Positions 1-64,000 of a stretch of 64,000 nucleotides of DNA are shown in pieces (positions within the stretch are counted from its first letter, which is position 1; every line of letters begins with the position of its first letter). The notes under the pieces were generated by a model, which was not told the origin of the DNA, ran no database searches, and worked only from the letters and a program-made list of their open reading frames with translations. The DNA is from Mycobacterium sp. Root265 (lineage in GTDB: Bacteria; Actinomycetota; Actinomycetes; Mycobacteriales; Mycobacteriaceae). The stretch covers positions 311,150 through 375,149 of the forward strand of contig NZ_LMJA01000001.1 of the NCBI RefSeq assembly GCF_001428895.1, in the 5' to 3' direction. A program made the translations under genes and the position numbers.

Positions 1-240
1 GATGGATCGGCGCAACACGGACAGGTCGGTGCGCCCCATCTGGCCGCCCAGGATGCGCACGGTGCCGCTGCTCGGAAACGTCACCGCCGCACAGAAACCC
101 AGCAGCGTGCTCTTACCGGCGCCGTTGGGTCCCAGCAGCGCCCAATGTTCGCCGGCCTGCACCGTCAACGAGATGCCGTCGATGATCTGCTTGCCGTCGC
201 GACGGAAGGTGACATCGGTGATCTCCAAGACGGGGGTCAT
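1..240 (-). CDS. ABC transporter ATP-binding protein (5' part only)
   Basis: Only the first 80 codons are inside the window; the gene runs off the left edge. The protein opens MTPVLEITDVTFRRDGKQII and carries a complete Walker A (LLGPNGAGKSTLL, about residues 33-45), so it is an ABC-family nucleotide-binding subunit. The start codon overlaps the TGA of the upstream GntR gene as ATGA, so the two are almost certainly co-transcribed, regulator first. The transported substrate cannot be told from this fragment. The family is certain; the role is unknown. Confidence 0.85.
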   Translation of the reverse strand, partial: MTPVLEITDVTFRRDGKQIIDGISLTVQAGEHWALLGPNGAGKSTLLGFCAAVTFPSSGTVRILGGQMGRTDLSVLRRSI

Positions 241-908
241 GCGAAGGACTCCTTGAGTGCGCTCAGGTGGGTGCGGCTGGCCGCGGCCGCCGCAACGGGG
301 GATCGGGCGGCGATGGCGGCGGCCAGTTCCTGGTGACAGGCGTGGTCAGCGGGCTCGCTGGCCACCGGTGCGATCTTGAGCATGTCGATCATGGCGGTGC
401 GCAGTCGCGGCAGGAAGGCATCGAAGAGTCCGGAGAGCACGTCGTTGTGCGCGGCGGCGATCACCGCGCGGTGAAACGCCATATCGGCGTCCACGTGTGC
501 GGGCACCGACTGACCCCGGACGCCGCGGGCGGCCAGGGTGCGCCGGATGACGCGCAGGTCCGCGGGGGTGCGGCGGGTGGCGGCCAGCGCCGCGGCCTCG
601 GCCTCGATGGCGATGCGGGCCTCGATGACCGCGGCGATCGTGGTGCGCCGCAGCACGGCATCCCAGTCCTCGGTGGCATCTACCGCGGTGACGAACACCC
701 CCGCACCCTGCCGGCTTTCCAGGACCCCCCGGCCGGCGAGTTCGCGGATGGCCTCACGCAGGGTGGAGCGTCCGACGCCGAGTTGGGCGGCCAGCGTGGT
801 CTCGCCGGGGATTCGGTGCCCGAGCGGCCACTCGCCGTCGCGGATGCGGGTCAGCAGCAGTTCCGCGGCCTGGGCCGCCAGCGGGTGGCGTTGGACCTGA
901 GCGGCCAT
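237..908 (-). CDS. GntR-family regulator, FadR/FCD subfamily
   Basis: A 223-residue transcription factor. Residues 10-73 form the winged helix-turn-helix, with the typical GntR segment ELAGRGVLESRQGAGVFV. Residues 85-215 look like an FCD effector domain with its usual metal-binding set (Asp142, His146, His192, His214). FCD regulators sense small organic acids or metal-bound carboxylates. It is divergent from the leucine leader and leuA-like gene, with only 53 bp between its start and the leader ATG, so it could control both directions. It is translationally coupled to the ABC ATPase downstream. The ligand is unknown. Confidence 0.88.
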   Translation of the reverse strand: MAAQVQRHPLAAQAAELLLTRIRDGEWPLGHRIPGETTLAAQLGVGRSTLREAIRELAGRGVLESRQGAGVFVTAVDATEDWDAVLRRTTIAAVIEARIAIEAEAAALAATRRTPADLRVIRRTLAARGVRGQSVPAHVDADMAFHRAVIAAAHNDVLSGLFDAFLPRLRTAMIDMLKIAPVASEPADHACHQELAAAIAARSPVAAAAASRTHLSALKESFA

Positions 909-946
909 CGTGACCCCAACCTCTCTACTTGTCTGAGGAGTTGAGG

Positions 947-952
947 TACAGT
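947..952 (+). promoter_or_regulatory. -10 element of the leuA leader transcript
   Basis: TACAGT fits the mycobacterial TANNNT -10 consensus and lies 9 nt before the ATG of the leader peptide. The leader would then be translated from a leaderless or nearly leaderless mRNA. No good -35 box is visible. The element lies in the 53-bp gap shared with the divergent GntR gene. Inferred by pattern only. Confidence 0.5.
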
Positions 953-961
953 CTAGCCATC

Positions 962-1003
962 ATGACGCGCCAGCTTCTCCTTCGCCGCCTCGGCAGGGCC
1001 TGA
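962..1003 (+). CDS. leuL: Leucine-rich leader peptide of the leuA attenuator
   Basis: A 13-codon reading frame, MTRQLLLRRLGRA then TGA. It has three consecutive Leu codons (CTT CTC CTT, 974-982) and a fourth CTC at 989. These are unusual choices in a genome where CTG dominates, and all four can be read by a GAG-anticodon tRNA-Leu. It lies just upstream of a 2-isopropylmalate synthase gene and directly before a terminator-like hairpin. Leader-peptide attenuation of leuA by leucine is known in actinobacteria, so charged tRNA-Leu probably sets read-through. A GGGCC at 996-1000 can pair with GGCCC at 1010-1014 and compete with the terminator. Confidence 0.8.
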   Translation: MTRQLLLRRLGRA

Positions 1004-1049
1004 CCGACCGGCCCCCTGTCGTGGGGCCACGTCGTGCCGGTCGGATTTT
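1004..1049 (+). terminator. Intrinsic terminator of the leucine attenuator
   Basis: CCGACCGGC (1004-1012) is perfectly complementary to GCCGGTCGG (1036-1044), and the 3' arm is followed by ATTTTC (T-run 1046-1049). The hairpin begins one base after the leader TGA, the normal place for an attenuator. A competing inner pairing, GGCCCC (1010-1015) with GGGGCC (1023-1028), and the upstream GGGCC (996-1000) give alternative folds. A possible GTG start at 1034 for leuA would fall inside this stem, which argues for the start at 1073. Confidence 0.72.
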
Positions 1050-1072
1050 CATCGACCGAATGGGAAGCAATC

Positions 1073-2740
1073 GTGAACTGGAATCGTCAACAACGCTCAC
1101 CGATGCCGTGGCACCGATACGCCGGCGTCTACGACCGGGTGGAAGTGCCTCTGCGACAACGCCACTGGCCCGATGCCCGGCTCACCGAGGCGCCGCTGTG
1201 GGTGCCGGTGGACCTGCGCGACGGCAATCAGGCACTGGCCGAACCGATGGACCCCGCCCGCAAGAGGCGGTTCTTCGAACTGCTGGTGAGCATGGGCTAC
1301 AAGGAGATCGAGGTCGGTTACCCGTCGGCGTCGCAGACCGACTACGACTTCGTCCGGCTCATCGCCGGATCCGACATCGCGCCGGCCGATGTCACCATCG
1401 TGGTCTTCACCCCGGCCCGGCGCGACCTCATCGAACGCACCGTGCAGTCTGTGCGCGGTATCGGCAATGACGTGGTCGTCCACCTGTACACCGCCACCGC
1501 GCCGGTGTGGCGGAACACGGTGCTGGGCAAGGACCGCGACGAGCTGCGTGAGCTGATCACCGCCGGCGGCCGCGACGTGCTCGAATTCGCCGGCGACCGG
1601 CCCAACATCCGGTTCGAGTTCTCCCCGGAGGTGTTCAACCTCACCGAACCCGACTATGTGCTGGAGATCTGCGATGCCATGACCGGTCTGTGGGAGGCGA
1701 CACCGCAGCGACCGGTGATCCTGAACCTGCCGGCCACCGTCGAAGTGGCCACCCCGAACGTCTACGCCGATCAGATCGAATACATGCACCGCAACATCGC
1801 CCGCCGCGACAGCGTCATCCTGTCGGTGCACCCGCACAACGACCGCGGCACCGGGGTCGCCTGCGCCGAACTGGCGGTGCTGGCCGGCGCCCAGCGGGTG
1901 GAGGGCTGCGTGTTCGGCAACGGCGAACGCACCGGCAACGTCGACATCGCCACCCTGGCACTCAATCTGTACGCCCAGGGGGTGGACCCGAAGATCGACT
2001 TCTCCGATATCGACGCGATCGCCCGCACCGTCGCGCACTGCACCCGGATGCCGATTCACGAACGGCACCCCTACGTGGGCGATCTGGTGCACACCGCGTT
2101 CTCCGGCACACACCAGGACGCCATCAAGAAGGGGCTGGCCGAGCATCGCGCCCGGGCCGCCGCGGCCGGTCGAGCGGAGAGCGAAATCGACTGGCGGGTG
2201 CCGTATCTGCCCATCGACCCGGCCGATATCGGCCGCACCTACGACGCGGTGATCCGGGTCAATTCACAGTCCGGCAAAGGCGGCATCGCCTATCTGCTGC
2301 ACGCCGACCACGGACTGGAACTGCCGCGGCGGCTGCAGATCGACTTCGCCCGGCGCGTGCAGGCGCACACCGACGACAGCGGCGCCGAGATCGGCGCGGC
2401 CGAACTGTACGAGCTGTTCGAGGCGGCCTACCTGAGCTCCGAAGGTCCGGTGCAGCTGAAGGACTGGCATACCGGCAGCGACGATGTCACCGAGATCAGC
2501 CTCATCGTCGACGGGGACGTCCACACCAGCTCGCACCGCGACATCGGACCCGTCGAGGCGCTCGTCCGGGCGCTGGCCGCGGCCGGGCATCCGGTGGAGA
2601 TCCTCGGCCTGACCCAGCAGTCGATCGGCGCCACCGCCATCACCTATCTGGAGGCGCGGTCCGGGTGGGCGTGCGGGCGCAGCGATTCGGTGCTGGGCGC
2701 CTCGATGGCGGCGGTGCTGCGGGCGGTCAACGCGCCCTGA
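1073..2740 (+). CDS. leuA: 2-isopropylmalate synthase (LeuA, divergent form)
   Basis: Catalyses the first committed step of leucine synthesis, acetyl-CoA plus 2-oxoisovalerate to 2-isopropylmalate. The 555-residue protein has the HMGL-like TIM barrel: [10 protein letters not shown] at about residue 46 (Arg49, Asp50), [11 protein letters not shown] with the metal-binding histidines, and GNGERTGN. A LeuA_dimer-type regulatory domain fills the C-terminal third, so leucine feedback is likely. It is shorter and clearly diverged from the 644-residue M. tuberculosis LeuA as I recall it, and lacks the ask/asd neighbourhood, so it may be a second synthase. GTG 1073 is preferred because GGGAAG (1062-1067) lies at ribosome-binding distance and the longer frame starts inside the terminator. 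Its 3' end overlaps the convergent bcp gene by 14 bp. Confidence 0.88.
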
Positions 2741-3191
2741 GCACCTCGAGCGCCTTGTCGGCGTGGGTGTCCATGCTGAACTCACTGGAGATGACCTCGA
2801 GCACGGTGCGGTCGGTGTCGATCACGAACGTCGTCCGCTTGACCGGCATCAGCTTGCCGAGCAGGCCACGCTTGACCCCGAACTCGGTGGCGACCTTCCC
2901 GTCGGCGTCCGAGAGCAGCGGGTAGTCGAAACGCTGCTGATCGGCGAACTTGGCCTGCTTCTCCACCGCGTCGGTGCTGATACCCACCCGGGAGGCGCCC
3001 ACCGCGGCGAACTCGGCGGCCAGGTCACGGAAGTGGCAGGCCTCCTTGGTGCAACCGGGTGTCATCGCGGCGGGGTAGAAGAACAGCACCACCGGTCCGT
3101 CGGCGAGCAGCGCGGACAGGCTGCGCCTGGTGCCGGTCTGGTCGGGCAGTTCGAACTCGGCCACGCGGTCACCGGTCTTGATTAGCGTCAC
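2727..3191 (-). CDS. bcpB: Thioredoxin-dependent peroxiredoxin, Bcp/PrxQ type
   Basis: A 154-residue thiol peroxidase that reduces hydrogen and organic peroxides in the cytosol. The peroxidatic Cys47 sits in [10 protein letters not shown], and Cys52, five residues on, is the usual resolving cysteine of the atypical two-Cys Bcp class. The C-terminal FVIDTDRTV strand is also typical. The order bcpB-trpE with divergent strands matches M. tuberculosis Rv1608c-Rv1609. GTG 3191 is chosen because TAGCGT on this strand (3205-3200) ends 8 nt before it, giving a near-leaderless mRNA. A longer in-frame reading would run deep into trpE and is not believed. Confidence 0.88.
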
Positions 3192-3205
3192 GGCTGCCCA
3201 CGCTA
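3183..3205. promoter_or_regulatory. Facing -10 elements between bcpB and trpE
   Basis: TAGCGT at 3183-3188 and its exact inverse ACGCTA at 3200-3205 are 11 bp apart. Each fits the TANNNT -10 consensus on its own strand: the forward copy would start trpE near 3195 and the reverse copy would start bcpB near 3191. The two promoters then face and overlap each other. The same 23 bp could instead be a dyad operator. Pattern-based, not proven. Confidence 0.45.
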
Positions 3206-3243
3206 CGCCGAACGCCTTTCCGGCGTCTGGGAGGATTGGGTCC

Positions 3244-4773
3244 GTGCAATCCAACACCGCCACGCTGGCCGTCACCACGCCGCGCGAGGACTTCCGGGAA
3301 CTTGCCGCCGGGCACCGGGTGGTTCCGGTGACCCGCAAGGTGCTGGCCGACAGCGAGACACCGCTGTCGGCGTACCGGAAGCTGGCCGCCAACCGGCCCG
3401 GCACGTTCCTGCTGGAATCCGCCGAGAACGGCCGGTCCTGGTCGCGGTGGTCGTTCATCGGCGCCGGCGCGCCGTCGGCGCTGACGGTCCGCGACGGCGA
3501 GGCGGTTTGGCTGGGCGCCACGCCGCAGGGCGCACCGTCCGGAGGTGACCCGCTCGTCGCGCTGCGCACCACCCTGGACCTGCTGGCCACCGCCGCGCTG
3601 CCCGGCCTGCCGCCGTTGTCCTCGGGGCTGGTCGGCTACTTCGCCTACGACATGGTGCGCCGGCTGGAACGGCTCCCGGAGATCGCCGTCGACGATCTGT
3701 TGCTGCCCGACATGCTGCTGCTGCTGGCCACCGATATCGCCGCCGTGGACCACCACGAGGGCACCATCACCCTGATCGCCAACGCGGTGAACTGGAACGG
3801 CACCGACGAACGGGTCGACGAGGCCTACGACGATGCGGTGGCCCGCCTCGACGTGATGACCGCCGCGCTCGGTGAGCCGCTGCATTCCACCGTGGCCACC
3901 TTCAGCCGACCGCAGCCGCAGTTCCGCGCGCAGCGCACCGTCGAGGAGTACAGCACGATCGTGGACAAGCTGGTCGGCGACATCGAGGCCGGTGAGGCGT
4001 TCCAGGTGGTGCCCTCCCAGCGGTTCGAGATCGACACGAGCGCCGATCCACTCGACGTGTACCGGATGTTGCGGGCGACCAACCCGAGCCCGTACATGTA
4101 CCTGCTCAATGTGCCGGATGCCGAAGGGGGGCTTGACTTCTCGATCGTCGGGTCCAGCCCGGAGGCGCTCGTGACCGTCAAGGACGGCAAGGCCACCACG
4201 CATCCGATCGCGGGGACCCGGTGGCGCGGGGACACCGAGGAGGAGGACGTGCTCCTGGAGAAGGAGCTGCTGGCCGACGAGAAGGAGCGTGCCGAGCACC
4301 TGATGCTGGTCGATCTGGGCCGCAACGACCTGGGTCGGGTGTGCCAGCCGGGCACGGTGCGGGTCGAGGACTACAGCCACATCGAGCGGTACAGCCACGT
4401 CATGCATCTGGTGTCGACGGTGACCGGGCATCTGACCGACGGGAAGACCGCGCTGGACGCCGTCACGGCGTGTTTCCCGGCGGGCACGCTGTCCGGGGCG
4501 CCCAAAGTGCGCGCCATGGAGCTCATCGAGGAGGTCGAGCTGACCCGGCGCGGTCTCTACGGCGGGGTGCTCGGCTACCTGGACTTCGCCGGCAACGCCG
4601 ATTTCGCGATCGCGATCCGGACCGCTCTGATGCGCGCAGGCACCGCCTACGTCCAGGCCGGTGGGGGAGTCGTGGCCGACTCCAACGGGCCCTACGAGTA
4701 CAACGAGTCCGCCAACAAGGCCAAGGCCGTGCTGAATGCGATCGCCGCGGCCGAGACGCTGGGTCAACCGTGA
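3244..4773 (+). CDS. trpE: Anthranilate synthase component I
   Basis: Converts chorismate to anthranilate, using ammonia delivered by a TrpG subunit encoded elsewhere. The 509-residue protein has the regulatory [11 protein letters not shown] motif (tryptophan site), [38 protein letters not shown] and the C-terminal [16 protein letters not shown] chorismate-binding segment. GTG 3244 follows GGGAGGATTGGG (3229-3240). The length agrees with the M. tuberculosis protein (about 516). It is the first gene of trpE-membrane protein-trpC-trpB-trpA-lgt. I saw no Trp-rich leader peptide upstream, so feedback inhibition is the only control I can support. Confidence 0.95.
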
Positions 4774-5393
4774 TCCGGATCGCGCAGGCTCTGCTGGCTC
4801 TCAGCGCGTTGGCGCTGTGGGGGGCCTCGCGCCTGCCCTGGGTCGAGGTGAGCACATTCGACGGTCTCGGACAGCCCAAGACCTCGACGTTGTCGGGCGC
4901 GGCCTGGTCGACGGCACTGGTGCCGCTGGCGCTGGTGCTGCTGGCGGCGGCGGTGGCCGCCCTGGCGGTCCGCGGGCTGCTGTTGCGTGTGGTGGCGGTG
5001 CTGGTGGCGGTGTCGGGGGCGGGAATCGCCTATCTGGGCATCAGCCAGTGGGTGGTCCACGATGTCGCGGTGCGCGGCGCGGGCTTGGCGGAGGTCCCGG
5101 TCTCCGCGCTGGTGGGTTCCCAGCGCTTCTACTGGGGCGCCGGCGTGGCCCTGGTGGCAGCGGTGATTGCGCTGGTGGCGGCCGGATTGTTGATGCGTTC
5201 GGCGGCGACCGCACGGACATCGACGGCCCGCTATGTGGCGCCGGCGGCGCGCCGCGACGCGGTGCGCTCGGAAACGGCCGACGGGGCGGGTCCGGAGGGA
5301 ATGTCGGAGCGGATGATGTGGGACGCGCTGGACGAGGGCAGCGATCCCACCCGCGAGCCGAACTCCCCGGATCCGGACAACCAGGGTCGGTGA
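4770..5393 (+). CDS. Trp operon-associated membrane protein (Trp_oprn_chp family)
   Basis: A 207-residue protein with four predicted membrane helices: roughly residues 5-20, 45-70, 72-92 and 130-150. A polar, acidic tail follows, ending [11 protein letters not shown]. It belongs to the conserved family found between trpE and trpC in mycobacteria and related actinomycetes (the Rv1610 position). Its GTG overlaps the trpE stop as GTGA, so it is translationally coupled. The function is not established; by context it is thought to go with tryptophan synthesis. A 98-bp gap follows before trpC. Confidence 0.85.
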
Positions 5394-5491
5394 CAGAACG
5401 TGTGGCGCTGGCGACTAACCTTTCAGATATCAACTGGGTCGATACAGACCACTCCGGGGGGATCCCGGCCTACGGAAAAGGACGATGGCCA

Positions 5492-6310
5492 ATGAGTTCG
5501 GCGACCGTGCTCGACTCCATCATCGAAGGAGTCCGCGCCGACGTTGCCACCCGTGAAGCCGCCGTGAGCTTCGCCGACATCAAGCAACGGGCCAAAGATG
5601 CGCGGCCGCCACTGGATGTGATGGCCGCGCTCCGTGTGCCCGGCATCGCTGTGATCGCCGAAGTGAAGCGTGCCAGCCCGTCACGTGGTGAGTTGGCGTC
5701 GATCGCGGATCCCGCGGAACTGGCGAAGGCCTACGAAGACGGTGGCGCCCGCGTCATCAGCGTGCTGACCGAGGAACGTCGCTTCAAGGGATCGCTGGAC
5801 GATCTGGACAGCGTGCGTGCGGCGGTGTCGATCCCGGTGCTGCGCAAGGACTTCATCGTCGGCCCGTATCAGATCCACGAGGCCCGCGCGCATGGCGCGG
5901 ACATGCTGCTGCTGATCGTCGCGGCGCTGGAACAGCGCGCCCTGGAGTCGATGCTGGATCGCACCGAATCGCTCGGGATGACCGCGCTGGTCGAGGTGCA
6001 CACCGAGGAGGAGGCCGACCGCGCCCTGCAGGCGGGCGCGACCGTCATCGGTGTCAACGCCCGCAACCTCAAGACCCTCGAGGTCGACCGCGACTGCTTC
6101 GCGCGGATCGCGCCGGGGCTACCGTCGAAGGTCATCCGAGTCGCCGAGTCCGGTGTCCGGGGCACCGCCGACCTGCTGGCCTACGCCGGTGCGGGCGCGG
6201 ATGCCGTGCTGGTCGGGGAGGGCCTGGTCACCAGCGGTGACCCGCGCAGTGCCGTGTCCGACCTGGTCACCGCAGGCGCTCACCCGTCATGCCCGAAACC
6301 CGCCCGCTGA
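5492..6310 (+). CDS. trpC: Indole-3-glycerol phosphate synthase
   Basis: Catalyses ring closure of CdRP to indole-3-glycerol phosphate in tryptophan synthesis. The 272-residue TIM barrel has the same length as the M. tuberculosis enzyme as I recall it and is very close in sequence. Catalytic segments seen: [10 protein letters not shown] (Glu57, Lys59), [29 protein letters not shown] and [11 protein letters not shown] 5492 follows GGAAAAGGACG (5474-5484). It is monofunctional: no TrpF is fused, and trpD and trpF are not in the window. Confidence 0.96.
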
Positions 6311-6348
6311 TCGGCGATGAGCCGCTTGCGCGAAGAGAACAGATAACG

Positions 6349-7608
6349 ATGGGCGACATCGCCGGCCCCCAGCTGCCACACACCAGCGCAGCCCTCGCCG
6401 AACCCACCAGTCATGATCCGGATGCCAAGGGGCATTTCGGGCCCTACGGCGGCCGCCTGGTCCCCGAGGCCCTGATGGCCGTCATCGAAGAGGTGACCGC
6501 GGCCTACGAGAAGGCGCGCAGCGACCAGACCTTCCTCGATGAGCTCGACCGTCTGCAGCGGCACTACAGCGGGCGCCCGTCGCCGCTGTACGAAGCCGAA
6601 CGGCTCACCGAGCACGTCGGTGGTGCGCGAATCTTCCTGAAGCGAGAAGACCTCAACCACACCGGTTCTCACAAGATCAACAACGTGCTGGGGCAGGCGC
6701 TGCTGGCCCGCCAGATGGGCAAGACCCGGGTCATCGCCGAGACCGGTGCCGGGCAGCACGGCGTGGCGACCGCTACCGCGTGTGCGCTGCTCGGGCTGGA
6801 ATGCATCATCTACATGGGTGCCGTCGACACCGCACGCCAGGCGCTCAACGTGGCCCGGATGCGGTTGCTCGGCGCGCGGGTGGTGTCGGTGGAATCAGGG
6901 TCCAAGACCCTCAAGGACGCCATCAACGAAACATTCCGCGACTGGGTTGCCCACGCGGACAATACTTTCTACTGCTTCGGTACGGCCGCCGGCCCGCACC
7001 CGTTCCCGCTGATGGTCCGCGATTTTCAGCGGATCATCGGGATGGAGACCCGGGTGCAAATCCGTGATCAGGCCGGTCGGCTGCCGGATGCGGTGACCGC
7101 ATGTGTCGGTGGCGGGTCCAACGCCATCGGCATCTTCCACGCCTTCATCGATGACCCGGACGTCCGGCTCGTCGGGTTCGAGGCGGCCGGTGACGGCGTC
7201 GAGACCGGTAAGCACGCCGCCACCTTCACCGGCGGGTCACCGGGTGCGTTCCAGGGGTCGTTCTCCTACCTGTTGCAGGACGAGGACGGTCAGACCCTCG
7301 AATCCCATTCCATCTCAGCCGGTCTGGACTACCCCGGTGTCGGCCCCGAGCATGCGCTGCTCAAGGATTCCGGCCGTGCCGAGTACCGGCCCATCACCGA
7401 TACCGAAGCCATGGATGCGTTCCTGCTGCTGTGCCGGACCGAAGGCATCATCCCGGCGATCGAGTCGGCGCACGCGGTGGCCGGCGGTATGAAGCTGGCT
7501 GCTGAACTCGGGCCCGGCGCGATCGTCGTCGTGAACCTGTCCGGGCGCGGCGACAAGGACGTGGAGACCGCAGGAAAGTGGTTCGGGTTGTTGGACGGTG
7601 ATTCGTGA
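6349..7608 (+). CDS. trpB: Tryptophan synthase beta chain
   Basis: PLP enzyme that condenses indole with L-serine to tryptophan, working in the alpha2-beta2 complex with TrpA. The 419-residue protein carries the PLP lysine in HTGSHKINN (Lys109), the catalytic ETGAGQHG loop, the phosphate-binding [10 protein letters not shown] and the C-terminal [12 protein letters not shown] 6349 is chosen over the upstream in-frame ATG at 6289 because it has GAAGAG (6332-6337) before it and because 6289 lies inside trpC. It follows trpC by 38 bp and overlaps trpA by 4 bp. Confidence 0.95.
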
Positions 7609-8393
7609 GTCGGCTCGCCGGAGTGTTCGACGGCTGCCGCGCTGAGGGCCGCTCGGCGCTCATCGGCTATCTGCCGACCGGCTATCCGGATGTCGAAACG
7701 TCGATCGCGGCGATGACGGCCATGGTCGAATCCGGCGCCGACATCATCGAGGTCGGGGTGGCGTATTCCGATCCCGGCATGGACGGACCGACCATCGCGC
7801 GGGCCACCGAGGCGGCGCTGGCCGGAGGGGTCCGGGTCTACGACGCGCTGCGGGCCGTGGAGGCCATCAGCAACGCCGGGGGTCACGCCGTGGTGATGAC
7901 CTACTGGAATCCGGTGCTGCGCAAGGGTGTTGACACCTTCGCGCGGGATCTGGCATCCGCGGGCGGACTCGGCCTCATCACTCCTGATCTCATCCCGGAC
8001 GAAGCAGAGGACTGGATTCGGGTGTCGGAACAGCACGACCTCGACCGGATTTTTCTGATCGCGCCGTCGTCCACCCCGGAGCGGCTCGCCGCAACGGTCG
8101 AGGCTTCGCGCGGGTTCATCTACGCGGCGTCGACGATGGGTGTCACCGGTGCGCGCGATGCCGTGTCGAACGCCGCGCCGGAACTGGTGAGCCGGGTCAA
8201 GGCGATCTCGGATATCCCGGTCGGTGTCGGCCTGGGTGTGCGCTCGCGTGAGCAGGCCGCCGAGATCGGCGCCTACGCGGACGGCGTGATCGTCGGTTCG
8301 GCGCTGGTGTCGGCCCTCGACGATGGTCTGCCCGCGGTGCGGGCCCTGACCGCCGAGCTCGCCGAGGGCGTGCGCCAGGCGGTGCGTGCATGA
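7605..8393 (+). CDS. trpA: Tryptophan synthase alpha chain
   Basis: Cleaves indole-3-glycerol phosphate to indole and glyceraldehyde 3-phosphate, and channels indole to TrpB. In this 262-residue barrel the catalytic acids fall at the standard positions: Glu49 in [13 protein letters not shown] and Asp60 in GMDGPT. The phosphate-binding [11 protein letters not shown] and GVIVGSALV segments are also present. The GTG start overlaps the trpB TGA, and its own TGA overlaps the lgt ATG, so trpB-trpA-lgt form one coupled unit. Confidence 0.95.
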
Positions 8394-10540
8394 CGGTGAC
8401 GACGCTGGCCTACATCCCCAGCCCGGCGCAGGGTGTCTGGTTCATCGGTCCCGTCCCGCTGCGCGCATACGCGCTGTGCATCATCATCGGCATCGTCGCG
8501 GCGCTGGTCATCGGTGACCGCCGGTGGGAGGCCCGCGGCGGCGAACGTGGCGTCATCTACGACATCGCGTTGTGGGCGGTGCCTTTCGGCCTGGTCGGTG
8601 GGCGGATCTATCACGTGCTGACCGACTGGCCGACCTACTTCGGCGCCGGTGGCGCGGGATTGGGTGCGGCGTTCCGGATCTGGGACGGCGGCCTGGGTAT
8701 CTGGGGCGCGGTGGCCCTCGGTGGCGTCGGCGCGTGGATCGGCTGCCGGCAGCGCGGAATTCCGTTGCCCGCGTTCGGCGATGCGATTGCACCGGGAATC
8801 ATTCTGGCGCAGGCGATCGGCCGGTTGGGTAACTACTTCAACCAGGAGCTGTACGGGCGGGCAACGACCCTGCCGTGGGGTCTGGAGATCTACGAACGCC
8901 GTGACGCCGCTGGGTTCCGCGACTCTCTGAACGGTGTGTCGACAGGGGAGTTGGTCGGTGTCGTCCATCCGACGTTCCTGTACGAACTGCTGTGGAATCT
9001 GCTGATCTTTGCGTTGCTGATCTGGATCGACCGGCGCTACAAGCTCGGCCACGGCAAGGTGTTCGCGCTGTATGTCGCCGGGTACTGCCTGGGCCGGTTC
9101 TGGATCGAGTTGATGCGCAGTGATACCGCGACGCTGATCGCCGGGATCCGGGTCAACTCGTTCACCTCGACGTTCATCTTCATTGCGGCCGTGGTCTACG
9201 TCATGGTGGCGCCCAAGGGTCGCGAGGATCCGGAATCGCTGCGTGGCAAGGACAACGACGACGAGGAGTCGGCGGTTGACGAGGTGGCCACCGAGGTGAT
9301 CGCGGTGGGTGCCGGCGCGGGTGTGGTCGCTGCCGCCAAGGTCGCTGGTGCTGCCGAAGTCGAGGACTCGGACAAAGCCGATCCCGTCGAGGAAGCCAAG
9401 GTGGCCGACGCCGCCGACGAGGCTGACGAGGTGGAAGAGCCGGTCGAGACGGAAGTTCTCGTGGTCGCCGAGCCCGAGCCCGAGGGTGACTCTGTGGCTG
9501 CTGCCGAGGCAGCAGTCGAAGAACCGGTCGAAGCGACCGTGACCGATGCCGATGGCGATGCACTGGAGACCTCGGCCGCGGAGGTGACCTCGGAAGCCGC
9601 GGTGTCTGAGGCTTTGACCGCACAGGCGCCTGTGGCCGCCGATGAGCCGGCGCAGGTTGGGGAATCCGCTGCTGCTGACGAGGCTGAGGCCGAGGAGCCT
9701 GTTGTCGAGGCTGAGTCCGCTGACGTTGAGGAGTCACCCGAGGCTGAGGCAGCGGACGCATCGGTTGCTGCCGAGACCGAGGCCGAGGCTGAGGCCGAGT
9801 TGGCTGAGAGCGACTCCGACGAAGCGGCAGTGTCTGAGGCTCAGACCGAAGAGCCCGCCGCCGACGCCGAAGAGGAGCCTGCCGCAGATGAGCCGGCAGA
9901 GCCTGAGGTGGAGGAGTCACCCGAGGCTGAGGCAGCCGACGCATCGGTTGCTGCCGAGACCGAGGCCGAGGCCGAGGTGGCTGAGACCGACTCCGATGAA
10001 GCGGCAGTGTCTGAGGCTGAGACTGAAGAGCCCCCCGCCGCGGAGGTGACATCGGAAGCCGCGGTTTCCGAGGTCTTGACCGCACAGCCGCCTGTGGCCG
10101 CCGATGAGCCGGCGCAGGTTGGGGAATCCGCTGCTGCTGACGAGGCTGAGGCCGAAGAGCCTGTTGTCGAGGCTGAGTCCGCTGACGTTGAGGAGTCACC
10201 CGAGGCTGAGGCGGCCGACGCATCGGTTGCCGGCGACGATCCTGCTCTAGCTGAGGGATCCGCCGAGACCGAAGAGCCCGCCGCCGACGCCGACGCCGAA
10301 GAGGAGCCTGCCGCAGATGAGCCGGCAGAGCCTGAGGTGGAGGAGGCTGAGGGCGACGAGCTGACCGAGGCCGATGAACCATCGGCCGACGAGACCGAGA
10401 CTGAGAGCGAGCCGGACTCCGCTGCTACGGATTCCGCGGCCGACGCACCTGCCGAAGCCGCACCTGCCGAATCCAGCAGGGAGACAAAGAGCCTCGGCGA
10501 ACGATTCCGCAAGCCGCGGTGGTTCCGCCGCAACAGCTGA
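8390..10540 (+). CDS. lgt: Prolipoprotein diacylglyceryl transferase with long acidic repeat tail
   Basis: Transfers diacylglycerol from phosphatidylglycerol to the lipobox cysteine of prolipoproteins, at the cytoplasmic membrane. Residues 1-275 are the polytopic Lgt core, with WDGGLGIWGA in the HGGL position, the signature GRLGNYFNQELYG and GRFWIELMRSD. Residues from about 280 to 700 are a highly acidic, low-complexity tail of Glu, Ala, Asp, Val and Ser, built from internal repeats. A basic end, GERFRKPRWFRRNS, follows. At 716 residues it is much longer than usual Lgt (about 280) and longer than M. tuberculosis Lgt (about 468), which also has an extension. It is the last gene of the trp cluster and ends 5 bp from a convergent gene. 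Confidence 0.93.
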   Translation: MTVTTLAYIPSPAQGVWFIGPVPLRAYALCIIIGIVAALVIGDRRWEARGGERGVIYDIALWAVPFGLVGGRIYHVLTDWPTYFGAGGAGLGAAFRIWDGGLGIWGAVALGGVGAWIGCRQRGIPLPAFGDAIAPGIILAQAIGRLGNYFNQELYGRATTLPWGLEIYERRDAAGFRDSLNGVSTGELVGVVHPTFLYELLWNLLIFALLIWIDRRYKLGHGKVFALYVAGYCLGRFWIELMRSDTATLIAGIRVNSFTSTFIFIAAVVYVMVAPKGREDPESLRGKDNDDEESAVDEVATEVIAVGAGAGVVAAAKVAGAAEVEDSDKADPVEEAKVADAADEADEVEEPVETEVLVVAEPEPEGDSVAAAEAAVEEPVEATVTDADGDALETSAAEVTSEAAVSEALTAQAPVAADEPAQVGESAAADEAEAEEPVVEAESADVEESPEAEAADASVAAETEAEAEAELAESDSDEAAVSEAQTEEPAADAEEEPAADEPAEPEVEESPEAEAADASVAAETEAEAEVAETDSDEAAVSEAETEEPPAAEVTSEAAVSEVLTAQPPVAADEPAQVGESAAADEAEAEEPVVEAESADVEESPEAEAADASVAGDDPALAEGSAETEEPAADADAEEEPAADEPAEPEVEEAEGDELTEADEPSADETETESEPDSAATDSAADAPAEAAPAESSRETKSLGERFRKPRWFRRNS
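9578..9768 (+). repeat. Direct repeat copy 1 in the lgt tail
   Basis: A 191-bp unit nearly identical to 10040-10230, offset by exactly 462 bp (154 codons), so the frame is kept. Only a handful of bases differ, which suggests a recent in-frame duplication or gene conversion. It encodes the part of the tail from AEVTSEAAVSEALTAQ to EESPEAEAADASV. Confidence 0.9.
10040..10230 (+). repeat. Direct repeat copy 2 in the lgt tail
   Basis: Second copy of the 191-bp unit at 9578-9768. A shorter sub-repeat encoding EESPEAEAADASVA occurs three times, with first codons at 9728, 9911 and 10190. The tail is therefore a mosaic of nested duplications. Confidence 0.9.
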
Positions 10541-10545
10541 CCGGC

Positions 10546-12195
10546 CTAGGGATCCTCATCAGGGGGTCTGAGCAGTTCCTCCGGATGATGGAAATGGTTC
10601 AGGGTGTCCTGACCGACATCGAGCAACGGTGGCGGGTGCCAGTGGACGCGGCCATCGTTGCCGATCGAATTGGTCCATCCGGTTTCGAAGGCCAGCTGGT
10701 TGTCCGACCCGCACCCGAGTCCGAGACCGGTGATATCGGTGCGGCCCCCACGGGCCCAGTCCAGGTCGGCATGCATCCCCTCGCAATCGATACCCGCGAC
10801 AGGGCAGTTCGGCATGGTGCACCCGCGGTCACGGGAGATCATCACCAAGCGCTGCGCTTTGGAGGCCAGGCGCTTGGTTCGTCCCAGGTATAACGGTTCA
10901 GCCGTGTGCTCCCGATACACGATCAGGTAATGGTGGGCATGGGCGGCCAGCCGGATCAGGTCGCGGATGGGCATCGTCGTCCCCGCAGAAGTCCTGGCAA
11001 TTCCGGCCGCATCCTGCAATTCGCCCAAGGTGGTCGACACGACGACGGTCACCGGCAGACCGCCATGCTGGCCGAGCCGCTTGGACATCAAGGCATCACG
11101 CATCACCGCTTTGAGGGCGTCATGGTTGCGCTGGGCTTTGGTGCGGGTGTCGCGGGCTGCTGCGGTCAGGTTGTCGGGAACGGCATCGAACGCCGAACGG
11201 CGCTCGGCCAGCTCGTCGGTCGACAACCCTGCGTCAGCCATCGCGTCATCCAGTGCGGTCCGGCGTTCGGCAAAGGGCTCCGGCGGATGGTCGATCAACT
11301 CGGCAAGCACGCTGGCGTCGTTGGGAAACCAATTCTCCTCGGGCGGCACCGGAGTCGGCTCGGCTGGCCTTGGTTCGGCCGGCGCCTCCGGCGGCATCGG
11401 CTCCGCGGCCGGTGACACCCCGGCGTCATCCATCAGCGGATTCGGCACCGGATTGTTCACCGGCTCGGCGTCGGCGGGATTGTTCACTCCCGGTGCACCC
11501 CAGACCTGGGTGATGGTCTTCAGATAGGCGCCCAACTCGGCGTCGACGTGGCCGCTGACCCGGATCATCCCATCGACATCCTGACGCCCGAAGGTGATTC
11601 CGCGCTTGCGCGTGGCCAGGTCCGGACCGTCCCCGTCCGGATTGAGGGTGTTGAGCGCGTACGTCGCGAGTTCACGGAGCGTATGCGGGGTGATCCCGGC
11701 CGCGGCGGTGGCCAGCACGCCTTCCAGTTCGGCGCACGCAGCCGGGTCGGCGTGTTTGGCGGCGGTGGTCAGCGCCTTGCGGATCTCCCGCACGTGATCG
11801 CGGTTGATGGCCCCGGCGGCCAGTGCGTCCGCACAGGCCGGCAACGCAGCCTCCAAGAGCTCGCCGTCCATCCCATGGCGCGGCCCGAGGTCGCGCGAAT
11901 CCGCAATGCGGCGGTCGGCCTCGTCCTTGGAGATCCGCATCCGGGTGCACAAGATCTCCGGCCAGGACCGCGCACCAATGTCTTTCGGGGTCGCCTGGGC
12001 CTGTAGTGCCGCCAGGATCCGGTGATCCGCCACGGCGGTGGTCCGCGCCCGATGCTCGCGCCGGGACTGCAACTCGAACAACTCGGCCGGCGTCATCCGC
12101 GCGAAATCCAGTGCGGCCAACTGCTCGCACGCCGAATCGTAGGCATCGAAGGCCGCCAGCACGTCCTCCCGATCCGCTACCCGATTCGCAAGCAT
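10546..12195 (-). CDS. DUF222 / HNH endonuclease, 13E12 repeat family
   Basis: A 549-residue protein. The N-terminal two thirds is the helical DUF222 domain (ALDFARMTPAELFELQSRREH, then a proline- and glutamate-rich stretch at about 245-285). The C-terminus is the HNH-like part: CTMPNCPVAGIDCEGMHADL, then DWARGGRTDITGL and CGSDNQLAFETGW. The final Cys/His pair of a standard HNH is replaced by CGSDNQ, as is common in the 13E12 family. These genes are multicopy in mycobacteria and are often treated as repeat elements; nuclease activity is generally unproven. It sits between the trp block and the nitrate cluster, convergent to lgt with 5 bp between stops. An SOS-box-like dyad covers its start codon. 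Confidence 0.85.
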   Translation of the reverse strand: MLANRVADREDVLAAFDAYDSACEQLAALDFARMTPAELFELQSRREHRARTTAVADHRILAALQAQATPKDIGARSWPEILCTRMRISKDEADRRIADSRDLGPRHGMDGELLEAALPACADALAAGAINRDHVREIRKALTTAAKHADPAACAELEGVLATAAAGITPHTLRELATYALNTLNPDGDGPDLATRKRGITFGRQDVDGMIRVSGHVDAELGAYLKTITQVWGAPGVNNPADAEPVNNPVPNPLMDDAGVSPAAEPMPPEAPAEPRPAEPTPVPPEENWFPNDASVLAELIDHPPEPFAERRTALDDAMADAGLSTDELAERRSAFDAVPDNLTAAARDTRTKAQRNHDALKAVMRDALMSKRLGQHGGLPVTVVVSTTLGELQDAAGIARTSAGTTMPIRDLIRLAAHAHHYLIVYREHTAEPLYLGRTKRLASKAQRLVMISRDRGCTMPNCPVAGIDCEGMHADLDWARGGRTDITGLGLGCGSDNQLAFETGWTNSIGNDGRVHWHPPPLLDVGQDTLNHFHHPEELLRPPDEDP

Positions 12196-12201
12196 GTTCG
12201 A
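12186..12201. promoter_or_regulatory. lexA box: SOS-box-like dyad over the HNH start codon
   Basis: TCGCAAGCATGTTCGA resembles the mycobacterial LexA box TCGAAC-N4-GTTCGA: one half is perfect (GTTCGA) and the other matches at 4 of 6 positions. It covers the ATG at 12195-12193. Some 13E12-family genes of M. tuberculosis are reported to carry SOS boxes, which raises the plausibility. LexA binding here is an inference. Confidence 0.4.
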
Positions 12202-12233
12202 ATTCTATCGAGAAATGCCGGCACGCAAAGACG

Positions 12234-12261
12234 TTGTCCACAGGCAGAATGCCTATCCACA
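12234..12261. promoter_or_regulatory. Two DnaA-box-like nonamers
   Basis: TTGTCCACA at 12234-12242 matches the actinobacterial DnaA-box consensus exactly, and CTATCCACA at 12253-12261 differs from TTATCCACA by one base. They lie on the same strand 19 bp apart, in the 117-bp gap between the HNH gene and nirD. No replication gene is nearby, so this is not a chromosomal origin. They may belong to the 13E12 element or affect the HNH promoter. Confidence 0.35.
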
Positions 12262-12312
12262 GATCCAGAAAAAGTATTGGCGCGCAACCACTTCGAGGAG
12301 TACGCGCAGCAG

Positions 12313-12609
12313 CTACGTGCTGATCTGGATCCGGCCGTCGACCTCGGAAACCGGATAGCTGCGCACCGGTGCGCCACCGGCGGCCTCGACACCGGTGCAC
12401 ATGTCGTAGGTCGCGCCATGGAGCGGGCACACCACCACGGATTCGTCAGCCAGCCCGTCCGCCAAGGGGCCCCCCTTGTGCGGGCACACCGCGTCCAGCG
12501 CGCGCAACGACCCGTCGCGCAACCGGAACACCGCGATCTGGCTGTCCGCCACGGCGAACGTCCGGCCCTCACCCACCGGAACCTGGGAGACCGGCCCGAG
12601 ATCACTCAT
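12313..12609 (-). CDS. nirD: Nitrite reductase small subunit, Rieske-type
   Basis: Small subunit of assimilatory NADH-nitrite reductase, the partner of NirB. The 98-residue Rieske-fold protein keeps the full [2Fe-2S] ligand set: CPHKGG (Cys42, His44) and CPLHGATYD (Cys61, His64). Some enterobacterial NirD proteins have lost these ligands. The ATG at 12609 overlaps the nirB TGA as ATGA, so MSDLGPVSQV is the true N-terminus rather than the longer in-frame reading through nirB. It is the last gene of the leftward nitrite operon. Confidence 0.93.
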   Translation of the reverse strand: MSDLGPVSQVPVGEGRTFAVADSQIAVFRLRDGSLRALDAVCPHKGGPLADGLADESVVVCPLHGATYDMCTGVEAAGGAPVRSYPVSEVDGRIQIST

Positions 12610-15119
12610 CGCACCGGCACCTGCGGCAGCGGCAACAACGGCAGCGACGTCCGGAACTGCCCCTCGGTCGCGGGTTCCCGTCCGTCCAACCACGGATCCC
12701 GGTATGCGTCAATCGATTTCTGCATCCGCGCATCCAGTCCCTCGGCGAGCCCCTCGGTGTCCTCGACCACCACCGCCCGAATGTGATCGATGCCCACCCT
12801 CGGCACCCACGCGTAGGTCCGCTCCAGCCAGTTCGCATCCTCGCGGTAGTACTGCAGGAAGCGGCCGGTCAGTGTCATCACCTCGTCGGCGGAGTCGACG
12901 GTGGCCATCAGATCGCCCTTGCGGATATGGGCGCCCGCAGCACCGCCGACGTAGATCTCCCAGCGTCCCCCGTCGACAGCCACCACACCGAGGTCCTTGC
13001 ACAGCGACTCGGCGCAGTTGCGCGGACACCCGGTCACGGCGAGTTTCATCTTGGCCGGGCTGGCCAGACCCTGGAACCGCTCCTCAAGGGCAATGCCGAG
13101 CGCGGTCGAATCGCCCACACCGAACCGGCAGAAGTCGCTGCCCACACAGGTTTTCACGGTCCGGAAGCTCTTGCCGTAGGCGTAGCCGGATGGCATCTCC
13201 AGATCAGCCCATACCCCGGGCAGATCCTCTTTGCGGATACCCAGCAGATCGATGCGTTGTCCGCCCGTGCATTTGATCATCGGGATGGCGTACTTGTCGG
13301 CCACATCGGCGATGCGCCGCAACTGCCACGCGCTCGTCACGCCGCCCTTCATCTGCGGGACCACCGAGAAGGTACCGTCCCGCTGGATGTTGGCGTGCAC
13401 CCGGTCGTTGATGAACCGCGAATCCCGCTCGTCGACGAACTCGTCGGCCCACATCATCTCCAACAGCGACGCCAGCGCCATCTTCGATCCGGCGTCGTGT
13501 TTCCCGTCGGGTGCCAGCGCGTTGAATACCGAAGAGACCGAATGTAGTTGCAATTCGCGGATCAACCGCATCAGCTCCGGCTTGGCGTACGGCACACCGG
13601 GTACGTACCAGGACGCCGACGGATCCTCGGTGACCGCACCGTCCGCGGCCCATTCGACGACCTGCCCGACCAGTTCCTTGCACGACCCACAGCCCTTGCC
13701 GGCCTTGGTCTGCGCCATGACGCCGGTCACCGAGGTGGTGCCGGCCCTGACGCACGCCACCAGCGCACCCTTGGACACGCCGTTGCAGTTGCACACCTGC
13801 GCGTCCTCGGCCAGTTCGGCCACGCCGACGGCGATATCCGGTGTGCCGATGTCGAACATCAGCGCCACCCGCTCGTCGGGCAACGGCAGCCCGTTGTCGA
13901 AGGCCTGGGTCAGGAACGACACCTTGCTGACGTCGCCGATCAGCGTGGCGCCCACCAGCTTCCCATCCCGGATGACGATGGTCTTGTACACACCGTGCTT
14001 GGGTTCGGAGTACTGGACGAACTCATCGTCGGGATGTTCGGGTCCCTTGACCCCCATCGACGCGACGTCCACACCGGCCACCTTCAGCTTGGTCGCCACC
14101 CGCGAACCGTGGTAGGCGGCTTTGCTGTCGGTGCCGGTCAGATGGTCGGCCAGGACCTTCGCCTGCTCCCACAGCGGTGCGACCAGACCGTAGACCTGCC
14201 CGCGGTGCTGTGCGCATTCGCCGACCACGTAGATATCGTCATCGTCGACCGAACGCATGTGGTCGTCGGTGACGATGGCGCGCTCGACGGTGAGCCCGGC
14301 GCGTTGCGCCAGTCCGACATTGGGCCGGATGCCCGCCGCGATCACCAGCATGTCGCACTCCAGCCGCTCACCGTCGGCGAACACGATGCCGGTCAGCTTG
14401 CCATCCTCGACCAGCACCTCGGTCGTCCGCTTCGATGTGTGCACGCCGATACCCAGGCCCTCCACCGACTTGCGCAGGATGTTGCCGGCGGGGTCGTCGA
14501 GTTGGGCGTTCATCAGCGTGGACGCCGCATGCACCACATCCACTGCCAATCCGCGGCTCTGCAGCCCGCGGGCGGCCTCGAGCCCGAGCAGTCCGCCGCC
14601 GATGACGACGGCCTTGGTGCGGTGGGCGGCCTCGGCGATCATCGCCGAGGTGTCATCGAGGGTGCGGAAACCGAAGACGCCGTCGGCCATGTTCTTGTCG
14701 TCGGCCCACAGGCCGGTCATCGGCGGAAAGAAGGACCGGCTGCCGGTGGCCAGGATCAGCTTGTCGTATCGCACCCGGGAGCCGTCGTCGGCGAGCACCA
14801 TGTGACCGAAGGAATCGATGCGCACCACCCGCACCCCGGCCCGCAGGTCGATGTGGTTGTCGGTGTACCAGTCCAGCGCGTTGAGGTAGATCTCGGACGG
14901 ATCATCCTTACCGGCAAGAACATTCGACAGCAGAATCCTGTTGTAGTTGCCGTAGGGTTCGTCGCCGAACACCGTGATGTCGAACTTCTCGCCGCCGCCC
15001 CGAGCCAGCACATCCTCAATGGCGCGGATGCCGGCCATACCGTTGCCGACCACCACCAGGCGCGCCTTCGCGGTGGACGCCGGACGGCCGGTGCGAATGA
15101 CTGCTTCGGTGACGGTCAT
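12606..15119 (-). CDS. nirB: NAD(P)H-nitrite reductase large subunit
   Basis: Six-electron reduction of nitrite to ammonium in the cytoplasm. The 837 residues contain, in order: a FAD-binding GNGMAG site near residue 28; an NAD-binding VVIGGGLLGLEAA site near 172; a BFD-type [2Fe-2S] domain near 440-485 (CNC ... KGCGSCKEL); and a siroheme/[4Fe-4S] domain with CVGSDFC near 656 and CPRNC near 696. That is the full NirB layout. The ATG at 15119 directly abuts the TAG of the upstream 117-residue gene, and nirD overlaps downstream. The cluster also holds narK and nasN, so the cell can take nitrate all the way to ammonium. Confidence 0.95.
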   Translation of the reverse strand: MTVTEAVIRTGRPASTAKARLVVVGNGMAGIRAIEDVLARGGGEKFDITVFGDEPYGNYNRILLSNVLAGKDDPSEIYLNALDWYTDNHIDLRAGVRVVRIDSFGHMVLADDGSRVRYDKLILATGSRSFFPPMTGLWADDKNMADGVFGFRTLDDTSAMIAEAAHRTKAVVIGGGLLGLEAARGLQSRGLAVDVVHAASTLMNAQLDDPAGNILRKSVEGLGIGVHTSKRTTEVLVEDGKLTGIVFADGERLECDMLVIAAGIRPNVGLAQRAGLTVERAIVTDDHMRSVDDDDIYVVGECAQHRGQVYGLVAPLWEQAKVLADHLTGTDSKAAYHGSRVATKLKVAGVDVASMGVKGPEHPDDEFVQYSEPKHGVYKTIVIRDGKLVGATLIGDVSKVSFLTQAFDNGLPLPDERVALMFDIGTPDIAVGVAELAEDAQVCNCNGVSKGALVACVRAGTTSVTGVMAQTKAGKGCGSCKELVGQVVEWAADGAVTEDPSASWYVPGVPYAKPELMRLIRELQLHSVSSVFNALAPDGKHDAGSKMALASLLEMMWADEFVDERDSRFINDRVHANIQRDGTFSVVPQMKGGVTSAWQLRRIADVADKYAIPMIKCTGGQRIDLLGIRKEDLPGVWADLEMPSGYAYGKSFRTVKTCVGSDFCRFGVGDSTALGIALEERFQGLASPAKMKLAVTGCPRNCAESLCKDLGVVAVDGGRWEIYVGGAAGAHIRKGDLMATVDSADEVMTLTGRFLQYYREDANWLERTYAWVPRVGIDHIRAVVVEDTEGLAEGLDARMQKSIDAYRDPWLDGREPATEGQFRTSLPLLPLPQVPVR

Positions 15120-15473
15120 CTACACCTCGACCAGGCCGAGATCGAGAATGACTGTGCCCGAGCATCCCTCGGGCGCGGAGATGTGCAACTCGAGCACCGT
15201 GTCGGCCAGCAGATCCTCGACGACGCGCAGTGCGACGTGGGTGGCGCCCCTGGCGGCAATGGGGAAGTAGCGCATCGGGACACCGTCGCGGACCAGCACC
15301 ACCGAGACCATCTGTTTGGTCGAGTTCCCGCCGCGGAAGTAGACCGGTTGGGTGACGATGCCCGCGGGCACGACGTATTTCAACGTGTCGTGGATCGGCA
15401 CCGGCTTGTCCAAACCGGCCCCTTCGAAGGGAAAGGCGCCCTGCAGGAACTGTGGTGTGCTGCCATCGCTCAT
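15120..15473 (-). CDS. Conserved small protein leading the nirBD operon
   Basis: A 117-residue soluble protein with no signal peptide or membrane helix. It looks beta-rich (KQMVSVVLVRDGVPMRYFPI, HVALRVVEDLL, TVLELHISAPEGCSGTVIL) and has one cysteine. I do not recognise a named family. Its TAG is immediately followed by the nirB ATG, so it is the first gene of the leftward nir operon, 192 bp from the divergent nitrate transporter. A role in nitrite reductase assembly, cofactor supply or regulation is suggested only by position. Confidence 0.75.
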   Translation of the reverse strand: MSDGSTPQFLQGAFPFEGAGLDKPVPIHDTLKYVVPAGIVTQPVYFRGGNSTKQMVSVVLVRDGVPMRYFPIAARGATHVALRVVEDLLADTVLELHISAPEGCSGTVILDLGLVEV

Positions 15474-15498
15474 GCTTCAGCGAAGCTAAGGGGCGTTT

Positions 15499-15514
15499 GT
15501 TTCGGATTCGTTTC
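15499..15514 (-). promoter_or_regulatory. GlnR-box-like site, nir operon side
   Basis: On the minus strand this reads GAAAC-n6-GAAAC, the AC-n9-AC spacing of the GlnR box (gTnAC-n6-GnAAC). It lies 26 bp before the first nir-operon ATG, just upstream of a possible -10 (TTAGCT, 15489-15484). GlnR is the known activator of nitrate and nitrite genes in mycobacteria, acting with NnaR. Its use here is inferred from the pattern and location. Confidence 0.5.
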
Positions 15515-15577
15515 AGAAGTGCGTCGCCCATGAATACCGTGGCGCACCGAGCGGGATACGCCCGATGTGAGTAGGTG

Positions 15578-15593
15578 TTGACAAACCCGACAC
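15578..15593 (+). promoter_or_regulatory. GlnR-box-like site, narK side
   Basis: TTGAC-aaaccc-GACAC has the AC-n9-AC spacing of a GlnR box. It is about 30 bp upstream of a second dyad, GAAAC-ATA-GTTTC (15620-15632), which overlaps the probable narK -10 (CATAGT, 15624-15629). The lack of a good -35 for that -10 fits an activator-dependent promoter. NnaR or GlnR binding is inferred. Confidence 0.5.
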
Positions 15594-15664
15594 GGTGGGG
15601 CAACCGAGGCGGAATGGCCGAAACATAGTTTCTCCTCAACCGATTCCGCTTCTGGGAGGAACTA

Positions 15665-17083
15665 GTGCCTACAACAAGCCGCAACCGTGACATCGCTCAC
15701 TGGGATGCCGAGGACGTCGACGCCTGGGACGCGGGGGGCAAAGACATCGCCAAGCGGAATCTCATCTGGTCGATCTTCGCCGAACACGTCGGTTTCTCGG
15801 TGTGGTCGATCTGGTCGGTGATGGTGCTGTTCATGCCGCAGGACGTGTACGGCATCGACCCCGCCGGGAAGTTCTACCTCGTCGCGATCCCGACGCTCGT
15901 CGGCGCGTTCATGCGCATCCCGTACACCATTGCGCCCGCCCGGTTCGGTGGCCGCAACTGGACCATCGTCAGCGCGCTGCTGCTGCTGATCCCGCTGGTG
16001 CTGACCCTGTGGGTGATGGCTCAACCCGGCGCGTCGTACACCACGTTCATGATCATCGCGGCCTTCGCCGGCTTCGGCGGCGGCAACTTCGCCTCGTCGA
16101 TGACCAACATCAACGCGTTCTATCCGCAGCGACTCAAGGGCTGGGCGCTCGGCTTGAACGCCGGCGGCGGCAACATCGGGGTGCCGGTCATCCAGCTCAT
16201 CGGACTGCTGGTGATCGCCACCATCGGCAACACCGCGCCCTACCTGGTCTGCGCCATCTACCTGGTGCTCGTCGGTCTTGCCGCCCTCGGTGCGGCCGTC
16301 TTCATGGACAACCTGGGTAATCAGCGCTCCAACCTGGGAGCCATGGTCGAGGCGATGCGCTACAAGCACTCCTGGGTGATGAGCTTCCTGTACATCGGCA
16401 CCTTCGGTTCGTTCATCGGGTTCTCGTTCGCCTTCGGTCAGGTGCTGCAGATCAACTTCCTGGCCGGTGGTGACACCCCGGCGCAGGCTTCGCTGCATGC
16501 CGCCCAGATCGCCTTCCTGGGACCGCTACTCGGCTCCATCTCACGGCCGTTCGGCGGCAAGCTGGCCGACAAGATCGGTGGCGGCAAGATCACCCTCTAC
16601 GTGTTCGTCGCGATGATCTTCGCCGCGGGCATACTGGTGGCCGCCGGTGTGCTCGACGACTCGGCCGCCGGCGCACCCACCGGCACCCAGATGGGCGCCT
16701 ACGTCGCCGGATTCATCCTGCTCTTCATCCTGTCCGGGTTGGGCAACGGATCCACCTACAAGATGATCCCGTCGATCTTCGAGGCCAAGGCCCAGAACCA
16801 CGACGAGTGGAGCAAGGACGAGAAGGCAGCCTGGTCGCGCAGCATGTCCGGTGCCCTGATCGGCTTCGCCGGCGCGGTGGGAGCCCTGGGCGGGGTGTTC
16901 ATCAACATCGTGCTGCGGATGTCCTACGTCAGCGACGCGAAGTCGGCCACCAACGCGTTCTGGGTGTTCCTCGGCTTCTACGTGGTGTGCGCCATCGTCA
17001 CCTGGTTCGTCTTCCTGCGGATGGGAGCCGCCCGCCAGGCGGCCAGGGACGATCTGCTGCCCGAGCAGGCAGTCACCGCTTGA
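15665..17083 (+). CDS. narK: Nitrate/nitrite transporter, NarK/NasA family
   Basis: A 472-residue major facilitator of the nitrate/nitrite porter family, with 12 predicted membrane helices. It carries the family signature in GGNFASSMTNINAFYPQR and a second glycine-rich segment, NAGGGNIGVP. It imports nitrate for the reductase encoded next door. GTG 15665 follows a strong GGGAGGAA (15655-15662). It is divergent from the nirBD operon and shares a 191-bp control region with it. A strong hairpin separates it from nasN. Confidence 0.93.
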   Translation: MPTTSRNRDIAHWDAEDVDAWDAGGKDIAKRNLIWSIFAEHVGFSVWSIWSVMVLFMPQDVYGIDPAGKFYLVAIPTLVGAFMRIPYTIAPARFGGRNWTIVSALLLLIPLVLTLWVMAQPGASYTTFMIIAAFAGFGGGNFASSMTNINAFYPQRLKGWALGLNAGGGNIGVPVIQLIGLLVIATIGNTAPYLVCAIYLVLVGLAALGAAVFMDNLGNQRSNLGAMVEAMRYKHSWVMSFLYIGTFGSFIGFSFAFGQVLQINFLAGGDTPAQASLHAAQIAFLGPLLGSISRPFGGKLADKIGGGKITLYVFVAMIFAAGILVAAGVLDDSAAGAPTGTQMGAYVAGFILLFILSGLGNGSTYKMIPSIFEAKAQNHDEWSKDEKAAWSRSMSGALIGFAGAVGALGGVFINIVLRMSYVSDAKSATNAFWVFLGFYVVCAIVTWFVFLRMGAARQAARDDLLPEQAVTA

Positions 17084-17116
17084 CCTGGGAGTTCCATCGC
17101 CAACACACCGCCTCGC

Positions 17117-17145
17117 AGCGGGCTCACCGAGGGGGTGAGCCCGCT
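17117..17145 (+). terminator. Strong hairpin between narK and nasN
   Basis: AGCGGGCTCACC (17117-17128) and GGTGAGCCCGCT (17134-17145) form a perfect 12-bp stem with a GAGGG loop. The T-run (17157-17160) is 11 nt beyond the stem, so it is not a textbook terminator. It may end part of the narK message or stabilise a processed narK 3' end while nasN is read from the same transcript or from its own promoter. Confidence 0.55.
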
Positions 17146-17195
17146 GTGAGGTCGAGTTTTCTTCGCGATAACGTCGGCTCAAAGGAACCGGAACA

Positions 17196-20100
17196 GTGCC
17201 CGCCCACGATGGTCGTATGACAGCGGCCGCGGGGGAGACGACACGTACCGCGTGTTCGTACTGCGGTGTGGGCTGCGGCATCGAGATCACCACCGCGCCG
17301 GATGCGGTCACCGGGCTCCCGGTCATCGCGAAGGTCAGCGGGGACAAGCTGCACCCCACCAACTTCGGCAGGCTGTGCACCAAAGGTGCCACGCACGCCG
17401 AGATGATGGCCGCCACCGACGGCCGGTTGACGACGGCCCTGGTGCGTGGGGCACGCGGCGCCGAACCCGAACCGGTGCCGGTGGATACGGCCGTCGCCGA
17501 GGCAGGCCGGCGACTGCGGGCGATCATCGACGAGCACGGACCAGACGCCGTCGCGCTGTACGTGTCGGGTCAGATGTCCATCGAGGCGCAGTATCTGGCG
17601 ACCAAACTGGCCAAGGGCTATCTGCGCACGGTGCACATCGAATCGAACTCCCGGTTGTGCATGGCCAGCGCGGGGACCGGCTACAAACAGTCGCTGGGTT
17701 CGGACGGCCCGCCCGGGTCCTACACCGATTTCGACTCGGCCGATTTGTTCTTCGTCATCGGCGCGAACATGGCCGACTGCCATCCGATCCTGTTCCTGCG
17801 GATGGCCGACCGGCTCAAGTCCGGTGCCAAACTCATCGTGGTGGACCCGCGGCGTACCGCCACCGCGGACAAGGCCGACCTGTACCTGGCGATCAAACCC
17901 GGCACCGATCTGGCACTGCTCAACGGACTGCTGCATCTGCTCGTCCAGAACGGTGATATCGACCACGATTTCATCGCCGAACACACCGAGGGCTGGGACG
18001 CCATGCCGGCCTTCCTGGCCGACTACCCGCCCGACCGGGTCGCCGAGATCACCGGAATCGCCGAGGCCGACATCCGCACCGCCGCCGCGATGATCGCGGA
18101 ATCCGGCGAGTGGATGACGTGCTGGACGATGGGTCTCAACCAGAGCACACACGGCACCTGGAACACCAACGCCATCTGCAATCTGCACCTCGCGACCGGC
18201 GCCATCTGCCGACCCGGCAGCGGTCCGATGTCGCTGACCGGACAGCCCAACGCCATGGGTGGTCGCGAGATGGGCTACATGGGGCCGGGATTGCCCGGCC
18301 AGCGTGCCGTGCTGTCGGCCGAGGACCGGGAGTTCTGCGAGCAGCAGTGGGGGCTGGACCCCGGGACCATCCGCTCCGACGTCGGCCCCGGCACCATCGC
18401 GATGTTCGAGCAGGCGGCCGCGGGCGATATCAAGGCCTGCTGGATCATCTGCACCAATCCCGTTGCCACCGTGCCGAATCGATCGACCGTCATCACCGGA
18501 CTCGAGACGGCCGAACTGGTGATCACCCAGGACGCCTACGTCGACACGGCCACCAACCGCTACGCCGACATCATGCTGCCCGCCGCGCTGTGGGCCGAGA
18601 CCGATGCCGTCATGATCAACTCCGAGCGCAACCTCACGCTGCTGCAACAGTCGGTCCCGCCCGTCGGGGACGCCCGGGCGGACTGGGAACTGATCTGCGG
18701 TGTCGCCGAATATTTGGGTTTCGGTGCGGATTTCGCCTACAAGTCGGGCTCGGAGATCTTCGACGAGATCCGCCGGTTCGCCAACCCCCGCACCGGATAC
18801 GACCTGCGCGGGGCCAGTTACGATCGGCTGCGGGAGACCCCGCTGCAGTGGCCCTGCCCGCCCGGAGACGAGCACGACCGCCACCCGATCCGCTACCTCA
18901 ACGACGGGGTGTCCCAGACCCTGCACATCGATGAGGACGGGCACCGGCCGCGCCTGGCGTTCGCGACACCGTCACGCCGGGCGAAGTTCCTGGCCCGCCC
19001 GCACATGGATGCCCGCGAGCTGCCCGACGACGACTACCCGATGGTGCTGAACACCGGCCGGTTGCAGCACCAGTGGCACACCATGACCAAGACCGGCCGG
19101 GTGGACAAACTCAACAAGCTCAACAGCGCACCCTTCGTGGAGGTGCACCCGGATGACGCTGCCGCACAAGGCATCACCAAGCAGCATCAGGTGGAGCTCA
19201 CCTCGCGGCGCGGTCGGGCCGTGCTGCCCGTGCAGATCACCGACCGGGTGCAGCCCGGCAATGTGTGGGTTCCGTTCCACTGGAACGACGAACACGGCGA
19301 GTACCTGACGGTCAACGCCCTGACCAACGACGCCGTCGACCCAGATTCGCTGCAACCCGAACTCAAGGTGTGCGCGGTGCGGCTACGGCCCATCCCGGTG
19401 CAGCGACCCGACCCGTTCGGACTCGCGTCGGTCGCACCGGAGTTCAGCGAGGACGAAAAGTACTACCTGTCCGGGTTCTTCGCCGGTATGGACGCCAACC
19501 CCGTTGGTGTACCGGTACTCCCGTCATCGGCACCGGTGCGCGCACAGGTCCGGTTGTGGGTGGACGGCCTGCTGGCCGGGACCTACTCCCGCGCGGAACC
19601 CGAACAGCCCACCGGGACCGGACCGATGGTGTTGTGGGCCTCCCAGACCGGGAACGCCGAGGAGTTCGCCGCCCAAGTGGCCGCCCGGTTGTCCGGTGCC
19701 CGGCTGATCACCATGAACGACGCCGCCCTGGAGGACCTTGCCGCGGCGGGCGAAGTGGTGATCGTCACCAGCACCTTCGGTGACGGCGGCCCGCCCGACA
19801 ACGGCGCCGAGTTCTGGGACCGGTTGACGTCGGCGGACGCGCCCACCCTCGACGGTCTGCGGTACTCGGTCCTGGGCATCGGGGACCAGTCCTATGACAA
19901 CTTCTGCGGACATGCCAAGGCGCTGGATGCCCGGCTGGCGGAGCTCGGAGCCGTCCGCTCGGTCGATCGCGCTGACTGCGAGATCTACGACGAGGCGCCG
20001 ATGGCGGCGTGGGCCGACGAGGTGGTCGCCGGACTGGATGTGGCGCCGGTGGCGATCGCTCCGGCCACGCCGAAAGCCCCGGTACCCCTGAGCCGTAACG

Positions 20101-21194
20101 CCCCGGTGCAGGCACCGCTGTGCCGCAACACCCGTCTCACGCCGCAGTCGGCGGCCAAAGAGGTACGTCAGTTCGGATTCGACATCTCCGAGCATGTCGC
20201 CGAACACGGTGCCGGCTACGCCGTCGGCGACTCGCTCGGGGTGTTCGTCACCAACTCCGATGAGTCGGTGTCCGCGTGGCTCGCCGCGACGGGACTGTCC
20301 GGCAACGAGATCATCGAGGTCGACGGCGCCGAGACCGACCTGCGCGGCGCGCTCACCATGTCCTATGACATCTGCCGGGTCACCCCGAATCTGCTGAGCT
20401 TTGTCGCCGAACGCAGCCGCGATGCCAAGAAGCTGCGCAAATCCGGTGACAACACCGCGTGGCTGGCCGGCCGCAACGGCCTCGACATCGTGCAGGAGTT
20501 CGCGCTGCGCGCCGAGCCGCAGGAATGGCAGGACGCGCTGGTGCGGCTGACCCCACGGCAGTACTCGATCTCGTCCAGCCCACTGGTCAGCCCCCACGAG
20601 GTGCAGCTCACGGTGTCGGTGGTGCGCTACCGCAGCGCACGCGGAGAGAACCGCGGCGGTGTGGCCTCGACGTATCTGGCCGACCGGGCGTCCTCGGTGC
20701 CGGTCTTCGTGCAGCGCTCCCCGAACTTCCGGCCGCCCGCCGAGTCGGCCACCCCGATGATCATGGTCGGCCCGGGCACCGGGATCGCCCCGTTCCGCGG
20801 CTTCCTGCAGGAACGCCGGGCGCTGGGTCACACCGGGCGCAACTGGCTGTTCTTCGGAGATCAGCACCGCGCCGAGAACTTCTATTACCGCGACGAACTG
20901 GAACACATGGTCGCCGACGGCCTGCTCAACCATCTCGACCTGGCGTTCTCCCGTGATGAGGGCAGCCGGATCTACGTGCAGCACAAGATGCTCGACGCCG
21001 GCGCCGAGCTGTGGCGCTGGATGGAGGACGGTGCGCACTTCTACGTGTGCGGTGATGCCACCAGGATGGCCCGCGATGTCGATGACGCCCTGATGAAGAT
21101 CATCCGCACGTACGGCTCGATGTCGACCGAGGCCGCCCACGACTACAAGAAGGAACTCGTCGCCACCAAACGGTACGTACGCGACGTCTACTGA
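17196..21194 (+). CDS. nasN: Assimilatory nitrate reductase fused to a flavodoxin/FAD/NADPH reductase
   Basis: Two-electron reduction of nitrate to nitrite. The 1332-residue protein joins a molybdopterin oxidoreductase to its own electron supply. N-terminal [4Fe-4S] ligands are CSYCGVGC and GRLCTKG, followed by the MopB catalytic and molybdopterin-binding domains to about residue 770. From about 808 comes a flavodoxin domain (MVLWASQTGNAEEF), then a CysJ-like FAD/NADPH part: RQYSISSS near 1120, VGPGTGIAPFRGF near 1188 and YVCGDATRMA near 1282. This matches the fused NasN layout described in M. smegmatis, with no separate NasB needed. GTG 17196 is used because AAAGGAA lies at the right distance; ATG 17217 is an alternative. 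Confidence 0.92.
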   Translation: MPAHDGRMTAAAGETTRTACSYCGVGCGIEITTAPDAVTGLPVIAKVSGDKLHPTNFGRLCTKGATHAEMMAATDGRLTTALVRGARGAEPEPVPVDTAVAEAGRRLRAIIDEHGPDAVALYVSGQMSIEAQYLATKLAKGYLRTVHIESNSRLCMASAGTGYKQSLGSDGPPGSYTDFDSADLFFVIGANMADCHPILFLRMADRLKSGAKLIVVDPRRTATADKADLYLAIKPGTDLALLNGLLHLLVQNGDIDHDFIAEHTEGWDAMPAFLADYPPDRVAEITGIAEADIRTAAAMIAESGEWMTCWTMGLNQSTHGTWNTNAICNLHLATGAICRPGSGPMSLTGQPNAMGGREMGYMGPGLPGQRAVLSAEDREFCEQQWGLDPGTIRSDVGPGTIAMFEQAAAGDIKACWIICTNPVATVPNRSTVITGLETAELVITQDAYVDTATNRYADIMLPAALWAETDAVMINSERNLTLLQQSVPPVGDARADWELICGVAEYLGFGADFAYKSGSEIFDEIRRFANPRTGYDLRGASYDRLRETPLQWPCPPGDEHDRHPIRYLNDGVSQTLHIDEDGHRPRLAFATPSRRAKFLARPHMDARELPDDDYPMVLNTGRLQHQWHTMTKTGRVDKLNKLNSAPFVEVHPDDAAAQGITKQHQVELTSRRGRAVLPVQITDRVQPGNVWVPFHWNDEHGEYLTVNALTNDAVDPDSLQPELKVCAVRLRPIPVQRPDPFGLASVAPEFSEDEKYYLSGFFAGMDANPVGVPVLPSSAPVRAQVRLWVDGLLAGTYSRAEPEQPTGTGPMVLWASQTGNAEEFAAQVAARLSGARLITMNDAALEDLAAAGEVVIVTSTFGDGGPPDNGAEFWDRLTSADAPTLDGLRYSVLGIGDQSYDNFCGHAKALDARLAELGAVRSVDRADCEIYDEAPMAAWADEVVAGLDVAPVAIAPATPKAPVPLSRNAPVQAPLCRNTRLTPQSAAKEVRQFGFDISEHVAEHGAGYAVGDSLGVFVTNSDESVSAWLAATGLSGNEIIEVDGAETDLRGALTMSYDICRVTPNLLSFVAERSRDAKKLRKSGDNTAWLAGRNGLDIVQEFALRAEPQEWQDALVRLTPRQYSISSSPLVSPHEVQLTVSVVRYRSARGENRGGVASTYLADRASSVPVFVQRSPNFRPPAESATPMIMVGPGTGIAPFRGFLQERRALGHTGRNWLFFGDQHRAENFYYRDELEHMVADGLLNHLDLAFSRDEGSRIYVQHKMLDAGAELWRWMEDGAHFYVCGDATRMARDVDDALMKIIRTYGSMSTEAAHDYKKELVATKRYVRDVY

Positions 21195-21272
21195 TCGCTG
21201 CGAATAAAAATCGCCGCTTCGGCGTTGTTCCGCCGTAGGCGAAAGCAGATTTGGGTCAGGGAGACGATAGAA

Positions 21273-21482
21273 ATGGCTTGGCACAGTGGTGACGTGGTGA
21301 CCGCCCGTCGCGAGATCGACGAAATGGACGTTCAGACGGTTCCCGAGGGTGCGGCCGGCACGGTCGAGGAGACGACCATGTTTGGGCAGCCCAAGGTGGT
21401 CTGCTTCGACGTCCCCACCGTGTGGGGCCCCAAACGTGCGTGCGTGCACGTGCACCGCGGAGATGTCGCGCTGGCCGGTTAG
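21273..21482 (+). CDS. Small conserved protein after nasN
   Basis: A 69-residue acidic protein, [20 protein letters not shown] to [10 protein letters not shown], with no signal peptide or membrane segment and one cysteine. ATG 21273 has AGGGAGA (21258-21264) upstream, which is why it is preferred over the longer frame from 21225. It starts 78 bp after nasN on the same strand, and its TAG overlaps the convergent ilvD stop by 4 bp. The C-terminal [20 protein letters not shown] looks like a small beta barrel. A role in nitrate assimilation is suggested only by position. Confidence 0.65.
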
Positions 21483-23323
21483 ACCGCGTCGACATCCCGC
21501 ACGGCGCCCTTGTCCGCGGACAGCGCCAGCGCCGCATACGCGCGCAGCGCCGCGGACACCGTGCGCTGGCGGTTCTTGGGCTTGTAGCCACCGGCCGCCT
21601 CCAGCGCGATGCGCCGGCGCTGCAGTTCCTGGTCGGGCACATCCACCTGGATGCTGCGGTGCGGGATGTCGATGGTGATCAGGTCACCGTTCTCCACCAG
21701 CGCGATGGTGCCGCCGGCAGCCGCCTCGGGGGAGACGTGGCCGATGGACAGGCCCGACGTGCCGCCGGAGAACCGGCCGTCGGTGATCAACGCACATTGG
21801 GCGCCGAGCCCACGGCCCTTCAAATAGGCTGTCGGATAGAGCATCTCCTGCATACCCGGGCCGCCCTTGGGCCCCTCGTAACGGATCACCACGACATCTC
21901 CGGGCTGCACCCGCTTGTTCAGGATGGCGTCCACCGCATCATCCTGGGATTCCAGCACCACGGCCGGTCCGGAGAACTTCCAGATGCTCTCGTCGACGCC
22001 CGCGGTCTTGACGATGCAGCCGTCCACCGACAGGTTGCCGCGCAGCACCGCCAGCCCGCCGTCGGCGGAGTAGGCGTTCTGGAGGTCGCGGATGCATCCG
22101 TTTTCGGCGTCGGTGTCCAGGCTCTCCCACCGCTCGGACTGGGAGAACGCGGTCGCCGAGCGCACACACCCCGGCGCGGCGTGGAACAGTTCGACGGCCT
22201 CCGCCGAGGGGGAACCACCCCGGATATCCCACGCGCGCAACCACTCCGCCACCGATCCTGCGTGCACGGTGTGCACGGTCTCATGCAGATGCCCGCCCCG
22301 CCACAGTTCGCCGAGGATCGCGGGGATACCGCCGGCGCGGTGCACGTCCTCCATCAGATAGTGGCCGTTGGGGGCGACCTTGCACAGGCAGGGGATCATC
22401 TGGCTGCGTTTCTCGATGTCCTCGAGGGTGTAGTCCAGTTCGGCCTCACGGGCGGCGGCCAGCAGGTGCAGCACCGTGTTGGTGCTGCCACCCATGGCGA
22501 TGTCGAGCGCCATCGCGTTGTCGAAGGCGTCGCGGGTGGCGATGGCGCGCGGCAGCACGCTCGCGTCGTCGCGGTCGTAGTAGGCCCGGACGATGTCCAT
22601 CACGGTGCTGCCGGCCTTCTCGTAGAGGGCGCGGCGCGCGGTATGGGTGGCCAGCACCGACCCGTTGCCGGGCAGGGCCAGGCCGAGTGCCTCGGTGAGG
22701 CAGTTCATCGAGTTCGCGGTGAACATGCCCGAGCACGAACCGCAGGTCGGGCAGGCGGCTTCCTCGATGCGGGCGATGTCGTCATCGGAGACATCGGTGT
22801 TGACGGCATCGGCGATGGCGGACACCAGGTTCAGCCGGGTCTTCACGGTGCCGTCCACCAGGACCGCGGTGCCGCCCTCCATCGGGCCGCCGGAGACGAA
22901 GACGGTGGGGATGTTCAGTCGCAGCGCCGCCATCAGCATGCCGGGAGTGATCTTGTCGCAGTTGGAGATACACACCAGGGCGTCGGCGCAGTGCGCGTTG
23001 ACCATGTACTCCACCGAGTCGGCGATCAGTTCGCGCGAGGGCAGCGAATAGAGCATGCCGCCATGCCCCATGGCGATCCCGTCGTCTACGGCGATGGTGT
23101 TGAACTCGCGCGGCACCCCACCGGCGGCCGAGATGGCCTCGGACACGATCCGGCCCACGGGCTGCAGATGGGTGTGTCCGGGCACGAACTCGGTGAAGCT
23201 GTTGGCCACCGCGACGATCGGCTTGCCGATATCGGAACCGGCCACACCGGCGGCGCGCAGCAGCGAACGCGCTCCGGCCATGTTGCGACCGTGGGTGACC
23301 GTACGCGACCTCAATTCAGGCAT
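21479..23323 (-). CDS. ilvD: Dihydroxy-acid dehydratase
   Basis: Dehydrates dihydroxy-isovalerate and dihydroxy-methylvalerate to the keto acids of valine and isoleucine; its valine-branch product is also the LeuA substrate. The 614-residue protein has the Fe-S cysteines in [12 protein letters not shown] and [17 protein letters not shown], and a C-terminal [15 protein letters not shown]. Length and sequence track the E. coli/Streptomyces type (about 616) rather than the shorter mycobacterial IlvD (about 575) I recall from M. tuberculosis. It may therefore be an additional or replacement enzyme. ATG 23323 gives the usual N-terminus, [17 protein letters not shown]. Confidence 0.92.
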
Positions 23324-23373
23324 GGCACCTACAGTCGCAGCGAGCGGGGCCACAGAGAAGACGGCGCCGATGC

Positions 23374-23387
23374 TAGTACCGGCACTA
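23374..23387. promoter_or_regulatory. Dyad operator candidate between ilvD and the XRE gene
   Basis: TAGTACCGGCACTA is a 14-bp palindrome with a single mismatched pair. It lies 31 bp upstream of the XRE ATG, at the expected -35/-10 distance from TAGGCT (23406-23411), in a 95-bp divergent gap. It would suit autoregulation by the XRE protein, possibly also touching ilvD. Pattern-based. Confidence 0.45.
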
Positions 23388-23418
23388 CCAGTCTGAGGCC
23401 GGGAATAGGCTGGCGGTT

Positions 23419-24261
23419 ATGGACAAGCGCGCGCAGCAGCGGCTCGCCCTCGGCGCGTTCCTGCGTGCCCGCAGAGAGGCCGCGCCGCGCGACGAGCTGG
23501 GGTTTCCCGAGGTGCCCAGGATGCGCACCAGCGGGCTGCGCCGCGAAGAAGTCGCACTGTCCGCCGGGGTGAGCGTCACCTGGTACACCTGGTTGGAGCA
23601 GGGACGCGATATCAATCCCTCCAGACAGGTGCTCGATGCGATCTCCGGTGCGCTGCGACTGACCCGGGCCGAGCAGGACTACGTGCTCGCCCTCGGCGGC
23701 CACACGTCCGACCCGACCGTCGCCTCGGGCCCCACGCCACCACACATCCAACGATTTCTGGACGCTCTTGCCGGCTACCCGGCCTTTGCGATCGGACCCA
23801 CGTGGACCATCGCAGCCTGGAACGCGGCGTACGCGGCCCTGTACCCCAACATCGCCCTCACCGACCCTGCCGACCGCAATCTGCTCTGGCTGGTGTTCAT
23901 GGATCCCGCCATTCGGGAGCTGTTGCCGGACTGGGAAACCGACAGCCGACGGTTCCTGGCCGAGTTCCGCGCCGAGGCCGGGTCGCGGGTGGGGGAACCC
24001 TCCTACACCCAGCTGGTCGAACGACTCCGCGAAGGAAGTGCGCATTTCAGCGCGGAGTGGATGGCGAGCAGTGTCGAGCGCTTCGCGTCCCGGGAGCGCA
24101 GATTCTTCCACCCCGGCGTCGGCGAACTGCTCCTCGAACATCATCAGCTGACTCCCGCGGACGCACCCGGGATACAGATCGTCGCGTACCTACCGCTGCC
24201 GGGAAGCAGTGCCTCCGAACGCTTGACACAGTTGATCAGCCAGTCCGAGAGCAGGGGGTAG
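23419..24261 (+). CDS. XRE-family regulator with MmyB-like ligand-binding domain
   Basis: A 280-residue regulator. Residues 8-80 are the helix-turn-helix (LRREEVALSAGVSVTWYTWLEQGRDINPS), and residues 105-275 match the MmyB-like PAS-related domain (PAFAIGPTWTIAAWNAAYAAL, RNLLWLVFMDPAIRELL). MmyB-type domains have been found to bind fatty acids. ATG 23419 comes 7 nt after TAGGCT, so the message is probably leaderless. It is 2 bp from, and on the same strand as, a UvrA-like ABC gene that it probably controls. Confidence 0.88.
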   Translation: MDKRAQQRLALGAFLRARREAAPRDELGFPEVPRMRTSGLRREEVALSAGVSVTWYTWLEQGRDINPSRQVLDAISGALRLTRAEQDYVLALGGHTSDPTVASGPTPPHIQRFLDALAGYPAFAIGPTWTIAAWNAAYAALYPNIALTDPADRNLLWLVFMDPAIRELLPDWETDSRRFLAEFRAEAGSRVGEPSYTQLVERLREGSAHFSAEWMASSVERFASRERRFFHPGVGELLLEHHQLTPADAPGIQIVAYLPLPGSSASERLTQLISQSESRG

Positions 24262-24263
24262 AC

Positions 24264-26771
24264 ATGGAGCAGGACGCGATCGACCCGCAGGTGCGCGTCT
24301 ACGCCTCCCGGGTGCACAACCTGCGGGCGGTCGACATGGCCGCACCCCGCAACTCCTTCGTGGCGTTCACCGGGGTGTCGGGGTCGGGGAAGTCCTCGCT
24401 GGCGTTCGGGACCATCTATGCCGAAGCGCAACGCCGCTACTTCGAATCCGTTGCCCCGTATGCCCGTCGGCTGCTGCTGCCCAGTGATGCGCCGAAAGTC
24501 GATGACATCACCGGCCTGCCACCGGCGGTGGCGCTGCAACAGCGCCGCGGGTCGACCAGCTCACGGTCGACGGTGGGCACCGTGACCACCTTGTCGAATC
24601 TGTTGCGGATGCTTTTCTCGCGCGCCGGCACGTTCCCGCCGGGTGCGACGGTGCGGCTGGACTCCGATGCCTTCTCCCCGAACACGACGGCGGGGGCATG
24701 CCCGGAATGCCACGGGCTCGGCCGGATCCACCGTGTCACCGAGGAGACTCTGGTGCCCGACCCGACGCTGACCATCCGTGAGGGTGCGGTGGCCGCGTGG
24801 CCCGGTGCCTGGCAGGGCCAGAACCTGCGCGACATCCTCATCACCCTGGGTTACGACATCGACAAGCCGTGGCGCAAACTCAGTAAACACCAACGGAATT
24901 GGATCCTGTTCACCGAAGAGCAGCCGACGGTCGAGATCGATCCCAGCCAGCACCCGGTCACCGCCGACTACTACTACAACGGCACCTATTCCAGCGCCGA
25001 ACGACACGTCCGCCATACCCTGGCCAACTCGCAGAGCGCGATGATGCGCCGACGGGTGCTGCAGTACGTCGACAGCGCCGACTGCCCGGTGTGCGGGGGC
25101 TCGGGACTGCGCCCCGAAGCGCTCGCGGTGACCTTCGCCGGCCGCAACATCGCCGAGCTCACCGCGATGCCGCTCACCGTGCTCGCCGAGGTGCTGACGC
25201 CTGCGGCCACCCGCACCCAGTTCGAGGCCGCCTACGAGTCCACCGAATCCGGCGAGTTCACCGAGGTTGCCACGATGATCGCCGCCGATCTGGTGGCGCG
25301 CATCGCCATCCTGGTCGATCTCGGCCTCGGGTACCTGAGCCTGAACCGGCGCACCCCGTCCGTATCGCCGGGGGAGTTGCAGCGGCTGCGATTGGCCACC
25401 CAGCTGCGGGCGGGGCTGTTCGGCGTGCTCTACGTGCTCGACGAGCCGTCGGCGGGCCTGCATCCCGCCGATGCCGAGCCGCTGCTGGAGGTACTCGACC
25501 GGCTCCGGCGGGCGGGCAACTCGTTGTTCGTCGTCGAGCACGACATGGATGTGGTGCGCCGCGCGGACTGGGTCGTCGACGTCGGGCCCGGTGCCGGTGA
25601 ACTCGGCGGTGAGGTGCTCTACAGCGGGCCGGTGGCCGGACTCGCCGATGTCGAATCGTCGGTGACCCGACGTCACCTGTTCGACAGCGCCGTCCCGGCC
25701 GCTCGCGCACCCAGGAAATCGTCGGAAATGCTGTGCCTGCAGCATATTTCCTTTCACAATCTGCAGGATGTCGAGGTGGCCCTACCGCTGGGCAGCTTCA
25801 TCGCGGTCACCGGTGTGTCCGGTTCGGGGAAGTCGACCCTGGTCTGCAAGGTGCTCGGCGATGTGGTGGCGCGCCACCTCGGCGGCGGCGCGGCCGATGT
25901 CTCCGACGTGGAGGTGACCGACGCCGAGAGCGAGCTGCTGGACATCGACACGGATGCCAGCGTCGGTGTCGTCGCGACAGGCGTCGAGGTCGTCGACCGT
26001 CTGGTCACCGTCGACCAGCGTCCGATCGGGCGGACGCCGAGGTCCAATCTGGCGACATACACCGGCATGTTCGACGCCGTCCGCAAGGCCTTCGCCGATA
26101 CCGCGGAGGCGCGCCGACGCGGCTGGAGTGCCGGCCGGTTCTCGTTCAACGTCGCCGAGGGCCGCTGCGAGACCTGCCACGGCGAGGGTTTCGTGGCCGT
26201 CGAACTGCTGTTCCTGCCGGGCACCTACGCCTCCTGTCCGACCTGCGGCGGCGCCCGCTACTCCGAGGAGACACTTGAGGTGCGCTACCGGGGGCGCAAC
26301 ATCGCCGAGGTGCTCGCGATGACCGTCGACGAGGCGGCGGATTTTCTCTCTGAGATCCCCAGTGCGGCAAGAAGTCTGACCACACTGCGCCAAGTGGGCC
26401 TGGGTTATCTGCGGCTGGGCCAACCCGCCACCGAACTGTCCGGTGGGGAGGCCCAGCGGATCAAGTTGGCCACCGAGTTGCAGCGCGCCCGCCGCGGGCA
26501 CACGTTGTATGTGCTCGACGAGCCGACCACCGGACTGCACCCCGCCGATGTCGAATTGCTCGTCGCGCAACTGCACCGCCTGGTGGATGCCGGCAACACC
26601 GTGGTGGTCGCCGAGCACGACATGGGGGTGGTGGCCGGGGCGGATCATGTGATCGATCTCGGGCCCGGCGGGGGCGATGACGGTGGCACCGTGGTGGCCA
26701 CCGGTACACCCCGACAGGTCGCGGCAGCCAAGGGAAGCCGTACTGCGCCTTACCTGGCGAAGCACGTGTGA
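24264..26771 (+). CDS. UvrA-like ABC protein (UvrA2/DrrC class)
   Basis: An 835-residue soluble twin-ATPase protein. It has two Walker A motifs (GVSGSGKSS and GVSGSGKST), a degenerate first signature (VSPGELQRLRLA), a canonical second one (LSGGEAQRIKLA), and DEPSAGLHP/DEPTTGLHP Walker B regions. Zinc-type clusters are CPECHGLG, CPVCGGSG and CETCHGEG...CPTCGG. It is more than 100 residues shorter than housekeeping UvrA, and the segment between the first Walker A and first zinc site is short, consistent with loss of the UvrB-binding domain. Relatives protect DNA or give self-resistance to DNA-binding drugs. ATG 24264 follows GGGGG (24254-24258) and lies 2 bp after the XRE stop. Confidence 0.88.
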   Translation: MEQDAIDPQVRVYASRVHNLRAVDMAAPRNSFVAFTGVSGSGKSSLAFGTIYAEAQRRYFESVAPYARRLLLPSDAPKVDDITGLPPAVALQQRRGSTSSRSTVGTVTTLSNLLRMLFSRAGTFPPGATVRLDSDAFSPNTTAGACPECHGLGRIHRVTEETLVPDPTLTIREGAVAAWPGAWQGQNLRDILITLGYDIDKPWRKLSKHQRNWILFTEEQPTVEIDPSQHPVTADYYYNGTYSSAERHVRHTLANSQSAMMRRRVLQYVDSADCPVCGGSGLRPEALAVTFAGRNIAELTAMPLTVLAEVLTPAATRTQFEAAYESTESGEFTEVATMIAADLVARIAILVDLGLGYLSLNRRTPSVSPGELQRLRLATQLRAGLFGVLYVLDEPSAGLHPADAEPLLEVLDRLRRAGNSLFVVEHDMDVVRRADWVVDVGPGAGELGGEVLYSGPVAGLADVESSVTRRHLFDSAVPAARAPRKSSEMLCLQHISFHNLQDVEVALPLGSFIAVTGVSGSGKSTLVCKVLGDVVARHLGGGAADVSDVEVTDAESELLDIDTDASVGVVATGVEVVDRLVTVDQRPIGRTPRSNLATYTGMFDAVRKAFADTAEARRRGWSAGRFSFNVAEGRCETCHGEGFVAVELLFLPGTYASCPTCGGARYSEETLEVRYRGRNIAEVLAMTVDEAADFLSEIPSAARSLTTLRQVGLGYLRLGQPATELSGGEAQRIKLATELQRARRGHTLYVLDEPTTGLHPADVELLVAQLHRLVDAGNTVVVAEHDMGVVAGADHVIDLGPGGGDDGGTVVATGTPRQVAAAKGSRTAPYLAKHV

Positions 26772-26779
26772 GGTTGTGT

Positions 26780-26864
26780 GTCCGAGGGGGGACTTGAACC
26801 CCCACGCCCGTTAATAGGGCACTAGCACCTCAAGCTAGCGCGTCTGCCATTCCGCCACTCGGAC
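26780..26864 (-). tRNA. leuT: tRNA-Leu (GAG anticodon)
   Basis: An 85-nt class II tRNA. Acceptor arms GTCCGAG and CTCGGAC pair fully, with discriminator A at 26780. The anticodon stem CTAGC/GCTAG encloses the loop TTGAGGT, giving anticodon GAG (reads CUC and CUU). A long variable arm (GTGCCCTATTAACGGGCGT region) and a GGGGG-TTCAAGT-CCCCC T-arm are clear. CCA is not encoded. It sits alone between the accessory block and the conserved peptidase-to-mpa block. The leuL leader uses only CUU and CUC leucine codons, the ones this tRNA reads. The gene symbol is a guess. Confidence 0.95.
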
Positions 26865-26983
26865 ATTGCGCCGTGCCATCGGCACGGAGCGACTAAGGCT
26901 AACGGATGGAGGCGGTCTGGCCCAAACCAGACTGTCGCCGGCGGTGCGCCACCCCGCCCGGGGGAGTCGCGGCGGTGGTACGA

Positions 26984-28327
26984 ATGGTGACTGTGAGCGT
27001 GCCCCCGACAAGCGCGGACGAGGTCGTCGACCTCGTCAGCGCCCTGATCCGATTCGATACGTCCAACACCGGCGACCCGGCGACCACCAAAGGCGAGGCC
27101 GACTGTGCGCAGTGGGTGGGCGACCGGTTGCGCGAGGTCGGCTATGAGACCGAATACCTCGAAGCGGGCGCCCCGGGCCGCGGCAACCTGTTCGCGAGAC
27201 TGGCCGGTGCCGACCCCGACCGCGGCGCGCTGCTGATCCACGGCCACCTGGACGTAGTGCCCGCCGAACCCGCCGACTGGAGCGTGCACCCGTTCTCCGG
27301 CGCGGTGAAGGACGGCTACGTGTGGGGACGCGGCGCGGTCGACATGAAGGACATGGTCGGCATGATGATCGCGGTCGCCAGGCACTTCAAACGCCACGGC
27401 ATCGTGCCGCCGCGCGATCTGGTGTTCGCCTTCGTCTCCGATGAGGAGCACGGTGGCACCTACGGCGCCCAGTGGCTGGTCGACAACCGGCCGGACCTGT
27501 TCGAGGGTGTCACCGAGGCCATCGGCGAGGTCGGCGGGTTCTCCCTGACCGTGCCGCGCCGCGACGGCGGCGAACGCAGGCTCTACCTGATCGAGACCGC
27601 GGAGAAGGGCCTGGCCTGGATGCGGCTGACCGCCCGCGGGCGGGCCGGGCACGGCTCGATGGTGCACGACGACAACGCCGTCACCGAGGTGGCCGAGGCG
27701 GTCGCCCGGTTGGGCCGACATCAGTTCCCGCTGATTCTCAGCGAGCCCGTCGAGCAGTTCCTCACCGCGATTTCCGAGGAGACCGGCTACGAGTTCGACC
27801 TGAACTCGCCGGACCTGGACGGCACCATCGCCAAGCTCGGCGGTATCGCCCGCATCATCGGGGCCACGCTGCGCGACACCGCCAACCCGACCATGCTGAA
27901 GGCCGGTTACAAGGCCAACGTCATCCCGGCCACCGCCGAGGCGGTGCTGGACTGCCGGGTGCTGCCGGGTAGGCGCGCGGCCTTCGAGCGTGAGGTCGAC
28001 GAGCTCATCGGCCCGAACGTGGTGCGCAGCTGGGAGCGCGACCTGCCGTCCTATGAGACGTCGTTCGACGGCGATCTGGTGGATCAGATGAACGCCTCGC
28101 TGCTGACGCTCGACCCGGAGGCACGCACCGTGCCGTACATGATGTCCGGTGGTACCGACGCGAAGTCGTTCCAGCGGTTGGGAATTCGCTGTTTCGGATT
28201 CGCTCCGCTGCGGCTGCCCGCCGACCTCGATTTCGCATCGCTGTTCCATGGCGTCGACGAACGGGTACCCGTGGACGCACTAGAGTTCGGGGCGAAGGTT
28301 CTCGAACACTTTCTGACCAACTGCTGA
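26984..28327 (+). CDS. M20-family zinc peptidase (Rv2141c orthologue)
   Basis: A 447-residue metallohydrolase of the ArgE/DapE/CPG2 family. The dinuclear zinc residues are in LIHGHLDVVPA, GRGAVDMKD and SDEEHGG. The dimerisation domain lies at about residues 210-330, and the final metal histidine is in LFHGVDERVP. The sequence and position match M. tuberculosis Rv2141c, sometimes called dapE2, but the substrate is unproven. ATG 26984 is preferred to the frame from 26906; GTG 26987 is equally possible. It is followed after 12 bp by the PEBP gene. Confidence 0.9.
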   Translation: MVTVSVPPTSADEVVDLVSALIRFDTSNTGDPATTKGEADCAQWVGDRLREVGYETEYLEAGAPGRGNLFARLAGADPDRGALLIHGHLDVVPAEPADWSVHPFSGAVKDGYVWGRGAVDMKDMVGMMIAVARHFKRHGIVPPRDLVFAFVSDEEHGGTYGAQWLVDNRPDLFEGVTEAIGEVGGFSLTVPRRDGGERRLYLIETAEKGLAWMRLTARGRAGHGSMVHDDNAVTEVAEAVARLGRHQFPLILSEPVEQFLTAISEETGYEFDLNSPDLDGTIAKLGGIARIIGATLRDTANPTMLKAGYKANVIPATAEAVLDCRVLPGRRAAFEREVDELIGPNVVRSWERDLPSYETSFDGDLVDQMNASLLTLDPEARTVPYMMSGGTDAKSFQRLGIRCFGFAPLRLPADLDFASLFHGVDERVPVDALEFGAKVLEHFLTNC

Positions 28328-28339
28328 GCGAAAGGCAAA

Positions 28340-28873
28340 ATGAGCGCCGTGACTTCCTCACCGTATGACAACCTGCCGCAACTGCCGACATTCACGCTGA
28401 CCTCGGAGACCGTCACCGACGGACAGCCGCTCGGCAACGATCAGGTCAGCGGCATCATGGGCGCCGGCGGTAAGGACATCTCGCCGCAGCTGAGCTGGTC
28501 GGGCTTTCCCGAGGAGACCCGCAGCTTCGCGGTGACGGTGTACGACCCGGACGCCCCGACCGCATCCGGTTTCTGGCACTGGGCGGTCGCCGACCTGCCG
28601 GTCGACGTGACGTCGCTGCCCGCCGATGCCGGCAACGGTGACCCGCTGCCCGGTGGCGCGGTCACCCTTGCCAACGACGCGAGCCAGAAGCGGTTCATCG
28701 GTGCCGCGCCACCGGCCGGGCACGGACCGCACCGTTACTACATCGCGTTGCATGCACTGCCCGTCGAGAGCCTGGAACTGCCCGACGGCGCCACCCCGGC
28801 CTACCTCGGCTTCAACCTGTTCGGCCAGGCGATCGCCCGCGCGGTCATCCACGCCACCTACGAGCAGAACTAG
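28340..28873 (+). CDS. PEBP-family protein (YbhB/YbcL; Rv2140c orthologue)
   Basis: A 177-residue cytosolic protein of the phosphatidylethanolamine-binding/Raf-kinase-inhibitor family. It has the ligand-pocket signatures [16 protein letters not shown] and [12 protein letters not shown], and it ends [17 protein letters not shown]. The M. tuberculosis homologue is an abundant, lysine-acetylated soluble protein of unclear role. It lies 12 bp after the M20 peptidase with AAAGG upstream of its ATG. Its TAG shares the tetranucleotide CTAG with the stop of convergent pyrD. Confidence 0.92.
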
Positions 28874-29934
28874 CGGGTCGCGGCGCCGACCGCCTCGGAC
28901 AGCGAGGCGTAACCGCCCTCACGCAGCCTGCGGGCGACGCCGTCGTGAATCTGCTTGGCCCACAAGCCACCGCCGTAGATGAACCCGGTGTAGCCCTGCA
29001 GCAGGGTGGCACCGGACATGATGCGTTCCCAGGCGTCGTCGGCCGTCTCGATACCGCCGACGCTGATCAGCACCAGGCGGTCACCGACGCGCCCGTAGAG
29101 GCGGCGCAGCACCTCCAGGGACCGGGCGGCGACCGGTTCGCCGGACACGCCGCCCGCTCCGAGGTCGGCGGCCCCCGGGGTGCGCAGGCCTTCGCGGGAC
29201 ACGGTGGTGTTGGTCGCCACGATGCCGGCCAGATCCAGTTCGACTGCCAGATCGGCGATCTCGTCGATATCGGCATCCGAGAGATCCGGCGCGATCTTGA
29301 CGAGCACCGGCGTGGAGGTCGCTTCCCGGACGGCGGCCAGGATGGGCCGCAGCGAGGACACCGCCTGCAGGTCGCGCAGTCCCGGGGTGTTCGGCGAACT
29401 CACGTTCACCACCAGATAGGACGCCAGCGGGCCGACCAGCCGGGCGCTCTCGGCGTAGTCCTCGACGGCCCGCTCGGCCGGTGTTGCCTTGGTCTTGCCG
29501 ATGTTGACGCCGATCGGGACGTCCGCGGTGTGCCGGGTCAGCTGCACCGCGAGCGCGCCGGCGCCGTGATTGTTGAAACCCATCCGGTTGAGCAGGGCGC
29601 GGTCCTGGGCCAGCCGGAACATCCGCGGTTTCGGGTTTCCCGGCTGCGCCTGCGCGGTCACCGTGCCGACCTCGGCGTACCCGAACCCCAGCGCACCCCA
29701 GGCCGCCAGGCCGTGGCCGTCCTTGTCGAAACCGGCGGCCAGCCCGAGCGGGCCGGGGAAACGCACCCCCCAGACGGTGCTGGCCAGCACCGGGTCCTGC
29801 GGCGCCAGGCCGGCGGACAACCGGCGGCGCGCGATACCGGGCCGGGTGGCCAGGCGCAGCGCCGCGAACACGAACGTGTGGATGCGTTCGGGGTCGACCT
29901 GGAAGAAAGCCTGTCGAAGCAGCCGATAGATCAC
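28870..29934 (-). CDS. pyrD: Dihydroorotate dehydrogenase (quinone), class 2
   Basis: Oxidises dihydroorotate to orotate in pyrimidine synthesis, passing electrons to the quinone pool at the inner membrane face. The 354-residue flavoprotein has the membrane-associating N-terminus of class 2 ([21 protein letters not shown] region), [10 protein letters not shown], the catalytic serine in [11 protein letters not shown] and the FMN-phosphate loop [16 protein letters not shown] 29934 overlaps the upstream DUF5703 stop as GTGA, which fixes the start. Confidence 0.95.
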
Positions 29935-30173
29935 AGTGCCGGCTGATCGCCGAGGACGGACTTCTTGCGGCGCAACAGCACCCGGCGACTGCCGTCGGTG
30001 TAGAGACGCACCCGGGTCAGCTCCCAGCCCCGGTACTGCGCCTCGATCGACAACCGCACCGACGCCGACAGGCGGGTGACGTCGGGAGGGAGCCGCAGCG
30101 GTACCCAGTCGTACTCGTCGGAGAGATCGGAGGCCCATCCGGCCGGCATCCGTCCGCGCTGCACTGTGCTCAT
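29931..30173 (-). CDS. DUF5703-family small protein coupled to pyrD
   Basis: An 80-residue basic protein: [20 protein letters not shown], then [25 protein letters not shown]. It matches the DUF5703 family of mycobacteria, of unknown function. A very strong purine-rich ribosome site, GAGGAGGAG, lies just before the ATG. Its TGA overlaps the pyrD GTG, so it probably drives pyrD translation. It follows lppL by 25 bp on the same strand. Confidence 0.82.
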
Positions 30174-30198
30174 GAGATTCTCCTCCTCGCCGCGGGCA

Positions 30199-31212
30199 TC
30201 ATCGGGGCGTCGCCCCGGTGATCACCTGCACTCCGGCACCGGAGCCCGACACCACATAGAGGGTGTTCGTGGCGCCGTCGAAGGCCAGGGTGTTGGGTTG
30301 CTGCACAGTTCGATAACGCACCTTCTCGACGGGTATTCCGGTGGCCAGATCGTAACCAACGACGGTGTTGGTCGCCGTCTGTGACACCCACGCCAGGTCC
30401 GGCGACCCGGTCACCCCGTACGGCGCGTCGTGCACGGGGTAGCGCTGGCGCAGGATCAGCGGCTCGGTGCCGTAGACCAGCAGCGCGCCGCCCCGGGTGT
30501 CGGTGACCAGCACCCGGCCGGCCGGATCCGTCGCCATCGAGGTCGCACCCTCACCGGCCCGCAGCGCCTGCTCGGAGGCCGCTCCGTCACCGTCGATCTC
30601 GGTGACCGAGGTCTGGCCGCGGTCCAGCACCACCATCGAGTCGTCCTGTGCGACAAGGACGTCCACCCGCGCGAACTTCTTCAGCGTGGCGCCGACCTCG
30701 GTGTCCGAGCGCAGGGTGTAGAGGGTGCCGTCGGCGCTGCCGAGCACCAGACGGCCGTCGTCGTGCCGGGCGATGGCGGTGAACTCGGTATCGGCGTGGC
30801 CGTCGACCTCCACCGGGGTGGCGGCCGCCGCGGCGACGTTCACCCGCAGATACCCACCCCGGGTGGACAGCCAGACCTCACCGCTGCCGTCACCGGTGAG
30901 TGCGGTGGCCTCCGCGGGCAGGGCGAGGGTGCGGGTCGGCCCGTCGGTCGGCAGCACCGTGAGCTGATCGGCGGGGCCGAGCACGACGAGCGCGGAGGTG
31001 CGCATATCGAAGAAGGCCGCGGTTCCCGGTGCGGAAAGCGGTTTCACCACACCGTCCGACACGCCGGTGACCGGCGGCGATGCGGCGGGCTGTGCAACGG
31101 GAATCGTCGGTGGTGGCGAATCGGCGGGGTGCGATGAGCATGCCGAAGCACATGCGGTCACCAGGGCCAATACCCCAGCCGTCAGGAGCTGGAATCCGGA
31201 TTTCGTATGCAA
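30199..31212 (-). CDS. lppL: Lipoprotein LppL, beta-propeller type
   Basis: An exported lipoprotein. The N-terminus is HTKSGFQLLTAGVLALVTAC followed by ASAC, with lipobox VTAC or ASAC. The mature part holds repeated short strands of an NHL/PQQ-like propeller (GEVWLSTRGGYLRV, DGRLVLGSADGTLYTL, GRVLVTDTRGGALLVYG, PDLAWVSQTATNTVVGYD). It is close to M. tuberculosis LppL (Rv2138) in sequence and place. Start choice is awkward: TTG 31260 would lie at or before the RNA start set by TAAAAT (31266-31261). TTG 31212 or 31221 after CAGGAG is therefore preferred. The function is unknown. Confidence 0.82.
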   Translation of the reverse strand: MHTKSGFQLLTAGVLALVTACASACSSHPADSPPPTIPVAQPAASPPVTGVSDGVVKPLSAPGTAAFFDMRTSALVVLGPADQLTVLPTDGPTRTLALPAEATALTGDGSGEVWLSTRGGYLRVNVAAAAATPVEVDGHADTEFTAIARHDDGRLVLGSADGTLYTLRSDTEVGATLKKFARVDVLVAQDDSMVVLDRGQTSVTEIDGDGAASEQALRAGEGATSMATDPAGRVLVTDTRGGALLVYGTEPLILRQRYPVHDAPYGVTGSPDLAWVSQTATNTVVGYDLATGIPVEKVRYRTVQQPNTLAFDGATNTLYVVSGSGAGVQVITGATPR

Positions 31213-31320
31213 TGGCCCCAAAAACTCCTGATTTCGTTGTTGCGGTGATTCCGTTTTCAAATTTTAGGCAAACAAACCCAAGCCGGACACCGACATCAAA
31301 TTGACGGTAGGGTGCGAAAT

Positions 31321-31632
31321 ATGACCCTGGCCCCGGGAACGGATCTGACGGCAGACGATTTTGCCATCGAGGACATCTCGACAGGCGTGCATGCCAGCGG
31401 ATTCGGCGCGCTCGGCGATGGCCGTAGCTTCTCCTTTCACGTCGAAGACCGGCAATTCCTGGTCGTCGAGGTGTATCGCCCGCGGCTGAGCGGACCGGTC
31501 CCGCAGGACGAGGACATCGTCGCCATCGCCACCCGCAGCCTGACCGATATCGACGTCACCGATGAGCGCAGCGTAGCCGCCGCCGTCCGCGATGCCGTCG
31601 CCGGAGCCGAGCCGGTACGCACAGCACGCTGA
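31321..31632 (+). CDS. Conserved hypothetical protein (Rv2137c position)
   Basis: A 103-residue acidic soluble protein: FAIEDISTGVHASGFGALGD, SFSFHVEDRQFLVVEVYRP, ATRSLTDIDVTDERSVAAAV. No family motif is recognised. It has the place and strand of Rv2137c, between lppL and uppP, in divergent arrangement with lppL. ATG 31321 follows TAGGG at 8 nt; GTG 31312 is an alternative. Confidence 0.75.
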   Translation: MTLAPGTDLTADDFAIEDISTGVHASGFGALGDGRSFSFHVEDRQFLVVEVYRPRLSGPVPQDEDIVAIATRSLTDIDVTDERSVAAAVRDAVAGAEPVRTAR

Positions 31633-31659
31633 CAACAACCCCACGGTACGGTCGTCCGC

Positions 31660-32499
31660 GTGGCGGAGATGTCGTGGTTGCAGGTCGTCGTGCTTGCCGT
31701 GGTGCAAGGGCTGACCGAGTTCCTGCCGGTGTCGTCGTCGGGCCACCTCGCGATCGTGTCGGAGGCCTTTTTCGGCGGGGACGCGGGCGCGTCCTTCACC
31801 GCGGTCGTGCAGATCGGCACCGAGGTGGCGGTCCTGATCTATTTCGCCGGGGACATCGGCCGCATCCTGACGGCCTGGTTCGCCGGACTCACCGACGCGG
31901 CGCGGCGGACCCCCGACTACTGGCTCGGGTGGTGGGTGATCATCGGCACCGTGCCGATCGGCGTGTTCGGCTTCACCCTGCAGCACTTCATCCGCGACGA
32001 CATCCGGAATCTGTGGATCATCGCCACCGCACTCATCGTCTTCTCATTCGTCATCGCCGCGGCCGAATATCTCGGCAAGCAGACCCGCGACATCCAGCAG
32101 TTCACCTGGCGCGACAGCCTGATCATCGGGTCGGCGCAGGCACTCGCCCTCATCCCGGGCGTCTCCCGGTCCGGGGTCACCATCAGCGCCGGGCTGTTCC
32201 TGGGCCAGAAACGCGAGGCCGCGGCACGTTTCGGCTTCCTGCTGGCCATCCCGGCGGTGCTCGGGTCCGGACTGTACGAACTGCGTCACGTTTTCGAACC
32301 CGGCGCCTCGGGAATGAGTGCCACGGTTGCCCAGATCGTGGTCGGCACGCTCATCGCGTTCGTGGTCGGCTATGCCGCGGTCGCCTGGTTCCTGCGGTTC
32401 CTGGTGCGCCACAGCATGTACTGGTTCGTCGGTTACCGGATCATCCTCGGCACGCTCGTCCTGGTTCTGCTCGCCACCGGCGTGCTGGCCGCGCAGTAA
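31660..32499 (+). CDS. uppP: Undecaprenyl-diphosphatase
   Basis: Dephosphorylates undecaprenyl (here probably decaprenyl) diphosphate so the lipid carrier can be reused for peptidoglycan and arabinogalactan synthesis. It is a 279-residue membrane protein with about eight helices. The two BacA active-site motifs are [15 protein letters not shown] (residues 15-29) and [13 protein letters not shown] 31660 sits exactly 7 nt after TACGGT (31647-31652), the layout of a leaderless mRNA. ATG 31669 would give the 276-residue length of the M. tuberculosis protein and cannot be excluded. Confidence 0.93.
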
Positions 32500-32515
32500 C
32501 GGAAAAAGGACCTTC

Positions 32516-33199
32516 ATGACCGTCATCCTGCTGCGGCACGGCCGCTCGACATCGAACACCGCGCACACCCTGGCCGGCCGCTCCGAAGGCGTCGATCTCG
32601 ATGACAAGGGCCGCGAACAGGCCCAGACCGTGGTCACCCGGATCGGTGACCTGCCGGTCAAGGCCATCGTCCGCTCGCCGCTGCTGCGCTGCGAGCGGAC
32701 CGTGGAGCCGTTGGCGGCGGCACTCGGGGTGCAGCCGGTCGTCGAGGACCGCATCATCGAGGTCGACTACGGCAGCTGGACCGGTCGCACGATCGGTGAA
32801 CTGGTCAAGGAGCCGTTGTGGAAGGTGGTTCAGCAGCAACCCAGCGCAGCGGTCTTCCCCGACGGTGAGGGACTGGCGCAGGTGCAGGCCAGGGCGGTCA
32901 CCGCGATCCGCGAGCACGACCGCAATCTGGCCGCCGAACACGGCGGGGACGTGCTGTGGGTGGCCTGCACGCACGGTGACGTGATCAAGGCGGTGCTGGC
33001 CGACGCGCTGGGGACCCACCTGGACACCTTTCAGCGCATCACCGCCGACCCCGCCTCCATGAGCGTCATCCGCTACACCGACACCCGTCCGTTCGTGCTG
33101 CATGTCAACCACACCGGCAGCGGGTTGACCGCGGCATTGAGCGCCAAGCCCGCCGCCGCTCCGGAATCGGATGCGGTTGTCGGCGGCTCCACCGATTGA
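32516..33199 (+). CDS. Histidine phosphatase, phosphoglycerate mutase-like (Rv2135c orthologue)
   Basis: A 227-residue member of the histidine phosphatase superfamily. It has the phosphohistidine RHGRSTSN (His8), the partner arginine in SPLLRCERT, the acid in IIEVDYGSWTG and the second histidine in ACTHGDVIKAV. Such proteins, often mis-named GpmB, are mostly phosphatases; the substrate is unknown. ATG 32516 follows GGAAAAAGGA at 32501-32510. It begins 16 bp after uppP and is followed by DUF3090 and SCO1664 genes, a set that stays together across actinobacteria. Confidence 0.88.
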   Translation: MTVILLRHGRSTSNTAHTLAGRSEGVDLDDKGREQAQTVVTRIGDLPVKAIVRSPLLRCERTVEPLAAALGVQPVVEDRIIEVDYGSWTGRTIGELVKEPLWKVVQQQPSAAVFPDGEGLAQVQARAVTAIREHDRNLAAEHGGDVLWVACTHGDVIKAVLADALGTHLDTFQRITADPASMSVIRYTDTRPFVLHVNHTGSGLTAALSAKPAAAPESDAVVGGSTD

Positions 33200-33232
33200 G
33201 GTAGCCCCGCTACCGGTATTTTGAAAGGTGCC

Positions 33233-33823
33233 ATGGCCCGCGCAATCCACGTCTTCCGCACACCCGACCGCTTCGTGGCCGGGACCGTCGGGCAGCCCGG
33301 GAACCGAACGTTCTACCTGCAGGCGGTACACGACAAGCGGGTGGTGTCGGTGATGCTGGAAAAACAGCAGGTGGCGGTGCTCGCCGAACGGATCTCGGCG
33401 CTGCTGGTGGAGATCAACCGGCGATTCGGCACCCCGATCCCGCCCGACACCGGCGAGGTCGGCGACCTGCATCCGCTGCTCACCCCGGTCGATTCCGAAT
33501 TCCGGGTCGGCACGATGGGGCTCGGCTGGGACTCCGAGGCACAGACCGTGGTGGTCGAACTGCTCGCGGTCTCCGAAACCGAGTTCGACGCCTCCGTGGT
33601 GCTCGATGATGCCGAAGACGGTCCGGACGCGGTCCGGGTGTTCCTGAGCCCGGAATCGGCGCGCGAGTTCGCCACCCGGTCCAACCGCGTCATCTCGGCG
33701 GGCCGGCCACCGTGTCCGCTGTGCGATGAGCCACTGGACCCCGAGGGGCACATCTGCGTCCGCACCAACGGCTACCGGCGCGGCGCGTTCGGTGCGGTCG
33801 AAGAAGATGAACCCCCGTTCTGA
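33233..33823 (+). CDS. DUF3090 family protein (Rv2134c orthologue)
   Basis: A 196-residue soluble protein beginning MARAIHVFRTPDRFVAGTVG. It has a C-terminal zinc-ribbon-like CPLCDEPLDPEGHICVRTNGY in which two Cys, a His and a further Cys could bind metal. It is a conserved actinobacterial family (DUF3090) of unknown function, always next to the SCO1664-type gene and the histidine phosphatase. The downstream gene starts inside its last codons, so they are coupled. Confidence 0.88.
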   Translation: MARAIHVFRTPDRFVAGTVGQPGNRTFYLQAVHDKRVVSVMLEKQQVAVLAERISALLVEINRRFGTPIPPDTGEVGDLHPLLTPVDSEFRVGTMGLGWDSEAQTVVVELLAVSETEFDASVVLDDAEDGPDAVRVFLSPESAREFATRSNRVISAGRPPCPLCDEPLDPEGHICVRTNGYRRGAFGAVEEDEPPF

Positions 33824-34649
33824 GGAGCAGGTACTGACCGACGGCGACCTCACCGTCATCGGCCGTATCCGCTCCGCGAGCAATGCCACCTTCCTGTGCG
33901 AGGCGCAGGTGGGGGACCAGCAGGTGCACTGCGTCTACAAGCCGATCGCCGGCGAGGCCCCCCTGTGGGACTTCCCCGACGGCACGCTGGCCGGCCGCGA
34001 GCGCAGCGCCTATCTGGTGTCGGCCGCGCTGGGGTGGGATGTCGTGCCGCACACCATCATCCGTGAAGGACCGGCCGGGCCCGGGATGGTGCAACGCTGG
34101 GTGGACCAGCCCGGCGACGCGCTCACCGAAGACGTCCAGGACGACGAGGCGGGGGCCGACGACGACCCGGGCGAACCCGACCTGGTGGACCTGCTGCCCG
34201 CCGGCCATGTGCCGCCCGGTTACCTGGCGATCCTGCAGGCCTACGACTACGCCGGCGACCCGGTCACCCTGGTGCACGCCGACGACGACCGGCTGCGCCG
34301 GATGGCGATCTTCGACGTGCTGATCAACAACGCCGACCGCAAGGGCGGCCACATCCTGGCCGGGGTCGACGGCAGCGTGCGTGGCGTGGATCACGGTGTG
34401 AGCCTGCACACCGACGACAAGCTGCGGACCGTGCTGTGGGGCTGGGCCGGAAAACCGGTCGACGACGACTCGCTGGCCGCGATCGCGACCCTGCGCGAGC
34501 AGCTGAACGGCGATCTGGCCGATCAGCTCCGGGAGCACATCACCGCCGGCGAGGTCGCCGCACTCAGAGCCAGAGTTGTTGGCCTGCTGGAGCGTCCGGT
34601 GATGCCGACACCGGATCGGCACCGGCCGATCCCGTGGCCGGCGTTCTAG
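33807..34649 (+). CDS. SCO1664 family protein (Rv2133c orthologue)
   Basis: A 280-residue protein of the actinobacterial SCO1664 family, which resembles the phosphatidylinositol 3/4-kinase fold. CVYKPIAGEAPLWDFPDG has a kinase-like lysine, and IFDVLINNADRKGGHIL then GVDHGVSLH form the likely catalytic and metal-binding loops. No substrate is known. It overlaps the end of the DUF3090 gene by 17 bp. Its TAG shares CTAG with the convergent DUF2628 gene. An acidic insert near residues 110-130 is rich in Asp and Glu. Confidence 0.85.
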   Translation: MNPRSEEQVLTDGDLTVIGRIRSASNATFLCEAQVGDQQVHCVYKPIAGEAPLWDFPDGTLAGRERSAYLVSAALGWDVVPHTIIREGPAGPGMVQRWVDQPGDALTEDVQDDEAGADDDPGEPDLVDLLPAGHVPPGYLAILQAYDYAGDPVTLVHADDDRLRRMAIFDVLINNADRKGGHILAGVDGSVRGVDHGVSLHTDDKLRTVLWGWAGKPVDDDSLAAIATLREQLNGDLADQLREHITAGEVAALRARVVGLLERPVMPTPDRHRPIPWPAF

Positions 34650-35047
34650 CCGCGCGGACCGAACCCCTCGAACGGATTCCACGACTGGCTGCCCCGGATG
34701 TGCAGGTAGTAGGCGTAGTTGGCGGTCGTCATGATGGCGCCGGCGAAACCGAAGGTGACGGCCTGGGACAGGAAGTTCGGCGCCTGCAGCACCGACAGGG
34801 CGACACCGATCCCGACACCGGCGCCCAGGATCGTGGTTCCCTTGCGCCACATGCCTTTCACGTAGAAGTAGAGGAAGCCGAACAGGAACGCCCACACGTT
34901 GGACGTCAGCCGGACCTTGTCCCAGAACGGCAGGGTGCGGTACGCCGCCTTGGCCACCGGATTCGAGTTGGGCAGACCATAGAGGTCGAAGAAGGCGAAC
35001 CGGCGCTGCCAGCTTGCGGCGAGCTCGCCGGCTTCGGGTGCGGTCAT
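34646..35047 (-). CDS. DUF2628 membrane protein
   Basis: A 133-residue membrane protein. A soluble N-terminus ([15 protein letters not shown]) is followed by three hydrophobic stretches ([55 protein letters not shown]). The layout fits DUF2628. It is not part of the M. tuberculosis order as I recall it, where a different small gene lies between Rv2133c and cysQ. It is convergent with the SCO1664 gene and divergent from cysQ. An upstream in-frame ATG at 35083 is less likely. Confidence 0.78.
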
Positions 35048-35138
35048 GTGCCGTGCCTTTCGATCCTGGGTGTCGGGCATCATCCTGATTCATCGGGCGG
35101 TGCCGTGGGGCGTTTCCCGCGCACGCAATACTGAGTCG

Positions 35139-35909
35139 GTGAATCCCGCTGAGCAGACCGACGCCGCGGTGGCCGCGATGGTGGCCGCCGAAGCCGGTGA
35201 ACTGCTGTTGGCCGTCCGCGAGGAGGTCGGCTTCTACGACTCCTATGACCTCGGGGACGCCGGGGACCGCCGCGCCAATGTGTTGATCCTGAAACGTCTT
35301 GCCGAGTTGCGGCCCGGGGATGCGGTGCTCTCCGAGGAGGCCGTCGACGACCGCTCCCGGGTGGACGCCGACCGGGTGTGGATCGTCGACCCCGTCGACG
35401 GCACCCGGGAGTTCTCGATGGCAGGGCACGCCGACTGGGCGGTGCACATCGCGCTGTGGCAGCGCAACGGCACACCGGAAGGCTCGATCACCGACGCCGC
35501 AGTGGCGCTGCCCGCGGTCGGCGAGGTCTACCGGACCGACACGGTGCAGGCACCGCCGCCGCGCCGCGAGGGACCCATCCGCATCACGGCCAGCACCTAC
35601 CGGCCACCGGCCGTGCTGTGGTGGCTGCGTGAGCATCTCGATATCGAGGTGGTCCGCATCGGCTCGGCGGGCGCCAAGGCGATGGCGGTGGTGCGCGGCG
35701 ACGTCGACGCCTACATCCACGCCGGCGGGCAGTGGGAATGGGATTCGGCGGCACCCGCCGGGGTGGTGCAGGCCGCCGGTCTGCATGCCTCACGCCTGGC
35801 CGGGGCACCGCTGATCTACAACCGGCGCGACCCGTATCTGCCCGATCTGCTGATGTGCCGGACGGAGCTGGCCGGGCCGCTGCTGGAAACCATCCACGCC
35901 GCGTTCTGA
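35139..35909 (+). CDS. cysQ: 3'-phosphoadenosine 5'-phosphate phosphatase CysQ
   Basis: Removes the 3'-phosphate of PAP and PAPS, keeping sulfate assimilation flowing and clearing an inhibitory by-product; it also acts on inositol phosphates. The 256-residue Mg-dependent, lithium-sensitive family member shows [22 protein letters not shown] and [18 protein letters not shown] 35139 is chosen for its fit to the M. tuberculosis N-terminus; little ribosome site is visible. It lies 96 bp before mshC, and both serve sulfur metabolism. Confidence 0.92.
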
Positions 35910-36005
35910 GCCGCCGGGAATGGAATCGCGTACGAACTTGTCGGTTCCCATGAGTGACCACACCATCGGAAGGCATCGGTGACCGAACACCTTAGAGTCG
36001 ACGTC

Positions 36006-37244
36006 ATGCAGTCCTGGCCGGCGCCGACCGTTCCCACGTTGCCCGGTACGGGTGTGCCACTGCGGCTCTTCGACACCGCCGACCGCCAGGTTCGCCCGGT
36101 ATCCCCAGGTCAGACCGCCACCATGTACGTCTGCGGAATCACTCCCTACGACGCGACCCACCTCGGGCATGCGGCGACATACCTCACCTTCGACCTGATC
36201 AACCGGGTATGGCGGGACGCCGGCCACGACGTGCACTACGTGCAGAACATCACCGATGTCGACGACCCGCTGTTCGAACGCGCGGCCCGCGACGGTATCG
36301 GCTGGCGCGAGCTCGGCGACCGCGAGACCCAGCTGTTCCGCGAGGACATGGCGGCGCTGCGGGTGCTGCCCCCGCGTGACTATGTGGCCGCCACCGACGC
36401 CATCGCCGAGGTGATCGCCCTGGTGGAGAAGATGCTGGCCTCCGGGGCCGCCTACGTCGTCGACGACGCGCAGTACCCCGACATCTATTTCCGTGCCGAC
36501 GCCACCACCCAGTTCGGCTACGAGTCGGGCTACGACCACGAGACCATGTCGCGGCTTTTCGCCGAGCGGGGCGGCGACCCGGACCGGGCGGGCAAGACCG
36601 ACCCGCTGGACGCGCTGCTGTGGCGCGCCGAGCGTCCCGGCGAGCCCAGCTGGCCCTCACCCTTCGGCGACGGCAGGCCGGGATGGCACGTGGAATGCGC
36701 CGCGATCGCGCTCGACCGCATCGGCACGGAGCTGGACATCCAGGGCGGCGGATCGGACCTGATCTTCCCGCATCATGAGTTCTCCGCCGCACATGCCGAA
36801 TCCGTCACGGGGGAGCGCAGATTCGCCCGTCACTACGTCCACGCCGGCATGATCGGATGGGACGGCCACAAGATGAGCAAGAGCCGCGGAAACCTGGTGC
36901 TGGTGTCCCGGTTGCGTGCCGACGGTGTCGATCCGGGTGCGGTGCGGCTGGGTCTGTTCGCCGGGCACTACCGCGAGGACCGCTTCTGGAGCCCGGCGGT
37001 ACTCGAGGAGGCCGACGCCCGCCTGCGGCAGTGGCGCGCCGCGGTCGCGCTGCCGGCCGGACCGGATGCCACCGATGTGCTGAGCCGGGTCCGCCAGTAC
37101 CTGGCCGACGATCTGGACACTCCGAAAGCGCTTGCCGCCCTGGATGGTTGGTGTACCGATGCGCTCACCTACGGTGGTTCGGACACCACCGCGCCCCGGC
37201 TGGTGGCCACGGCCGTCGACGCGCTGCTGGGTGTAAAGCTCTAA
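36006..37244 (+). CDS. mshC: Mycothiol ligase MshC
   Basis: ATP-dependent ligation of cysteine to GlcN-inositol, the third enzymatic step of mycothiol synthesis. The 412-residue protein is related to cysteinyl-tRNA synthetase but lacks the tRNA-binding end. It shows [19 protein letters not shown] (zinc Cys plus HIGH-like motif), a zinc-ligand [11 protein letters not shown] and [12 protein letters not shown] 36006 gives the MQSW start of the family and lies 7 nt after TAGAGT (35993-35998), so the mRNA is probably leaderless. Mycothiol confirms an actinobacterial host. Confidence 0.95.
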
Positions 37245-37273
37245 TCACCACCGCGGGCGGTACGTTTGCCGCC

Positions 37274-38155
37274 ATGGGTTCACTCAACGGCAAGGTCGTC
37301 CTCATCACCGGCGGCGCACGCGGTGTCGGAGCGGAGGTGGCCCGCCGGCTGCGCCGCAAGGGCGCCAACCTGGTGCTCACCGACCTCGACCCGGCGCCGC
37401 TGGCCGAACTGGCCGACGAACTCGGCGGTGAGGCGCACGTGCTGACCGCGCTGGCCGACGTGCGGGATCTGGCGGCCATGCAGCGCGCCGCCGACGCAGC
37501 CGTCGCCCGATTCGGCGGTATCGACGTCGTGGTCGCCAACGCCGGCATCGCCAGCTTCGGTTCGGTGCTGCAGGTGGATCCCGAGGCATTCCGGCGGGTC
37601 ATCGACATCAACGTCGTCGGGGTGTTCAACACCGTGCGCGCCACCCTGCCCTCGGTCATCGAGCGGCGCGGCTACGTGCTGGTGGTGTCCTCGCTGGCGG
37701 CGTTCACCTCGGCACCCGGGCTCGCGGCCTATCACGCCTCCAAGGCCGGCGCCGAGTACTTCGCCAACACCTTGCGCCTGGAGGTCGCCCATCGCGGCGT
37801 GGACGTCGGATCGGCGCACATGAGCTGGATCGACACCCCGCTGGTGCAGGACGCCAAGGCCGACCTGTCCACCTTCCGCGAGATGCTCACCCGGATGCCC
37901 GGGCCGTTGAAGAAGACCACCACGGTCACCGAGTGCGGTGCCGCGTTCGTCAAGGGCATCGAGGGTCGCAAGAAGCGGATCTACTGCCCGCGCTGGGTCG
38001 GCGCCTTCCGCTGGATCCGGCCCCTGGTGTCGACGCCGATCGGTGAGCGCGACATCCGCAAGTTCGCCCCCGAACTGCTGCCCAAGCTCGACGCCGAGGT
38101 CGCCACCCTGGGCCGCTCCACCAGCGCCCGCATCGAATCGCTGGAACAGCGGTGA
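37274..38155 (+). CDS. Short-chain dehydrogenase/reductase (Rv2129c orthologue)
   Basis: A 293-residue Rossmann oxidoreductase. The cofactor motif is LITGGARGVGAE (residues 10-21), with VVANAGIA, the catalytic serine in VVSSLAAF and YHASK. Asp at the end of beta-2 (LTDLD) suggests NAD rather than NADP. The length equals that of Rv2129c, which also follows mshC. ATG 37274 lies 7 nt after TACGTT (37261-37266), again a leaderless layout. The substrate is unknown. Confidence 0.9.
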   Translation: MGSLNGKVVLITGGARGVGAEVARRLRRKGANLVLTDLDPAPLAELADELGGEAHVLTALADVRDLAAMQRAADAAVARFGGIDVVVANAGIASFGSVLQVDPEAFRRVIDINVVGVFNTVRATLPSVIERRGYVLVVSSLAAFTSAPGLAAYHASKAGAEYFANTLRLEVAHRGVDVGSAHMSWIDTPLVQDAKADLSTFREMLTRMPGPLKKTTTVTECGAAFVKGIEGRKKRIYCPRWVGAFRWIRPLVSTPIGERDIRKFAPELLPKLDAEVATLGRSTSARIESLEQR

Positions 38156-39588
38156 CCCGGCTGCTGTGGGTGCTGGCCCTGATCGCCTGCGTGGCCGGCT
38201 GCAGCACCCCGGACAAGGAACCCGAAGCGGCACCGCCGGGCACCACGGCCCCGCAGGAACAGCCGGTGGACCTCGATCAGCTCCGCGCCATCGCCAAGGA
38301 CGCCTACATCTACGGGTTCCCGATGGTGGACAACTACCGGGTCCAGTACGCCTACTTCGTGGACAAGCAGAACCCCGAATACAAGGGCGGATGGAACGAG
38401 ATCCACAACACCGCCCGGGTCTACACACCCGCCGACACGGCCATCCAGACACCGAACTCGGACACCCCGTACTCCGCCGTCGGCGCCGATCTGCGCGCCG
38501 AACCGCTGGTCCTCACGGTGCCGCCGATCGAACAGGACCGCTACTACTCGCTGCAGTTCGTCGACGGCTACACCAGCAATTTCGCCTATGTGGGCAGCCG
38601 GACCACCGGCAACGGCGGCGGGCGATACCTGCTCGCCGGTCCGGGCTGGCAGGGCGAGAAGCCCGAGGGCATCGACGAGGTGATCCGTTCGGACACCGAC
38701 CTGGCGTTCGTGCTGTACCGCACCCAGCTGTTCGGGCCGTCCGATCTGGAGAACGTGAAGAAGATCCAGGCCGGCTACCAGGTGGCGCCGCTGTCGGTGT
38801 TCCTGAACCAGCCGTCGCCCGCCCCCGCGCCGGCGATCGACTTCGTGCCACCGCTGACCCCGGATCAACAGCGCACCTCCCCGCAGTTCTTCGAAATCCT
38901 CAACTTCGTCATGAAGTTCACCCCGGCACTGCCCGAGGAGCAGGCGCTCCGGGACCGGTTCGCCCAGATCGGCATCGGCGCCGACGGAGATTTCGACGCC
39001 GACGAGCTGACCCCCGAAGCGCGCGAGGCAATCGTGAGCGCCATGGCCGACGCCAACACCGAGCTCGCCGACTTCACCAAAAACGAGATCGACACCGGCA
39101 AGGTCACCTCCGCCCAGCTGTTCGGCACCCGCCAGGAACTCAAGGGCAACTACCTGTACCGGATGGCCGGTGCGGCGCTGGGCATCTACGGGAACACCGC
39201 CGCCGAGGCCATCTATCCCGTCGCCGCGAAGGATTCCGCGGGCGCACCGCTGACCGGTGCGGGGGAGTACACCTACCGGTTCGCACCCGATCAGCTGCCC
39301 CCGGTGAACGCGTTCTGGTCGCTGACCATGTACGAGCTGCCCGCCAGCCAACTCGTGCAGAATCCGCTCAACCGGTACCTGATCAATTCGGCGATGCTGC
39401 CCAACCTGAAGGCCGACCCGGACGGCGGCTACACCCTGCGCATCCAGCGCGATTCGCCAGGACCGGACCAGGAGTCCAACTGGCTGCCCGCTCCGGAGGG
39501 ACCGTTCACCCTGATACTGCGGCTGTACTGGCCCAAGCCGGACGCGCTGAACGGCACCTGGAAGGCACCAGTGCCGGCGAAGGTCTAG
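38152..39588 (+). CDS. DUF1254/DUF1214 lipoprotein
   Basis: A 478-residue secreted lipoprotein with signal MTRLLWVLALIACVAGC (lipobox VAGC, Cys17). The DUF1254 domain (AYIYGFPMVDNYRVQYAYF, TPNSDTPYSAVG) comes first and DUF1214 (NAFWSLTMYELPASQLVQNP, LRLYWPKPDALNGTW) last. Such proteins are widespread cell-envelope proteins of unknown function. Its GTG overlaps the SDR stop as GTGA, so it is coupled to it. It has no counterpart at this place in the M. tuberculosis order as I recall it. Its TAG shares CTAG with the convergent PAC2 gene. Confidence 0.88.
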   Translation: MTRLLWVLALIACVAGCSTPDKEPEAAPPGTTAPQEQPVDLDQLRAIAKDAYIYGFPMVDNYRVQYAYFVDKQNPEYKGGWNEIHNTARVYTPADTAIQTPNSDTPYSAVGADLRAEPLVLTVPPIEQDRYYSLQFVDGYTSNFAYVGSRTTGNGGGRYLLAGPGWQGEKPEGIDEVIRSDTDLAFVLYRTQLFGPSDLENVKKIQAGYQVAPLSVFLNQPSPAPAPAIDFVPPLTPDQQRTSPQFFEILNFVMKFTPALPEEQALRDRFAQIGIGADGDFDADELTPEAREAIVSAMADANTELADFTKNEIDTGKVTSAQLFGTRQELKGNYLYRMAGAALGIYGNTAAEAIYPVAAKDSAGAPLTGAGEYTYRFAPDQLPPVNAFWSLTMYELPASQLVQNPLNRYLINSAMLPNLKADPDGGYTLRIQRDSPGPDQESNWLPAPEGPFTLILRLYWPKPDALNGTWKAPVPAKV

Positions 39589-40454
39589 CGGCCCCGCCTG
39601 CGCAGATACCGCTCGAATTCGGCGGCCAAGGCGTCCCCGTCGATCTTGGCGACCGCCTCGTTCATGTCGACCTCGGCGTCGCCGCGTTCCTCCAGGGACT
39701 GCACGTACTCGGCGATCTCCTCGTCCTCGGCGGTCATCTCGGTGACCGCCTCCTCCCACTCCTCGGCCGCGGTCGGCAGGTCGGCCAGCGGGACCTCGAT
39801 GTCGAGAACGTCCTCGACGCGGCGCAGCAGCGCCACGGTGGCCTTAGGGTTGGGTGGCTGCGACACGTAGTGCGGGACGGCAGCCCAGAACGTCACGGCC
39901 GGGATACCGGCCTGCACACAGGCGTCCTGGAACACCCCGGCGATACCGGTCGGGCCCTCGTAGCGGGTCTCCTCGAGGCCGAAGAACTTCGCCGAGTCCG
40001 ACGAGTAGGCGGCCCCGGATACCGGCACGGGCCGGGTGTGCGGGGTGTCGGCGAGCAGCGCACCCAGGATCACCACGGTGTCGACGTTGAGCTTGTCGGC
40101 GATGGCCAGCAGCTCGGCGCAGAAGGTGCGCCACCGCATGTTGGGCTCGACTCCGTGCATCAGCACGATGTCGCGGTCGCTGCCGGGCGGGCGGCAGTGC
40201 GAGATGCGCATCGACGGCCACACCAATTCGCGGGTGACCCCGTCGATCTGCCGGATGACCGGACGATTCACCTGGTAGTCGTAGTAACTCTCGTCGTCGA
40301 TCTCGACGATGGTCTCGGCCTCCCAGATGGAGTCCAGGTGTTCCAGTGCTCCGCTGGCCGCGTCACCGGCGTCGTTCCAGCCCTCGAAGGCGGCCACGAC
40401 GACTGTGTTCTGCAGGTCCGGCAGGCCGGGCACGCTCGCATCCGACGGTGTCAC
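39585..40454 (-). CDS. PAC2-family protein (Rv2125 orthologue)
   Basis: A 289-residue PAC2-domain protein: VVVAAFEGWNDAGDAASGAL, SRDIVLMHGVEPNMRW-like and GALLADTPHTRPVPVSG segments. The C-terminal 60 residues are strongly acidic and helical (EEWEEAVTEMTAEDEEIAEY). PAC2 proteins are linked to proteasome assembly in eukaryotes; in actinobacteria they co-occur with the Pup-proteasome, but the role is unproven. Rv2125 sits next to metH in the same divergent arrangement. GTG 40454 follows TACGCT (40466-40461) by 6 nt, so it is probably leaderless. Confidence 0.88.
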   Translation of the reverse strand: MTPSDASVPGLPDLQNTVVVAAFEGWNDAGDAASGALEHLDSIWEAETIVEIDDESYYDYQVNRPVIRQIDGVTRELVWPSMRISHCRPPGSDRDIVLMHGVEPNMRWRTFCAELLAIADKLNVDTVVILGALLADTPHTRPVPVSGAAYSSDSAKFFGLEETRYEGPTGIAGVFQDACVQAGIPAVTFWAAVPHYVSQPPNPKATVALLRRVEDVLDIEVPLADLPTAAEEWEEAVTEMTAEDEEIAEYVQSLEERGDAEVDMNEAVAKIDGDALAAEFERYLRRRGR

Positions 40455-40466
40455 ACTGCCAGCGTA

Positions 40467-40658
40467 AGCCCTGCATCGCGGTGATGAGCTGCAGCGGGCC
40501 GCGCGGCGATTTGCCGGCGGATACCCCGCCCCACGGCGGTCACCGCGTCCAGATGAAATACCCTCGGCGACAAGACGGTTGATCGTGGCGACCATGCCAG
40601 TGCCGGCAGATCGATCACAGCCACGAGACGGCGTCCGAAACTCGGTGGAAAGACGACG
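40467..40658. other. Gap between PAC2 gene and the metH promoter, no gene seen
   Basis: Upstream part of the 307-bp divergent gap between the PAC2 gene and metH. Both frames here end quickly, and I find no small gene, repeat or convincing operator. The remainder of the gap (from 40659) holds the metH promoter, the riboswitch and its expression platform. Confidence 0.6.
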
Positions 40659-40664
40659 TAGACT
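40659..40664 (+). promoter_or_regulatory. -10 element of metH
   Basis: TAGACT fits TANNNT. With the usual 6-7 nt spacing, the RNA would begin at G40671, which is exactly the first base of the predicted aptamer pseudoknot. That agreement between two independent readings supports both. Confidence 0.6.
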
Positions 40665-40670
40665 TTTCTG

Positions 40671-40740
40671 GTCGAGAGGCGTTGCAACGGATCCGGGTAC
40701 CACCGGGGTCCGCCACGCTCGGCAGAGTTAAGGACGCCTT
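40671..40740 (+). ncRNA. Probable S-adenosylhomocysteine riboswitch upstream of metH
   Basis: The order of elements is that of the SAH aptamer. P1 is AGGCGT (40677-40682) with ACGCCT (40734-40739). The conserved TGCAA follows P1. P2 is CGGATCC (40688-40694) with GGGTCCG (40706-40712). Then come CCACGCTCGG and a pseudoknot GTCGAG (40671-40676) with CTCGGC (40718-40723). The family form reads CCAGGCUCG and has CG before the 3' strand of P1; here the two G-to-C and C-to-G changes could compensate each other. SAH riboswitches are known before metH, ahcY and metF and act as ON switches. Found by eye; no covariance search was run. Confidence 0.75.
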
Positions 40741-40753
40741 CCGCTACGGAAGG
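40737..40753 (+). promoter_or_regulatory. Hairpin burying the metH ribosome binding site
   Basis: CCTTCCG (40737-40743) pairs perfectly with CGGAAGG (40747-40753), closing over CTA. The 3' arm contains most of the GGAAGGAG ribosome site (40748-40755) of metH. The 5' CCT (40737-40739) is also the end of aptamer P1, so P1 and this hairpin exclude each other: ligand-bound P1 would free the ribosome site. This predicts translational activation by SAH. Confidence 0.7.
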
Positions 40754-40761
40754 AGTGCCCT

Positions 40762-43700
40762 GTGAACGCCGCGAAATCGGACGTCTCTGCGCCGGACACC
40801 TTTGTGCCGAACATCCGCCCCGACTGCACCGACGAACTGACCGCCGCGCTGCGCGGGCGGATCATGGTGATCGACGGCGCGATGGGCACGGCGATCCAGC
40901 GCGACCGGCCCGACGAGGCCGGATACCGCGGCGACCGGTTCACGGAGTGGCCGACCGCGCTGCAGGGCAACAACGACCTGCTCACCCTGACGCAACCGCA
41001 GATCATCGAGGCGATCCACCGCGAATACCTCGAGGCGGGTGCGGACATCCTGGAGACCAACACGTTCAATGCGAACGCGGTCTCGCTGTCCGACTACGAC
41101 ATGGCGGACCTGAGCTATGAGCTGAACTACGCCGGCGCTGCCCTGGCCCGCACAGCAGCTGACGAGTTCAGCACCCCGGACAAGCCCCGCTACGTGGCGG
41201 GCGCGCTGGGGCCGACGACGCGGACCGCGTCGATCTCGCCGGACGTCAACGACCCCGGAGCCCGCAACGTCTCCTACGACCAGCTGGTCGCCGCCTACCT
41301 CGAGGCCGCCAACGGCCTGGTCGACGGTGGATCCGACATCATCATCGTCGAGACGATCTTCGACTCGCTGAACTCGAAGGCCGCGGTGTTCGCCATCGAG
41401 ACGCTCTTCGAGGAGCGCGGACGCCGCTGGCCGGTCATCATCTCGGGCACCATCACCGATGCCTCGGGGCGGACGCTGTCCGGCCAGGTCACCGAGGCGT
41501 TCTGGAACGCGATCAGGCATGCGAAGCCGCTCGCGGTGGGTCTCAACTGCGCCCTGGGTGCGCCGGAGATGAGGCCCTACATCGCCGAGGTGGCGCGGAT
41601 CGCGGACACCTTCGTCTCCTGCTACCCGAACGCCGGCCTGCCCAACGCCTTCGGTGAGTACGACGAATCCCCGGAGGCCCAGGCCGGCTACATCAAGGAG
41701 TTCGCCGAGGCCGGCCTGGTCAACCTGGTCGGTGGGTGCTGCGGAACGGCGCCGCCGCACATCGCCGAGATCGCCAAGGTCGTCGAGCGCGTGGCACCGC
41801 GCACATTGCCGGAGATCCCGGTGGCCACCCGGCTCTCGGGCCTGGAGCCGCTCAACATCACCGACGGCTCGCTGTTCGTGAACATCGGTGAGCGCACCAA
41901 CATCACCGGCTCCGCCCGGTTCCGCAACCTGATCAAGGCCGAGGACTACGACAGCGCCCTGTCGGTGGCCCTGCAGCAGGTCGAGGTCGGTGCGCAGGTC
42001 ATCGACATCAACATGGACGAGGGCATGATCGACGGCGTTGCCGCGATGGACCGGTTCACCAAGCTGATCGCGTCCGAGCCGGACATCAGTCGCGTCCCGG
42101 TGATGATCGACTCCTCCAAGTGGGAGGTCATCGAGGCGGGCCTGAAGAACGTGCAGGGCAAGCCCATCGTCAACTCGATCTCCATGAAGGAGGGCGAGGA
42201 GAAGTTCGTCCGCGAGGCCCGGTTGTGCCGCAAGTACGGCGCTGCCGTCGTCGTGATGGCCTTCGACGAGCAGGGGCAGGCCGACAACCTGGAGCGCCGC
42301 AAGGAGATCTGCGGGCGTGCCTACAAGATCTTGACCGAAGAGGTCGGTTTCCCGGCCGAGGACATCATCTTCGACCCGAACTGCTTCGCACTGGCCACCG
42401 GTATCGAGGAGCACGCGACCTACGGGATCGACTTCATCGAGGCGTGCGCCTGGATCAAGGAGAACCTGCCCGGGGTGCACATCTCCGGCGGCATCTCCAA
42501 CGTCTCGTTCTCGTTCCGCGGCAACAACCCTGTGCGCGAGGCGATCCACGCGGTGTTCCTGTTCCACGCCATCAAGGCGGGCCTGGACATGGGCATCGTC
42601 AACGCCGGCGCGCTCGTGCCCTACGACTCGATCGATCCCGAGCTGCGGGACCGGATCGAGGACGTGGTGCTGAACCGTCGCGCGGACGCGGCCGAACGGC
42701 TGTTGGAGATCGCGGAGCGGTTCAACAGTTCCGAGAAGGCCGACGATCCGGTGGCCGCGGAATGGCGCAGCTTGCCGGTGCGCGAGCGGATCACGCATGC
42801 TCTGGTCAAAGGCATCGACGCCGATGTCGACGCCGACACCGAGGAACTGCGGGCCGAGATCGAGGGCGCCGGAGGGCGGCCGATCGAGGTGATCGAGGGT
42901 CCGCTGATGGACGGCATGAACGTCGTCGGCGACCTGTTCGGCGCGGGCAAGATGTTCCTGCCCCAGGTGGTGAAGTCGGCGCGGGTGATGAAGAAGGCCG
43001 TTGCCTACCTGCTTCCGTACATCGAGGCCGAGAAGGAGCAGAACGGCACCACAGCGGCCAAGGACACCAACGGCACGATCATCATGGCGACGGTCAAGGG
43101 CGATGTCCACGACATCGGCAAGAACATCGTCGGGGTCGTGCTGCAGTGCAACAACTACGAGGTGATCGACCTCGGGGTGATGGTGCCTGCCCAGAAGATC
43201 CTGGACGCGGCCAAGGAGCACAACGCCGACATCATCGGGCTGTCCGGCCTGATCACCCCGTCCCTGGACGAGATGGTCAACTTCGCCGTCGAGATGGAGC
43301 GCCAAGGCCTGGAGATCCCGCTGCTGATCGGCGGGGCGACCACATCGCGCGCCCACACCGCGGTGAAGGTGTCGCCGCGTCGCAGCGGTCCGGTGGTGTG
43401 GGTCAAGGACGCGTCCCGCTCGGTGCCGGTCGCCGCGGCGCTACTGGACGACAAGCAGCGGCCGGCCCTGCTGGAGGCCACCGAGAAGGATTACGCGTCG
43501 CTGCGCGAGAGGCACGCCCAGAAGAGCGAGCGGCCGATGCTGACGCTGGAGAAGGCGCGCGCCAACCGGACGCCGATCGAGTGGGACGGCTACACCCCGC
43601 CGGTACCCGCGCAGGGTCTCGGCGTGCGCGAATTCCTGGACTATGACCTCGCCGAGCTGCGCGAGTACATCGACTGGCAGCCGTTCTTCAACGCCTGGGA

Positions 43701-44526
43701 GATGAAGGGCCGCTTCCCCGACATCCTCAACAACCCGGTCTCCGGCGAGACAGCCCGCAAGCTGTACGACGACGCCCAGGAGATGCTCGACACCCTGATC
43801 AAGGAGAAGTGGCTGACCGCCAACGGGGTGATCGGCTTCTTCCCGGCGAACGCCGTGGGCGACGACATCGAGGTCTACACCGATGAGACCCGCACCGAGG
43901 TGAAGACGAAACTGTTCAACCTGCGCCAGCAGGGCGAGCACCGAGACGGCATCCCCAACCGGTCACTGGGTGACTTCGTCGCACCCAAAGAGACTGGAGC
44001 CGCCGATTTCATTGGCGCCTTCGCCGTCACCACCGGGCTCGGCAGCGGTGACAAGATCACCGCGTTCAAGGCCGACAACGACGACTACAGCGCGATCCTG
44101 CTGGAGTCGCTCGCCGACCGGCTGGCCGAGGCGTTCGCCGAACGGATGCACCAGCGGGTCCGCAAGGAGTTCTGGGGATTCCAGCCCGACGAGCAGCTCG
44201 ACAACGAGGCGCTGATCGCGGAGAAGTACCGGGGAATCCGCCCGGCGCCCGGCTACCCGGCCTGCCCGGAACACACCGAGAAGGCGACGCTCTGGGAGCT
44301 GATGGACGTCAAGGAGCGCACCGGCATCGAACTCACCGAGTCGATGGCGATGTGGCCCGGCGCCGCCGTCAGTGGCTGGTACTTCAGCCACCCGCAGTCG
44401 CAGTACTTCGTGGTCGGCCGGATGGCCCAGGATCAGGTCGCCGACTACGCCAAGCGCAAGGGCTGGACGCTGCAGGAAGCCGAGCGCTGGCTCGGACCCA
44501 ACCTCGGTTACAACCCGGAGGATTGA
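40762..44526 (+). CDS. metH: Cobalamin-dependent methionine synthase
   Basis: Transfers the methyl group of methyl-tetrahydrofolate to homocysteine through cobalamin. The 1254-residue cytosolic enzyme has all four modules: homocysteine domain with zinc cysteines ([17 protein letters not shown], to about 340); pterin-binding barrel (about 360-620); cobalamin domain with the ligand histidine in [13 protein letters not shown] (near 785); and the AdoMet reactivation domain with [15 protein letters not shown] (near 1160). GTG 40762 follows GGAAGGAG. Control is probably by the SAH riboswitch just upstream. It ends 3 bp from the convergent NmrA gene. Confidence 0.96.
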
Positions 44527-44529
44527 GGC

Positions 44530-45327
44530 TCAGGCGAACTGTTCGGCGTTGGCCGCCGCCCACTGTGTCATCGACAGCGCAGGGGTGCCGGTCAGCCGCT
44601 CGACCAGGTCGTTGGCGTGCTGCGGTCCCGACTCGCCGTCGAACAGGTCCAGGTACCAGTCCACGCCGGCGCCCATCACCGGCCGCAGCAGCGCCTCGGC
44701 CTCGGCCCGGTCGCACCGCTGCATCCGCACGGGCGTGCCGAGGCCGGCGCCGATCTGGCGGGCGATCTCCGCACGCGTGATGGCTTCCGGTCCGGTCAGC
44801 TCGTACATCTGGCCCAGGTGAGCGTCCTGCGGATCGGCCAGCAGGTGCGCGGCGACCCGCGCGATGTCGTCCATGGACACCGGTGACTGAATCGCATCGG
44901 GCGCGAGGTCGCGCACCACACCCGTCTTGATCTGCGGAGCCCACATGGCGAAGTTCTCGCAGAACTCGCCGGGGCCCAATTGGGTGCTGGCCACCGGGGT
45001 GGCGGCGATCCGGTCGGCCTGTTCCTGCCAGTGCGCGGCCCCGGAGAGCGCCACCACATATTTCACCCGGGCCGCGGCGATCATCTCGCAGGTGATGCCG
45101 ATGGTGCGCGGGAACGGCGCCAGGTAGATCTGGTCGACGTCGGCGAGCGCGGGCGACAGCGTCTCGGGCCTGCCCAGAAATCCTGTGACCACTTCCACAC
45201 CGGCGGGCAGATCCGCCTTCGCCGGATCGGAGGTCAGGGCCCGGATATCCGGGACACCCAGGTCGAGTAGTCGATCGACGACCCGGCGGCCGATGTTGCC
45301 GGTGGCGCCCGTCACAAGAACCGTCAT
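44530..45327 (-). CDS. NmrA-like NAD(P)-binding reductase
   Basis: A 265-residue atypical short-chain dehydrogenase of the NmrA/SDR_a5 type: VLVTGATGNIGRRVVDRLLD at the N-terminus, GFLGRPETLSPALADVDQIYL, and ELTGPEAITRAEIARQIGAG near the end. The usual YxxxK pair is not present, which is normal in NmrA-like redox sensors and some quinone or flavin reductases. ATG 45327 lies 7 nt after TAGCGT (45340-45335), so it is probably leaderless. It is the first gene of the accessory segment inserted between metH and hisE. The function is unknown. Confidence 0.85.
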   Translation of the reverse strand: MTVLVTGATGNIGRRVVDRLLDLGVPDIRALTSDPAKADLPAGVEVVTGFLGRPETLSPALADVDQIYLAPFPRTIGITCEMIAAARVKYVVALSGAAHWQEQADRIAATPVASTQLGPGEFCENFAMWAPQIKTGVVRDLAPDAIQSPVSMDDIARVAAHLLADPQDAHLGQMYELTGPEAITRAEIARQIGAGLGTPVRMQRCDRAEAEALLRPVMGAGVDWYLDLFDGESGPQHANDLVERLTGTPALSMTQWAAANAEQFA

Positions 45328-45402
45328 GGCGACCACGCTAGCCGTGTCCGCCGAGCTGCTCAGGTTTTCCGGCCTGCCACGATCAATGAGACAATCGGGG
45401 AC

Positions 45403-46086
45403 ATGCGTGCAGTGCTGTGGGATATGGACGGCACCCTCGTCGACTCCGAAAAGCTTTGGGATATCGGCCTCCAGGAGCTCTATCGCCGGCACGGCCGGGA
45501 GCTGAGCGACGAGGTGCGCGCCACCACCATCGGTGGGTCCAGTGAGGTCGTGATGCAGATCGTGTACGCCGACCTCGGTCTGGACCCCGATCCCGCCGAC
45601 ATCGCCCGGACCGCCGACTGGTTGCACGACTATGTCGGTGAGCTTTTCGAGACCGGCCTGCCGTGGTGTGCGGGCGCGCGCGAGATGCTCGACGAACTCG
45701 CCGCCGACGGTGTGACGATGGCGCTGGTGACCAACACCCGCCGCGCGCTCACCGAGAAGGCCCTCAACAGCATCGGCCGCCACTACTTCACGGTGACCGT
45801 GTGCGGGGACGAGGTGCCCGCGGGCAAGCCGTCCCCGGACCCGTACCTGCGGGCCGCCGCGTTGCTGGGTCTGCAACCCGAGCACTGCCTGGCCATCGAG
45901 GATTCGGTGACCGGCACCACGGCCGCCGAAGCCGCCGGATGTGCAGTGCTGGTGATCCCCAACGAGATCGAGGTGCCTGCGGGTCCGCGGCGCCGTCATG
46001 CCGAGTCGTTGGCCGAACTCAGTGTGGCCCAGCTCCGGGACGTGCACGCCGATCTGGGAACCGAAGTCGGCGAACGCACCGCCTGA
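45403..46086 (+). CDS. HAD-superfamily phosphatase, subfamily IA
   Basis: A 227-residue haloacid-dehalogenase-like hydrolase. Motif I is DMDGTLVDSE (Asp7, Asp9), motif II is LVTNTRR, motif III is the Lys in PAGKPSPDPYL and motif IV is IEDSVTGTTAA. A helical cap lies between residues 15 and 90. It probably acts on a sugar phosphate or phosphoglycolate-like substrate; the exact one is unknown. It lies 86 bp before, and on the same strand as, a sugar-type ABC importer, so it may have a linked job. Confidence 0.88.
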   Translation: MRAVLWDMDGTLVDSEKLWDIGLQELYRRHGRELSDEVRATTIGGSSEVVMQIVYADLGLDPDPADIARTADWLHDYVGELFETGLPWCAGAREMLDELAADGVTMALVTNTRRALTEKALNSIGRHYFTVTVCGDEVPAGKPSPDPYLRAAALLGLQPEHCLAIEDSVTGTTAAEAAGCAVLVIPNEIEVPAGPRRRHAESLAELSVAQLRDVHADLGTEVGERTA

Positions 46087-46153
46087 CCCCGTCTGGGAGT
46101 GCGCACCGAGTCATGATCGCGGTGAGTTTTTACCTCGCCGAGCGCTGCCATGC

Positions 46154-46170
46154 CTTTCTATTCTAGAAAG
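46154..46170. promoter_or_regulatory. Operator dyad at the ABC importer promoter
   Basis: CTTTCTA-TTC-TAGAAAG is a perfect 7-3-7 inverted repeat that overlaps the likely -10 (TATTCT, 46159-46164) and ends 2 bp before the GTG of the binding-protein gene. An AT-rich dyad in this position is typical of a repressor operator. The regulator is not encoded nearby. Confidence 0.6.
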
Positions 46171-46172
46171 TT

Positions 46173-47525
46173 GTGACCACTCACCATTTTTCGCGCCGGC
46201 GTGCGCTGCAGTTGCTCGGACTGGCAGGCGGCGCGGCGGTGCTCGCACCGGTTCTGGCCGCCTGCGGCTCGTCGTCGAGTACCAGCGCATTGCCCAAAAC
46301 CGCTCCGGTATCCGGCCGATTCGACGGCGTGACCCTCAAACTGCTGGTCAACCAGCCGCACGTCACGTCCTTCCGGGACATCCTCGCGCCGGCCTGGGCG
46401 GCGGAGACCGGTGGCGCGCTGGAAGTCACCGCCGCCCCCTATGACCAGCTGACCAGCAAGCAGATCCTCGATGTACAAAGCGGCACCGGGGAATTCGACG
46501 TGTTCGACTACTTCTACTTCGGGCTGGGCGACCTCGTCGACGCCGGGGCACTGGTGGATGTCACCGAGTGGATCGACAACAACACCGACGCCATCGACGT
46601 CAGCGGCTATCTGCCGTCGATCTATGATCCGTACACCCTGCTCGACGACAAGCGGTACGGACTGCCCTACGACGGGGACGTCCACATTCTGTTCTTCAAT
46701 GCCGAACTGCTCGAACGCTATCGGGTGGAACCGCCCAAGACCTGGGACGAGTACGACGAGGTCGCCGCCAAGATCACCACCGATGCCCGTGGCAGCGCCT
46801 ACGGCGCGATCGTGTCGGGTCAGCAGGTGCCGATGATCTTGGGCTGCTCGTACATCAACCGGCTGACCGGATACGGGGGCAATCTGCTCACCGCCGACGG
46901 TAAGCCGGACCTGACGTCGGAGGCGTCCGTCGCGGCCCTGCGTCACCTCGTCGATGTCGCGCCCGCCGCACTGCCCACCCCGCTGCAGATCGGATTCGAT
47001 CAGGCCAATCAGGCCTTCCTGAGCGGTCAGGGCGCCCTGCTGGACACCTGGACCGATATGGCGCTGCGGGCCGAGGATCCGACGGCGTCGAAGATCGCCG
47101 GCCGGTGGGGAGCGGTGTCGCTGCCGGTGGGCGGCTCGAACACCACACCGCGCACCGCACTGGATGCCGGTTTCGGACTGGGCATTTCGACCGCGTCGAA
47201 GAATCAGGACGCTGCGGCGGCCTTCCTCAACTGGGCCACCGCGGCCCCGCAGAACCTGAAGGTGTCCTCCACCGCGGGCGCAGGCATCGACCCGGTGCGT
47301 GGGGACGTGCTCGATTCCGATGGCTACGCCAAGGTGGTGACCGGGGCGATCGAACCGATCCGGCAGGGCCTGCACGGCGATCCGTTGGTGTGGCCCAAGG
47401 GTAAAGGTGCGCCGAAACTGTTGCAGGATCTCGTCGATCAGCTCGCTCTCGCGATCGCGGGCACCCAGACCGTCGAGCAGTCACTGGAGAACGCCCAGAA
47501 GAGCTGGGAGAACGCCGCGACATGA
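46173..47525 (+). CDS. Sugar-type ABC importer, lipoprotein substrate-binding protein
   Basis: A 450-residue extracytoplasmic solute-binding protein of family 1. The N-terminus has a twin-arginine-like SRRRALQLLGLAGGAAVLAP followed by lipobox LAAC, so it is a Tat- or Sec-exported lipoprotein. The mature part shows the family features LPYDGDVHILFFNAELLERY and GAIVSGQQVPMILG. The substrate is unknown, probably a sugar, polyol or glycerol-phosphate compound. It is the first gene of a four-gene operon with ATGA/GTGA overlaps. GTG 46173 is 8 nt after the -10, so the mRNA is nearly leaderless. Confidence 0.88.
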   Translation: MTTHHFSRRRALQLLGLAGGAAVLAPVLAACGSSSSTSALPKTAPVSGRFDGVTLKLLVNQPHVTSFRDILAPAWAAETGGALEVTAAPYDQLTSKQILDVQSGTGEFDVFDYFYFGLGDLVDAGALVDVTEWIDNNTDAIDVSGYLPSIYDPYTLLDDKRYGLPYDGDVHILFFNAELLERYRVEPPKTWDEYDEVAAKITTDARGSAYGAIVSGQQVPMILGCSYINRLTGYGGNLLTADGKPDLTSEASVAALRHLVDVAPAALPTPLQIGFDQANQAFLSGQGALLDTWTDMALRAEDPTASKIAGRWGAVSLPVGGSNTTPRTALDAGFGLGISTASKNQDAAAAFLNWATAAPQNLKVSSTAGAGIDPVRGDVLDSDGYAKVVTGAIEPIRQGLHGDPLVWPKGKGAPKLLQDLVDQLALAIAGTQTVEQSLENAQKSWENAAT

Positions 47526-48394
47526 TCCGTCGCGTCCCGCTCTGGCTGGCGCTGCCCGCCGTCGCTGGACTGGTGTTGTTCCTGGTGTACCCGACCGCGT
47601 ATCTGATCGCCTTGGCGCTCACCGATTCGTCATTGGGAAATCCGTTGCGGGCCTTCACCGGAGCGCAGAACTTCCACACCGCCTTCGACGCGCCGGCCTT
47701 CGTGCCATCACTGTGGCGCTCCACGCTGTTCGCGCTGGTCGCCACGACCGCCACCACCGGGATCGGCCTGCTGCTGGCGGTGCTGCTGCGGGCCCGCGGT
47801 ACCCGGTTCGGCGCCGTCGGGGCGCTGCTGCTGCTGCCACTGGTCACCGCGCCGGTGCTCATCGGGGTGGCCTGGAAACTGTTGCTGGCACCCGTCGGCG
47901 GCGGCCTGTCGGATGTACTGTCGGCTGTCGGCCTGGCCGGCGCCAACCCGCTGGGCTCGGGGGCGGGGGCGTATGCGGTGCTGCTGAGCATCCACATCTG
48001 GCAGTGGACGCCGTTTGCGGTACTCGTGCTGTTCGCCGCCCTCGGCGTGGTGCGTCCCGAGCTGCAGGAATCCGCGCGGATCGATGGGGCCGGGCCGTGG
48101 CGCACCTTCACGAGCGTGACCTGGCCGGCGATCGCGCCGACCGCCTGGGCGGTGTTGATCCTGGAGCTCGTGATCGGCTACCGGGTGTTCGACCTGATCG
48201 TCGTGATCACCTCGGGCGGGCCGGGTTTCGCGACGACGCTGTCGCCGTACCTGATCTACCAGACCGGCTTGCGCGGAAGCTTCGACATGGGCACCGCGGC
48301 GGCGCAGACACTGGTGTTCGCTGCCGTCGTCGGCGTGGTGGCAACGGTCTTCACCGCCGCGCGGTCCCGGTCGGTGGAAGCTGAGCGCGCATGA
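47522..48394 (+). CDS. ABC importer permease, MalF-type
   Basis: A 290-residue inner-membrane permease with six predicted helices. The ATPase-contact loop is ELQESARIDGAGPWRTFTSVTWPAIAP, matching the EAA motif of carbohydrate importers. The ATG overlaps the stop of the binding-protein gene, and the stop overlaps the next permease. It forms the channel together with the 48391 permease. Confidence 0.9.
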   Translation: MIRRVPLWLALPAVAGLVLFLVYPTAYLIALALTDSSLGNPLRAFTGAQNFHTAFDAPAFVPSLWRSTLFALVATTATTGIGLLLAVLLRARGTRFGAVGALLLLPLVTAPVLIGVAWKLLLAPVGGGLSDVLSAVGLAGANPLGSGAGAYAVLLSIHIWQWTPFAVLVLFAALGVVRPELQESARIDGAGPWRTFTSVTWPAIAPTAWAVLILELVIGYRVFDLIVVITSGGPGFATTLSPYLIYQTGLRGSFDMGTAAAQTLVFAAVVGVVATVFTAARSRSVEAERA

Positions 48395-49194
48395 CCACAC
48401 GTGTGCTGATTCGATCGGCTCTCGCCGTTGTGGTGCTGATCGTGCTGATCCCTGTGGGCTATCTGGTGTCGCTGTCGGTGCGCCCGCCTGCCGACGTCCT
48501 GAACTCCAGTCTGCTGCCCGGCGAATGGACATCGGCGAACTTCACCTCCGTGTTCGACACCATCGCGCTGGGCACCATGCTGCAGAACTCGTGGATATCG
48601 GCGGTGGGCGCAGCCGTGCTGGCGGTCGCGATCGCCACTCCCACAGCGTATTTCACCGCGCGCCGATTCGGCGGTGAGCGATTGCTGACCGTCCTGCTGG
48701 CCGCATACTGCGCACCGCCGATCGTCGCGGTCATCCCGCTGTTCTTCCTGTTGCGCAGCGCCGGTCTGACCAACAGCATGGCGGGCCTGATCGTGGTCAA
48801 CGGGATCGCGAACGTTCCGGTCGCCGCCTGGCTGATCGACGGTTTCGTCCGGCGCATACCGATCGAGATCGACGAGGCCGCCGTCATCGACGGACTGTCG
48901 GTGGCCGGCGCGTTCGCCAGGGCCGTGCTGCCTCTGCTGTGGCCCGGGGTGATCGCGGCCCTGCTGGTGGTGTTCTTCCTGTCCTACAACGACTTCCTGT
49001 TCGCCGTGTATCTCGCCGTCACGAAGGAGAGCCAGACCTTGACCGTCGGACTTTCGCTGTTCCAGGGGGACCGCAACGTCCAGTTCGGGCAGCAGGCCGC
49101 TGCGGGACTGCTGGGCATCCTGCCCGTTTATGCGCTGGCGCTGGCGGCCCAGCGGTTCCTGGTCGGCGGTCTGGCGACCGGAGCCACCAAGTGA
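48391..49194 (+). CDS. ABC importer permease, MalG-type
   Basis: A 267-residue second permease of the importer, with six membrane helices and an EAA loop, EIDEAAVIDGLSVAGAFARAVLP. The periplasmic-side PPADVLNSSLLPGEWTSANF segment is typical of MalG-like proteins. Coupled by ATGA to the first permease and by GTGA to the ATPase gene. Confidence 0.9.
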   Translation: MTTRVLIRSALAVVVLIVLIPVGYLVSLSVRPPADVLNSSLLPGEWTSANFTSVFDTIALGTMLQNSWISAVGAAVLAVAIATPTAYFTARRFGGERLLTVLLAAYCAPPIVAVIPLFFLLRSAGLTNSMAGLIVVNGIANVPVAAWLIDGFVRRIPIEIDEAAVIDGLSVAGAFARAVLPLLWPGVIAALLVVFFLSYNDFLFAVYLAVTKESQTLTVGLSLFQGDRNVQFGQQAAAGLLGILPVYALALAAQRFLVGGLATGATK

Positions 49195-50252
49195 CCGCAC
49201 TCGAGTTGACCGGTCTCACGAAGAGTTTCGGCGACGCGACCGTCGTGGACGATCTGACGTTGACGCTGCCCGACGGATCGCTGACCGTGCTGGTCGGCCC
49301 GTCCGGATGCGGCAAGTCCACCACGCTGCGCATCGTCGCCGGACTTGAGTCGGCCGACGCCGGCACCGTGCACATCGGCGACCGGGATGTCACCGCGGAG
49401 ACTCCGCGGCGGCGCGATGTGGCCATGGTGTTCCAGAACTACGCGTTGTACCCGCAGCTGACGGTGGCCCGGAACATCGCCTTCCCGTTGCGGAATGCCG
49501 GAGTGGGCAGGGCCGAGGCCGCCGCCCGCGCCGCCGAAGCGGCAGAACGCGTCGGCATCGCCGGACTGCTCGACCGCAAACCGCGTCAGCTCTCCGGCGG
49601 TCAGCAGCAGCGGGTGGCGATCGCCCGGGCCCTGGTGCGGACCCCGTCGGCCTTCCTCTTCGACGAACCGCTGAGCAATCTCGATGCCAAGCTGCGCGTC
49701 GAGTTGCGCACCGAGATCCGCAGGCTGCAGCAGCAGACCGGGATCACCGCGCTCTATGTCACCCACGACCAGGAGGAGGCGATGACGATCGCCGATCAGC
49801 TGGTGGTGCTGCAGTCCGGTCGCATCGCGCAGAGCGGGACACCCGAACAGCTGTACCGGCGCCCGGCCAACACATTCGTCGCAGGGTTCATCGGATCACC
49901 GAGCATGAACCTGGTCGAAGGCCAGGTGCGCGGGGGCAGCTTCGAGTCCGGTGCGCTGCGGTGGCCGGCACCCGGCGCCGATGGGGCGGTCGTTTTCGGG
50001 GTGCGCCCGGAGGATCTCGTCATCGAACCGGACGATGCCGGTGAGGGCCGGCTGGATCTCATCGAGCTGTTGGGACCGCGCTACGCGGTGATCGTGGAGG
50101 TCGGCGAACACCGCATGACCGCGGTCGTGGAGGCGGCCACGGTGGCGGCCTGGGACACGCCCCCGGGACCCGGTGCACCGGTGCGTGTTCGGGTGCGACC
50201 AGGCCGGGAGCATCTGTTCGATGCGGTGGGCGGGAATCGCCGACCGGACTGA
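49191..50252 (+). CDS. ABC importer ATPase, MalK/UgpC-type
   Basis: A 353-residue nucleotide-binding subunit. Walker A is GPSGCGKSTT (near residue 36), the Q-loop is VFQNYALYPQLTV, the signature is LSGGQQQRVAIARAL, Walker B is FLFDEPLSNLDAKLR and the switch His is in VTHDQEEAMTIAD. The C-terminal TOBE/MalK-type regulatory domain spans about residues 235-350 (VVFGVRPEDLVIE). It completes the importer. MalK-type ATPases can be shared among several sugar importers. Confidence 0.92.
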   Translation: MTALELTGLTKSFGDATVVDDLTLTLPDGSLTVLVGPSGCGKSTTLRIVAGLESADAGTVHIGDRDVTAETPRRRDVAMVFQNYALYPQLTVARNIAFPLRNAGVGRAEAAARAAEAAERVGIAGLLDRKPRQLSGGQQQRVAIARALVRTPSAFLFDEPLSNLDAKLRVELRTEIRRLQQQTGITALYVTHDQEEAMTIADQLVVLQSGRIAQSGTPEQLYRRPANTFVAGFIGSPSMNLVEGQVRGGSFESGALRWPAPGADGAVVFGVRPEDLVIEPDDAGEGRLDLIELLGPRYAVIVEVGEHRMTAVVEAATVAAWDTPPGPGAPVRVRVRPGREHLFDAVGGNRRPD

Positions 50253-50294
50253 GCCGGTAACCGACCCTTTGGGACGGCGACTGTGCGATTGTGA

Positions 50295-50310
50295 TGTGAC
50301 ACGCATCACG
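50295..50310. promoter_or_regulatory. CRP-like site upstream of the sugar porter
   Basis: TGTGA-CACGCA-TCACG matches the TGTGA-N6-TCACA CRP consensus at 9 of 10 positions. It overlaps a wider dyad, GTGATG-N7-CATCAC (50291-50309). It lies 22 bp before the ATG, inside the likely promoter, where a bound CRP would more probably repress than activate. The regulator is inferred. Confidence 0.5.
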
Positions 50311-50332
50311 GCACGGGGTGGAAGGACGATCC

Positions 50333-51802
50333 ATGACGCACGGTCCGGTCGGAGGCGACGAAGCCTCGTTCCTCGATGACGATTCCGGGTTCAGCTCCGG
50401 TCGCACGGCGGTGCGGATCGCGGCGGTCGCCGCGCTCGGCGGCCTGCTGTTCGGCTATGACAGCGCGGTGATCAACGGCGCAGTCGACTCCATCCAGGAG
50501 GACTTCGGGATCGACAACGCGAAACTCGGGTTCGCGGTCGCGTCTGCGCTGCTTGGAGCCGCGGTCGGCGCGATGACAGCGGGCCGCATCGCCGACAAGA
50601 TCGGCCGCATCGCGGTGATGAAGATTGCGGCCGTGTTGTTCCTCATCAGTGCTTTCGGAACGGGCCTGGCACACGAGGTCTGGACGGTGGTGGTGTTCCG
50701 CATCGTCGGTGGCATCGGTGTGGGTGTGGCGTCGGTCATCGCGCCGGCCTATATCGCCGAGACGTCGCCGCCGGGCATCCGCGGCCGGCTGGGCTCACTG
50801 CAGCAATTGGCCATCGTGCTGGGTATCTTCGCGTCCTTTGCGATCAACTGGGTGCTGCAGTGGGCGGCGGGCGGGCCCAACGAGGTGCTGTGGCTGGGCC
50901 TGGACGCCTGGCGGTGGATGTTCCTGGCGATGGCCGTGCCGGCCGTGCTGTACGGCGTGCTGGCCTTCACCATCCCGGAGTCGCCGCGTTATCTCGTTGC
51001 CAGCCACAAGATTCCGGAAGCCCGCCGGGTGTTGAGCATGTTGCTCGGGCAGAAGAACCTGGAGATCACGATCACCCGTATCCGGGACACCCTGGAGCGC
51101 GAGGACAAGCCGTCGCTGCGGGACCTCAAGAAGCCGACCGGCGGCATCTACGGCATCGTCTGGGTGGGTCTGGGCCTGTCGATCTTCCAGCAGTTCGTCG
51201 GCATCAACGTGATCTTCTACTACTCCAACGTGCTGTGGCAGGCGGTCGGCTTCAGCGCCGATGACTCGGCAAAATTCACCGTGATCACCTCGGTCATCAA
51301 CGTGCTGACGACGTTGATCGCGATCGCTCTGATCGACAAGATCGGACGCAAGCCGCTACTGCTGATCGGATCGACCGGCATGGCGGTCACGCTCCTCACG
51401 ATGGCGGTCATCTTCGGTAACGCGACGCTCAACGCCGACGGCACGCCGAGCCTGCCCGGCGCATCCGGGACGATTGCGCTGATCGCGGCCAACCTCTTCG
51501 TCGTCGCGTTCGGTATGTCCTGGGGCCCGGTGGTCTGGGTGCTGCTCGGCGAGATGTTCCCCAACCGCATCCGCGCCGCCGCGCTCGGTATTGCCGCGGC
51601 CGGTCAGTGGGCAGCCAACTGGCTGATCACCGTCACCTTCCCGGGTCTGCGGGAGCACCTGGGCTTGGCCTACGGCTTTTACGCACTGTGCGCGGTGCTG
51701 TCGGGCCTGTTCGTCTGGCGGTGGGTGATGGAGACCAAAGGCGTGTCGCTGGAGGACATGCACGGCTCGATCCTGCGTGAGGACAAATCCGCCACCAACT
51801 GA
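50333..51802 (+). CDS. MFS sugar porter
   Basis: A 489-residue proton/sugar symporter-type transporter with 12 helices. The sugar-porter signatures are GRIADKIGR, RIVGGIGVGVASVIAPAYIAE, PESPRYL, FQQFVGINVIFYYS and DKIGRKPLLLIG. It ends VMETKGVSLEDMHG, the usual C-terminal PETKG region. ATG 50333 follows GGAAGGA (50320-50326); the earlier GTG at 50318 is not needed. Together with the ABC importer it suggests local carbohydrate-uptake specialisation. Confidence 0.92.
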   Translation: MTHGPVGGDEASFLDDDSGFSSGRTAVRIAAVAALGGLLFGYDSAVINGAVDSIQEDFGIDNAKLGFAVASALLGAAVGAMTAGRIADKIGRIAVMKIAAVLFLISAFGTGLAHEVWTVVVFRIVGGIGVGVASVIAPAYIAETSPPGIRGRLGSLQQLAIVLGIFASFAINWVLQWAAGGPNEVLWLGLDAWRWMFLAMAVPAVLYGVLAFTIPESPRYLVASHKIPEARRVLSMLLGQKNLEITITRIRDTLEREDKPSLRDLKKPTGGIYGIVWVGLGLSIFQQFVGINVIFYYSNVLWQAVGFSADDSAKFTVITSVINVLTTLIAIALIDKIGRKPLLLIGSTGMAVTLLTMAVIFGNATLNADGTPSLPGASGTIALIAANLFVVAFGMSWGPVVWVLLGEMFPNRIRAAALGIAAAGQWAANWLITVTFPGLREHLGLAYGFYALCAVLSGLFVWRWVMETKGVSLEDMHGSILREDKSATN

Positions 51803-51892
51803 CCGCCGAGTGCGCCCGGGGGCGATCAGCGGCACATCGGCCCCACCGTTACCTTGAGTGCGGGGAGCACGTCGGTCGTTGGGGGTGAGCAG

Positions 51893-54211
51893 GTGGACGC
51901 CGGTCGGTTGCTGTCGCGCGACGTCGCGGCGATCGCCGCGCCGTGGGTGCTGGTGGTGGCGCTCGCGTTGACGATGGTGCTGGCACGCGATGCGGCCCAC
52001 CTACCCGTCGTCAATGACGCCATCTCGCTGGCACTGGCGGGGTATGCCGCCGCGAGCGCCGTGACAGCCGCCCGCGCGGCCGACGGACCCGTGCGCCTGG
52101 CCTGGGCGATCCTGGCCGCGGCGCTGGCGGCATGGGCGATCGGTGACGCGATCTGGTTGGTCTACGACGTGGTGCTGCGTCAGCCGCCGTCACCCTCACC
52201 GGCGGATCTGTTCTATCTGGCGTTCAACGTGCTCGTCGCCCTCGGCCTGGCCCAGCTGCTCGCGGCGGGCACCCTGATCTCGCGGCTGCACCTGGCCCTC
52301 GACGCGCTGACGGTCTCGCTCTGCCTGTTTCTGCTGGTGTGGATCTTCAGCCTGAATCGGGTGTTCGACAACCTGCGTGACCACAACGTCGAACTGACGC
52401 TGGCGCTGGTCACCCCATTGGCCGATGTGGTGGTGCTGTCGATCGCGGTGCTGGCTCTGGCGCGCTCGCGACGCCGCAGGCCCGTGGCGCTGGCAGTGGT
52501 CACCGTCGCCATCACCTTGATCACCGTCGCCGACGTCACTTTGGCGTTCCTGATCGTCGACGGCAGTTACCGCACCGGACATTTCATCGACCTGCTGTGG
52601 GCCGCCGCCATGGCGTTGTTCGCCGTCGCGGCGGTGCTGAGCCGGCGCCCGCAGCCCGCACCCGATCGCCCGGCGCCGGTGCCGTCCCACTCGTCACTGT
52701 GGTTGCCCTATGTCCCGTTGTTGCTGGCGGGCGTTCTCGGTCCGCCGGTGGTGATGCGCGGATTCGAGAGCGTGCTGGTGCAGATGATCGTGGTTGTCAT
52801 CTGTGCCAGGCAGATACTGTCGGCGTGGGACAACCGCCAGTTGCTGACCGCAGCAGCCGATCAAGCGTTACGAGATCCGTTGACCGGCTTGGCAAATCGC
52901 ACATTGTTCAACGAACGCCTGGACCACGCGATGCTGTTACGGGTCCGCGATTCCCGGCCCATCACCGTGATTTCGATCGATCTCGACGACTTCAAACTGG
53001 TCAACGACAGCCTGGGCCACCCCGTGGCGGATCGACTGTTGATCGGGGCAGGACAACGCTTCCTGGAGTGTGTCCGGACCGGCGACACCGTCGCGCGCCT
53101 GGGCGGCGACGAATTCATGATGTTGCTCGAAGGCGGCGCGGATGACCACCAGCTGGTCGCGCAACGGGTGGTCGAAGCCTTCGAGCGGCCGTTCGAGGTC
53201 GACGACCACGAAGTCTTCCTGCGACCGAGTCTCGGGGTGGCGACGGCGTCCGAGGATGAACCGGACCTGACCGCGAGTACGCTGATGACGCAGGCCGACC
53301 TGGCGATGTACGCGGCCAAACGGTCGGCGGCCGACATCCAGACGTTCGCCGCCGACCTGACCACGGCGCCCACCGACATCGTCGACCTCAAGCAGCGGCC
53401 CCGTCGCCCCACGGGCGGGGGAGCCGCACGCATCCGCCTGCTGGGTGAGCTTCGCGACGCGGTGGATCACCGCACCATCGAGGTGGCCTACCAACCCAAG
53501 GTGAATCTGAGCAGCGGAAGGGTCACCGGTGTCGAGGCACTGCTGCGCTGGCCCCACCCACGGTTGGGCACGCTGCGCCCCGACGCCTTTCTGTCCCTGG
53601 TCCGCCAACACGGTCTGATGCGTCCCGTGTCGGAGATCGTCGTCAGCAAGGTGCTCGATGACGCGGCCGACTGGCGTTCCCAGGGTCTCGACATCGCCGT
53701 CGCGATCAACTTCTTCGCGCCGATGCTGCGTGACACGCGACTGCCCGACCAACTCTGCCTGGAACTCGACCGCCGCCACCTCGACCACGACGTGCTGACC
53801 GTGGAGATCACCGAGGATCTCGTCCTGACCGAGGTCGGCACCGTCAAAGCGGTGCTGCGGGAGCTGCGCGAACGGGGGGTGCGGGTGGCCATCGACGACT
53901 TCGGCAGTGGCTACTCGGCGTTGTCCTACCTGCGTGACCTCGCCGTCGACGAAGTGAAGCTCGACCGGCAGTTCGTCGCCGACGTCACCTCCGACCCACG
54001 GGCCGCCGCGGTGGTCGGCGCCGTGATCAATCTGACCCATACCCTGGGCATCTCGGTGGTCGCCGAAGGTGTCGAGAACGCCGACACCGCCGACTGGCTC
54101 ACCCGGCACGGCTGTGACATCGGCCAGGGTTTCTTCTTCAGCACCCCGGTCGAACCCGCCGCCGTGCCCGCGTTGCTCGACAGACTGGGCGCCTCAGATT
54201 GGGCGGGATGA
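51893..54211 (+). CDS. Membrane GGDEF-EAL protein (cyclic di-GMP turnover)
   Basis: A 772-residue protein with about nine membrane helices in residues 1-300, then a diguanylate cyclase domain (DPLTGLANRTLFNERL; active site RLGGDEFMMLL) and a phosphodiesterase domain. The EAL domain keeps VEALLRW, the Asn in INFFAP, EITEDL, IDDFGSGYSAL, KLDRQFV and AEGVENADTA. Both halves therefore look catalytically intact, so it could make or degrade c-di-GMP depending on a membrane signal. GTG 51893 has GGGGGTG just upstream and a TACCTT -10 at 51850-51855; TTG 51854 is the alternative. It lies between the sugar porter and hisE. Confidence 0.9.
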   Translation: MDAGRLLSRDVAAIAAPWVLVVALALTMVLARDAAHLPVVNDAISLALAGYAAASAVTAARAADGPVRLAWAILAAALAAWAIGDAIWLVYDVVLRQPPSPSPADLFYLAFNVLVALGLAQLLAAGTLISRLHLALDALTVSLCLFLLVWIFSLNRVFDNLRDHNVELTLALVTPLADVVVLSIAVLALARSRRRRPVALAVVTVAITLITVADVTLAFLIVDGSYRTGHFIDLLWAAAMALFAVAAVLSRRPQPAPDRPAPVPSHSSLWLPYVPLLLAGVLGPPVVMRGFESVLVQMIVVVICARQILSAWDNRQLLTAAADQALRDPLTGLANRTLFNERLDHAMLLRVRDSRPITVISIDLDDFKLVNDSLGHPVADRLLIGAGQRFLECVRTGDTVARLGGDEFMMLLEGGADDHQLVAQRVVEAFERPFEVDDHEVFLRPSLGVATASEDEPDLTASTLMTQADLAMYAAKRSAADIQTFAADLTTAPTDIVDLKQRPRRPTGGGAARIRLLGELRDAVDHRTIEVAYQPKVNLSSGRVTGVEALLRWPHPRLGTLRPDAFLSLVRQHGLMRPVSEIVVSKVLDDAADWRSQGLDIAVAINFFAPMLRDTRLPDQLCLELDRRHLDHDVLTVEITEDLVLTEVGTVKAVLRELRERGVRVAIDDFGSGYSALSYLRDLAVDEVKLDRQFVADVTSDPRAAAVVGAVINLTHTLGISVVAEGVENADTADWLTRHGCDIGQGFFFSTPVEPAAVPALLDRLGASDWAG

Positions 54212-54241
54212 GCACCGCGTCTCCGAGGCTGTCCTGCACGC

Positions 54242-54523
54242 ATGAAACAATCGGTGCCCGTGAAGACCTTCGAAGGCCTGTTCGCCGAGCTCAGTGAGAA
54301 AGCGCAGACCCGGCCCGCCGGCAGCGGCACGGTCGCTGCGCTGGACGCCGGCGTGCACGGCCTGGGCAAGAAGATCCTCGAGGAGGCCGGCGAGGTGTGG
54401 CTGGCCGCCGAGCACGAAAGCGATGAAGCGCTCTCCGAGGAGATCAGCCAGCTCCTCTACTGGACCCAGGTGCTGATGCTCTCGCGCGGTCTCAGCCTCG
54501 ACGACGTGTACCGGAACCTGTGA
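54242..54523 (+). CDS. hisE: Phosphoribosyl-ATP pyrophosphatase
   Basis: Hydrolyses phosphoribosyl-ATP to phosphoribosyl-AMP, the second step of histidine synthesis. It is 93 residues, the same length as the M. tuberculosis protein. The MazG-like helical motif [20 protein letters not shown] carries the Mg-binding acids. Its TGA overlaps the hisG start as TGATG, so the two are coupled. In most bacteria hisE is fused or adjacent to hisI; here it pairs with hisG as in mycobacteria. Confidence 0.95.
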
Positions 54524-55374
54524 TGACGACACTTCGCGTCGCCGTGCCGAACAAGGGTGCGCTCAGCGAATCGGCCGCCGAGATCCTGTCCGAGGCCGGC
54601 TACCGGCGCCGGACCGATCCCAAGGATCTGACCGTCGTCGATCCCGCCAACAACGTCGAGTTCTTCTTCCTGCGGCCCAAGGACATCGCGATCTACGTGG
54701 GCTCCGGGGAACTCGACCTCGGTATCACCGGCCGCGACCTGGCCGCCGAGTCCGATGCCCCGGTCCGCGAGCGGCTGGCGCTGGGCTTCGGCTCATCGAC
54801 GTTCCGCTACGCCGCGCCCAAGGGCCAGGACTGGACCATGGATGCGCTGGCGGGCAAGCGGATCGCCACCGCCTACCCGAATCTGGTCCGTAAGGATCTG
54901 GCGGACAAGGGGATCGAGGCCACTGTCATCCGCCTCGACGGTGCCGTGGAGATCTCCATCCAGCTCGGTCTCGCCGATGTCATCGCCGACATCGTCGGTT
55001 CCGGACGCACCCTGGGACTGCACAATCTGGTGGCCTTCGGTGAGTCGCTGTGCGATTCCGAGGCGATCCTGATCGAACGCGCGGATCCCGAGCCCGATCC
55101 CGCGCGCGACCAATTGGCTGCCCGGGTGCAGGGTGTCGTCTTCGGCCAGCAGTACCTGATGCTCGACTACGACTGCCCGCGCACCGTGCTGGAGAAGGCC
55201 ACCGCCGTCACACCCGGCCTCGAGTCGCCCACGATCGCTCCGCTGGCCGACCCTGACTGGGTGGCGGTGCGCGCGTTGGTGCCGCGCCGTGACGTCAACG
55301 CCATCATGGACGAGATCGCCGCCATCGGCGCCAAGGCGATCCTGGCCTCCGACATCCGGTTCTGCCGGTTCTGA
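54523..55374 (+). CDS. hisG: ATP phosphoribosyltransferase, long form
   Basis: First, feedback-regulated step of histidine synthesis: ATP plus PRPP gives phosphoribosyl-ATP. The 283-residue long form has a C-terminal ACT-like histidine-binding domain (about residues 212-283), so it needs no HisZ. The PRPP-binding loop is in [14 protein letters not shown], with [11 protein letters not shown] at the start and [21 protein letters not shown] early on. ATG 54523 (TGATG overlap) is preferred over GTG 54520. Confidence 0.95.
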
Positions 55375-55452
55375 CGCAGCACCGGATACCGGGCTGACCG
55401 GCGTCGTGCGTGTTAGCGTCCGGAGATCATCCGATCTTGTCCGGAGGTTGTC

Positions 55453-55953
55453 ATGACGGTGGTCCTTGCTCTGCTGCTGGCACTGCTGATCGGCGTGGTC
55501 GCCGGGTTGCGCGCACTGACACCACCGGCGGTGGTGGCCTGGGGCGGCGCACTGGGCTGGATCGACCTCGACGGCACCTGGGCGCAGTTTCTGACCAACC
55601 CGATCACCGTCACGGTGCTGACCGTCCTGCTGGTCGTCGAGTTGGTCACCGACCAGCTGCCCAACACCCCGGCGCGCACCGTCACGGTGCAGTTCGCGGC
55701 GCGGCTGTTCACCGGTGCATTCGCCGGGGCCGTCCTGGTGACCGGCGCGTTGGCCGCGGTGAAGACCGGGACGATCATCTCCGGCATCGGTGCCGGCGTG
55801 ATCGGTGCGGTGCTGGGCACGATGGGCGGCTACCGGGCCCGCAAGGCCCTGGTCGCACGCAACGGCGGCAAGGACCTCCCGGTGGCCCTGGTCGAGGATG
55901 TCACCGCGGTGCTCGGCGGTTTCCTCGTCGTCTTCCTCGCCAGCCTGATCTGA
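55453..55953 (+). CDS. DUF4126 membrane protein (Rv2120c orthologue)
   Basis: A 166-residue membrane protein with four to five helices and the DUF4126 start LLIGVVAGLRALTPPAVVAW. A central DQLPNTPARTV motif sits between helices, and the C-terminus is VEDVTAVLGGFLVVFLASLI. The function is unknown. It has the place of Rv2120c after hisG. Its TGA overlaps the next ATG as TGATG. Confidence 0.87.
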   Translation: MTVVLALLLALLIGVVAGLRALTPPAVVAWGGALGWIDLDGTWAQFLTNPITVTVLTVLLVVELVTDQLPNTPARTVTVQFAARLFTGAFAGAVLVTGALAAVKTGTIISGIGAGVIGAVLGTMGGYRARKALVARNGGKDLPVALVEDVTAVLGGFLVVFLASLI

Positions 55954-57332
55954 TGACCGGCCCGGTGACCGATTTCGACGCCATCATCGTCGGCGCCGGC
56001 CAGGCCGGACCACCGCTGGCGGGCAGGCTGACCGCCGCCGGACAGCGGGTCGCGGTGATCGAGCGCAAACTCGTCGGCGGCACCTGCGTGAACTCGGGCT
56101 GTATCCCCACCAAGACCCTGGTCGCCAGTGCGCATGCCGCCCACATCGCCCGCCGTGCAACCGATTTCGGTATCGGCACCGGCGAGGTCACCGTCGACAT
56201 GGCGAAGGTGAAGGCCCGCAAGGATCAGATCGTGCAGTCCGACCGGGACGGTGTCGAGGGCTGGCTCGAAGGGATGGACGGCGCCACCCTGTTACGCGGG
56301 CACGCCCGTTTCGTCGACCCGCACACCATCGATCTCGACGGCCGGCTGTTGCGCGCCGAACGCATCTTCCTCAACGTCGGTGGCCGTGCCGTGGTGCCGG
56401 ATCTGCCGGGCCTGGCCGATATCGACTATCTGACCAATGTGTCGGTGCTGGAACTCGATTCGGTGCCCGAGCACCTCGTCGTCGTCGGCGGCAGCTACAT
56501 CGCCCTGGAGTTCGCGCAGATGTACCGGCGTTTCGGGGCGCGCGTCACGGTGATCGAACGGGGGCCCCGATTGACCTCCCGTGAGGACGAGGATGTCTCG
56601 GCGGCCATCCGGGGCATCCTCGAAGCCGAAGGCATCGAGATCCACGTCGGCGCCGACGACATCCGGTTCACCAAGTTGCAGCACGGATTCGAGGTCACCC
56701 CGCGATCCGGTGCCGCACCGATCGTCGGCAGCCACGCCCTGATCGCCGTCGGCCGGATACCCAACACCGACGATCTCGGCTTGGAGCACGCCGGTGTGCG
56801 CACAGACAGCCGCGGCTACATCGAGGTCGACGACACCCTGCGCACCAATGTCGAGCACATCTGGGCGATGGGGGACTGCAACGGCAAGGGCGCCTTCACC
56901 CACACCTCGTACAACGATTTCGAGATCGTGGCGGCCAACCTGCTCGACGACGATCCGCGCCGGGTCAGCGACCGGGTGCCCACGTACGCGCTCTACATCG
57001 ACCCGCCGCTCGGCCGTGCCGGGATGACTGCCGACGAGGTGCGTCGCACCGGTCGTAAAGCGTTGGTGGGCAAGCGCCCGATGACCCGCGTCGGGCGGGC
57101 GGTGGAGAAGGGCGAGACCCAGGGCTTCATGAAGGTCGTGGTCGATGCCGAGACCGAGGAGATCCTGGGGGCGTCGATTCTCGGGGTCGGTGGCGACGAG
57201 GTGGTGCACGCGATCCTGGACGTGATGACCGCCAAGCTGCCCTACACCGCGATCTCACGCACCATGCACATCCATCCGACCGTCAGCGAGTTGGTGCCCA
57301 CCCTGCTGCAGGATCTCAAGCCGCTGAACTAG
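55953..57332 (+). CDS. FAD-dependent disulfide oxidoreductase, mercuric-reductase-like
   Basis: A 459-residue class I pyridine-nucleotide disulfide oxidoreductase. The FAD site is IIVGAGQAGPPLA, the redox disulfide is GGTCVNSGCIPTKT (Cys-x4-Cys), the NAD site is VVVGGSYIALEFA and the C-terminal base is in HIHPTVSELVPTLL. It lacks the HMA domain and the C-terminal cysteine pair of MerA, so mercury reduction is unlikely; RclA-like copper or hypochlorite response, or an unknown disulfide, fits better. It is coupled to the DUF4126 gene by TGATG and has no M. tuberculosis counterpart in this spot as I recall it. Its end overlaps the convergent flavodoxin gene by 17 bp. Confidence 0.88.
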   Translation: MTGPVTDFDAIIVGAGQAGPPLAGRLTAAGQRVAVIERKLVGGTCVNSGCIPTKTLVASAHAAHIARRATDFGIGTGEVTVDMAKVKARKDQIVQSDRDGVEGWLEGMDGATLLRGHARFVDPHTIDLDGRLLRAERIFLNVGGRAVVPDLPGLADIDYLTNVSVLELDSVPEHLVVVGGSYIALEFAQMYRRFGARVTVIERGPRLTSREDEDVSAAIRGILEAEGIEIHVGADDIRFTKLQHGFEVTPRSGAAPIVGSHALIAVGRIPNTDDLGLEHAGVRTDSRGYIEVDDTLRTNVEHIWAMGDCNGKGAFTHTSYNDFEIVAANLLDDDPRRVSDRVPTYALYIDPPLGRAGMTADEVRRTGRKALVGKRPMTRVGRAVEKGETQGFMKVVVDAETEEILGASILGVGGDEVVHAILDVMTAKLPYTAISRTMHIHPTVSELVPTLLQDLKPLN

Positions 57333-57927
57333 CCGCCCGGCCGGCCATCAGCTGGGCGGTGACGGTGGCGACGCGCTGCCCGAGGTGCCGGCAGGTCCGG
57401 AGGTCGGCGGGGTGCACATCCTCGGGTCCGGCGTCGACGTCGGTCTGCGCACCCGCACCGAGCCAGAAACCGAGCCGGTTCAGGTCCTGCTCACTACCTG
57501 CCGAGGAGTTCCAGCCCGGGCCCAGACCCAGACTGACCCAATGCATGTGGTGCTGGGCGGCGAACACCGTCAGCGAGATCAGGGCGGTCAGCTTGTCCCC
57601 GCTCTTGGCGCCGGAATTGGTGAACCCCGCCGCGATCTTGTCCCGCCACGCGCCGGTGATGCAGCGCCGTCCGGTCTGCTCCGCGAATGCCTGGAACCCG
57701 GCCGACACATTGCCCATGTAGGTCGCGGTCCCGAAGATGATGGCGTCGGCACCGTCCAGCGTCGCCCAGTTCGCATCCGTCATCGTGTCGACGGCCACCG
57801 CGGCGACGTCGGCACCTTCGGCGCGCGCACCGTCGGCAACCGCGGATGCGAGCGTCGCGGTGTGCCCGAAGCCGGAGTGGTAGGCGATGACGATCGCCGG
57901 CCGGTTCCCGAAGGCATTGTCGGTCAT
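57316..57927 (-). CDS. Flavodoxin-fold NAD(P)H oxidoreductase, WrbA-like
   Basis: A 203-residue FMN protein. The phosphate loop is AYHSGFGHTATLASAV, the FMN contacts are GTATYMGNVSAGFQAF, and the segment ending SLGLGPGWNS is followed by a SEQDLNRLGFW tail. It resembles NADPH-dependent FMN or quinone reductases. It is the last gene of an ArsR-SRPBCC-flavodoxin operon; its ATG overlaps the upstream TGA. Its 3' end lies inside the convergent disulfide reductase gene. Confidence 0.87.
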   Translation of the reverse strand: MTDNAFGNRPAIVIAYHSGFGHTATLASAVADGARAEGADVAAVAVDTMTDANWATLDGADAIIFGTATYMGNVSAGFQAFAEQTGRRCITGAWRDKIAAGFTNSGAKSGDKLTALISLTVFAAQHHMHWVSLGLGPGWNSSAGSEQDLNRLGFWLGAGAQTDVDAGPEDVHPADLRTCRHLGQRVATVTAQLMAGRAASSAA

Positions 57928-58433
57928 GAGAACTCCTCACCTGTCGGCGCGAAGCCGGAGATGGCCTGCACGCGTTGAGCCCAGTTGGGTAGTGCTTCGC
58001 CGGCGAGCAACGCCGCGAGCCGATCGAGGTACGCGTGTGTCCCGGTGCGGAAACCGTTCGCGTTCGGTGCGCTCAGCCCCCGGTGGCTGAGCCGCAACAG
58101 GGTGCCGTCGCCGTCGGAGCGGAGTTCGTAACGCACCACCCCGGGTTCGACGATGGGCTGCAGCCATTCGTGTTCGAACACATGCGGCGGATCCCAGACC
58201 AGAATGCGGCCGGTCATCCGCTTGCGCTCGGGCGGCAGCGGCGGGCCGGAGGCGACGGTCTCGATGGTGCCGCCCTCACGCGGGTCGATCACGGTGCGGC
58301 CCATCCACTTTCCGCGATGACCGGGATCTGTGATCGCGGTCCACACCTGCTCGACCGGGTAGGGCAGTCGTCGTTCGAAGTGCAGCACCGCGCGATCACC
58401 GTCGACGGCCACCCGTCCGTCATGAGCGGTCAC
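57924..58433 (-). CDS. SRPBCC/AHSA1-domain protein
   Basis: A 169-residue START-like fold protein: FERRLPYPVEQVWTAITDPG, GHRGKWMGRTVIDPREGGTI, GRILVWDPPHVFEHEW. AHSA1-type proteins are commonly encoded beside ArsR regulators and bind a hydrophobic ligand. It is coupled by ATGA at both ends, to arsR upstream and the flavodoxin gene downstream. The ligand is unknown. Confidence 0.88.
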   Translation of the reverse strand: MTAHDGRVAVDGDRAVLHFERRLPYPVEQVWTAITDPGHRGKWMGRTVIDPREGGTIETVASGPPLPPERKRMTGRILVWDPPHVFEHEWLQPIVEPGVVRYELRSDGDGTLLRLSHRGLSAPNANGFRTGTHAYLDRLAALLAGEALPNWAQRVQAISGFAPTGEEFS

Positions 58434-58747
58434 GACGGTTCCCCGAACGTCGCGTGCAGATGATCTTCGAGCGCATCGAGGCGGCCGGACCAGAAGTGCC
58501 GGTAGGACTCGATCCAGGTGTCCATCTCCACGAGACCGTCGGCGCGCAGGGCATAGATGCGCCGCTGCGCATCGGAGCGGACCTCGACCAGGCCGACCTC
58601 GCGCAGCACCCGCAGGTGACGGGACACCGTGGGCTGCGTCAGCGCGGGCAGGGTGTCGACCAGTTCACCGGCGGTGCGCTCACCGTGTCGCAGGGCATCG
58701 AGCAATGTGCGCCTGCTGGGTTCGGCGACGGCTTCGAAGACGTCCAT
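58430..58747 (-). CDS. ArsR-family repressor
   Basis: A 105-residue winged-helix regulator: EPSRRTLLDALRHGERTAGEL, then the recognition segment LTQPTVSRHLRVLREVGLVEVR. It has no cysteines in the metal-binding positions of SmtB/ArsR, so it is a non-metal type like those paired with SRPBCC proteins. It is first in its operon and probably acts on the AT-rich palindrome just upstream. Confidence 0.9.
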   Translation of the reverse strand: MDVFEAVAEPSRRTLLDALRHGERTAGELVDTLPALTQPTVSRHLRVLREVGLVEVRSDAQRRIYALRADGLVEMDTWIESYRHFWSGRLDALEDHLHATFGEPS

Positions 58748-58766
58748 GGACCTAGTATTGCAATGG

Positions 58767-58778
58767 ATCTATATAGAT
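58767..58778. promoter_or_regulatory. Palindromic operator upstream of arsR
   Basis: ATCTATATAGAT is a perfect 12-bp palindrome in a strikingly AT-rich patch of a GC-rich genome. It is flanked by a wider TTGCA...TGCAA repeat and lies 20 bp before the arsR ATG. It contains a likely -10 (TATAGA), so a bound repressor would block RNA polymerase. Autoregulation is inferred. Confidence 0.6.
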
Positions 58779-58815
58779 GCAAGCGCATATTACTGCTGGG
58801 GCAGCGCGCGTGCGG

Positions 58816-59319
58816 TCAAGCGGCCTGCTCCGGAGCAGCCGTCTGGTGCATGCCGTCCAGGGTGCCCGCCCGTAGCTGCGCGGCGAGTTCGTCGCGCAGG
58901 GTGGCTGCGCCCGCGTAGTCCTTCGCATGTTCGGTGCGGAAATGTGCGTACTGCCGGTCGACCTGAACCGGCCAGCGGGCCAGCCCGGTGGCCCGCGCCA
59001 GCAGTACGACGGGCAGCGCCAGCAGTTGCAGCACCAGGTTGATCAGCCAGAGCGACACCATGAACACCGCGGCCAGAGCGATGAGTATCGCCTTGCCCCC
59101 GTAGATGATCACCCACAGCACCACGCCGACCGTCAGCTGCAGGAACCGCAGGGCGGCGCCGGGCGGTTCCTCGGTGGTCGCCGTGTCCTCGGTTGCGGTG
59201 CCCTTGTCCGAGGGACTGTGCCACATCTCGCGGAAGGACACCGGCCCGCGCCAGGGCAGCCAACGCCGGCGCACCGTCCACGTCACCCCGTCACTGCCGA
59301 TCACCGAGAGTCCGGCCAC
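58816..59319 (-). CDS. Hypothetical membrane protein
   Basis: A 167-residue protein with two closely spaced hydrophobic helices (LQLTVGVVLWVIIYGGKAIL and a second at about residues 80-105). A soluble N-terminus of about 55 residues and a helical tail (YAHFRTEHAKDYAGAATLRD) flank them. No family is recognised. GTG 59319 starts 3 bp after the thioesterase stop on the same strand, so it is the last gene of the RecB-like/thioesterase/membrane operon. Confidence 0.72.
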   Translation of the reverse strand: MAGLSVIGSDGVTWTVRRRWLPWRGPVSFREMWHSPSDKGTATEDTATTEEPPGAALRFLQLTVGVVLWVIIYGGKAILIALAAVFMVSLWLINLVLQLLALPVVLLARATGLARWPVQVDRQYAHFRTEHAKDYAGAATLRDELAAQLRAGTLDGMHQTAAPEQAA

Positions 59320-59322
59320 CGC

Positions 59323-60114
59323 CTACCTCCGCTGCACGAGGAGCGTCTGGGCAGACGTTCCGATGAATCCCTGCCGGTCGAAGATATCCGCCGTCGTCAC
59401 CCCGATACCGTCCGGGCCGATGGAGCCGCGGGCGCGGAGCGCGAAGTCGCTGCCGGCGGGCGCGCGGTGCAGATGGACGGCGGTGTCGGTGTTCATGAAG
59501 ACGAACACGTCGGGATCGAGTGCGGCGCCGACACCGTTGGCCGAGTCGACCACCATCGCCAACCGCTGCAAATCGGTCAACGGCTCGGAAGCAACCAGCG
59601 GCACAAGGGGACTCATCCACACCACCGCAGCATCGCCGGGGCCGGTCCGCTGTTTGCGCCAGCTGACGGTGTCCAGGTAGCCGGGTGCGCCGACCCATCC
59701 GTGCGGATTTTCCATCGCCGCACCCTCCACCAGCGGGGGATAGCGGTCGGTGACGGCATCGGCGGTATCGCTGGTGGCCAGCAGCCAGGCACTCACCCGC
59801 GCCAGCACCCTGTCCTTGCCCTGGACCGTCCGCATCTCGGCGATCGCCATGGTGATCCGGGCGCCAGGCCGTTCCACCCAGGCGCGCACCTTCACCGGGG
59901 CGACCGGAATGGCTCCCAGGATGTCGAGCACCAGACGGCCCACCCGGAGTTCGGGACGGTCGAGGTAGAGCTCCTCGATCGCTCGGGTCAGCAGCGCCAG
60001 TGGCGGTGACCCGTGCTGTATCTCGGTATCCCAGTTGCTCGCGGTGCCCAGGGTGGATTCGAACACCTGGTAGCCATCGGACTCGGACAGCCGCCGGTAG
60101 TGGCAGTCGCTCAC
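59323..60114 (-). CDS. Thioesterase-family protein (double hot-dog, TesB-like)
   Basis: A 263-residue protein resembling the acyl-CoA thioesterase double hot-dog family: FESTLGTASNWDTEIQHGSP at the N-terminus with a hot-dog helix (ALLTRAIEEL), and a second half ending GPDGIGVTTADIFDRQGFIG. The active-site Asp/Gln set is not clear, and the substrate is unknown. Its ATG overlaps the stop of the RecB-like gene. Confidence 0.82.
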   Translation of the reverse strand: MSDCHYRRLSESDGYQVFESTLGTASNWDTEIQHGSPPLALLTRAIEELYLDRPELRVGRLVLDILGAIPVAPVKVRAWVERPGARITMAIAEMRTVQGKDRVLARVSAWLLATSDTADAVTDRYPPLVEGAAMENPHGWVGAPGYLDTVSWRKQRTGPGDAAVVWMSPLVPLVASEPLTDLQRLAMVVDSANGVGAALDPDVFVFMNTDTAVHLHRAPAGSDFALRARGSIGPDGIGVTTADIFDRQGFIGTSAQTLLVQRR

Positions 60115-61007
60115 TCGACCGCCGTTCCTTCCTGGCTCCTACCCTCCGCAACAATTTCCCGGGTCGCTTCGCTCCTGCCCTCCGGTGCGGGTTCCTGCGG
60201 CCAGCCCGGGTACACCGGAGGCGTGCCGCCGAACTCCGGGCAGAGCTGCTGGTGCGCGCACCAGCTACACAGCTTCGAGCGCTTGGACCGGAAATCGCCC
60301 GTACTGCCGGCGGACTGGATCGCCCGCCAGATGGCGGTCAGGGTCCGTTCGAAGCGCACCAGCTCCTCCAGGTCGGGGGAGTAGTCGAGCACCTGTCCAT
60401 CGGCCAGGTAGAGCAATCGGAGCTTGGCGGGCAGCACCCCGCGCGACCGCCAGAGGGCGACGGCATAGAACTTCATCTGGAACAGCGCCTTGGCCTCGGC
60501 CAGCGCCCACAGCTCCGACGGGGACTTGCCGGTCTTGTAATCGACGACCCGCATCTCACCCGTGGGGGCGATATCGATCCGGTCGACGAAACCGCGCAGC
60601 AGCGTGCCGTCCTCCAACTCCACCTCGACGCGCTGCTCGCAGCTGTGCGGATCGAAGCGGGTCGGGTCCTCCAGGCGGTAATACCCCGACAGCAGCTTGC
60701 GGGCGTCGCGCAGCAGCTCGGCCCGAAGCTCCGCATCCACCTCGGCGCCGTCGGCGAGCACCCGGTCCAGCGCCGGGTCCACCAGCGTCAGCGCGGTGTC
60801 ATGGATGCGCTCGACCGCGGGCAGCGCGTAGAGCTCCTCCAGCGCGGCATGCACCACCGATCCGCGCAGCTGGGCCGGCGAGACCGGCTCGGGCAACCGG
60901 TCGATCGCCCGGAACCGGTACAGCAGCGGGCACTGTTTGAAATCACTGGCCCGTGACGGTGACAGGGCCGGGCGCCAACCGGTGCGGGCGGGTGCTGGGG
61001 CGCTCAT
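60111..61007 (-). CDS. RecB-family exonuclease-like PD-(D/E)XK protein (Rv2119 orthologue)
   Basis: A 298-residue Cas4/RecB-like nuclease. The nuclease core is FVDRIDIAP...MRVVDYKTGKSP (Asp, Asp and Lys of the PD-(D/E)XK site), with QMKFYAVAL after it. Four cysteines, one in FKQCPLLY and three in LCSWCAHQQLC, are placed as the [4Fe-4S] ligands of the family. It matches Rv2119 next to TrmI. ATG 61007 lies 6 nt after TAGGCT (61019-61014), a leaderless layout. No CRISPR array or cas gene is nearby, so a DNA repair role is more likely. Confidence 0.88.
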   Translation of the reverse strand: MSAPAPARTGWRPALSPSRASDFKQCPLLYRFRAIDRLPEPVSPAQLRGSVVHAALEELYALPAVERIHDTALTLVDPALDRVLADGAEVDAELRAELLRDARKLLSGYYRLEDPTRFDPHSCEQRVEVELEDGTLLRGFVDRIDIAPTGEMRVVDYKTGKSPSELWALAEAKALFQMKFYAVALWRSRGVLPAKLRLLYLADGQVLDYSPDLEELVRFERTLTAIWRAIQSAGSTGDFRSKRSKLCSWCAHQQLCPEFGGTPPVYPGWPQEPAPEGRSEATREIVAEGRSQEGTAVE

Positions 61008-61020
61008 AGGTGAAGCCTAG

Positions 61021-61944
<924 letters not shown>

Positions 61945-61950
61945 GCGGGC

Positions 61951-62247
61951 TCACTCGTCGGTGCTGCGGTGCAGTCCGCGGCGCGTCGAGAGCAGCTCCA
62001 GCTCGGGCCGCGCCGCCACCAGCCGTTCGGCGGCGTCGAGCACGTCCACCACATGCGCGCGGTCGGCGGCCACCACGGACACCCCGACACCGGCCCGGCG
62101 GTGCAGGTCCTGATCTCCGGTCTCGGCCGCCGACACCGTGAACCGGCGGCGCAGTTCGGCGATCACCGGACGGATCACCGACCGCTTCTCCTTGAGCGAA
62201 TGCACATCCCCGAGCAGCAGGTCACACTCCAGCCAACCGATCCACAT
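61951..62247 (-). CDS. DUF503 family protein (Rv2117 orthologue)
   Basis: A 98-residue small soluble protein with the DUF503 motif LLGDVHSLKEKRSVIRPVIAELRRRF and the following strands FTVSAAETGDQDLHRRAGVG. The function is unproven; distant relatives are linked to RNA or ribosome biology. It is convergent with trmI (6 bp apart) and follows lppK by 3 bp on the same strand. Confidence 0.9.
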   Translation of the reverse strand: MWIGWLECDLLLGDVHSLKEKRSVIRPVIAELRRRFTVSAAETGDQDLHRRAGVGVSVVAADRAHVVDVLDAAERLVAARPELELLSTRRGLHRSTDE

Positions 62248-62250
62248 GGC

Positions 62251-62793
62251 TTACCGCGGTGGTTCGGGCGCCGGGGTGTCGGTCGGGGCCGGTCCCAGTT
62301 CGAGCAACTGGTCGGCTGTTGCCCGGGTCAGCTGCCAGGCCCCTTCATCCAGGGTGAACTGCATGGGGAAGGTGAACGGGCGCGCCTCGGGGGCCGGGTT
62401 GGCCGAACTGACCGTCACAGTGGCGACGACGTCGCCGTACTCGGTGGGCGACCAGCTGAGGTCGGCGGCCTGGAACGTCAGCGGTGCCAGACCACCGTCC
62501 ACGGTGGCCCGGGCGAAGCGGTCCAGGGCGGCGCCGTCCTCCGGAGTGGCGTACTGCACCAGCGCGACCTTCTGCTCACCGGGAACCGAAGGGTCCGCCA
62601 GTCTGGCCAGCACATCGGTGAGCGCCTCGGGGTCCGGCAGGGGTGCCTGCGGGGCCGATTGGGCGCCCGCGGCAGCCGGTGCGGAGGACGAGGTCACCGG
62701 CGCCGGCGGAATCGGCTCCGCGCCGCAGCCCGACAGTCCGAGCGCCACCACGAACAGGGTGGCGCTCACGACCGCTACGGGACTGCGGCGCAT
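62251..62793 (-). CDS. lppK: Lipoprotein LppK, MTB12-like domain
   Basis: A 180-residue lipoprotein. The signal is MRRSPVAVVSATLFVVALGL with lipobox LSGC, then a Pro/Ala/Ser-rich linker (to about 55). The C-terminal domain (PLTFQAADLSWSPTEYGDVV, FPMQFTLDEGAWQLTRATAD) resembles the MTB12/CFP2 antigen fold. It matches Rv2116. It lies directly after a homologous exported protein (62805), so the two look like a tandem duplication. Confidence 0.88.
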   Translation of the reverse strand: MRRSPVAVVSATLFVVALGLSGCGAEPIPPAPVTSSSAPAAAGAQSAPQAPLPDPEALTDVLARLADPSVPGEQKVALVQYATPEDGAALDRFARATVDGGLAPLTFQAADLSWSPTEYGDVVATVTVSSANPAPEARPFTFPMQFTLDEGAWQLTRATADQLLELGPAPTDTPAPEPPR

Positions 62794-62804
62794 CGGCGCG
62801 TGGG

Positions 62805-63299
62805 TCAGCCGGCCGCCGAGAGCAGCGCCAAGGCCGACTGCCGGGACACCTGCCAGCCGGTGGGGCTGGGTCCGGCGGTGAAGGTCACGGGCTGAGTCGC
62901 GGTGCCGCCGGTGGCGGAGGTGGCGGTCACGTTCGCGGTGGCGACCGGCCCATTGACATCGATGTCGGCGATGTTGAAGGTCAGCGGGAACTTACCTTCG
63001 CGGGCGGCGTTGTTGTAGGCGCGGTCGGCGGCGATCGACTCGATCCGGCCGATCCCACCCTGGATGTAGGTGGCCTTCCCGGAGAAAGAACCGGGCCCAG
63101 CGAGAACGCTCAGCGTCTGCGTCAGAGGTGCCTGCAACTCAGGGGCGGGCGCCTGCGGCATCGGGATGTCCCAGACCACCGGGGTGATCGCCGGGGCGCT
63201 GCTGGCTGTAACCGACGACACGCCCGTCGCCGCAGCGGTTACCAGGCCGGCTGCTGCCGCGCTGGTGACGAAGCCGATTGCGAGGGTTTTGAGGATCAC
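62805..63299 (-). CDS. Exported MTB12-like protein, LppK paralogue
   Basis: A 164-residue secreted protein with signal MILKTLAIGFVTSAAAAGLV and an Ala-rich cleavage region near residue 30. There is no lipobox cysteine, so unlike LppK it should be released or held by another route. The mature part has the same domain as LppK: KFPLTFNIADIDVNGPVATA then PSPTGWQVSRQSALALL. GTG 63299 follows AAAGGA. It is divergent from mpa and co-directional with lppK 11 bp downstream. Confidence 0.83.
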   Translation of the reverse strand: MILKTLAIGFVTSAAAAGLVTAAATGVSSVTASSAPAITPVVWDIPMPQAPAPELQAPLTQTLSVLAGPGSFSGKATYIQGGIGRIESIAADRAYNNAAREGKFPLTFNIADIDVNGPVATANVTATSATGGTATQPVTFTAGPSPTGWQVSRQSALALLSAAG

Positions 63300-63444
63300 A
63301 GTGGTCCTTTCAATGGGGCAAGCTAAGCAAGGAGGTTAACAGCGTTGCTGGTGTGTCGAATTCCTAGACCGCACACAAAGGCTGAATCGCCGGTAGCGTT
63401 GAAGTTGTTACTGCACCAACATTCGGTGCGGGAGGGAGCGCAGC

Positions 63445-64000
63445 ATGAGTGAGTCCGAGCGTTCTGAGAATTTCGGAACACCCCACGAATCGAGCATGTC
63501 CGCAGAGGATGCCGCCGAACTGGAGAGGCTGCGCCGAGAAGCGGCCGCCCTGCGTGAGCAACTCGAGGGAGCGGTAGGCGCCGGCAGCGGACTGCGGACG
63601 GCCCGCGATGTCCAGCAACTCGAGGCGCGCATCGACTCATTGGCGGCGCGCAACGCCAAGCTGATGGACACCCTCAAGGAGGCCCGCCAGCAACTTCTCG
63701 CGCTGCGCGAAGAGGTCGACCGGCTCGGGCAGCCGCCCAGCGGCTACGGGGTGCTGCTCGCGGTCTACGAGGACGAGACCGTCGACGTCTTCACCTCGGG
63801 CCGCAAGATGCGTCTGACGCTGTCGCCCAACATCGAGACCAGCACCCTCAAGCAGGGTCAGTCGGTCCGGCTGAACGAGGCCCTCACGGTCGTGGAGGCC
63901 GGCGCCTTCGAGGCGGTCGGCGAGATCAGCACGCTGCGCGAGATCCTGGACGACGGCCACCGCGCGCTCGTCGTCGGCCATGCCGACGAGGAACGCATCG
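63445..64000 (+). CDS. mpa: Mycobacterial proteasomal ATPase Mpa (N-terminal part)
   Basis: Only the first 185 codons are in the window; the gene continues past the right edge. The start [19 protein letters not shown] and the Pup-binding coiled coil ([18 protein letters not shown] to [20 protein letters not shown], about residues 25-80) are followed by the first OB domain ([17 protein letters not shown]). Mpa recognises pupylated proteins, unfolds them and feeds the 20S proteasome. ATG 63445 has GGAGGGAG (63431-63438) before it. TAGCGT at 63394-63399 is a likely -10. The order DUF503-lppK-mpa matches M. tuberculosis. Confidence 0.95.

Follow-up and report, generated by a model that had tools for sequence, protein, structure and literature searches.

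The stretch of DNA analysed here (the window) comprises 64,000 nucleotides of Mycobacterium sp. Root265. On its forward strand, the gene for the B12-dependent methionine synthase, metH, is preceded by an SAH-riboswitch aptamer at positions 40671–40739, which confirms an earlier observation (Table 1). The helices follow the order P1, P2, pseudoknot, the conserved core is present, and the adenine-contacting residues G15, C16 and A29 are all found in the window sequence. We take G40684 to be G15 and C40685 to be C16 of the solved aptamer, in the numbering of the crystal construct and with the register set by the residues named in the literature. Each element described in the original prediction, which was made from the sequence alone, is there in its place; only its helix names were exchanged, the outer helix (40671–40676/40718–40723) being P1 according to the Rfam structure line and PMC7357161. 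This exchange leaves the proposed mechanism unaffected.

Table 1. Features of the metH leader and gene, in window coordinates
Feature	Position	Strand	Basis or remark
−10 element TAGACT	40659–40664	+	sequence; predicted transcription start close to the first aptamer base
Outer helix, 5′ strand (P1 in the literature; "pseudoknot" in the original prediction)	40671–40676	+	pairs with 40718–40723; RF01057 alignment
Pseudoknot helix, 5′ strand ("P1" in the original prediction)	40677–40682	+	pairs with 40734–40739
Conserved UGCAA (TGCAA in DNA)	40683–40687	+	in 101/101 orthologous metH leaders; the search pattern itself required UGCAA, and no leader failed
P2, 5′ strand	40688–40694	+	pairs with 40706–40712
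P2, 3′ strand	40706–40712	+	pairs with 40688–40694
CCACGCTCGG	40713–40722	+	sequence
Core CCACG	40713–40717	+	A40715 is A29; C40716 is position 30
Outer helix, 3′ strand (P1 in the literature)	40718–40723	+	sequence and RF01057 alignment
Core AAGG	40730–40733	+	G40732 is position 46
Pseudoknot helix, 3′ strand	40734–40739	+	last three bases also belong to the anti-SD strand, at its 5′ end
Anti-SD strand of the RBS hairpin	40737–40743	+	pairs with 40747–40753
RBS hairpin, 3′ strand, holding most of the SD	40747–40753	+	sequence
Shine-Dalgarno (SD) GGAAGGAG of metH	40748–40755	+	predicted to be paired in the free leader and partly released once the aptamer strands are taken
metH, B12-dependent methionine synthase, 1254 aa	40762–44526	+	start GTG at 40762; TIGR02082, 1727 bits (cut-off 1010.85)

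Covariance-model matches and conservation

A covariance-model search, the first check named with the original prediction, gives a full-length match to RF01057 that is sub-threshold yet significant: 28.9 bits (E 0.0014), end to end over model positions 1–78, when a 401-base stretch is compared with all 4227 families. Over the 6.67-Mb genome the metH leader has an E-value of 0.0056, and the next best place one of 9.47. The Rfam gathering score for RF01057 is 37 bits, which is a curation threshold and no biological property. Because the leader scores below it (28.9 versus 37), standard annotation is silent, and an Rfam scan of the whole window at gathering does not list the aptamer. At E≤0.1, RF01057 matches 98 of 118 genomes of the genus versus 0 of 14 control genomes; none of the 118 exceeds the gathering score. 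The same variant does pass it in three of six other actinobacterial genomes searched (39.7, 39.5 and 38.1 bits). At E≤10, sub-threshold matches appear in 10 of the 14 controls, so weak RF01057 matches are meaningless by themselves. The SAM/SAH riboswitch model RF01727 has no match in 40500–40900 at E≤1.

The aptamer core is kept in all 101 orthologous mycobacterial metH leaders examined, which makes a chance origin untenable; L069, whose contig ends 84 bases past the match, and L121 are excluded from this number, metH being absent from the fetched stretch. It could still be imagined that the leader is a conserved hairpin that merely lowers or thermally tunes metH translation, its likeness to an SAH aptamer being an accident or a relic. 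The SD hairpin is indeed predicted to be stable on its own (−10.1 kcal/mol for the 20-mer, folding model), but UGCAA, CCACG and AAGG play no role in it and are nonetheless invariant in 97 distinct mycobacterial leaders. The same core also recurs in other families, before ahcY as well, and we find this explanation scarcely credible. The first three pairs of P2 are intact in 104/104 distinct mycobacterial sequences, and its outer pairs vary on both sides.

Beyond the genus, a model of the mycobacterial leader matches 17 of 137 sampled genera of class Actinomycetes, mostly before metH and sometimes before ahcY. In other actinobacterial genera the pseudoknot shows compensatory changes, the second thing to be looked for in related leaders: pair 13-48 occurs as U-A or C-G (40682/40734) and pair 9-52 as G-C or A-U (40678/40738). 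For the whole structure across actinobacterial genera, nine pairs change on both sides versus 5.1 in shuffles, and the covariation score is 0.215 versus 0.118 for shuffled and at most 0.085 for slid alignments. Within Mycobacterium there is no such excess (4 pairs versus 4.4 in shuffles). The pseudoknot helix hardly varies there (a single U-G among 104 distinct sequences), and all of its covariation is therefore contributed by the other genera.

Several weaker matches were rejected. Second RF01057 matches within the genus (L002 and L130–L137) were treated as chance, with metH near 0 of 9; ORFs are listed for three of the eight loci L130–L137, and these are unrelated reading frames spanning the matched stretch. 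On inspection by eye, the core is missing from L312 and from two matches outside class Actinomycetes (G913 and G771). As to a possible phage or viral origin, 15 pattern matches in viral_contigs were inspected by eye, and in none do the 75 bases shown include the pseudoknot strand. The second pair of the outer helix is seen as U-G, U-A or C-G. Separately, the variants UGCGA and UGCAG of UGCAA occur.

The inverted core positions and the ligand

Unlike proteobacterial sequences, the window carries C40716 at position 30 and G40732 at position 46, a point absent from the original prediction. Positions 30/46 are C/G in 186/186 accepted actinobacterial loci and G/C in 131/131 accepted others, counted after matches judged to be chance had been dropped, two of which (L236 and L139) would be exceptions to this clade rule if kept, while a third (L256) fits neither state. 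The dropped matches were L139 (SAR324; C/C) and L194 (Reyranella; G/C), judged by eye, together with two of the 39 loci parsed last, L236 (G/C; titled Actinomycetes; scoring 13.0) and L256 (G/G; Devosia; scoring 12.7), both with weak helices and with neither metH nor ahcY nearby. Removal of L139 and L194 leaves 108 proteobacterial-type loci. A 119-locus set was parsed as 80 plus 39 loci, and the last 39 agreed with the first 80; seven loci missed by the parser are all G30/C46 by eye. Amycolatopsis and Kribbella (L157, L185) provide examples of C30/G46 aptamers, and the proteobacterium Nitrococcus (L148) one of a G30/C46 aptamer. As judged from these alignments, C30/G46 is the mark of an actinobacterial variant of the SAH aptamer, in which positions 30 and 46 presumably pair. 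We file the leader as a variant and not as a plain member of RF01057 because C46 with G30 is replaced by G46 with C30.

In the Ralstonia structure, C46 contacts the tail of SAH; A29 stacks on the ligand adenine, which is contacted by G15, C16 and A29 (PMC7057144). The clade-separating difference thus falls on the tail contact, C46 in the solved structure being G in every accepted actinobacterial locus. This raises the idea that the RNA descends from SAH-class aptamers but, through its inverted core, now recognises something else, such as adenosine or a different adenosyl compound. Its targets do include one adenosine deaminase, among the 59 non-mycobacterial actinobacterial loci, and one methyltransferase. 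However, of the two genes sought, metH is nearest at 50 and ahcY at 5 of those 59, both being SAH-recycling genes associated with the known class, and metH is the nearer of these two at 113/113 mycobacterial loci. The adenine contacts are also retained: 109 loci found by covariance models went to a parser that requires G15, C16 and A29, seven of the eight that it left unparsed keep all three by eye, and the remaining one is a weak, chance-like match. In the minor groove, moreover, C-G and G-C pairs present acceptors at similar places. Since the binding cleft lies in the minor groove (PMC7057144), this similarity counts against a change of ligand, which we regard as decidedly improbable. The aptamer sits before genes of SAH recycling, and these targets fit SAH, the probable ligand. 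A more ambitious proposal holds that the actinobacterial RNAs are a distinct subclass, in which the inverted 30-46 pair re-forms the tail contact and selectivity for SAH versus SAM, adenosine and methylthioadenosine is measurably unlike that of the proteobacterial class; this seems to us unlikely. The exchange of bases, seen across the clade at a position in contact with the ligand, amounts to a natural experiment on the tolerance of the SAH pocket.

Predicted switching and relation to known systems

The original prediction held that the 3′ strand of the pseudoknot shares bases with a 7-bp hairpin over the SD of metH. The overlap is seen in the sequence and is widely kept. A 6–8 bp SD-covering hairpin starts in this strand in 113/113 parsed mycobacterial loci (shuffles 29%), as does a stem of at least 6 bp in 58 of 59 other actinobacterial loci (shuffles 34%). 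The hairpin arms are nearly invariant, the closing pair being unpaired in 19 of 97 distinct mycobacterial leaders. The proposed −10 element at 40659 is likewise conserved: TAnnnT begins 11–13 nt before the aptamer in 113/113 mycobacterial loci, 104 of which read TAGACT, and transcription probably starts at the aptamer. Terminator-type control was considered too, but the hairpin in the window sequence has no U-run behind it. The eight SD bases have a mean unpaired probability of about 0.13–0.14 in the free leader and of 0.33–0.49 once the aptamer strands are taken (averages of modelled values). In a nested-only model, forcing the pseudoknot gives −41.6 kcal/mol versus −48.7 for the free fold, a deficit of 7.1 kcal/mol that the outer helix and the ligand would have to repay.

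From sequence comparison, we think it highly likely that a variant SAH riboswitch makes up the metH leader and acts as a translational on-switch. Transcription would start at the aptamer and, without ligand, 40737–40743 would pair back onto 40747–40753, burying the SD. As SAH accumulates, C40685 and A40715 would hold it from either side, with G40684 bonding to it. The bound SAH would stabilise the pseudoknot, whose 3′ strand (40734–40739) would pull CCU (40737–40739) out of the SD hairpin. The RBS would then open and MetH would be made, removing homocysteine and allowing SAH breakdown to proceed.

The opposite direction, a real aptamer in which SAH binding closes the RBS, would agree with the modelled bound state, where part of the SD is still paired. 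Against it, 171/172 actinobacterial loci have a stem of 6 bp or longer that starts within the pseudoknot strand, and in 169 its 3′ arm either contains an SD motif or is directly followed by one, so the bound state should be the open state. The characterised class, too, upregulates ahcY (PMC7057144, citing Wang 2008). An off-switch therefore appears very improbable, and SAH probably turns metH on.

RF01057, mostly from Proteobacteria (structures 3NPQ and 3NPN), has in common with the metH leader the helix order, the pseudoknot, the UGC and CANG core, G15/C16/A29, and a place before genes of the SAH-recycling cycle. In 73/108 of its proteobacterial loci, too, a stem of 6 bp or longer starts in the pseudoknot 3′ strand (shuffles 21%). 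It differs in having G30/C46 where the actinobacterial RNAs have C30/G46, the mycobacterial copies being sub-threshold for Rfam, and in its nearest gene, ahcY in 100/108 proteobacterial-type loci versus metH in 113/113 mycobacterial and 50/59 other actinobacterial ones. In addition, the actinobacterial strand common to both helices has an outright anti-SD sequence (CCUUCC or CCUCC), unlike that of RF01057. The SAM/SAH riboswitch likewise binds SAH, but its motif is different and it is found only before metK in Rhodobacterales (PMC2864571).

The original prediction's suggestion that such a switch is new for mycobacterial metH has to be softened. In the survey of Sun et al. (2013), one discussion clause states that SAH riboswitches 'were also identified in Mycobacteriaceae' (PMC3766115); these are very probably the same elements, although that clause gives no target gene, structure, core variant or switching. 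SAH riboswitches before metH have been reported in Comamonadaceae (PMC4239095). A term search of papers on mycobacterial metE and metH returned no mention of SAH control. A survey of non-coding RNAs in mycobacteria that relied on Rfam does not contain 'SAH' in its main text (PMC9569102), as expected if the elements lie under the Rfam cut-off.

The switch splits the mycobacteria: 11 of the 118 genus genomes have, at the same locus, a divergent metH without it, where no other Rfam RNA is found at E≤0.1. The B12 riboswitch of mycobacterial metE also places a methionine synthase under RNA control, with a different ligand and by repression (PMC10924821, PMC8088520). If our reading is correct, mycobacteria with a switched metH place each of their two methionine synthases under an RNA sensor of its own, metE being turned off by B12 and metH turned on by the methylation by-product SAH. 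In the window's own genome, RF00174 lies before a metE gene.

An SAH-class riboswitch upstream of metH

The metH leader of this Mycobacterium carries a real SAH-class riboswitch. On inspection of the sequence, each element named in the original prediction lies at its given position, and the covariance-model hit it called for is obtained: Rfam model RF01057 matches with 28.9 bits (E = 0.0014) over model positions 1–78 of 78. When 40500–40900 is scanned with all Rfam families (cmscan), RF01057 (SAH riboswitch) is the sole match at E ≤ 1. The second-best RF01057 match genome-wide has E = 9.47 (1.15 with our own model). At gathering thresholds, the output for the entire window reports tRNA alone, with no SAH riboswitch. 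Two of the helices had been placed correctly and named the wrong way round: the supposed P1 is the pseudoknot helix and the supposed pseudoknot is P1, because the Rfam structure line and a passage of a review on the Ralstonia structure (PMC7357161) call the outer helix P1.

The gene 3′ of the aptamer is metH, with a TIGR02082 score of 1727 bits and Pfam domains running from homocysteine methyltransferase to B12 activation. Positions are numbered on what we take to be the sequence of the 54-nt crystal construct. Numbers 2–53 refer to that construct, in the register set by G15, C16, A29 and C46 as given in PMC7057144. A PAC2 gene lies divergently. Its longest ORF extends into the aptamer, while the PAC2 homology lies below about 40454; automatic annotation could therefore choose a start that makes the gene wrongly overlap the riboswitch.

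Features in the window and loci discussed individually
Feature	Position	Strand
PAC2 gene	39588-40454	opposite
PAC2, longest ORF	39585-40703	minus
RF01057 match	40668-40746	
P1 (outer helix)	40671-40676/40718-40723	
Pseudoknot helix	40677-40682/40734-40739	
P2	40688-40694/40706-40712	
Position 30	C40716	
Position 46	G40732	
metH	40762-44526	+
L304, before class I methyltransferase gene	G147:C90:63769-63836	
L308, before adenosine deaminase gene	G429:C1:991749-991814	
L351, before MFS transporter gene	G503:C140:20217-20291	
L415, cobalamin riboswitch before metE	G000:C28:430242-430448	

Conservation, covariation and distribution

With E ≤ 0.1 as the limit, RF01057 matches in 98 of 118 genus genomes, always below the Rfam cut-off, and in none of 14 control genomes; at E ≤ 10, sub-threshold matches appear in 10 of the 14 controls. 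An orthologous metH follows 96 of the 98 best matches within the retrieved stretch, the other two being L069, where the contig ends too soon, and L121, with none in its stretch. The 20 genomes lacking a match comprise five with a metH 89–95% identical to that of the window, 11 with a divergent MetH (41–44% identity over the N-terminal 500 residues), two with only weak MetH matches and two with none. The aptamer core is present in all 101 orthologous metH leaders (96 + 5), including the five not detected by RF01057.

No Rfam RNA is found at the 11 divergent-metH loci (L037–L047) at E ≤ 0.1. The same PAC2 gene adjoins all 11 of them and all 34 switched loci compared. The divergent proteins share 35–37% identity with the window's MetH over the aligned length, and six of them share 34–39% with MetH of the window and of 12 switched loci. 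The window's MetH is 53–57% identical to nine non-mycobacterial switched MetH and 73% identical to that of a further switched locus, L149. The simplest reading is an apparent replacement of metH at one locus, with the switch travelling with its own gene. MetH of M. tuberculosis presumably resembles the divergent type.

The compensatory changes anticipated for related metH leaders do exist, mainly across actinobacterial genera. An alignment of 37 actinobacterial sequences has 94.9% of its cells paired, nine pairs changing on both sides (5.1 in shuffles) and a covariation score of 0.215 (shuffles 0.118, slid controls ≤0.085). Pseudoknot pair 13–48 is C-G in 22 rows and U-A in the other 15, namely the 14 mycobacterial ones and Phytoactinopolyspora; pair 9–52 is A-U in two (L196, L205). 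The 101 genus leaders give 97 distinct aligned sequences, in which 92.4% of P1, P2 and SD-hairpin cells pair (slid controls 32–49%) and both-side changes occur in 36 cells (20.4 in shuffles). In these 97, the number of pairs changing on both sides, four, is not over that in shuffles (4.4). The within-genus signal lies in P2 and the closing pair of the SD hairpin (G-C 45, G-U 29, A-U 2, C-G 1, U-G 1, unpaired 19), the SD arms being nearly unvarying. One caveat is that all these counts are inflated by kinship and that the structure was partly drawn from the same sequences, for which the slid controls are a partial guard.

A pattern scan of GTDB species genomes, with position 30 left free, returned at least 119 stretches, 80 of which comprise 12 mycobacterial, 24 other actinobacterial and 44 others, nearly all titled Proteobacteria. 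Amycolatopsis, Frankia, Kribbella, Actinoplanes, Lentzea and others are among the actinobacterial matches listed. L193, titled 'uncultured actinobacterium', was counted as mycobacterial; its metH is 89% identical. Of 394 genomes in the class, 74 match R1, a covariance model built from the 37 actinobacterial aptamers; the matches fall in 17 of 137 genera, including that of the window. Across the phylum R1 matches in 12 of 396 genomes, 10 in the window's own family and two without the core by eye. RF01057 matches in 74 of 185 genomes in the class of a Ralstonia genome, every one over the cut-off.

A swap at positions 30 and 46

Loci were parsed by helix complementarity and the required UGC, A29 and G31; bases 30 and 46 were not used. 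C30/G46 is found in all 101 genus loci, 12 of 12 named mycobacterial and 24 of 24 named actinobacterial loci, and 35 of 36 from the class search and separately searched genomes. Two of those 36 came from the latter. The class search had 51 places beyond the genus, of which 34 were used and 17 were not; the exception, L312, is among the 34 and did not parse. G30/C46 is found in 42 of 42 named others (41 titled Proteobacteria, one 'Bacterium') after L139 and L194 were discarded from the counts as chance matches. It is also found in 66 of 73 loci from the Ralstonia-class search (69 of 79 places) and separately searched genomes (4); the remaining seven are likewise G30/C46 by eye. In a fresh test on 39 further pattern loci, C/G occurs in 14 of 15 with actinobacterial titles and G/C in 23 of 24 others, one of the 23 titled Holophagaceae. 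The exceptions, L236 and L256, were discarded as chance matches, being weak and without metH or ahcY. The 280 loci parsed before the fresh set represent 260 distinct sequences, some places having been reached twice. Among these, C/G holds in 104/104 mycobacterial and 52/52 other actinobacterial sequences and G/C in 104/104 others, counts in which weak exceptions could be hidden, as each search model favours the bases of the clade behind it (C/G for R1, presumably G/C for RF01057).

The pattern suggests that positions 30 and 46 form a base pair, which is not proven, since the swap amounts to one fixed difference between two clades. C-G and G-C pairs place their minor-groove acceptors similarly, which would explain tolerance of the flip. 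In a molecular dynamics study of 3NPQ (PMC7057144), the SAH adenine is sandwiched by C16 and A29 and bonded to G15, and the ligand's tail contacts C46 in a minor-groove cleft; because C46 meets the tail, the variation falls on a ligand contact. As judged by sequence comparison, the aptamer is a clade-wide actinobacterial variant with bases swapped at this contact.

The kind of RNA is known. The original prediction was unaware of such a switch at a mycobacterial metH, and that target was indeed not found in the literature searched; SAH riboswitches in Mycobacteriaceae had already been reported in passing, in one sentence of PMC3766115. Proteobacterial SAH regulons, with metH among them in Comamonadaceae, are described in PMC4239095. 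A term search of the available text of mycobacterial papers PMC8088520, PMC10924821, PMC9569102, PMC6582537 and PMC11260477 found no 'SAH'. The inverted positions are likewise undescribed in the literature searched; the papers that founded the class, Wang 2008, Weinberg 2007 and Edwards 2010, lie outside it and may contain actinobacterial examples. Within that scope, what appears to be new is the switch's anatomy, its target, its distribution and the variant pocket.

Probable switch architecture and target genes

A stem of at least 6 bp starting within the pseudoknot 3′ strand is present in 113/113 mycobacterial and 58/59 other actinobacterial loci (29% and 34% in dinucleotide shuffles of the downstream stretch), and in 13/14 of the fresh actinobacterial set. 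In 112 mycobacterial and 57 other actinobacterial loci, an SD motif falls within the 3′ arm of the stem or just past it. Non-actinobacterial loci have the stem in 73/108 (shuffles 21%) and the searched SD motif in only 6/108. The stem arms co-vary between genera (CCUUCC/GGAAGG, CCUCCC/GGGAGG). The stem is missing from two ahcY leaders of Actinomycetospora, L138 and L245, which keep the C30/G46 aptamer with a stem of 5 bp at best; their expression platform may differ. In the predicted fold of the window's free leader the SD is buried. Averaged over its eight bases, the probability of being unpaired climbs from 0.13–0.14 to 0.33–0.49 when the aptamer strands are unavailable, varying with folded length. 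The predicted opening is incomplete: in two of three folded lengths a 4-bp hairpin is left over. In a nested-only model, imposing the pseudoknot helix by itself carries a penalty of 7.1 kcal/mol. A −10 hexamer starts 11–13 nt upstream of the aptamer in 113/113 mycobacterial loci. The metH leader is very probably an SAH-on translational switch.

Targets were searched as metH and ahcY only, within 2600 bases. The nearest is metH at all 113 mycobacterial loci. The 59 other actinobacterial loci give metH 50, ahcY 5 and neither 4 (L156, at a contig end, and L304, L308 and L351, described below), and the 108 other loci ahcY 100, metH 4 and neither 4. At L301 the distance to ahcY is 918 nt. In the fresh set, 14 actinobacterial loci give metH 13 and ahcY 1, and 23 others ahcY 21 and neither 2. 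SAH fits as the ligand, because the RNA stands before metH and ahcY. Of the three cobalamin riboswitches in the window's genome, one precedes metE, which places metE and metH under different RNA elements.

Variant aptamers also precede other genes. L304, in the window's family, combines one with an anti-SD hairpin upstream of a gene for a class I methyltransferase, which one would not expect to be controlled by a sensor of a methylation by-product. At L308 the downstream gene encodes adenosine deaminase, an enzyme that would clear the second product formed when SAH is hydrolysed. L351, upstream of an MFS transporter gene, is a second copy in the Actinoplanes genome that gave L160; the other copy there precedes ahcY. 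In L225, from a MAG titled Propionibacteriales, the leader is of mycobacterial type and metH shares 90% identity with that of the window; either the MAG is mislabelled or switch and metH were transferred as a unit.
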